Shown here: positions 1 through 25,305 of the stretch, in pieces
Numbering within the stretch: position 1 is the first letter of the stretch
Layout: every line of letters starts with the position of its first letter
Virus record (IMG/VR): IMGVR_UViG_3300025872_000279
Location: 1-25,305 of that record
From: a virus
Strand: one strand, 5' to 3'
DNA: 25,305 nt
Position numbers and translations under genes: made by a program
Notes under the pieces: model-generated
What the model saw: the letters and a program-made list of their open reading frames with translations, nothing else
Database searches by the model: none
What the model was told of the DNA's origin: nothing

Positions 1-62
1 CTGGCTCCTCCGCCACCTTTACCGCTATCACTGCCGGCGCCGATGAGGTAGCGCTGTCTCAT
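1..62 (-). CDS. J: Tail tip / host specificity protein J, first 20 codons only
   Basis: Only the N-terminus is inside the window; the gene continues past position 1. The start ATG overlaps the stop of the I-like gene as ATGA, with GGAGG about 10 nt upstream inside that gene. The visible protein begins MRQRYLIGAGSDSGKGGGG, a short glycine/serine-rich leader of the kind found at the start of lambda J-type proteins. In lambda, J follows I directly and forms the central tail fibre that recognises the receptor. The assignment rests mainly on position after K and I, because too little sequence is present for homology. Confidence 0.72.
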   Translation of the reverse strand, partial: MRQRYLIGAGSDSGKGGGGA

Positions 63-682
63 AGCGCAATATCCTCCGTCGCGATCCCGGCCGAAATCAC
101 CGCCGAGCCGACCCGCATCCGCCCATAGCCCACCGGCACCGGATGCCCCTGCGCGATCGTATTGACCGCCCCATTGAAGATGAACGAGGGCTTATTCTCA
201 GGCCGCTCACTGATCCCCTGATCGCCCGGCGTTCCCGCCAGGAGCTGCGAAATGCCACCCAGCGCGAGGCTCGCGCCGATGAACCCCATACTGACCACCG
301 CCGACCCCGCCAACGTGAGCCCGCCGCCGGCCGTCGTCATCGCATAGGGGAGCAATTCATACTGATAGGTGACGATCGCGGCCGCCACCAGCACCACGCC
401 GACGATGATGCCGATCGTAGGATCTTTCGCCGCGCCCGCGATCACCGGCACGATCTTGATCGCCTGCCGTCCGGAGGGATACTGCAGCGCATCCAGCTTC
501 ACCAACGGGTCCGGCCCGACGCAGACCTGATAGCCGGGCGTACTGTGCGTCAACAGATGCGCACGAAACTCCGGCTTATTGGCCATGATCGCGCGCAGCG
601 CCTCGGCCGGCGTCTGCACATCGAGCTGCCACCGATGGCCGAACTTCCTGCCCAAGTGACCATAGAGATAGACCGTCTTCAT
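59..682 (-). CDS. I: Tail assembly protein I-like
   Basis: 207 aa. Lambda gpI-type protein needed for assembly of the tail tip, between K and J. The N-terminus (MKTVYLYGHLGRKFG, residues 1-15) is a ubiquitin-like beta-grasp start typical of this family. A glycine/alanine-rich hydrophobic segment occupies roughly residues 75-140, and the C-terminus carries the family-typical pattern PVPVGYGRMRVGS near residue 185. The ATG at 682 overlaps the K stop as ATGA and has AAGGA about 6 nt upstream. A longer open frame extends to 934, but that part is a shadow of the K gene. Role and placement follow the lambda family; no biochemical activity is known for it. Confidence 0.85.
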   Translation of the reverse strand: MKTVYLYGHLGRKFGHRWQLDVQTPAEALRAIMANKPEFRAHLLTHSTPGYQVCVGPDPLVKLDALQYPSGRQAIKIVPVIAGAAKDPTIGIIVGVVLVAAAIVTYQYELLPYAMTTAGGGLTLAGSAVVSMGFIGASLALGGISQLLAGTPGDQGISERPENKPSFIFNGAVNTIAQGHPVPVGYGRMRVGSAVISAGIATEDIAL

Positions 683-1386
683 GCCAGATCCTTGTGCCGT
701 AGATAGAGCACGGCGTTCTTCTGCCAGTAGCCGCCGAAGACATCGCGCCCGCTCAACCGGTTCATCGGGTGATGGAGGATCATCCCGTCGCCCAGATAGA
801 TGGCCGCATGGTTCGCGACATTGGCCCCGAGCTGGATCAGGATGGCGTCGTGAGGGCAGAGCTGACTGCGATCGATCACCTGAAAGCCCGCCGCCGAGAA
901 ATTGTCCCGATAGAGATTCTGCCCGGCCTTCCACCAGTCGTCCTGCCGGTCGAAGTCCGGCAGATCAATCTTCACTTCCCGCTGGTAATAGTCTTTGACG
1001 AGGGCATAGCAATCGAGCACGCCGTGAGAAAACACCCGCCCGATCAGCGGCGCGACATAGCCGGACGGCGTGAATTCGTGCAGGGCCCCCGTCGGCCAGC
1101 TCAGAATGATCCATGGCAGCCCGGACGCCTCACACCCGACCAGATCGGCCTGCGACGGCGTCGCCGGCAGATGCGGATGGCTGTGCACCACGGCCAGCAC
1201 GTCGCCGGACTCCTCCGCTGCGGCATAGTCTTCAGGAGCCAGGCGAAATTGCCCCGCGCCGGCCGCCAGATTCCGGCAAGGCCAGTACACTTCTTTCCCC
1301 TTTCGAACGAGCAGCAGGCCGCAGCATTCACGCGGCATCTCCTGCGCCGCATGGGCCTTGATGCGCTCCAGCGTGGCCTCTGTCAT
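679..1386 (-). CDS. K: Tail tip protein K: JAMM metalloprotease plus NlpC/P60 peptidase
   Basis: 235 aa, two domains. The JAMM/MPN+ domain has Glu20 (PRECCGLL) and the canonical H-S-H-x10-D motif at His68, His70 and Asp81, which binds zinc. The NlpC/P60 domain has its catalytic Cys at 126 (GVLDCYALV) and a His at 193 (ANHAAIYLGDG). Lambda gpK has this same fusion and acts at the tail tip; the NlpC domain is a predicted cell-wall hydrolase that could open peptidoglycan during DNA entry. The ATG at 1386 overlaps the L stop as ATGA. An in-frame extension to 1458 duplicates coding sequence of L and lacks a reason to be used. All key residues are present. Confidence 0.95.
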   Translation of the reverse strand: MTEATLERIKAHAAQEMPRECCGLLLVRKGKEVYWPCRNLAAGAGQFRLAPEDYAAAEESGDVLAVVHSHPHLPATPSQADLVGCEASGLPWIILSWPTGALHEFTPSGYVAPLIGRVFSHGVLDCYALVKDYYQREVKIDLPDFDRQDDWWKAGQNLYRDNFSAAGFQVIDRSQLCPHDAILIQLGANVANHAAIYLGDGMILHHPMNRLSGRDVFGGYWQKNAVLYLRHKDLA

Positions 1387-2081
1387 CGTTGCACCACTCC
1401 GGCCCCGACAAATCCCCCATAGGGCAGAATCGCATTCGCCCCGAACCGCATCTTGCAACTCTGCACGCGCTTGCCGCAGGCATCATCTGCCAGGACGGCG
1501 GTCGGTACATCGTTGATCGTCGCCACCGCGCCGCCCGCATAGCTGCACTCCGCGCTGCGATATACCCACGTGCAGACATGCTGCACGATCTGCCGCCGTG
1601 GCAGCCGCACGCCGGTGATGTCCAGGCTGGAGGCCAGCTCGAACTCGATCGAGAGCTTCGTGTGCGAGGTCTTGCGATTGATCACATAGAGATCGTCAGG
1701 AAAGGCGGCCGTCGGATCCGCCGTGGGGTTGATCCCGCCGGGGAAATTGACCGCATCGAGATATTTCGCCAGCGTGCGCTTGCGCGTCACCGTCGTGCCG
1801 ATGAGGTCGTCATAGGCATCGGCCAGCGCGCCGATCACGCCGTCCACGTTCTGCATCTTGAGGCTCGGCCTCGGTAGCTTCCCCTTGCCGGTAAATTCAA
1901 ACCCCGTCGCCTCGATCGGCATCGGCGCATAGGTGTTCCCGTTCCAGACGATGGACGCCCGCAACTGGTTCGTGCCCGCATGAAAGCGATACAGTGTGCC
2001 GCCCAAGGCCGTCGCATCCACCTCGAAGAGTTCGATGATGGCATCGCCCGCGAGTGCCTGGATATCCGCATGGATACTCAT
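1383..2081 (-). CDS. L: Minor tail protein L (iron-sulfur cluster type)
   Basis: 232 aa, the length expected for lambda gpL. Four C-terminal cysteines (Cys170, 179, 202 and 209) sit in the family pattern HVCTWVYRSAEC ... DDACGKRVQSC, followed by the characteristic ending FGANAILPYGGFVG. In lambda gpL the equivalent cysteines bind an iron-sulfur cluster. The protein is a tail-tip component acting between M and K. The start overlaps the M stop as ATGA, and a GAGGAGG sequence lies about 11 nt upstream. The N-terminal half (SIHADIQALAGDAIIELFEVD) is also typical of the family. Confidence 0.94.
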   Translation of the reverse strand: MSIHADIQALAGDAIIELFEVDATALGGTLYRFHAGTNQLRASIVWNGNTYAPMPIEATGFEFTGKGKLPRPSLKMQNVDGVIGALADAYDDLIGTTVTRKRTLAKYLDAVNFPGGINPTADPTAAFPDDLYVINRKTSHTKLSIEFELASSLDITGVRLPRRQIVQHVCTWVYRSAECSYAGGAVATINDVPTAVLADDACGKRVQSCKMRFGANAILPYGGFVGAGVVQR

Positions 2082-2422
2082 GACGGATCGGCGACCTCCT
2101 CAAACGTGGCCGTGATGGTGTCCGTCGTCGGCGTGGCCACCGTGCGCGTCCAAGAGCGGCAGAGAAAGTTCGACGACGAGCCAGCCCTCGGCGGTGTCCA
2201 CACAAAGGGCGTCACATGCGTCGCGTTCGTCACAAAGAACGCTTCGATCGTATCGGCGTCCGCCACCAGCACATTCGCGAAGGTGAGCTGCCAGACCTGG
2301 AGATCCGCATTCAGTCCGTCGGCGGCCCGCTGCTCATAGCCGTCGCCGAAGCGCGTGGCCAGCGTACGCGGCTTGCGCTGAGACGAGGCGGAGAAGGAGG
2401 GCGCGATGGTGAACGTCGCCAT
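2078..2422 (-). CDS. M: Minor tail protein M
   Basis: 114 aa, the usual length of lambda gpM. The signature RFGDGYEQRAADGLN at residues 24-38 is the hallmark of the phage minor tail family. The protein joins the tape measure complex to the L/K/I/J tip. The start shares one base with the tape measure stop (TAATG), so translation is probably coupled. Position between tape measure and L agrees with lambda order. Confidence 0.93.
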   Translation of the reverse strand: MATFTIAPSFSASSQRKPRTLATRFGDGYEQRAADGLNADLQVWQLTFANVLVADADTIEAFFVTNATHVTPFVWTPPRAGSSSNFLCRSWTRTVATPTTDTITATFEEVADPS

Positions 2423-4533
2423 TAGGCCATGCCTCCCGCCAGCAACCCGCCCGGGCGCTGCTCTTCAATCAGTTTCGCTTCCACCAACCGGCTCAGATCG
2501 CGCGCCAGCTTCGAGAAATTCGCCCCGTCGCCCGCGCCGCTTTGCTGCATGCCGCTGCCGGCATTGACCGTGATGGCGATGTTGATCCCGTTTCCGTTGC
2601 CTTGCTGCCCCGGTGTGCGGACTTCGACCGTCTCGCCGGGCGTGGCCCAGAACCCGACCGGCGTCCGATCCGTGCCGCCCGTCCCAGGCACGACGAACCG
2701 CCCGCCCGTGGCAAATCCGGTGCCGCTCGCTGCCAATGATGTCGTGAGCGCCGATTCCCCGCCGCCGAAGCCAAATCCCATCCCGGAGAAGGCCCCGACG
2801 AACGATTTCACCATGAGCTGTGCGCCCATCTGGGCCACGAGCTGATTGATGATCGTCAGGATGCTCTTGCCGATGTCCCGCAGCCGCTGCAGCCGCCCCT
2901 CGGCCGCGTCGAAGAGGAACTTCTGCACCCCCTGCTCGGCCGTCTGGAAGAACCGCCGCGACATATCGGACGCCATGCCGAACATGGATTGATCGGTCGC
3001 ATATTTGCGCAGCCCTTGCGCCCACCCGGCGAAGAAGTCGTCACTCGCCTGCTTGCTGGCGGCATCGACCCGTGTGAGGGTCTGGATCATCACCGTCTCT
3101 TTTTCCTGCTCCGTCAGCCTGGTGCGGGACAGAATCATGCGGGCCAGCTCGTCGTCCTTATTCTGCCAGGCGATCAGGAGATTCCCGGCGCTGCTCATTT
3201 CCAAATCCAGCCGCTGTGCGAGATTCGCCCGCACCAGCTCCATCTGATGGGTATAGACGAACTCCTGCGAGGCCCCGACCTGCTGGCCGTAATCCAGCCA
3301 GGCCTGCGCGTTCATCGCGAGGTCCGCCAGTTCGTTCTTCGCCATCTGCTGGCGATCCAGATCATATTTGACGAGCCCGCGCCCCAGCGCTTCCTGCTTA
3401 TGCCCGGAAATATCATCGATGCGCTGCTGCGTCGCCCACGTCTCCTCCATCGCCTGCCGGGCCTCAGCATTGCGCCGCGATTCGGCGTCAAACTCAATAT
3501 CATTGGCCCGGTTCTGTGCAAGGAAGATCTCCAGCTTCGCCCTGCCGAGCACTTCCTGCTCCTTCTCAAGCTGTTGCCGGACCCTGTATTGCCCGATAAA
3601 TTGCTCCGTGAGCCGTTTCCCGATCTCCTCTTGCTCTTTCGCTTGCGCCGGAGTCTGAAAATATGGAGGAGCCACCGCATTCTCAACACCAGGCGGAGCG
3701 GGCAAGATCCGAAGATTGCGGCCGCCCTCGTTCGGTTTGACCACGCCGATGCCCGAGTCCGTTTTCCCGAGCCCGGACAACGCGCCGGCGGCGGCATGCG
3801 CATCCTCAATGATCGTGCGGAGCGCGTGCGTGACCGCGTCAAACTTTGGAATGAGGGCGGTCCCGATGTCATTCGTGACGCCGCGAATCGCGCTCCCCAG
3901 CTTCGTCATTTCATCGTTGAAATGCTCCGCCGCCTTGGCGTCCTTTTCGCTCATCACCAGGCCGAGCTGATCCGCCTCGGCAAATGCCTCCCGCATGCTC
4001 GAATTAAGCAGCGGGAGCACATCCTTCCCCGTCTTGCCCAGGGACAGCATGGACAGCGCCGTCTTTTCAGGGCCGTCCGGCATGAGCCGGAACTTATCGT
4101 TCAGCTCCAGCAGGACCTGCGTCGTGCCCTTGAGCTGCCCGCTTGCTGTCACCACCGAAATACCCAGACGCTCGAAGGTCCGCTGCGCCTCCGCATTACC
4201 GGTCGAGGCTGACAGCATTTCCTTCGACAAGAACCCAACCGTTTTCGTGAGCCCCTGGAGATCGGTATCAGACAGCTTCGCCGCATATTGCAGCCGGGCC
4301 GTATCCTCGACGGTCGTGCCCATGCGCTGGCTGGCCTTGACGAGCTCGTCGCCATAGTTCGCGGTGCTCTTCGCCACGGCGAACAGCGCCGTGCCGGCGG
4401 CCGTCAGTTGTGTCTTCCAGTCCTTGATGAAGCTGTTGAATTGCCCCAGCGCGCCCTGGCTATTTTTCAATTCTTGGGTGAATTGATCACTGACCAATTT
4501 GAGGACTAATGCTAGCTCTCTATTTTCAGCCAT
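2422..4533 (-). CDS. H: Tail tape measure protein
   Basis: 703 aa. It sets tail length and is thought to pass into the cell with DNA. Evidence: position between tail chaperone and M; a long helical body rich in Ala, Gln, Glu and Lys; the N-terminal module LKLVSDQFTQELKNSQGALG; the motif DELVKASQRMGTTVEDTARLQ typical of tape measures; and a glycine-rich C-terminus (FATGGRFVVPGTGGTD near residue 610) shared by lambda-type tape measures. About 700 residues is somewhat shorter than lambda gpH (853 aa), so a shorter tail is expected. Its first 24 or so codons are strikingly A+T-rich (26 G+C in 73 bases, 4461-4533, hand count) compared with the rest, and its start overlaps the HNH gene by 8 bases. 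Confidence 0.93.
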   Translation of the reverse strand: MAENRELALVLKLVSDQFTQELKNSQGALGQFNSFIKDWKTQLTAAGTALFAVAKSTANYGDELVKASQRMGTTVEDTARLQYAAKLSDTDLQGLTKTVGFLSKEMLSASTGNAEAQRTFERLGISVVTASGQLKGTTQVLLELNDKFRLMPDGPEKTALSMLSLGKTGKDVLPLLNSSMREAFAEADQLGLVMSEKDAKAAEHFNDEMTKLGSAIRGVTNDIGTALIPKFDAVTHALRTIIEDAHAAAGALSGLGKTDSGIGVVKPNEGGRNLRILPAPPGVENAVAPPYFQTPAQAKEQEEIGKRLTEQFIGQYRVRQQLEKEQEVLGRAKLEIFLAQNRANDIEFDAESRRNAEARQAMEETWATQQRIDDISGHKQEALGRGLVKYDLDRQQMAKNELADLAMNAQAWLDYGQQVGASQEFVYTHQMELVRANLAQRLDLEMSSAGNLLIAWQNKDDELARMILSRTRLTEQEKETVMIQTLTRVDAASKQASDDFFAGWAQGLRKYATDQSMFGMASDMSRRFFQTAEQGVQKFLFDAAEGRLQRLRDIGKSILTIINQLVAQMGAQLMVKSFVGAFSGMGFGFGGGESALTTSLAASGTGFATGGRFVVPGTGGTDRTPVGFWATPGETVEVRTPGQQGNGNGINIAITVNAGSGMQQSGAGDGANFSKLARDLSRLVEAKLIEEQRPGGLLAGGMA

Positions 4534-5230
4534 GATTAACCTGCAACACTGGTTTCATGTCTACTCGCGCGCTCTTCCTGCGATTGCATGACGGACAGGC
4601 CAAGGCGAGATTGCTCGGCCAGTTTGAACCTCCTCTCGACAGAGGAATTATATGGTCCACCTGAAAATTTACTCCCAGATTCCCGAGGCAGTAGGCACAC
4701 CGATTTGATTGCAGGTTCAGAAGGTTCTCAATATCTGATGGCACCCAGCGGCCTTCGGCAGCTCGTTCTCGCGCCCGTCTTCGTTGCCATGCAGCACGAT
4801 AACGGAGTCTATTTTCTTTCCTATACTCACGACGATGTTCGATGTTTTTCTTGGCCCACTCGCGCCCTTTCACTCGATGCAATTCAAGATCGCGGCGCCG
4901 ACGGTCAAGAGCTTTTATCCGCTGCTCTTCCTTATGCTTCTCATACCAAGCCTTAAACGCAGCGGATCGCCTTGCAGCATTGCGCTTGCTATAGTCCTTT
5001 GCATACTGCTGGAGATGCTCTTTCTGGCGTGCTCGCCACTCCTTCATATAGGCCTGTCGGGACAGCCTCTTCCGCGCACGGTTCTCTTGATGCCACTTCG
5101 CGGCATATGACTTCATGCACGACTTACACCGACTAGTGAGCCCGCTCTTTTTCCTACCTCGATGAAATGCAGAACGTGGAAGCTCAAGACGACAAGCCAC
5201 GCAACGCACAAATTCACGATTATCCGCCAT
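4526..5230 (-). CDS. HNH endonuclease (probable free-standing homing endonuclease)
   Basis: 234 aa. Three regions are visible. A zinc-ribbon-like N-terminus has C10-x2-C13 and C35-x2-C38. A very basic helical linker (about 40-160) is rich in Arg, Lys and Tyr. The C-terminal HNH nuclease (about 175-221) has C178-x2-C181, the catalytic DH pair at 192-193 (QVDHIIPLSRGG), Asn207, and C212-x2-C215. All nuclease residues look intact. It lies between the exported-protein block and the tape measure, overlapping the latter by 8 bases. A 60-base line inside it (4621-4680) has 25 G+C, well below the core genes, which indicates separate origin. It could also have a packaging role, as some phage HNH proteins do, but its position far from the terminase favours homing. 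Confidence 0.93.
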   Translation of the reverse strand: MADNREFVRCVACRLELPRSAFHRGRKKSGLTSRCKSCMKSYAAKWHQENRARKRLSRQAYMKEWRARQKEHLQQYAKDYSKRNAARRSAAFKAWYEKHKEEQRIKALDRRRRDLELHRVKGREWAKKNIEHRREYRKENRLRYRAAWQRRRARERAAEGRWVPSDIENLLNLQSNRCAYCLGNLGVNFQVDHIIPLSRGGSNWPSNLALACPSCNRRKSARVDMKPVLQVNHG

Positions 5231-5251
5231 GGCGTGACGCTCCGCAGTCGA

Positions 5252-5518
5252 TTAGTCGGGTTTCTTCTCGCCTTCAGCCTTCGCAATCCGCTCCATCAGG
5301 AGCTTGACCTGCTGCTCCAGCGCCGTGCGCCGCGTGCGCTCCTGCTCGATCATCACGGCCAACTCCGCAATCTTCCGCTCCTCACCGTCCCGCTGCTTCT
5401 TGAGCATGGACAAATGGACCTCTTCGACCGGGCACGCCGTCTTGTCATCCGCCTGCGCCAGCGATCCCGCGATCAACACGATCACCAGCGCGCATACAAA
5501 GACTTTCGCGGCTAACAT
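5252..5518 (-). CDS. Small exported coiled-coil protein
   Basis: 88 aa. A Sec signal peptide is clear: MLAAK, a hydrophobic core VFVCALVIVLIAGSL, then the AXA site AQA at 21-23 before DDK. The mature part, about 65 residues, is almost wholly charged helix with heptad-like spacing (LKKQRDGEERKIAELAVMIEQ) and one Cys at residue 29. It overlaps the beta-helix gene by 7 bases and has AAGGGAG just upstream of the ATG. A periplasmic coiled coil of this size recalls spanin-like or envelope-tethered proteins, but no spanin partner is seen here and the function is unknown. It is probably co-expressed with the beta-helix protein. Confidence 0.75.
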   Translation of the reverse strand: MLAAKVFVCALVIVLIAGSLAQADDKTACPVEEVHLSMLKKQRDGEERKIAELAVMIEQERTRRTALEQQVKLLMERIAKAEGEKKPD

Positions 5519-7623
5519 GGAATCTCCCTTCGCATCCTGGTCGCCCAGGTCGTTTTAGTTTGCGCCGCCACCCGGCAGAACCCCGCCCAGCGTTGCGTTT
5601 GCTCCGCAATAAAGGCCGTGAGGTCATCGCGCAGGATGTCGAGGTCTGACCGACGCAGATTGATCGTAGGATTGAAGACAGGGGAGGACGTGCCCGCTCC
5701 TAATTCATACCCTGCTACGCCGAGATAGGTGGTCCGTGAGGCCCCAACCAGCACCCCGGTTGTGGCATTGGCAATCGTGCCATCGTTCGCCCCTTGCAAG
5801 TTGTTCGCATTGACCGTCGTAACACTATAGTCAATGACGCTGTAGCAATCCAATCGTTGGGGGCATGACCCGCCAGAGCCACCTGCATTCACAATCACGT
5901 TACTCTCAAGCGCGATCGGTCCATCTTGCGTGACAAGGTTTTCGATGCTGATTTGACCCCCGACCGCCGTATTGCGGTAGATCTGAATCCCGCCGATCTT
6001 GCTCGTGCGGGCATAGCCAATCACAAATGATCCTGTGCCCGATGCTGTCCCGGTCGCAAATGAGAGATTGTGATAGATCTCGCCCGTCGTGCGAACACGA
6101 GTCGCCTGCAATTCATCGGTGATCCAATAGGTCGGAGAGGTGCCGGCTGAGGTAATGTCAATCGCCGCGCCGCCATTGGTCAGTGACAACTGGAAGGTAT
6201 CAGTGGTCGCCCCCACTACATAATAGTCCGTGTCCCAAATCTCCAACCCGCCCGGTGCGGCGGTCCCGCCAATCCACTCAATAGACACATGGTTCCCGTT
6301 GCTCATGCCGTGCGCCGTGAGCGTAAAGGTATCCGTTCCGGCGTTGACAGTAGGCGTCCCAGACCCTTTCCTGTGCGTGGCCCCGCCAATGTATGGCGTC
6401 GAGTGTAAGTTGCCGCCCCAGCACGTTACCCCATCGGACTCACAGATATTCCCGCGAATGGTGATACTGTAATTCTCCGTTTTGGTGTTGAGTATTTCCG
6501 CATTCAGCGCGGATGTCTTTGCGCGGTTATGCTCCATCAACAGATAGTACGTACTATAGAGCTTTATCGCATCGGCGTTGTCTGTGGGCAGCACAGATCC
6601 CCCGCAACAGTCAGGATCTGCCGCGCCCCCATCGCCATGCACATATTCAAAGATATTGTTTTGGATCGTGTCGAAATATGACGGGCCAATGCCACTATTC
6701 ACATATTGGGATTGCAGAAACACAAACGAGCAATTCCCATCGTCGTAGCCGTCTTGGAGGTTATAAAACCAGTTCTTCCGAATGACGACGCCATAGGGGG
6801 AGGTATCGGTGCGGGCAATGCGAAATCCCAAACACTGGATGTTGGTGAATTTAATGCCGTCAAGCCACAGGTTTTTTGTGGACCCGTCAACATCGAACAT
6901 CTGGACTTGGTTGGAGCCCGTGGCCCCAAAATCGACGACCGGCTGGGCATCGCCAGGATAGGCCAACCAAATCACCGGCCTCAGACTTTCCCGCAACGCC
7001 ACCTTTTTCCGGTAGCCAGAATCTAGCCCCGTATTCTCCGTGTCATTCATGCCAAGCGTCGTATAATTCCCCGCTCGGAGGTAGAGCACCGTTCCCGCTC
7101 CGCAACTCGTCCAGGCTTTCCCTAACGTCTGCCACGGAGAGGCCAGCGTGCCGCTGCCAGTCGAATCGTTCCCGCTGGTGGCGTCGATAAAACACGCCCC
7201 CGTTGTCCCGACCGTAATGCTCCAGGTGCCCGTCACCTGAGTCCCGAGCGCATCGGTAATCGTCACGGTGATCGGACTTGTCGTGCCCGCCGTGGGAGAC
7301 GGCCAGGTAATCGTGCCCGCCGTGCATCCAGTCGGCCCAATGTCGGTACAGGGTCCAGCGGAAATCGTCATGCCGGAGGGAGCGCCGCTCAAACTGTAGG
7401 TGTACGGCCACTTCCCGCCCACGGCATCGGCGTGGATCTCATAGGGGATGCCGGTATAGGCGCGATAGATCCGGTTCGCGGAGTCCAGTCCAGACGCGGC
7501 GCTGGCACTCGTTGCCACAGGGCGCGCAATGCGGAGTGTTTGATAGGTGACAGCCAGCGCATCAGAGGCCGCCCATGCCATGAGCACCGCACAGAGTAGG
7601 ATACCGATTCGTGTTCGTGTCAT
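5512..7623 (-). CDS. Exported right-handed beta-helix protein with Ig-like domain, spike or depolymerase-like
   Basis: 703 aa. Signal peptide 1-24 (core IGILLCAVLMAWAA, cleavage DALA|VT). Residues about 55-138 look like a putative Ig/cadherin-like domain (YEIHADAVGGKWPYTYSLSG; ITVTITDALG). From about 144 (CFIDATSGNDSTGSGTLASP) begins a parallel beta-helix of the pectate-lyase/DUF1565 type with short asparagine-rich rungs to about 640. A separate module at about 422-498 (FTLTAHGMSNGNHVSIEW ... YYVVGATTDTFQLSL) is one often inserted in phage tail proteins. Such helices commonly bind or cut polysaccharide; no catalytic residues can be assigned by eye. The start overlaps the upstream gene as ATGA. 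A signal peptide on a phage-operon beta-helix is unusual. Confidence 0.85.
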   Translation of the reverse strand: MTRTRIGILLCAVLMAWAASDALAVTYQTLRIARPVATSASAASGLDSANRIYRAYTGIPYEIHADAVGGKWPYTYSLSGAPSGMTISAGPCTDIGPTGCTAGTITWPSPTAGTTSPITVTITDALGTQVTGTWSITVGTTGACFIDATSGNDSTGSGTLASPWQTLGKAWTSCGAGTVLYLRAGNYTTLGMNDTENTGLDSGYRKKVALRESLRPVIWLAYPGDAQPVVDFGATGSNQVQMFDVDGSTKNLWLDGIKFTNIQCLGFRIARTDTSPYGVVIRKNWFYNLQDGYDDGNCSFVFLQSQYVNSGIGPSYFDTIQNNIFEYVHGDGGAADPDCCGGSVLPTDNADAIKLYSTYYLLMEHNRAKTSALNAEILNTKTENYSITIRGNICESDGVTCWGGNLHSTPYIGGATHRKGSGTPTVNAGTDTFTLTAHGMSNGNHVSIEWIGGTAAPGGLEIWDTDYYVVGATTDTFQLSLTNGGAAIDITSAGTSPTYWITDELQATRVRTTGEIYHNLSFATGTASGTGSFVIGYARTSKIGGIQIYRNTAVGGQISIENLVTQDGPIALESNVIVNAGGSGGSCPQRLDCYSVIDYSVTTVNANNLQGANDGTIANATTGVLVGASRTTYLGVAGYELGAGTSSPVFNPTINLRRSDLDILRDDLTAFIAEQTQRWAGFCRVAAQTKTTWATRMRREIPC

Positions 7624-8366
7624 CTCCCCACCCCAAGTAGTCCAAGTTTTGGTGACGCCGCAGCCCCGCCTTCGGTCGTCAGCGCAATCGCAAACGCTTG
7701 CTTGTCGGTGATCGCTGCACCGCCCCAGGTCGAATCCATACTCCCGGTGGCGCTCGCACTCGCCAACGTCACACTGCCAATTTCCCGTTCAAACCGACCG
7801 GCCGCGCTGAAGATGTCATCTACATTGGAGGTCACGCCGGTCGGATTGCTCGGAGTACTGAGGGTATTCGACGCGGTACTGTGCACGCCATAAAACAAGA
7901 ACAGGACCGAGCTAGAATCCGCAGGGGTCAAGGTCGCCGCTCTGACCGTCGTATCGCTCGTCGTATACTGCGTCTGCACCACGGTAATGCCGGTTGAGCA
8001 GTTCCCTGATCCGCTATAGGCATACGCCACCATCGTGATCCCGGTACGATCTGCACCGGCCCACCCAACTGTGTAACTGGCGGGCTCACTGGACGCAATT
8101 CGGCAATAGATCCAATAGGTCGAAGCTGACGTAACGGACTGCTTGGCGACTTGCGTCCAGCCAGTCAACCCGCTATTCGGGTCCGTCGTAGACGACGTGC
8201 GCTTAATCATCATCCACAACACATTGCCGTCTGCCGTGCTTGTTGGGACATTGATGACTTGTGACGCTGTAGACGTACTATCGCCGTCAGCGCGGTTGAC
8301 AAAAGTCAATGCCCACGCCTGGCATGGCAAGAGGAGCGCAATACACAGAATCAGCACACGCAACAT
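7620..8366 (-). CDS. Exported protein of unknown function, all-beta
   Basis: 248 aa. Signal peptide 1-19 (VLILCIALLLP core, CQAWA|LT). The mature protein is Ser/Thr/Ala-rich and reads as a beta-sandwich (TFVNRADGDSTSTASQVINV; GNVLWMMIKRTSSTTDPNSG; ITMVAYAYSGSG; SSVLFLFYGVHS). This pattern resembles jelly-roll-like proteins seen in phage accessory regions, but I cannot name a family. AAGGAG lies 5 nt before the ATG. The stop overlaps the start of the beta-helix gene as ATGA, so the two are probably made together. Confidence 0.78.
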   Translation of the reverse strand: MLRVLILCIALLLPCQAWALTFVNRADGDSTSTASQVINVPTSTADGNVLWMMIKRTSSTTDPNSGLTGWTQVAKQSVTSASTYWIYCRIASSEPASYTVGWAGADRTGITMVAYAYSGSGNCSTGITVVQTQYTTSDTTVRAATLTPADSSSVLFLFYGVHSTASNTLSTPSNPTGVTSNVDDIFSAAGRFEREIGSVTLASASATGSMDSTWGGAAITDKQAFAIALTTEGGAAASPKLGLLGVGR

Positions 8367-8375
8367 AGAGACTCC

Positions 8376-8771
8376 TTACAGATACGCCGAGAGATAGGTG
8401 GCTTCAATGTCCGCCTTGAGCGCGGCCAGGTCCGTCGCCGCTTGCCCCGCCAACCCTAACCCTGCCAACGCCTGATACCGTGACACTTTCGCTTGCCACA
8501 CCTGTTGCGCAGTAGGTGCAGGATCGGCAATCGCACCGAGATTCACCGACTGCCCTACCGTCAAATTGTCGGCAATCGTTTTCACATCTGCGAGTGACTT
8601 AGCGGTCGCAATCGCCCAACGGCGAATCGAGGTCGCAGTGTCAGAGGGGCCGACCATATAATTCGCACGTTTTGTCACTTCTCCTGCGCCAGTAAACTCG
8701 ACCGTAATCTGAGTACGCCCATCAGGTAGTGCGGGGTCTTTCACAACCAGGGTTGCCGTGGTATAGGCCAT
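8376..8771 (-). CDS. Hypothetical virion-associated protein
   Basis: 131 aa, no signal peptide, unlike its neighbours. The N-terminal half reads as beta strands (ATLVVKDPALPDGRTQITVEF). The C-terminal part (about 90-131) is alanine-rich helix (WQAKVSRYQALAGLGLAGQA). Small two-part proteins of this type occur among tail-fibre-associated genes, but I do not recognise the family. AAGGAG sits 8 nt upstream of the ATG. It lies 12 bases after the stop of the 476-aa exported protein and 9 bases before the next start. Confidence 0.72.
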   Translation of the reverse strand: MAYTTATLVVKDPALPDGRTQITVEFTGAGEVTKRANYMVGPSDTATSIRRWAIATAKSLADVKTIADNLTVGQSVNLGAIADPAPTAQQVWQAKVSRYQALAGLGLAGQAATDLAALKADIEATYLSAYL

Positions 8772-8783
8772 GCTGAGTCTCCT

Positions 8784-10214
8784 TTATAACGCCGTCTTAA
8801 AGCCGATTGCCGTGACCGTCACTGTCGTGGCCGAGGCTGATGGGTCCATCGCCATAATGGTGTTCGCCGTCGTGCACAGTGGCGTCTGTAGCGGAACAAC
8901 TGCCCCGCCCATATTGGCGGCAGCGGGAATCGTGGCAATGACGCTGCCGGCGGTGCCGTCACGAATATCCACGGTCACGTTCGTCGCACTAGAATTACTC
9001 ACGATGAGCGTCGTCGCGCAGAATCGAATCCCCGCTCCTTGCGCCGCGACTAATGATGTGCTGGACCCGTCCGTGACGCCGACCACGGCACTGACGCGAT
9101 CCTCAAGGTTGGAATGCGGTCGCGTAATCAGCACGCCGTCAATCCCCGCATATAGATTCGTCCGGTCGCCGTCCGCCACTGCGGTCGCGCCTGAGATTGA
9201 CGTCTCTGCTTTTGCGCCCATCTTAATCGGGTTGCCCGCATCGGCGGCATCGTGCGCCACCGTGTTTTGCCCGCGCACGCGTGTCCAGTTCGTGCCATCA
9301 TGCTCATAGGGAATGACCAGCGAGAGGCTGGGCACCTGTGCCCCCGCGACCGTCCCGTCGTCGGTATCCGTCAAGCCACCTTGGCACCGATCCCAGGTCG
9401 AGCCGTCGTAGCACATCAAGAAGGCGGCCACGCCGGGGACGGTCGGGTTCGCGGTATTGTCGGCCAAAGCTGCCGCTGCAGGCAGTTCCGTGTTCGCACT
9501 CGTGGTCAATTCATTCGAGGCGTTGACGTTGGCCCCGCGCTCGTTGCCCGCCGCATCGCGGATCTGCCCGTATACTTCCCGCCTGGTCGAACAGCGGATC
9601 GGCCGCACGTTGTTTTCCGTGGTCGTGCCAGGCGTCGTATCGTCGAACTGACAGCCGATCAGCGCCGCCTTATTGATCGCGGCATCCGAGGCATGCACAA
9701 TGTCATCGATGAGCTGCAGCGCCGTGAGGGCCGCGCCACTTTCCTGTACGGCAAACGTTCCTGCGTTGGTGACATCTCCGCCGCCACCACCGCCTCCCCC
9801 GCCGCCACCCCCGCCGCCAAGCGCCGCCGTTGAGGCACGGGCGACGACGACGATCGTGCCGCCGTTGGCTGAAATAGGTGCGCGCACCTTGAGCAACCCC
9901 GCGACATTACATTGCAAAATTGCGCTGGCCGTGACACTACTGACACTGCCACCGGTCGCAATCGATGAACACTGCAGCGCGATATAGTTCGTGCCGTCGG
10001 CGGTGCCTTTCGGCGTGACGGTACCCGTATCAGAAACTGTGATCTGCAAAGCGAGGGAGTTATAGGCCTCGACATCGATGTCAGACCCATTCCCCGTCGA
10101 GGTTGTGCTTTGCAGCGTCGTCAGCGGCGTGATTTTCTCTTGCGCGTGCGCGACGGAGGCGCAGAGGAGACCGAGCGCCAGAATCAGACTCGCCAGATGC
10201 CATCGTCCCTTCAT
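8784..10214 (-). CDS. Exported phage structural-type protein with poly-glycine hinge
   Basis: 476 aa. Signal peptide 1-24 (LASLILALGLLCAS core, VAHA|QE). An N-terminal beta domain (about 30-130; VEAYNSLALQITVSDTGTV) is followed by 14 consecutive glycines (133-146). A middle region carries DGSTWDRCQGG and DGTNWTRVRGQN, the STWDRVRG-like pattern common in phage structural proteins. The C-terminal beta domain is TLIVSNSSATNVTVDIRDG ... PLCTTANTIMAM. Several Cys residues suggest disulfides, as expected of an exported protein. AAGGAGGGG lies 6 nt before the ATG. It begins 21 bases after the stop of the chaperone -1 extension. It may be a fibre or surface-displayed adhesin; function is unknown. Confidence 0.82.
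   Translation of the reverse strand: MKGRWHLASLILALGLLCASVAHAQEKITPLTTLQSTTSTGNGSDIDVEAYNSLALQITVSDTGTVTPKGTADGTNYIALQCSSIATGGSVSSVTASAILQCNVAGLLKVRAPISANGGTIVVVARASTAALGGGGGGGGGGGGGGDVTNAGTFAVQESGAALTALQLIDDIVHASDAAINKAALIGCQFDDTTPGTTTENNVRPIRCSTRREVYGQIRDAAGNERGANVNASNELTTSANTELPAAAALADNTANPTVPGVAAFLMCYDGSTWDRCQGGLTDTDDGTVAGAQVPSLSLVIPYEHDGTNWTRVRGQNTVAHDAADAGNPIKMGAKAETSISGATAVADGDRTNLYAGIDGVLITRPHSNLEDRVSAVVGVTDGSSTSLVAAQGAGIRFCATTLIVSNSSATNVTVDIRDGTAGSVIATIPAAANMGGAVVPLQTPLCTTANTIMAMDPSASATTVTVTAIGFKTAL
9777..9818 (-). repeat. Tract coding 14 consecutive glycines
   Basis: Fourteen GGN codons in a row: 7 GGC, 3 GGT, 2 GGG and 2 GGA. The mixture of codons shows that the tract is not a fresh slippage expansion of one triplet but has been kept at the protein level, as expected for a flexible hinge between two folded domains of the 476-aa exported protein. 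Confidence 0.95.
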
Positions 10215-10235
10215 CGTTGCCCCTCCTTCTCCTGA

Positions 10236-10643
10236 TTATTTCCCCGGTCCCGGACAGCGCCGGCATCCTGAGACCCAGAGCGCATCCGGCCCGTAAAACG
10301 CCCGGCACAACGGCACCAATTTCTGATGACAGGCCTCTCCGATGGCCTGCTCCTCCATGACGCGCCCCTTGCCCGCTCTCAACCAGGGCAGCTCGACCCC
10401 ACAGAATCCAAGGATGGCCCGCTCGGCGGAGCGGTGCTCGATCCGTCGCTGCAAATATCGCTCACAATCGTCCGGTCCCCACTCGGTGAGGATGGTGCGG
10501 AGCTTGGTGACGTCTCCATCGCTGAGGAGGACGAGACATTCCGCGACCCATTCGCGATAGCCAAGGCGAGGGCCTTCCGTCGCAGCGCCCGGATCTGCTC
10601 CCCGGACAGCATCCCGACGAGACTCTCGTAGGGATGGATGAAA
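10236..10643 (-). CDS. Tail assembly chaperone extension (GT-type), reached by -1 frameshift
   Basis: An open -1 frame runs from the nine-T run to TAA at 10236 with no stop, adding 135 residues to the first 105 of the G-like protein (about 240 aa in all). It has no ATG or GTG start that would explain independent translation of its beginning. Its body reads like real protein (GYREWVAECLVLLSDGDVTKLRT; AIGEACHQKLVPLCRAFYG) and uses mainly G/C third positions from about 10560 onward. The stop at 10236 lies 21 bases before the next gene, matching the tight packing here, while the zero-frame stop at 10379 would leave 164 bases. In lambda, G and GT chaperones are made by the same -1 strategy and load the tape measure. 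Confidence 0.68.
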   Translation of the reverse strand, partial: FHPSLRESRRDAVRGADPGAATEGPRLGYREWVAECLVLLSDGDVTKLRTILTEWGPDDCERYLQRRIEHRSAERAILGFCGVELPWLRAGKGRVMEEQAIGEACHQKLVPLCRAFYGPDALWVSGCRRCPGPGK

Positions 10644-10957
10644 AAAAAATCCCGGCCCGCCGCGAGAATGTCGTCCACCGGATTGCCCGCCAGGGCGCGC
10701 GCCAGCGTGGCGATCGCCGCCCAGTCCTGCGCGGACTTATCCCGGCGTGTCTGCCCGACTTCGATCAAGGCAATGGCCAGCAAGAGGTGCCCCCGCTGGC
10801 GCAGCAATTCATGTAGCCGCAGCTCGTCGATCTCGCCCAGATCGACATCGAAGAGCACATGCTCCCCCATCCACTGGGCCTGTTGGAACGACAGGCGCTC
10901 CATGCGGTACTGCACGCCGTCGAATTCGTAGATTTTTGCGGTCGTCGTCTGCTCCAC
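10379..10957 (-). CDS. Tail assembly chaperone, G-like
   Basis: 192 aa in the zero frame. It starts at GTG (10957) with AAGGGA about 6 nt upstream; ORF sequence 5' of this belongs to the tail tube gene in another frame. It is positioned between tail tube and tape measure, as lambda G. The body to about residue 130 is helical and chaperone-like (YEFDGVQYRMERLSFQQAQWM; ELLRQRGHLLLAIALIEVG). After about residue 132 it turns into a low-complexity Ser/Pro run that looks like out-of-frame reading, so the full zero-frame tail may be short-lived or the frame switch may be used often. A nine-T run at codons 103-106 is a candidate slip site. Confidence 0.72.
   Translation of the reverse strand: MEQTTTAKIYEFDGVQYRMERLSFQQAQWMGEHVLFDVDLGEIDELRLHELLRQRGHLLLAIALIEVGQTRRDKSAQDWAAIATLARALAGNPVDDILAAGRDFFFIHPYESLVGMLSGEQIRALRRKALALAIANGSRNVSSSSAMETSPSSAPSSPSGDRTIVSDICSDGSSTAPPSGPSLDSVGSSCPG
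10641..10649 (-). promoter_or_regulatory. Candidate slippery site (nine T) for -1 frameshift
   Basis: On the coding strand the codons are GAT TTT TTT TTC, giving a T-TTT-TTT heptamer in the correct register for a -1 slip (X-XXY-YYZ form). A nine-base T run is out of character in this GC-rich gene. Slippage by ribosome or RNA polymerase would join the G-like frame to the open -1 frame. An assembly error in a homopolymer would look the same. Confidence 0.6.
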
Positions 10958-10976
10958 GGTCGTTCCCTTTTGCCTC

Positions 10977-11924
10977 TTACGTGAACGCCAGCACGAGCTC
11001 ATCGTTGCCGCTGCTGCGGTTGAACCGGCCATCGACGGTGAAGATGCCGAGCCCGTCACGGCCGCCCGGTGTCACTTTGGTGTATTGCGCTTTCGGCGCG
11101 GTGATGGTGCAGATGTTCCCGGCGGTCGCCCCGACGGCCACGGAGAGCGCCCCTTCTGTATTCGCCAGCATCTTGCCGTAGTAATCGTGCGTTGCCACCA
11201 ACTCCTTCTCCGGGTCAAAGGAGAAGGTCGGTTTCCTGTTCGTAATCAGATATGAGAGCAGCCCGGACGAGAGCGTGATGTCCTGACGAGGAGCCAGGCT
11301 GTTGCCCAAATCGATATTGAAGCTCGAGACCTTGTGCGCATAGGTGTGCATGGTGAACGAGGTCGAGAGGAACGCGGGCGGGAGCGTGGTTTCGAGCCCG
11401 CTGGGCGTGAGGCCCGCCGCATCCGCCGTCGCCACATAGGCCCCCTGGAAGGTGAATTCCAGATAGACCTGCTGGCCGGACTTCGCATTGATCTTGAAGG
11501 TGCCCCGCGCTCCGACCATCCGCTCGCGGATCTGATTGCCGCTGGCTGGGACGCTATATACATCGATGGTCAGCGAGTCGATCCCGACAGAAAGCGGGTT
11601 ATAGGTGACACTGGTGACCGCCACGACCGTTTCGCTGAACCCGCAGGCCTTCAAGAGCTTCCCGATCGCCGGGGCCGTGCCCGCCGTGCCGGAGCCTTTC
11701 AGCTCGACCTTGAATGAGATGCGCGCCTTGCGCATGCCCGCGATGGAGGCATAGGGCGAGAGGGTGGATGAGATCGGATTGCGGTCGGTCTGGTCGATGT
11801 CCGGCTCGAACTTCACGTCCTCGACGAGCAGATTGCAGTCGGCCGCGAGCGGCGCGTTCGCCGTCCCTTCGGCGCTTTCCACCTTGGAGCCGAGGATCAT
11901 CCGGCGTTCTAAAAACTCAGCCAT
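10977..11924 (-). CDS. Major tail tube protein
   Basis: 315 aa. Position between the U-position terminator and the chaperone gene identifies the tube subunit (lambda V place). The sequence is beta-rich with alternating hydrophobics (KARISFKVELKGSGTAGTAP; GQQVYLEFTFQGAYVA; ISTAGLF-like strands near the end) and an N-terminal arm (AEFLERRMILGSKVESAEGT) typical of siphovirus tubes. It is longer than lambda gpV (246 aa), suggesting an added domain, probably near the C-terminus. AAGGAG lies 8 nt before the ATG. The subunit stacks in hexameric rings around the tape measure. Confidence 0.82.
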   Translation of the reverse strand: MAEFLERRMILGSKVESAEGTANAPLAADCNLLVEDVKFEPDIDQTDRNPISSTLSPYASIAGMRKARISFKVELKGSGTAGTAPAIGKLLKACGFSETVVAVTSVTYNPLSVGIDSLTIDVYSVPASGNQIRERMVGARGTFKINAKSGQQVYLEFTFQGAYVATADAAGLTPSGLETTLPPAFLSTSFTMHTYAHKVSSFNIDLGNSLAPRQDITLSSGLLSYLITNRKPTFSFDPEKELVATHDYYGKMLANTEGALSVAVGATAGNICTITAPKAQYTKVTPGGRDGLGIFTVDGRFNRSSGNDELVLAFT

Positions 11925-11927
11925 GGC

Positions 11928-12107
11928 TTAGTTCTCCTTTTCCTCTTCCGGCGGATTCGCCGGGATCTCGATCTGATTGGCGCTGCCGCCGCGCACGAGC
12001 GCCGCCTCTTCCTCGGCCGTCAGGCCCTGCGGGATCTCGCCCGGCCCGGCGAGCACGTTGCCCTTTGTATCCTTCAACCAACTACTCTTCGACATGCTGA
12101 CCGCCAT
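11928..12107 (-). CDS. Small acidic protein of unknown function
   Basis: 59 aa. It starts MAVSMSKSSWLKDTKGN, continues with an acidic middle (LTAEEEAALVRGG) and ends PANPPEEEKEN. GGGGGAG stands 3 nt before the ATG, and the gene fills the otherwise unexplained space between the tail terminator gene (9 bases away) and the tube gene (3 bases from its start). Third positions are strongly G/C. Small unnamed proteins at this place are common in siphoviruses; I see no domain. Confidence 0.7.
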   Translation of the reverse strand: MAVSMSKSSWLKDTKGNVLAGPGEIPQGLTAEEEAALVRGGSANQIEIPANPPEEEKEN

Positions 12108-12116
12108 GGGCTCCCC

Positions 12117-12599
12117 CTACGTTGTGCTGGTCGGATCGGTCCGCCTGTGGCGGTACTTGATGGCATAAATCATGGTCGACTCCAGCTCCGGCTGCCCCTC
12201 ATAGGCAATGATCGGGCTGACGCTCACTTCGTTCGTATCCAGGGCATGGCCGCCACGCTGATAATCCACCTGCATGACCTTCTGGATGTCGGACAGAATG
12301 ACGTTCATCGCTTCCGAAGCGGACTTCGTATCCGTCGCCAGGTCTTGCCGATGATGCACCTCCAGCGCGACATTCAGCGTGCGCGTCACCAGGCTATTGG
12401 CCCCTGATTGCGGCCCCTCCTGATCCACGTCATCATCACCTTCGAGGATGATGACCGTCGGCATGCTGGCGATCTCTTGCCCCTGCTGCTGAAACCGTTG
12501 CACCGAGGCCAGCGTCGTCGCGTAGCCGTTGGCGACCGTCACGCCCTCAAGCGTGGTCTTGATGTTCTTCAGGATCGACTCGCGGACGGAATCAGCCAT
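12117..12599 (-). CDS. Tail terminator / minor tail protein U-like
   Basis: 160 aa. Position after the Z-like gene and before the tube matches lambda U, the ring that stops tail-tube growth and docks to the head. The N-terminus is a helix (MADSVRESILKNIKTTLEGV) followed by strands (MPTVIILEGDDD; TRTLNVALEVHHRQD) and a late helix (KSASEAMNVILSDIQKVMQ), a fold order typical of gpU-type proteins. The ATG overlaps the preceding stop by 8 bases. It is acidic in the middle loop (EGDDDVDQEG). Confidence 0.72.
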   Translation of the reverse strand: MADSVRESILKNIKTTLEGVTVANGYATTLASVQRFQQQGQEIASMPTVIILEGDDDVDQEGPQSGANSLVTRTLNVALEVHHRQDLATDTKSASEAMNVILSDIQKVMQVDYQRGGHALDTNEVSVSPIIAYEGQPELESTMIYAIKYRHRRTDPTSTT

Positions 12600-13140
12600 T
12601 CGTGAGCCTCTCCACCGCCGACGTGATGGCCTTCATGCGGCGATCCATGGCGGCACGCATCGCCCGGTCCATCCCGTCGAGCGTATCCTCCGCCGCCTTC
12701 GGCAGTTCCGAGCGCCAAACCGATTCGAACGGGATGCGCGCCGGGATCGTCACGGATTTCACCCGCGCAAAGACTTTGCCCTGTCCGGCCTTGCCGGTCT
12801 TCCTGCTGAGATACAGCAACCCTGATCCGTGGGCCGTGATGGTCGCTCCCTCGATGTGCGTGCGGATGATCCGCGAGGCCTTCGTGACAGATTTCAACCC
12901 CGTCAGATCGATCCCCGTCGTAAATCCCCGTAGATTCCGGTCGCTGATGCGCGCCCAATTCCCGCCCTTAATGCCCGGTGCGCCTTTCAGATATTCCGTT
13001 TTGGTGCGCCGGGCCACGCGCCGGGAGAAGCGAAACAGCGCCGTTTTGACGTAGCGAAAGGTCTCTTTCGGGGCCTCGTTGAAGGCCTGCGCCAATTCCT
13101 CGACGTTGATCAATTCTGCGGTCAGATTCTCAGTCGGCAT
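12592..13140 (-). CDS. Minor tail protein Z-like / HK97 gp10-like neck protein
   Basis: 182 aa, very basic. Lambda gpZ-type proteins help to join tail to head. Visible features: an N-terminal acidic segment (TAELINVEELAQAFNEAP), a central Arg/Lys-rich part (ALFRFSRRVARRTKTEYLKG), a beta region (GSGLLYLSRKTGKAGQGKVFARV) and a C-terminal amphipathic helix (MDRAMRAAMDRRMKAITSAVE). The ATG at 13140 overlaps the previous stop as TGATG. An in-frame GTG at 13152 is possible but poorly placed for a ribosome site. Confidence 0.74.
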   Translation of the reverse strand: MPTENLTAELINVEELAQAFNEAPKETFRYVKTALFRFSRRVARRTKTEYLKGAPGIKGGNWARISDRNLRGFTTGIDLTGLKSVTKASRIIRTHIEGATITAHGSGLLYLSRKTGKAGQGKVFARVKSVTIPARIPFESVWRSELPKAAEDTLDGMDRAMRAAMDRRMKAITSAVERLTNG

Positions 13141-13490
13141 CAGGCGTGACACTCCACCACGAATAACCCGCCGTCGCTCGAGACCAGCCCCGCGTCATGG
13201 CGCAGGATCTTGACGACCTTGTAGGTCGTCGCGGCGGCGTCATCCAGGTTATGCTTGCAGCTCACCGTATCGTGCCCTTCTTTGATCGACGTGACGCCGT
13301 CCGTGGCGTCGTTCGGGATCAGCAGCGTCCGGACTTTTCTGGTATAGGGGCGCCCGCTGTTCTGAACAGGCTGGCCCTGATCTCCGCGCTCGACTATGGC
13401 CTTGAACGTCGTCGCCACCCCGCCTGACGGCGTATAGGTGACGGTCTCTCCACCGAGCTGCGCGACGAGATTGACGGATTCAGAGGCCAT
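13140..13490 (-). CDS. Head-tail attachment protein, FII-like
   Basis: 116 aa, the length of lambda gpFII, the protein at the head end of the head-tail junction. The pattern of short strands (LGGETVTYTPSGGVATTFKA; IVERGDQGQ; GHDTVSCKHNLDDAAATTYK; VVKILRHDAGLV) fits the gpFII / phage attachment beta-barrel family. It stands between the FI-position gene and the Z-like gene, as in lambda, and overlaps the latter by one base. Confidence 0.72.
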   Translation of the reverse strand: MASESVNLVAQLGGETVTYTPSGGVATTFKAIVERGDQGQPVQNSGRPYTRKVRTLLIPNDATDGVTSIKEGHDTVSCKHNLDDAAATTYKVVKILRHDAGLVSSDGGLFVVECHA

Positions 13491-13496
13491 GGGCGG

Positions 13497-13730
13497 CTAT
13501 TTCTCCACCTTCGCGGACGACGGCTTCTCTGTTTTCACCGGCGCCGGTTTCTCCGCCATCTGCTCGGCATAGCCATGCCGCAACGCCTGCATGACGCGAT
13601 TCAGCGGCCAGCCATCGACGTTCGGGCTGATCGCCATGCCTGCGCGGCAGAGCTTCCGGCTGGCGTCGAGCCGATCCGTCTTCAAGACGACGGGCCCGGC
13701 GGCCTGCTGTTGTAAGAGATCCAGTTTCAT
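13497..13730 (-). CDS. Small head protein at the FI position
   Basis: 77 aa from the ATG at 13730, which has GAGG 8 nt upstream. An ATG 6 bases further upstream would place that sequence too close to the start. The N-terminus is MKLDLLQQQAAGPVVLK, the centre CRAGMAISPNVDGWPLNRVM, and the C-terminus is Lys/Pro/Ala-rich (KPAPVKTEKPSSAKVEK), suggesting a flexible tail. It lies directly after the capsid gene, where lambda has FI, but I cannot show homology. It ends 6 bases before the FII-like start. Confidence 0.62.
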   Translation of the reverse strand: MKLDLLQQQAAGPVVLKTDRLDASRKLCRAGMAISPNVDGWPLNRVMQALRHGYAEQMAEKPAPVKTEKPSSAKVEK

Positions 13731-13753
13731 GCTCATGCCCTCGTGATGGGTGG

Positions 13754-13777
13754 GAGGGCCTTCCTGCGAAGGCCCTC
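13754..13777 (-). terminator. GC-rich hairpin after the major capsid gene
   Basis: A perfect 10-bp stem (GAGGGCCTTC paired with GAAGGCCCTC) with a 4-base loop lies 35 bases past the capsid stop. No T run follows on the minus strand, so it is not a classical intrinsic terminator. It may be a partial terminator or an mRNA 3' stabiliser that lets the capsid message outlast downstream genes. Confidence 0.6.
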
Positions 13778-13812
13778 ACCGGTTCATGCTGTCACTCGCG
13801 AGATCGCGCGCC

Positions 13813-14769
13813 TTAGCTCAGCGTGGCGCGGATCGCCTGCTGCCACATGCCATAACCCACGTTCGTGATCTTCTTCACGCCATAGACATGCGCGTTTTCC
13901 ATGATCTCGTACTCGGACCCTTCCGCGATGGCCTGCATGGTGACGCCTTCCTCGGTCTGCTCGATGAAGGGCTTGGTGCGGCCGTCGGCGCGGAACACGC
14001 AGAACTTATCCGTGCCGGTCAAGCGCGGATTCGCAGCCACCGTGAGCGACATCCCCATCTTGAGGAGGGGGTTATCGCGTCCGCCGGAACCCGTATTGAG
14101 CAGGTTGGCGGTCACGGCCGACTGGGCCGCGCCCCACATATTCACGGGGACCATGATGAGGAACTGGCGGGCCAGTTCGTTGATCGGCTCGCCCTGATCG
14201 TCCTTCAGGCTGAAGAAGTGCTGAATGACGGCCAGGATCGCGTCCGCCATTTCATTCGGCGTCGGCGCGGTGGCACTGGCGACGTTGAGGACGGCATAGT
14301 CCCCTGACGCTAGGTCGTTCTTCTGCGTGCCGCTGTCGCCTTCGCTGTGATCCGTATCGAAGAAATACTGCCCATCGTAGGCGAGGCCGTTGGTGGACCC
14401 TCCGCCGTTGTTGATGAGCGTGGAAATGAGGCTCATCGGATGGGCCGCCACGCGATCCGCCAATTCCTGCACGCGGAGCAGTATCTGGCCGGTCTTGTCG
14501 CGCCGCATATCGTCCACCAAGATCTTGAGGGTCGCCTCGAAGGTCTTGTTGGTGATCGTCAGGCCGTTTTCGCGCAGGCCTTTCGCCATGCGCCCGGAGA
14601 TCCATTCGCGGACCGCCGGAGAGGCCCCGAGCCATTTGTAGGTCTCGCTCTCCTGATCTGAATTGAAGCCCATGGCGAGCTGCGGCATCCAGGTGTTGCC
14701 GATCGCCTGCTGCAGTGTGTCGTAGAAGGTGCCAATGATGGCTCTACTGCCTAATCCTGATGCGCCCAT
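13813..14769 (-). CDS. Major capsid protein, Mu gpT-like family
   Basis: 318 aa. It resembles the Mu-like major head subunit (gpT) group: N-terminal AIIGTFYDTLQQAIGNTWMPQL, the central MRRDKTGQILLRVQELADRV, an asparagine/glycine-rich segment with FFDTDHSEGDSG, then PINELARQFLIMVPVNMWG and a C-terminal domain ending in ITNVGYGMWQQAIRATLS. It is expected to have the HK97 fold and form the shell. A strong AAGGAGG lies 9 nt before the ATG, in keeping with the high expression needed. It is unlike lambda gpE, although the surrounding gene order is lambda's. Confidence 0.9.
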   Translation of the reverse strand: MGASGLGSRAIIGTFYDTLQQAIGNTWMPQLAMGFNSDQESETYKWLGASPAVREWISGRMAKGLRENGLTITNKTFEATLKILVDDMRRDKTGQILLRVQELADRVAAHPMSLISTLINNGGGSTNGLAYDGQYFFDTDHSEGDSGTQKNDLASGDYAVLNVASATAPTPNEMADAILAVIQHFFSLKDDQGEPINELARQFLIMVPVNMWGAAQSAVTANLLNTGSGGRDNPLLKMGMSLTVAANPRLTGTDKFCVFRADGRTKPFIEQTEEGVTMQAIAEGSEYEIMENAHVYGVKKITNVGYGMWQQAIRATLS

Positions 14770-14822
14770 AGTCGCGTCCTCCTTTTTCGTTCAGTCGTGA
14801 ACGGTTCGCGCCGATGGCGCCG

Positions 14823-15587
14823 TTATGCTTCCCGAGCCCAGGTGCCCCGCATGGCCACAATCGACCAGCCGTTGGCATCGCCGTCGTTGATGCGGACGTA
14901 GTCTCCGCGCCGCGCCGTCGCCTTGGTGTTGATGATGTCCTTGTCGTCGGCGGCGGTGATGCCGGGGCCTTCGACCATGTCGGCCGCGTTCGGGCTGACA
15001 CTGACCTTCGCCACGCCGAAGGCCGCGATATTCACGACCGAGACGCCGCTGATCCCGCCGACCGCCGGCAGGGTGATGACCACGTTGTCCGTATCGACGA
15101 AAATCGTGGTGCCGTTGTCGGTGGCATCGACGGTGTAGTTCGCGCTCTTGGTCTTGCGAGCGGTGTCGCCGTAGGGATCCTGGAAATCGGGCGCATCGAA
15201 CTCGACGATGATGACGCCCGAGCTGACGAACCGGTGCACATAGCCGATGAAGACCCCGCCGGTCGGCAAAAAGACGAATGTGTCGTCGTCCGTCGCATAG
15301 ACCGGCTGGCCCACGTCGGTGATGACCGCCCCGCTCACGGAGAGCTGGACCTTGCCCTCTTCGACGACCTTCACATTCTTCGCGGCGGCTGCGCCGGCGG
15401 AATTGTCGCACTTCGCGAGCGCAAACCCGACGAAGCGGTCGCTGGAGGTCAACGGCTGCGCGTGCCCGCTGGCGCTGACGACGCCGACGGCCGCCCCTTC
15501 ATAAATGATGTCCGCTGCAATGCACGGAAACTCGTTCTGTTCTCCCAGCTCCAACGCTCTGGGCTTATCCACTGCCAATGTCGCCAT
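14823..15587 (-). CDS. Head decoration / capsid cement protein
   Basis: 254 aa. The N-terminal part (about 15-120) looks like a cement/decoration domain of the DUF2190/gpD-like type: GEQNEFPCIAADIIYEGAAV, then GFALAKCDNSAGAAAAKNVK and VVEEGKVQLSVSGAVITDVGQ. The C-terminal part (about 140-254) is a separate beta-rich domain (YTVDATDNGTTIFVDTDNVV; RRGDYVRINDGDANGWSI), making it longer than gpD (110 aa). It lies between the protease/scaffold and the capsid gene, where lambda D sits. AGGAGG is 9 nt upstream of the ATG. Confidence 0.75.
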   Translation of the reverse strand: MATLAVDKPRALELGEQNEFPCIAADIIYEGAAVGVVSASGHAQPLTSSDRFVGFALAKCDNSAGAAAAKNVKVVEEGKVQLSVSGAVITDVGQPVYATDDDTFVFLPTGGVFIGYVHRFVSSGVIIVEFDAPDFQDPYGDTARKTKSANYTVDATDNGTTIFVDTDNVVITLPAVGGISGVSVVNIAAFGVAKVSVSPNAADMVEGPGITAADDKDIINTKATARRGDYVRINDGDANGWSIVAMRGTWAREA

Positions 15588-15649
15588 GGTGTCGTCCTCC
15601 TGTATGCCCCTGGTTCAGTTCATGCCCTGGTCCGCTCGCCGGACCGGCG

Positions 15650-16093
15650 TTACTTCTTCAGAATCTTCGCCTGCCCGTTCGCCTCAGCCTTTTTGAACGC
15701 CACATAGACGCCCAGCGTGCCGAATTCGTCGCGGATGGCCGCATCCTTCTCCCACTCGGCCTTGCAGCGCTCCTCCAACGGCAAGGCGGACAAATCCACC
15801 TTCGCCGGTTCGGCGCTGCCCCCGCCTCCGGCACTGACCGGCGCGGATTCGGTGATCTGAGTGAGCTTGCGGGTCTTGAAATGCGTCTCGGCATCGGCGG
15901 CGCTGGTGCCCAGGCCGATGAGGCCGTCACGCACCTTCACTTCCGACGCCGGGGCCTGATCGCCCCAGACGGCCGCGAAGGACTTTTGAATGTCGGCCAC
16001 GCGCTGGCGCTCGGCCTGCACTCCAGCCTGGTGGCCTTCGCTCCGGGCGGCTTCCAGTTGTACCGCGGGAATCTGATTCGGTGTCTCTGACAT
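15650..16093 (-). CDS. Nested in-frame scaffold protein (internal start)
   Basis: 147 aa. The ATG at 16093 is codon 252 of the protease gene, and a full AAGGAGGG sits 4 nt upstream of it. Translation from here would give the scaffold domain alone (MSETPNQIPAVQLEAARSEG...), the arrangement known for lambda C/Nu3 and Mu I/Z. The chance of such a site falling exactly at the domain boundary is small. Scaffold would be made in excess over protease. Confidence 0.78.
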   Translation of the reverse strand: MSETPNQIPAVQLEAARSEGHQAGVQAERQRVADIQKSFAAVWGDQAPASEVKVRDGLIGLGTSAADAETHFKTRKLTQITESAPVSAGGGGSAEPAKVDLSALPLEERCKAEWEKDAAIRDEFGTLGVYVAFKKAEANGQAKILKK

Positions 16094-16846
16094 GGAACCC
16101 TCCTTGTGAGTGGCCAACATGGCCTGAAGCATGGGCTGCAAATCGTGCGCGGCCCAGCGGTTGAGAAATGCAGTGATCTTCGACGCGAGACTCTCGCCCT
16201 TGTCGAACAGCCCACCGGCGTTCGCCGCCGGTTCGTCGACGACATCGGACGCCAGCAACTGCTCGACGCGCGCCAGCCGGGGGAGCAACTTGCCCTGCTT
16301 GTCGGTCTTTCTGGTGCCGTCCTCGTTGAGCTGATAGTCGGCCTTGCCGTCGAACACGATGGAGGCCCCGAAGGCCTGCGGATCGCGCTCGGCCAGCCCC
16401 AGCACATAGCTATAGAGATCGCCCTGCGGCGCCTCTTTCGCGGCCTCGCTCAAGTGCAGATCCCCCAGCACGCGATTCCCGGCGAGGCGGAAGTTTTTCG
16501 TGCGCCCGAGGAAGGTGCCCATGGAGGTGTTCGAGGCGTTCGGATGATCGAAACGCGACTTGATGCCGAGCTTCGCTTGATTCCCCAGCTCGACGACCTG
16601 CTTCAACGTCGTGTCATCGACTTCCATGTCATGGCCGAGCGCCGGGCCTTTGGTGATGACGGAATAGCCGTAAATGATGCCCTGCGCCCGATCCACCGGA
16701 GGCTGCCCCTCGCGCAATTCGATCCCGCGTGACACGCTGCACCGGTGCCAGCGGTCGTTCCCCTCTAACCCGAGACCCAACGCGGCATCGAGGCCTTCGG
16801 CCACAGACGAGAGATCGAGGTTGACTTCGAGATTGGCCTGTGTCAT
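15650..16846 (-). CDS. Prohead protease fused to scaffold
   Basis: 398 aa. The N-terminal protease (about 45-215) has features of the HK97/herpes assemblin fold: a candidate catalytic His101 in RFDHPNAS, the strand pair TFLGRTKNFRLAGNRVLGDLHL, and a candidate Ser162 in AFGASIVFDG. It is not the ClpP-like S49 type of lambda C. Residues about 252-398 are scaffold-like: charged helix (LEAARSEGHQAGVQAERQRV), then a Gly/Ser-rich linker and a C-terminal Lys-rich segment. The ATG overlaps the portal stop as ATGA with AGGAG 7 nt upstream. The protease should cleave scaffold and itself during maturation. Confidence 0.85.
   Translation of the reverse strand: MTQANLEVNLDLSSVAEGLDAALGLGLEGNDRWHRCSVSRGIELREGQPPVDRAQGIIYGYSVITKGPALGHDMEVDDTTLKQVVELGNQAKLGIKSRFDHPNASNTSMGTFLGRTKNFRLAGNRVLGDLHLSEAAKEAPQGDLYSYVLGLAERDPQAFGASIVFDGKADYQLNEDGTRKTDKQGKLLPRLARVEQLLASDVVDEPAANAGGLFDKGESLASKITAFLNRWAAHDLQPMLQAMLATHKEGSMSETPNQIPAVQLEAARSEGHQAGVQAERQRVADIQKSFAAVWGDQAPASEVKVRDGLIGLGTSAADAETHFKTRKLTQITESAPVSAGGGGSAEPAKVDLSALPLEERCKAEWEKDAAIRDEFGTLGVYVAFKKAEANGQAKILKK
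16098..16105 (-). promoter_or_regulatory. Internal ribosome binding site for nested scaffold
   Basis: AAGGAGGG on the coding strand followed by GTTCC and ATG within that spacing. It encodes Lys-Glu-Gly in the protease frame just before the scaffold domain begins. Confidence 0.78.
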
Positions 16847-18501
16847 GCGTTCGCTCCTACCGGCTGCTCCGCCGGCTGATCGGCTGGTTGATCGGCTGGT
16901 TGTCCTTGCGGCTGATCCTGCGGGTTGCCGGATGGCAGACCGGGCTTCTGTGCCGCCGGTTCCGGCAGGCCCAGCTCTTTTCTCCGCTGTTCTTCGCGCT
17001 GGCGCTGCACCATGACGTCTTCCCAATCGCGCCCTTGCGCCGCGCATTCGTCCGCCAAGGTCGAGAGGCCGCCTTCGATGGCCAGCGTCGAGGATTCCAC
17101 TTCCCTGACGGGATCGACCCAGCCCCAGCCTTGCGCGATCCACGACACGCGCATCCAGTCATCGCGCTGATCGCCAAAGAGATCGACGGCGGGCAATTCC
17201 TGACGCAGCCAGGCCTCCTCGAGCAGCCATTCCCAGCAGGGCTGACACAACCGTGCCCCCAGCCAGGCTTGCGAGCCACGGAAGAAACGGCGGGCTTCGA
17301 GTAAGGCGGCCCGGGCGCTGCTGTAATTCGTGCGGGAGAAGTCTTTCAGGACCAATTCCAGCGGCAACCCGAGGGCGGCCCCGATGCTGCGCAGGACGGC
17401 CAGCACAAATGGCTCAAACGCGCCCGACGGGCGCTTCGGATCGCCGAATTCGATGGATTCGCCCGCGCCGAGGTACTGAATCATGCCCGGCTCCATGCCT
17501 TCGAGCCTGGTGCCGTTCGCATCGGTCTCTGAGCCCTGGAATGCGGCCCCCGATGGATCGGTTTTCGTGACAAACGCGGTGAAGCAGGCAGCCACGCGGG
17601 CCGCGACGATCTCCGCTTCCATGAAATCGCCCAGATCTTTGAATGCGGACATCACGGGCGCGAAAAACGGCTCGCCGCGTGTCTGTCCCGGTCGTTTGAC
17701 GTGATAGAGATGCAGCACGTTCGGGCGGCCCGCCGCGTTAAACGCGGGATAGCGCACCCAGACTTGCTGCCCTGTGGCGACTCCGGCTTGCCCTAACAGC
17801 AGGTCGCCGGGGTGCTTTTTGCGGATGTGATAGGCCACAGGCTCACCACGCTCGCCCAGCTCGATGCCGTCGCGGATATTCGGATTGCCGCGCTGATCGG
17901 GCGGCGTGTCGCAGCGGTCGGCTTCGATGATTTCCAGCGCCAAGCGGTAGCGGCGGCCCGGTTCATTCTTGATCATGAGGGGGAGCACGAACACTTCCCC
18001 GTTTTCGAGGATTTGCCGTTGCACCAGACTCTGGATCTCATAGAAATCCATGCGGTTCTGGCTGTCGGCCCTTTTGCACCAGATCCTCCACGCCCGTTCG
18101 GCCTTGCGGGAGAAGACGTGGGCAACATCGGGCGAGATATTGAGCATCTCGGCGTCGGGGCTGCTCTGCGGACGCAGGCCAGTGCCGACGACATTCGTGA
18201 CGACGGTGCCGGTGATGGCGCTGGCGTGGGCATCGTTGCGGTTCAGATCTCGGGAGCGCTGCCGTAGCGTCGGCAAATCACCCAGCAGATCGGCGTCGGC
18301 GGACCCGTTTAAGGCCTTCCAATCGCCCCGCAAGCGGTTTTTCTCCGCGCCGCGATATGCGCCCAGCATCTTACGTGCGGAACGCGCCTGCAAGCGGCGC
18401 AGGCCCCATTCCGGGGCCACGATGCTGATCATGCCGTCGAGCGCGGCCCCGAATTGCTCCCACTTCGTGAGGCTGATCCGTGGCACTTCGCGCAATCTCA
18501 T
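16843..18501 (-). CDS. Portal protein (lambda gpB family)
   Basis: 552 aa, close to lambda gpB (533 aa). It forms the dodecameric DNA gate at one capsid vertex. Family features: N-terminal EWGLRRLQARSARKMLGAYRG, then RQRSRDLNRNDAHASAITGTV with VVGTGLRPQ, a central GEPFFAPVMSAFKDLGDF, and DFSRTNYSSARAALLEARRFF. The C-terminus is Gln/Pro-rich with short tandem ADQP/AEQP repeats (about 530-550), probably disordered. GGAGG lies 9 nt upstream of the ATG, which overlaps the gpW-like stop as ATGA. Confidence 0.94.
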   Translation of the reverse strand: MRLREVPRISLTKWEQFGAALDGMISIVAPEWGLRRLQARSARKMLGAYRGAEKNRLRGDWKALNGSADADLLGDLPTLRQRSRDLNRNDAHASAITGTVVTNVVGTGLRPQSSPDAEMLNISPDVAHVFSRKAERAWRIWCKRADSQNRMDFYEIQSLVQRQILENGEVFVLPLMIKNEPGRRYRLALEIIEADRCDTPPDQRGNPNIRDGIELGERGEPVAYHIRKKHPGDLLLGQAGVATGQQVWVRYPAFNAAGRPNVLHLYHVKRPGQTRGEPFFAPVMSAFKDLGDFMEAEIVAARVAACFTAFVTKTDPSGAAFQGSETDANGTRLEGMEPGMIQYLGAGESIEFGDPKRPSGAFEPFVLAVLRSIGAALGLPLELVLKDFSRTNYSSARAALLEARRFFRGSQAWLGARLCQPCWEWLLEEAWLRQELPAVDLFGDQRDDWMRVSWIAQGWGWVDPVREVESSTLAIEGGLSTLADECAAQGRDWEDVMVQRQREEQRRKELGLPEPAAQKPGLPSGNPQDQPQGQPADQPADQPAEQPVGANA

Positions 18502-18722
18502 GACGGACGCCCTCCGAATTTCGCGAAGGTGCGCAGCGAGGAGGCCGGAACGGACGACGCCTGGCGGGCCATGAGCTTTTTCTCGATGTCGAGGAGCTGA
18601 GTATAGTCGCGCTTGACGCGGCGGCCGTTGATCTCGAACTCCACCGCGCCACCCGAGAGCAGCGCATCATTGATGGCCGTCCGGACGTTGGTGAGCATCT
18701 CGTCGATCGTGGGTTCCGCCAT
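18498..18722 (-). CDS. W: Head-tail joining protein gpW-like
   Basis: 74 aa; lambda gpW has 68. It is directly upstream of the portal as in lambda. Sequence pattern MAEPTIDEMLTNVRTAINDAL, then a beta hairpin (AVEFEINGRRVKRDYTQ) and a helix (LLDIEKKLMARQ), fits the alpha+beta gpW fold. The start chosen has GGAG 8 nt upstream. A longer frame to 18776 would run through the terminator hairpin and is unlikely. It is the first gene after that terminator. Confidence 0.85.
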   Translation of the reverse strand: MAEPTIDEMLTNVRTAINDALLSGGAVEFEINGRRVKRDYTQLLDIEKKLMARQASSVPASSLRTFAKFGGRPS

Positions 18723-18738
18723 CGCGTGCGCTCCAGAA

Positions 18739-18787
18739 AAACAAAAAGGCCAATCCACGGAGGACGAGTCCTCCACAGATTGGCCTT
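18739..18787 (-). terminator. Strong intrinsic terminator before the gpW-portal operon
   Basis: A 10-bp outer stem (AAGGCCAATC with GATTGGCCTT), a 3x3 internal loop, and a 6-bp inner stem (GGAGGA with TCCTCC) closed by a CGAG tetraloop. On the minus strand the stem runs into TTTTTGTTTTT. It therefore ends transcription coming from the terminase/block B side, so the head genes should need read-through, antitermination or their own promoter. Confidence 0.85.
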
Positions 18788-18816
18788 CGGGGTGTCCGAA
18801 CGAGCCGACTACTTAT

Positions 18817-18984
18817 TTAGGCGTGCAACACATGCCGAACCGGTTCCTGGGCTTTCGGCGCTTGGCGGCGGGTCATCGTGTCGATGCGCGTAACGCCCCC
18901 CTGCCAGCACTCAATGACGATTTGCCCGGTGAATCCCGTCGGCAGCATCTTGATCTCTTCTTCAGTCCAGCATGGCAATTTCAT
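18817..18984 (-). CDS. DUF2292/YezD-like miniprotein
   Basis: 55 aa from the ATG at 18984. The segment LPTGFTGQIVIECWQGGVTRIDTMTRR resembles the small DUF2292 (YezD) domain, which has the form GxVxIxIxDGKVVxIExTxK. Function of that family is unknown. Upstream open frame to 19248 lies over the helix-turn-helix gene and is a shadow. No clear ribosome site precedes the ATG; a GGGTGG sequence is partly inside a hairpin. The gene is flanked by a weak terminator upstream and a strong one downstream, so it may be a separate small transcription unit. Confidence 0.6.
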   Translation of the reverse strand: MKLPCWTEEEIKMLPTGFTGQIVIECWQGGVTRIDTMTRRQAPKAQEPVRHVLHA

Positions 18985-18991
18985 ATGCTGC

Positions 18992-19005
18992 GTGGTGAGT
19001 ACCAC
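18992..19005 (-). promoter_or_regulatory. Short hairpin just upstream of the miniprotein start
   Basis: GTGGT, a 4-base loop, ACCAC: a 5-bp stem ending 7 bases before the ATG at 18984. On the coding strand its left arm is part of GGGGTGGT, the only SD-like sequence for this gene, so the hairpin could limit translation. The stem is short and could arise by chance. Confidence 0.35.
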
Positions 19006-19015
19006 CCCGTTTTCT

Positions 19016-19034
19016 AAAAAACAACCGGGTTGTT
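19016..19034 (-). terminator. Weak intrinsic terminator after the helix-turn-helix gene
   Basis: On the minus strand AACAAC-CCG-GTTGTT forms a 6-bp stem with a 3-base loop and runs into TTTTTT. It starts 12 bases after the stop of the DNA-binding gene. The stem has only two G-C pairs, so termination would be partial. Confidence 0.5.
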
Positions 19035-19045
19035 GCAACGGTAGT

Positions 19046-19366
19046 TTAGTCGCGCACTTTTCGCTGGAGATACTCCACCATGAACCGTAACAACTCAGCA
19101 CGCAGCACATAGCGCTCGCCGATGTTATCCCGAAAGAATCCCAGCTTCCCGCTTCCCAGGTAATAGTGCACGGTGCCACGATTAATCCGCAGCAGCGCCG
19201 CGATGGCCGCCGGGCTGAAACATGGGAACGTCGGCACCCGCACCACATCCGGCACGACGACGGGCGCGGCGGGAGCTGGTGTAGGCTGCGTGCCTGGCAC
19301 TTCAGCAGGCAGCGCCGACTTCGACGGCCTCCCCATCCAGCCCCTGCGTCCGGCGTGCCAGGTCAT
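19046..19366 (-). CDS. Helix-turn-helix DNA-binding protein, excisionase/MerR-like
   Basis: 106 aa. The N-terminal 45 residues are Pro/Ala/Val-rich and probably disordered (EVPGTQPTPAPAAPVVVPDV). The C-terminal domain (about 50-104) reads as the helix-turn-helix of the excisionase/HTH_17 group: FSPAAIAALLRINRGTVHYY, a short wing (FRDNIGERYVLRAELLRFM) and a final helix. It should bind DNA as a regulator or structural factor. The ATG follows the previous stop directly (TAAATG). Possible roles are late-gene regulation or terminase-site binding; neither is shown. Confidence 0.75.
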   Translation of the reverse strand: MTWHAGRRGWMGRPSKSALPAEVPGTQPTPAPAAPVVVPDVVRVPTFPCFSPAAIAALLRINRGTVHYYLGSGKLGFFRDNIGERYVLRAELLRFMVEYLQRKVRD

Positions 19367-19921
19367 TTAGTCCAGGTTTCCACCAGAGCAACCGACGATA
19401 TGTTCCTGCTCATCAGGAAGCCATGAGCCAGCAATAATGACGCGCTTTTCTATTGCGTCTGATTTATACCCCCTGATCTTACAGGCAATATCAATCGCCA
19501 ACGGGAGCCACTTTCTGAACGATTCAGCATCGTCTTCTAATTCAGCGAGGGAGATAGCAAGGCCATCAAGAAAATCCCTTTCTGTTTCCGCGTTTGTTGA
19601 AATCGCGCATTTATCACCGTTCCGGTGTAGTCGCACTACGCCTCGAACCATAGATCCCTCCCGTTTATTTTTCTCAACCCATGATAAGTTTTTCCATCTA
19701 GGCAATTCCACTTTTTCCATGATCACTTCCCACTTCTTGCCATTACCACGGCTCAGTGTCACCTTGACGGTATCGTGCAAAGCGCCGATCGCCTCTGCAA
19801 TTTCAGCTGATGTGGCGCCCCCATCAAAACAGGCCAGAAAACCTATTATGCGGTCACCAACCGAGATCCTTTCATCCATAAACTCCCTAGACTCTATAAA
19901 ATCTTCCAACTTCCTCTGCAT
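19367..19921 (-). CDS. A+T-rich gene of unknown function with possible winged helix
   Basis: 184 aa from the ATG at 19921, which has GGAGG 5 nt upstream; an in-frame GTG at 19924 is an alternative. Residues about 35-70 (GATSAEIAEAIGALHDTVKV then TLSRGNGKKWEVI) resemble a helix-turn-helix of the winged type. The rest is acidic helix (DGLAISLAELEDDAESFRKW) with no family I recognise. One 60-base line (19441-19500) has 27 G+C against 40 for a line in the protease gene, and it uses more A/T-ending codons. This points to recent transfer. Confidence 0.75.
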   Translation of the reverse strand: MQRKLEDFIESREFMDERISVGDRIIGFLACFDGGATSAEIAEAIGALHDTVKVTLSRGNGKKWEVIMEKVELPRWKNLSWVEKNKREGSMVRGVVRLHRNGDKCAISTNAETERDFLDGLAISLAELEDDAESFRKWLPLAIDIACKIRGYKSDAIEKRVIIAGSWLPDEQEHIVGCSGGNLD

Positions 19922-19923
19922 CA

Positions 19924-20154
19924 CTACCTCCCTTCTCCGTATTTGTCGCCCTGCTTATATTTTCTTGCTGAGTTCGCTTTCTTCAGAGCCGGAAATGCAG
20001 CCACCTGACACGCGGGACACCGTGAGGTGTGAAATCCACGGCACCCTTCGCAAATATCCTCTCCGCACCAGCCAACCAAGCCAAGCTCCGTCTTCTTGCA
20101 GACCACGCAATGCAGCGAGATTGCGGGTCCGGGAGACATGATCTCCCCACTCAT
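19924..20154 (-). CDS. Small zinc-ribbon-like protein
   Basis: 76 aa. Cysteines are arranged C16-x2-C19 ... C30-x4-C35-x2-C38 ... C46-x2-C49 in LHCVVCKKTE, GWCGEDICEGCRGFH and RCPACQ, enough for two metal sites in a RING- or zinc-ribbon-like fold. The C-terminus is Lys/Arg-rich (KKANSARKYKQGDKYGEG), possibly nucleic-acid binding. The start overlaps the preceding stop as ATGA. No named family is recognised. Confidence 0.72.
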   Translation of the reverse strand: MSGEIMSPGPAISLHCVVCKKTELGLVGWCGEDICEGCRGFHTSRCPACQVAAFPALKKANSARKYKQGDKYGEGR

Positions 20155-20342
20155 GTCTCCCGCCCCCCGAACCTGGCTGAGATCTCGGAGGAGATCGCGG
20201 AGGCATGACCTTCAAGATACCGCCGAACGACACTCACCGGCACGAGATCGCCCGATCGCTCCGCGAGATTCAAGTGCTCTAATTCCATTTCATACCACTT
20301 GCGGCACACGATCGACTCCGCCAGATCCTCTGATGACAACAT
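20151..20342 (-). CDS. 63-aa protein resembling part of a Nu1-type small terminase
   Basis: MLSSEDLAESIVCRKWYEME begins a helical protein whose centre, LEHLNLAERSGDLVPVSVV, matches the pattern (LE-x-AxRxGxLVP-x-xxV) seen in the middle of Nu1-type small terminases, followed by SAISSEISARF. It lacks a room for a helix-turn-helix DNA-binding domain. AGGAGG of its ribosome site is made by the last two codons of the large terminase, 7 nt before the ATG. It could be a fragment, an accessory terminase subunit or a chance likeness. Confidence 0.68.
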   Translation of the reverse strand: MLSSEDLAESIVCRKWYEMELEHLNLAERSGDLVPVSVVRRYLEGHASAISSEISARFGGRET

Positions 20343-20344
20343 GC

Positions 20345-22273
20345 TTACCTCCTACTCATCCATCCGCCGCCGCGCTTCGGTGCGCTGGAGGGCTGTGGTT
20401 GTGGCGTGGAACGTGGCACCCAGGGCGCGGTCGCTACTGGAGCATCATCCGGCGCCGCGATCTCGACCTGGACCGGCCGCTGCATCTTCTCCGCGAGCTT
20501 CTCCCAATTCGGATTGAGCAATGAGACGGCCGCGAGGTTGTATGCTTTCAAGTCAAGCGCTTCGTTACGGGCCCGGATCTTTTTGTAGAAATACCCGGTC
20601 ATGACGCCCCGGTCGTATTTGTTCCGCTTCTCTTCGCTGGCGAGCTGTTGAAAATGCTCCTCGTCGTACTCGGGCCGGTCGGGGAAGTGCATGTAGCCGG
20701 GGCCAGGCTCGGTGATTTTCATGCGCGCAAAGAGCGTATCCTTCGCCGCCACGGTGCCGACGTGATAGAGGTGCACACTGGCGCCACGCGGGCGCGTGGG
20801 CCTCGGCGGCACGAGCGGCGCACCCTGCTGATTGCTGCCCTTGAGCGCATAGCACCGGCCTCGATAGCGCCGCACGAACCAATAGGCCTCTTTGGTGTGG
20901 TGCCCGCCGGTATCGACGACGACACACTCCACCCGCATGGCGATGCCCGACACATGCAGCCACTTGCGCTGCAGCCAGTCGGTGAGATCTTTCCACACGG
21001 TGGGCTGGCCAGGTGAACCGGGAAATACCCGCTTTTCGATGCTCCACGACTCTTCATCGACGCCCCAGCCTTCGATCTCGGCCTCCAGCCGGTTGTCCTG
21101 CACGTCGACGGCCGCCGTGAGCACCAGCACACCCTCCGGGCAGGGTGCCTCATAGGTCTCGCGCCGCTGATAGAGCGCGTCTTGATCGGCCTTCTCGCCT
21201 TTTTCTTCCCACGTTTCGGCCAGGATGGTGTTGACGAAGGTCTTCAGCTCCCGCACGTCGCCGGCGGCGGCTTTTTCGTTCGCCATGATCCACGATTTGA
21301 CCAGCGCGGACCACGAGAGCGCCCAACCATAAGGCTGATAGAGGGCGTTGATATGGAAGGAGCGGATGGGGTTGTCCGGGTCTTCATGGACCCAGCCGGC
21401 GCCGTTCGCTTCGTCGAACATCCAGGTCTTATGATGCTCAGGAATCAACTCCAGGCAGCTCGCGCAGCGATAGGCAGCGTCTTCCGGCCGCTTCTCCCCG
21501 TCGAAGGTATAGACGAGCTGCCCCCACTGGAGATGCTGGAAGTGGCGGCAGAAGGGACAGGGCACGTGATAGCGGCCACGGCTGCCTTTCTCATAATCCG
21601 GCTCGATGCGGCTGGTGTCGGCCTCCAGCGGCGTCGAGAGCTCAAAAATCTTGCGGCGGGCAAAGGTGGCGGTGCGCTTCTCGGCGAGATCGACGGGATG
21701 CCCCTCGCCGTTCACGTCGTTCGGGCAGCCATCGACCTCGTCGATCATGACGTTGCGGGCGCTGGTCGACCGCATCCCGACGGCGCTGTTGCAACCGATG
21801 AAGTTGATGAACCCGCCCATGAATTCTTTGGTGAAGGTGTGGTTCCCGCTGTCCCTCGATCGAGACTCTTTGACCAAGCCCTTGAGACACGACGTCAGCT
21901 CGATCATCGGTTTCACTTTTTCGTTCGACAGCTTCTTCGCCAGGTCCCGCGTCGGCTCAAACACCAGCATCGCCGCTGGCGCCCGGTGCATGACGAACCC
22001 CATCCAGTTCACGCCGATCTGGGTGCCGCCGATCTGGACGCACTTCATGAAGATCACATGGGTGCAGGGATGCGACGGCGAAAGGCACTGCATGATCTCG
22101 CGCAAAAACGGCGTGCGGCTCGTCCGCCACTGGCCCGACTCCGCGACGTATTGCGGGAGCTGCACGTGCTGATCGGCCCACTCATCGATGGTCTGCACCG
22201 GATCCGGCCGTAAGCCCGCGAGAAAGGCCGAGGTGTAACACCGCGGTGAAGCGAGGGCGGCCGTGGTCGTCAC
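20345..22273 (-). CDS. terL: Terminase large subunit (gpA family)
   Basis: 642 aa, the length of lambda gpA (641). ATPase: an atypical Walker A-like segment at about 78-87 (CVQIGGTQIG), motif LVFEPTRDLAKKL, and Walker B at about 175-181 (VMIDEVD). A CPFC...CASC zinc-ribbon (Cys239, 242, 270, 273) is typical of the gpA group. The nuclease domain has AAVDVQDNRLEAEIEGW with Asp390 and Asp393. It cuts concatemers and pumps DNA through the portal. The start is GTG in a GTGA overlap with the small upstream ORF. All core motifs are present. Confidence 0.97.
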   Translation of the reverse strand: MTTTAALASPRCYTSAFLAGLRPDPVQTIDEWADQHVQLPQYVAESGQWRTSRTPFLREIMQCLSPSHPCTHVIFMKCVQIGGTQIGVNWMGFVMHRAPAAMLVFEPTRDLAKKLSNEKVKPMIELTSCLKGLVKESRSRDSGNHTFTKEFMGGFINFIGCNSAVGMRSTSARNVMIDEVDGCPNDVNGEGHPVDLAEKRTATFARRKIFELSTPLEADTSRIEPDYEKGSRGRYHVPCPFCRHFQHLQWGQLVYTFDGEKRPEDAAYRCASCLELIPEHHKTWMFDEANGAGWVHEDPDNPIRSFHINALYQPYGWALSWSALVKSWIMANEKAAAGDVRELKTFVNTILAETWEEKGEKADQDALYQRRETYEAPCPEGVLVLTAAVDVQDNRLEAEIEGWGVDEESWSIEKRVFPGSPGQPTVWKDLTDWLQRKWLHVSGIAMRVECVVVDTGGHHTKEAYWFVRRYRGRCYALKGSNQQGAPLVPPRPTRPRGASVHLYHVGTVAAKDTLFARMKITEPGPGYMHFPDRPEYDEEHFQQLASEEKRNKYDRGVMTGYFYKKIRARNEALDLKAYNLAAVSLLNPNWEKLAEKMQRPVQVEIAAPDDAPVATAPWVPRSTPQPQPSSAPKRGGGWMSRR

Positions 22274-22467
22274 CCTGGAACCTCATCGCCGGGCGCTGGG
22301 CTCAGCATCGGGCACGGCCACGAGCCGACTGCGCGACAAACCTGACACATTTCGTCTTCTCCCCAATCTTGCCAGTCATCAGACTCGACACACCCATCGC
22401 CGCCGCAGTTCCAGCACTCGTGCCGCTCACCGTTGCAATCCTCACTGGTGCACGCGTCTGCACTCAT
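22270..22467 (-). CDS. Cysteine-rich zinc-finger-like miniprotein
   Basis: 65 aa. Contains CTSEDC, then CWNCGGDGC (a CxxCxGxG-type knuckle as in DnaJ) and CQVC...C, eight or more Cys in all, so metal binding is likely. It is acidic (ESDDWQDWGEDEM). It is coupled on both sides: ATGA with the gene before and GTGA with the large terminase after, so it may serve in part to bring ribosomes to the terminase start. No named family. Confidence 0.65.
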   Translation of the reverse strand: MSADACTSEDCNGERHECWNCGGDGCVESDDWQDWGEDEMCQVCRAVGSWPCPMLSPAPGDEVPG

Positions 22468-22640
22468 CGATGCAGGCCCTTATGCCACCCACACCAGCAC
22501 CCCACGCCCCGCGATCGGTCGGCGTGGCATTGGTTCCGGCTATCCAGATTCGGCTGCATCTCAGACCAGAATTGACCCAAAGCCTGGCTGCTCGGCATCG
22601 GCTCGGTATACGGACGAAGCCATGGCCAGGAGTCGATCAC
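22464..22640 (-). CDS. Small translationally coupled ORF, unknown
   Basis: 58 aa from a GTG that overlaps the previous stop as GTGA, with GGAGGGG 2 nt upstream inside that gene. It begins VIDSWPWLRPYTEPMPSSQA and ends CWCGWHKGLHR. A start at 22697 is possible but would overlap the neighbour more than is usual here. Its stop couples to the Cys-rich miniprotein by ATGA. It has no recognisable domain; coupling is the main support. Confidence 0.5.
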   Translation of the reverse strand: MIDSWPWLRPYTEPMPSSQALGQFWSEMQPNLDSRNQCHADRSRGVGCWCGWHKGLHR

Positions 22641-23143
22641 TTCCCCTCCTCCGGCATCGGCACTGGGCACCATTCGCCGTGATCTGGCGTGGTCCAATCA
22701 TACGAGCCAAATTTCCACACCCCATGGAAGTACATCACCGCATAGGGCCGCGCTGTCTTATCGGGTCGCCACAAATACCATTGGAAATCTTCTGCGGTGG
22801 GATTGGCCGTGCTCCAGCGGAGGCGCTGAGGATTCCCCTCAATGGCCTGTGCAGCATCGAGCATTTCCCACTGTCGCAATGTCTCCATCGGCGTCGTGGC
22901 ATAATCTCTCAGGCAGGTATTGCAATCGAGACATCCGTCATCCCCGTATGGCACGTGCTGCATGCGTGAATAGTGAAGTGTCCACATGCGCTGACGCAGT
23001 TCTCGTTCAAGTGGTTTCCGCTCGGCCTCCAACGCGGCGGCGAGACGTTTCTCCACGCACATGAAATGCGCCTCACTGGATGGAACGAAGAGGCCGTCAA
23101 TCACCAGTACATTGATGAAATCTCTCGCCCGCGTCTCTGTCAT
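22637..23143 (-). CDS. Hypothetical protein of the packaging-region accessory block
   Basis: 168 aa from the ATG at 23143, which has AAGGAGG 10 nt upstream. An in-frame ATG at 23188 overlaps the previous stop as ATGA and is the alternative; it would add 15 residues. Features: N-terminal MTETRARDFINVLVIDGLFV, a charged helix (EKRLAAALEAERKPLEREL), a cysteine pair motif (DGCLDCNTC) and an aromatic C-terminus (AVMYFHGVWKFGSYDWTTPD). It is not a family I recognise. Confidence 0.75.
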   Translation of the reverse strand: MTETRARDFINVLVIDGLFVPSSEAHFMCVEKRLAAALEAERKPLERELRQRMWTLHYSRMQHVPYGDDGCLDCNTCLRDYATTPMETLRQWEMLDAAQAIEGNPQRLRWSTANPTAEDFQWYLWRPDKTARPYAVMYFHGVWKFGSYDWTTPDHGEWCPVPMPEEGK

Positions 23144-23184
23144 GTTAAAGCATCCTCCTTGACGTTCAGCATTGGCAGCGTTCG

Positions 23185-24168
23185 TCATCGCGGGAACTCC
23201 CGGACGCGCAAATCTTCAGGCCACTCGGCCATGTCGCCGCCTTTCCGGTCTTTCGTATGAATCTGGCCGATATCGTCCATCACGGCTACGGCAGCATCAA
23301 AGGCACCCCATTCTTTGGCGGCGAGCGAGTCTTCGACGACGTACGGCCTGGTGCCGAGCTGCTTCACGAACACCGGCACGCCGCCCTCTTGGCACTGGTT
23401 CTTGATCGTGCGAATCCATGCGACGTCGCACGGCCGCGCTCCCGGTCCACTCTCCCCCCCGACGATTACCCAGTTCAGCTTCATCTCCTTGCGCCGATAA
23501 TAGCGGTAGTCGTCAGGTTCGGTGTCCTTTTCGCTCAGTGGTTGCGCGACGCCGGAAATGCCGTTCATCTTGAGGTAGGGATCTGGAAGTGGAACTCGTT
23601 CCAGGTCTACCGGCCCCAGCAACGGCTCAGCCGACACAAACCGCACCGCCGCCGGCGTCTCCAGTAGGATCGGGATCCGCTCATCGGCCGTCGCCTGATC
23701 CTCGATCGATACGCCGATCCAGACGTGGCGATAGAAGCCATTACCCCACCCCAGCGACTCTCGCGGCTTCAGGTACTCCGCGATGAACTGACGCATCCGA
23801 TCGGGCCGCTTCGTGAGAATCTGATAGGTGTGCTGAGGCGTCTGTCGAATGGTCGAAAACACCCAGTGGACGAAATCGAATGGCACGTCCTCATGAAACA
23901 GATCGCTCATCGAATTCACGAAGATCCGGCGCGGCGTCTTCCAGCGCAGCGGCTCATCCAGCGCGTCATGCACCAGCGTCACCTTGCCGGTCCAGCGCGG
24001 CCCCTGCGGGCCCAGCTCCGTCAGGCCTGCATACAGCTGGCTAGGCCCGCTGAACCGATGGGCAAACTTCATCGCGTAACAATTCGCGCAGCCGGCGGAC
24101 ACCAGCGAACAGCCGCGCACGGGGTTCCAGACGGCGTCGGTCCATTCGATCGAAGTCACTGCGCTCAT
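23185..24168 (-). CDS. DUF5131 (phage Gp37/Gp68 family) radical-SAM-like protein
   Basis: 327 aa. N-terminus MSAVTSIEWTDAVWNPVRGC with C20-x6-C27-x2-C30 (CSLVSAGCANC), a three-cysteine motif recalling radical-SAM iron-sulfur sites, then CYAMKFAHRF, all hallmarks of DUF5131. Later motifs also fit: RIFVNSMSDLFHEDVPFDFV, ILTKRPDRM, VWIGVSIEDQATADERIPIL, and WVIVGGESGPGARP. Function is not established; nucleic-acid or small-molecule modification is possible. The start chosen has AGGAG 7 nt upstream; the longer frame to 24237 overlaps the lipoprotein gene. Confidence 0.93.
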   Translation of the reverse strand: MSAVTSIEWTDAVWNPVRGCSLVSAGCANCYAMKFAHRFSGPSQLYAGLTELGPQGPRWTGKVTLVHDALDEPLRWKTPRRIFVNSMSDLFHEDVPFDFVHWVFSTIRQTPQHTYQILTKRPDRMRQFIAEYLKPRESLGWGNGFYRHVWIGVSIEDQATADERIPILLETPAAVRFVSAEPLLGPVDLERVPLPDPYLKMNGISGVAQPLSEKDTEPDDYRYYRRKEMKLNWVIVGGESGPGARPCDVAWIRTIKNQCQEGGVPVFVKQLGTRPYVVEDSLAAKEWGAFDAAVAVMDDIGQIHTKDRKGGDMAEWPEDLRVREFPR

Positions 24169-24178
24169 TGAGACACTC

Positions 24179-24430
24179 CTAGTTTCCGCCAAACCGGTTG
24201 AGTTGAAATGTTTCGCCGACTTTCCCCCACCATCCACACCGCTTGAATCGCCCGCTTGGGCTGTCGAACGTGGTGATGACCTTGTATCCGGATAGGCAAC
24301 GATCCGTTTCCTCGATTGCCACGACGGTCACCTGTTCAGTACAGGCAACCATCACGGCACAGAGCAGGAGCAGAACAGCGGCTTTCATAAATGAGCAGAG
24401 CGCATGCGACCGCAGTGCTTGTTCTTTCAT
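24179..24430 (-). CDS. Probable lipoprotein
   Basis: 83 aa from the ATG at 24430, preceded by GGAGG 5 nt away. The segment MKAAVLLLLCAVMVAC followed by TEQ is a lipoprotein-type signal with Cys30 the likely lipidated residue. An internal ATG at 24388 begins exactly there and would give a tidier signal, but has a weak ribosome site. The mature part (about 54 residues) has two further Cys and is beta-like (VTVVAIEETDRCLSGYKVIT). Small phage lipoproteins often block superinfection; that is only a possibility here. Confidence 0.66.
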   Translation of the reverse strand: MKEQALRSHALCSFMKAAVLLLLCAVMVACTEQVTVVAIEETDRCLSGYKVITTFDSPSGRFKRCGWWGKVGETFQLNRFGGN

Positions 24431-24449
24431 CTCCGCCTCCATCGCGCAT

Positions 24450-24662
24450 TTACGATCCACCAAGAGGCTCCCCTGGACCGATCCACTTCATTTCGCCAGT
24501 CGCCACATCCGCCACAGGCAGCAGCTGAACTCGAAAGGCTGGGCGTTTCGTCTCTTGCGGTTGATCGAGATAGGCATTCCACCAACAGCTCAGCGCATAG
24601 GATTCGATCTCGTTCTCCGCGATCACCGACAGATCCCCATTCGCATCAATCGTCGCTTTCAT
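24450..24662 (-). CDS. Hypothetical small protein
   Basis: 70 aa. MKATIDANGDLSVIAENEIE, then YALSCWWNAYLDQ, and KRPAFRVQLLPVADVATGEM. The short beta-hairpin start (MKATIDANGDLSVIAE) with a following helix resembles many phage small proteins but no family is certain. It overlaps the small terminase stop as ATGA. Its 3' end precedes the lipoprotein start by 19 bases. Confidence 0.68.
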   Translation of the reverse strand: MKATIDANGDLSVIAENEIESYALSCWWNAYLDQPQETKRPAFRVQLLPVADVATGEMKWIGPGEPLGGS

Positions 24663-25225
24663 GCTGCCTCTGTGCCTCCCTCATCATTGATGGCCAACGC
24701 CTCCAGAGCCTGGCGGATTTCCTTTTCGAGCAGATCGTGCACCTTTCGCTGATCGCTTTCGGCTGCCAGAATTCCAGCCAGGCGCGCCGGCACGTTCAAC
24801 ATGGCGTCTCGCACCAACCGCCCCACACGGAACGCCTCTTCGGTGACTTTGCTCTTCTGCACGAGCGTCCCGACGCGCTCTTCATATTCCAACTCGACCA
24901 ACTTGGCCCGAAACTCTTCTTTCTTGGCCTGACTCTTCGCAATGGCCGGGTCTTTCGACGCCTCATCGCCGTCGCCCGCGTCAGCGCCGTGCGGATCTTC
25001 ACCCGGCGATACATAGATCGGCGCGGCAAACTTCGCCCGGTCGGCATGGCGCGCCGCCGCCCGCAAGCGATCCGCCTCAGCAAAGTCAAACACCTGCATA
25101 TAGTCGATCCCCACGCGCTGCAATTGCTTCGCCGCCGCCGTCTTCGTGATACGCGCATGGTTCGCATAGGCCGTGAGATAGCCTGGCCGCTTTTTCTTCT
25201 CCTGGTTGTCACCCTCGATTTCCAT
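24659..25225 (-). CDS. terS: Terminase small subunit, Nu1-like
   Basis: 188 aa; lambda Nu1 has 181. The N-terminal part holds a putative helix-turn-helix (GYLTAYANHARITKTAAAKQ, VGIDYMQVFDFAEADRLRAA) and the middle a charged helix with KLVELEYEERVGTLVQKSKV, the family's LE-x-G-x-LV pattern. The C-terminus, DQRKVHDLLEKEIRQALEAL, is helical. It would recognise the packaging site and recruit the large subunit. It is the first gene of the late block in the window. Note that the large subunit lies over 2 kb away, unlike lambda where they overlap. The ATG lacks a clear ribosome site. Confidence 0.83.
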   Translation of the reverse strand: MEIEGDNQEKKKRPGYLTAYANHARITKTAAAKQLQRVGIDYMQVFDFAEADRLRAAARHADRAKFAAPIYVSPGEDPHGADAGDGDEASKDPAIAKSQAKKEEFRAKLVELEYEERVGTLVQKSKVTEEAFRVGRLVRDAMLNVPARLAGILAAESDQRKVHDLLEKEIRQALEALAINDEGGTEAA

Positions 25226-25305
25226 TTTCTAAGTAGTCAACCTAATACCTAAGACAACCTTGATTTCACCCCTGTCACTAGCCCGAAACTGCGGCTTCGC
25301 TGACC
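25226..25305. other. Upstream region of small terminase, no clear element
   Basis: 80 bases to the window edge. On the minus strand there are TTAGGTATTAGGTT, a near tandem repeat of seven bases, and a GTGACA hexamer, but no convincing -35/-10 pair with proper spacing. A packaging (cos) site often lies upstream of terS, and could begin here or beyond the window. Confidence 0.3.

Follow-up and report, generated by a model that had tools for sequence, protein, structure and literature searches.

The DNA analysed here, a viral contig of 25.3 kb (25,305 nucleotides) referred to as the window, has all its late genes on the minus strand, in the order terminase, portal, capsid, tail tube, chaperone, a block of five genes (A to E), an HNH gene and the tape measure. 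The head genes (terminase, portal and capsid) were named by gene order and by matches to relatives. The tail tube gene (10977-11924, minus strand) was recognized by profile matches (Pfam Phage_tube_2, 1e-15; PHROG 290, 1e-23). The tail chaperone gene forms the upstream border of the site (10379-11059, minus strand, or 10236..11059 with its -1 extension); a T9 slippery run occupies 10641-10649, and from there the -1 frame stays open as far as 10236, as is typical of a chaperone made by frameshifting. The downstream border is the tape measure gene (2422..4533, minus strand; PHROG 8462, 2e-42). Between gene E and the tape measure lies an HNH endonuclease gene (4526..5230, minus strand), which is probably a homing gene outside the cassette.

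An earlier note on this DNA had described five tightly coupled genes at 5252-10214, between the tail chaperone and the tape measure. Both the position and the coupling were confirmed: all five ORFs are on the minus strand, between the tail tube and chaperone genes and the tape measure, with gaps of 9-21 bp or overlaps. Only 21 bp lie between position 10236, where the frameshift ORF of the chaperone ends, and position 10214, where A starts. Genes A and B are 12 bp apart, B and C 9 bp, and E and the HNH gene 21 bp, while overlaps join C/D, D/E and HNH/tape measure. Given this spacing, the block is most likely co-transcribed with the tail genes, into whose operon it is fused, and its expression should be late. 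Intergenic room for a separate promoter is absent.

Gene A (8784..10214, minus strand; 476 aa) encodes a signal peptide (SP; residues 1-24), a beta domain (about 30-130), a poly-glycine hinge and a phage-adhesin family region (about 150-476) that contains the RDAAGNERGANV module. The hinge, also described in the earlier note, is real and consists of 14 Gly (9777..9818, minus strand). The mature part has eight cysteines, at residues 82, 102, 188, 208, 268, 277, 399 and 447. Going by their proximity in the sequence, 82-102, 188-208, 268-277 and 399-447 are candidate disulfide pairs. Gene B (8376..8771, minus strand; 131 aa) has neither an SP nor a cysteine and is possibly a cytosolic accessory protein. 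Gene C (7620..8366, minus strand; 248 aa) has an SP, two mature cysteines and a C-terminal LGLLGVGR motif (7623..7646, minus strand) that is common to neighbours of A-type genes with and without SPs. Its mature part is probably an all-beta domain, and no matches to C were found among phage records. The LLGVG tail was considered as a PEP-CTERM signal, which was ruled out since no membrane segment or basic tail follows it.

Gene D (5512..7623, minus strand; 703 aa) combines an SP, an Ig-like region, a probable beta-helix and 14 mature cysteines, and its residues 425-495 match a phage 'GTDTFTLTAHGMSNG' domain (PHROG 4711, 9e-8; PHROG 9370, tail fibre, 7e-5). The beta-helix claimed earlier for this protein is plausible, but D itself gave no beta-helix profile match. 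Relatives of D were found neither in viral contigs, nor in five Nitrospira-type genomes, nor in the PDB by sequence, and BLASTP comparisons with the beta-helix-type proteins of two related loci, L104 and L211, gave unconvincing E values of 0.63 and 0.003. Origin of D from a host gene is likewise unsupported, since the five Nitrospira-type genomes have no relative of it. AlphaFold models of D and C reached mean pLDDT values of 34 and 39, too low for fold searches. Gene E (5252..5518, minus strand; 88 aa) encodes an SP followed by a short, charged, coiled-coil-like segment with one cysteine; a lipoprotein was ruled out here as the lipobox is absent.

Predicted signal peptides and cysteine content

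Sec SPs were predicted with a rule-based method that considers n-region charge, an uncharged 9-residue core and an A-x-A type cleavage site. The predictor was calibrated on 81 E. coli K-12 genes, among which, at a threshold of at least 4.4, it called 8/8 known exported genes and no cytosolic genes, the false calls being two polytopic membrane proteins. The claim that four of the five block genes start with SPs was borne out, with scores of 6.0-6.7 for A, C, D and E and no SP in B. The predicted start codons and cleavage sites give the following peptides, all on the minus strand: for A (10143..10214), MKGRWHLASLILALGLLCASVAHA followed by Q (score 6.04; cut VAHA/QEK); for C (8310..8366), MLRVLILCIALLLPCQAWA followed by L (6.63; cut AWA/LTF); for D (7552..7623), MTRTRIGILLCAVLMAWAASDALA followed by V (6.17; cut ALA/VTY, or AWA/ASD, where the rule itself places the cut); and for E (5450..5518), MLAAKVFVCALVIVLIAGSLAQA followed by D (6.72; cut AQA/DDK). 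By the same rule, all four have the n-region, h-region and A-x-A type site of Sec/SPase I substrates. The only other window genes scoring at all were a lipoprotein-like ORF at 24179-24463 (4.8) and a doubtful ORF at 18817-19248 (3.1).

The predicted SPs are not due to chance, since the same rule called 0/392 genes (at least 150 aa each) from other phages with the same tail tube family and 0/6300 shuffled N-termini reached a score of at least 6.0. No membrane segment was found in the mature A, C, D or E, and none of the four has the lipobox cysteine at its cleavage site that marks a lipoprotein of the Llp type.

Cysteine content provided evidence independent of the SP predictor. Gene A belongs to the RDAAGN phage-adhesin family, with which it shares the RDAAGNERGANV module, present in many viral contigs, and homology across the mature region (residues 164-476 are 41.6% identical to the member at L123, E 2e-53). 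Family members were picked by the motif [IL]RDAAGN[ED], which contains no cysteine. An SP was called in 17 of them and not in 42, so that the family exists in two forms, with and without a predicted SP. Four or more cysteines were present in 16/17 members with an SP and in 6/42 without (Fisher 1e-8). Of the six exceptions among the latter, L115, L135 and L166 appear by eye to carry SPs missed by the rule, and L120 looks lipoprotein-like.

Paired disulfides give even cysteine counts. Among proteins of at least 150 aa with at least two cysteines in the loci studied, even counts were found in 39/42 predicted exported proteins vs 120/196 SP-free ones. On a tree of 61 members, built on 72 columns only and with many weak forks, the SP label changed at least seven times on supported branches; cysteine content tracked the SP in 5 to 7 of 7 independent pairs and never went in the opposite direction. 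The C399/C447 pair of A recurs in an SP-bearing relative (L215), and the SP-free relative at L123 has Y and P at these positions. The SP-linked, even cysteine counts and their joint change with the SP on the tree indicate that the SP forms fold outside the reducing cytoplasm, and the counts in the window for A (8), C (2) and D (14) are read in the same way; E has one cysteine. Export and disulfide formation of the block proteins are thus well supported as predictions.

Partners of A-type genes and occupants of the site

The LLGVG-type C-terminal motif was found in 23/6771 ORFs, compared with 2 when the ORFs were cut internally, and most of the proteins that have it are encoded close to A-type genes, an association that was found and tested in the same loci. 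The SP status of the C-type partners was checked by start codon, and several partner SPs were read by eye, their n-region or cleavage site failing the strict rule. With this reading, an A-type gene with an SP has a C-type partner with an SP in the window and in seven other loci (L109, L125, L140, L148, L158, L160 and L161), the exception being L122, while SP-free A-type genes have SP-free partners in ten (L110, L121, L138, L152, L163, L167, L172, L174, L175 and L177). Our analyses indicate that A and C belong together. In L161, a cytosolic C-type protein adjoins a MADN gene, in addition to the exported A-C pair.

A-type proteins are recorded in uncultured phages as 'glycoprotein repeat domain-containing protein' (for example MW202601 and MW202554), and A shares with them RDAAGNERGANV and ELPAAAALAD..NPTVPGV. 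A C-type neighbour is frequent in these records, as in the window. Most of the recorded proteins lack an SP and cysteines, whereas A and MW202554 represent the exported, cysteine-rich form. Relatives of A and C that lack an SP are located in the structural gene regions of other phages.

Tape-measure relatives in named genomes came from Nitrospira or Nitrospirae assemblies, plus one short match in an archaeal assembly, and further relatives were present in 21/175 genomes of the Nitrospira family. Judging from sequence, the relatives are phages of Nitrospiraceae. Among cultured phages no close relative was found, and the tape-measure matches were remote.

The earlier note knew of no described system with this layout. 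The layout is, however, not unique, as exported proteins were also predicted at this site in L102, L104 and L211 and in part in L090. In both L104 and L102, the interval from chaperone to tape measure holds an A-type protein with eight cysteines and a long beta-helix-type SP protein; the SP of the A-type protein is unambiguous in L104, in L102 it was recognized by eye, and the long protein of L104 matches Pfam Beta_helix (7e-10). L211, from a Nitrospira-family genome, has in order the tube, the chaperone, an A-type SP protein with 10 cysteines, a second SP protein, a third protein with 20 cysteines and a borderline SP, and the tape measure. Two SP-like proteins occupy the site in L090, and an E homologue (42%) with an SP lies directly ahead of the tape measure in L087. 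In L006, L088 and L092 the site is filled by SP-free fibre-like or repeat proteins, which suggests that it holds variable adhesin-like genes that are exported in some phages. Fibre-like TLTNKTLT proteins with SPs were found in L090 and L092, and L215 and L220, which represent other Nitrospiraceae phage contexts, have A-type genes that begin with an SP or an SP-like segment. The domains seen across the relatives include beta-helix, polysaccharide-lyase-like, TIG/fn3 and fibre-like repeats. Comparable exported cassettes occur in other phage types, and similar ones, as predicted from sequence, recur across many unrelated uncultured phages.

Possible roles of the exported block

The explanation that we consider best, and to which we give about an even chance, is that the block is a late-expressed, Sec-exported adhesin or spike cassette whose products are disulfide-bonded in the periplasm and dock onto virions at lysis. 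Towards the end of infection, the host Sec pathway would carry A, C, D and E into the periplasm, where they would shed their SPs and form disulfide bonds, presumably with the help of oxidising enzymes. A and C would correspond to a two-gene module whose products stay cytoplasmic in other phages and are exported here, and export would add oxidative folding, which is unavailable in the cytoplasm. Once lysis opens the inner membrane, the mature proteins would meet the tails assembled in the cytoplasm and dock, and B, which has no SP, may be a cytosolic partner. Since the cell lyses anyway, the gain from export would have to be oxidative folding or action on the envelope before lysis; and since cytoplasmic tails and periplasmic spikes would be kept apart until lysis, docking would need to be quick and tight. 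Of the earlier suggestion that these are exported spike or depolymerase proteins, export is strongly supported by the SP and cysteine evidence, and the spike or depolymerase element fits the domains of the relatives and the late tail operon.

Alternatively, the exported proteins may not be part of the virion, and their place of action would then be the envelope of the infected cell, whether within it or on its surface, or, once the cell has lysed, the medium. By masking receptors they could prevent superinfection and keep progeny from being lost on debris, or they could cut the exopolysaccharide of the host and so help progeny to spread. We regard this as a serious candidate that falls somewhat short of an even chance. 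The predicted SPs and disulfides imply a location outside the cytoplasm already before lysis, the relatives carry polysaccharide-lyase-like and beta-helix domains, and the cytosolic C-type protein beside the exported A-C pair in L161 suggests that the exported copy may have a function of its own. There are also precedents, in the phage outer-membrane protein Lom (PMC12309495) and in purified gp38, which blocks adsorption of its own phage (PMC12946066). However, A, C, D and E have neither a membrane anchor nor a lipobox, and their genes are located in the tail operon. We favour spikes that join virions at lysis because of this position, the location of SP-free relatives among structural genes and the C-terminal motif kept in both forms, with enzymes or adhesins acting free or on the envelope nearly as likely.

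A role confined to the lysogen, in which the block would be expressed from the prophage and alter the lysogen surface, had been the other suggestion of the earlier note and was weakened by our analysis. Nitrospiraceae genomes do contain related sequences, in the form of prophages or prophage-like elements, and SP proteins of Porphyromonas gingivalis phages have been read as possible modifiers of the host outer membrane (PMC10367356). Nevertheless, there is no room for a promoter, with only 21 bp between the -1 end of the chaperone and A and overlaps or 9-21 bp gaps thereafter, so that we consider lysogenic conversion improbable. Least probable, to the point where we give it very little weight, is that the N-termini only resemble SPs and, instead of directing export, serve as hydrophobic anchors in the virion or as signals for assembly. 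Tailed phages normally make their virion proteins in the cytoplasm and, to our knowledge, phage virion proteins are taken to lack SPs; absence of an SP has even served to support a phage origin of DGR adhesins (PMC6199706). Such anchors would not account for the A-x-A type sites, the even cysteine counts in the SP forms or the repeated joint change of SP and cysteines.

A more general proposal, which we hold tentatively and at a little less than even confidence, goes further: some tailed phages may use two-compartment assembly, in which tails are built in the cytoplasm and Sec-exported, disulfide-bonded spikes join them at lysis, the switch between cytosolic and exported forms having happened many times. 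Recurring exported, disulfide-rich adhesins in tail operons would change the annotation of such genes, and would point either to a second assembly route for tailed phages or to a late-infection use of free adhesins. The block also offers a starting point for testable work on the phages that infect Nitrospira-type nitrifiers, for which the searches gave no close relative in culture.

Comparison with known systems

No account of exported adhesin cassettes in tail operons was found in the literature covered, a body that leaves out most subscription papers and preprints. Bor and T5 Llp are phage-encoded envelope proteins. Sec export, predicted for the block, is a feature of lambda Lom, Bor and Llp, and the Lom gene also lies near tail genes, but these are membrane proteins or lipoproteins, whereas the block proteins are predicted to be soluble, anchor-free, disulfide-rich and adhesin-like. 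The receptor-binding virion protein pIII of filamentous phages is Sec-exported and disulfide-bonded, as is predicted for the block proteins; filamentous phages, however, assemble in the membrane, while the window phage is tailed, with cytoplasmic assembly. The SP proteins encoded by P. gingivalis phages, described as products of genes of unknown function, are likewise phage-encoded Sec substrates, often with Q at +1 (PMC10367356), but unlike the block they do not form a tail-operon cassette with cytosolic relatives. The tailspikes and side-fibre modules of tailed phages have beta-helix and lectin-like domains, which the block may share, and a similar position among the tail genes, but normally have no SP.

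Frame and gene content of the window

The tail chaperone gene contains a T9 run at 10641-10649 (minus strand), from which the -1 frame stays open for 137 codons (10236-10649, minus strand). Judged from the sequence, the run and the open frame together are likely to represent a programmed frameshift of the gpG-gpGT type. An HNH/endonuclease VII-like gene (4526-5230, minus strand) is inserted between the A-E block and the tape measure, and close to the packaging genes a short ORF (24179-24463, minus strand) begins like a lipoprotein (MKAAVLLLLCAVMVAC).

Tape-measure elements in Nitrospira-type genomes

Tape-measure genes in Nitrospira-type genomes were found in elements with an integrase and HTH (loci L095-L099, L212, L213, L214 and L217). 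Some of these elements additionally encode an S49 peptidase and a TerS-like product. Neither a portal nor a TerL nor a capsid gene was seen near these tape-measure genes. The elements are possibly phage satellites that bring their own tape measure.

Relatives with and without predicted signal peptides

Among A-family members with a predicted Sec signal peptide, the residue after the predicted cleavage site is often Q (A|Q), as in window gene A and loci L109, L125, L148, L158 and L161. On the last of these, a single phage contig (L161:53-7502), a C-type LLGVG protein lacking a signal peptide adjoins a MADN gene, and a predicted exported A-C pair lies further on.

In two related loci (L090:15931-18548 and L092:8178-9374), Sec signal peptides were also predicted on fibre-like proteins of the TLTNKTLT kind that are encoded downstream of the tail tip, and in L090 on a neighbouring protein as well. 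Pre-tape-measure proteins without signal peptides (L006:12755-15487, L090:8091-10001, L091:24-512 and L092:921-1946) have repeats and a C-terminal 'G-LPT-V-G' stretch in common.
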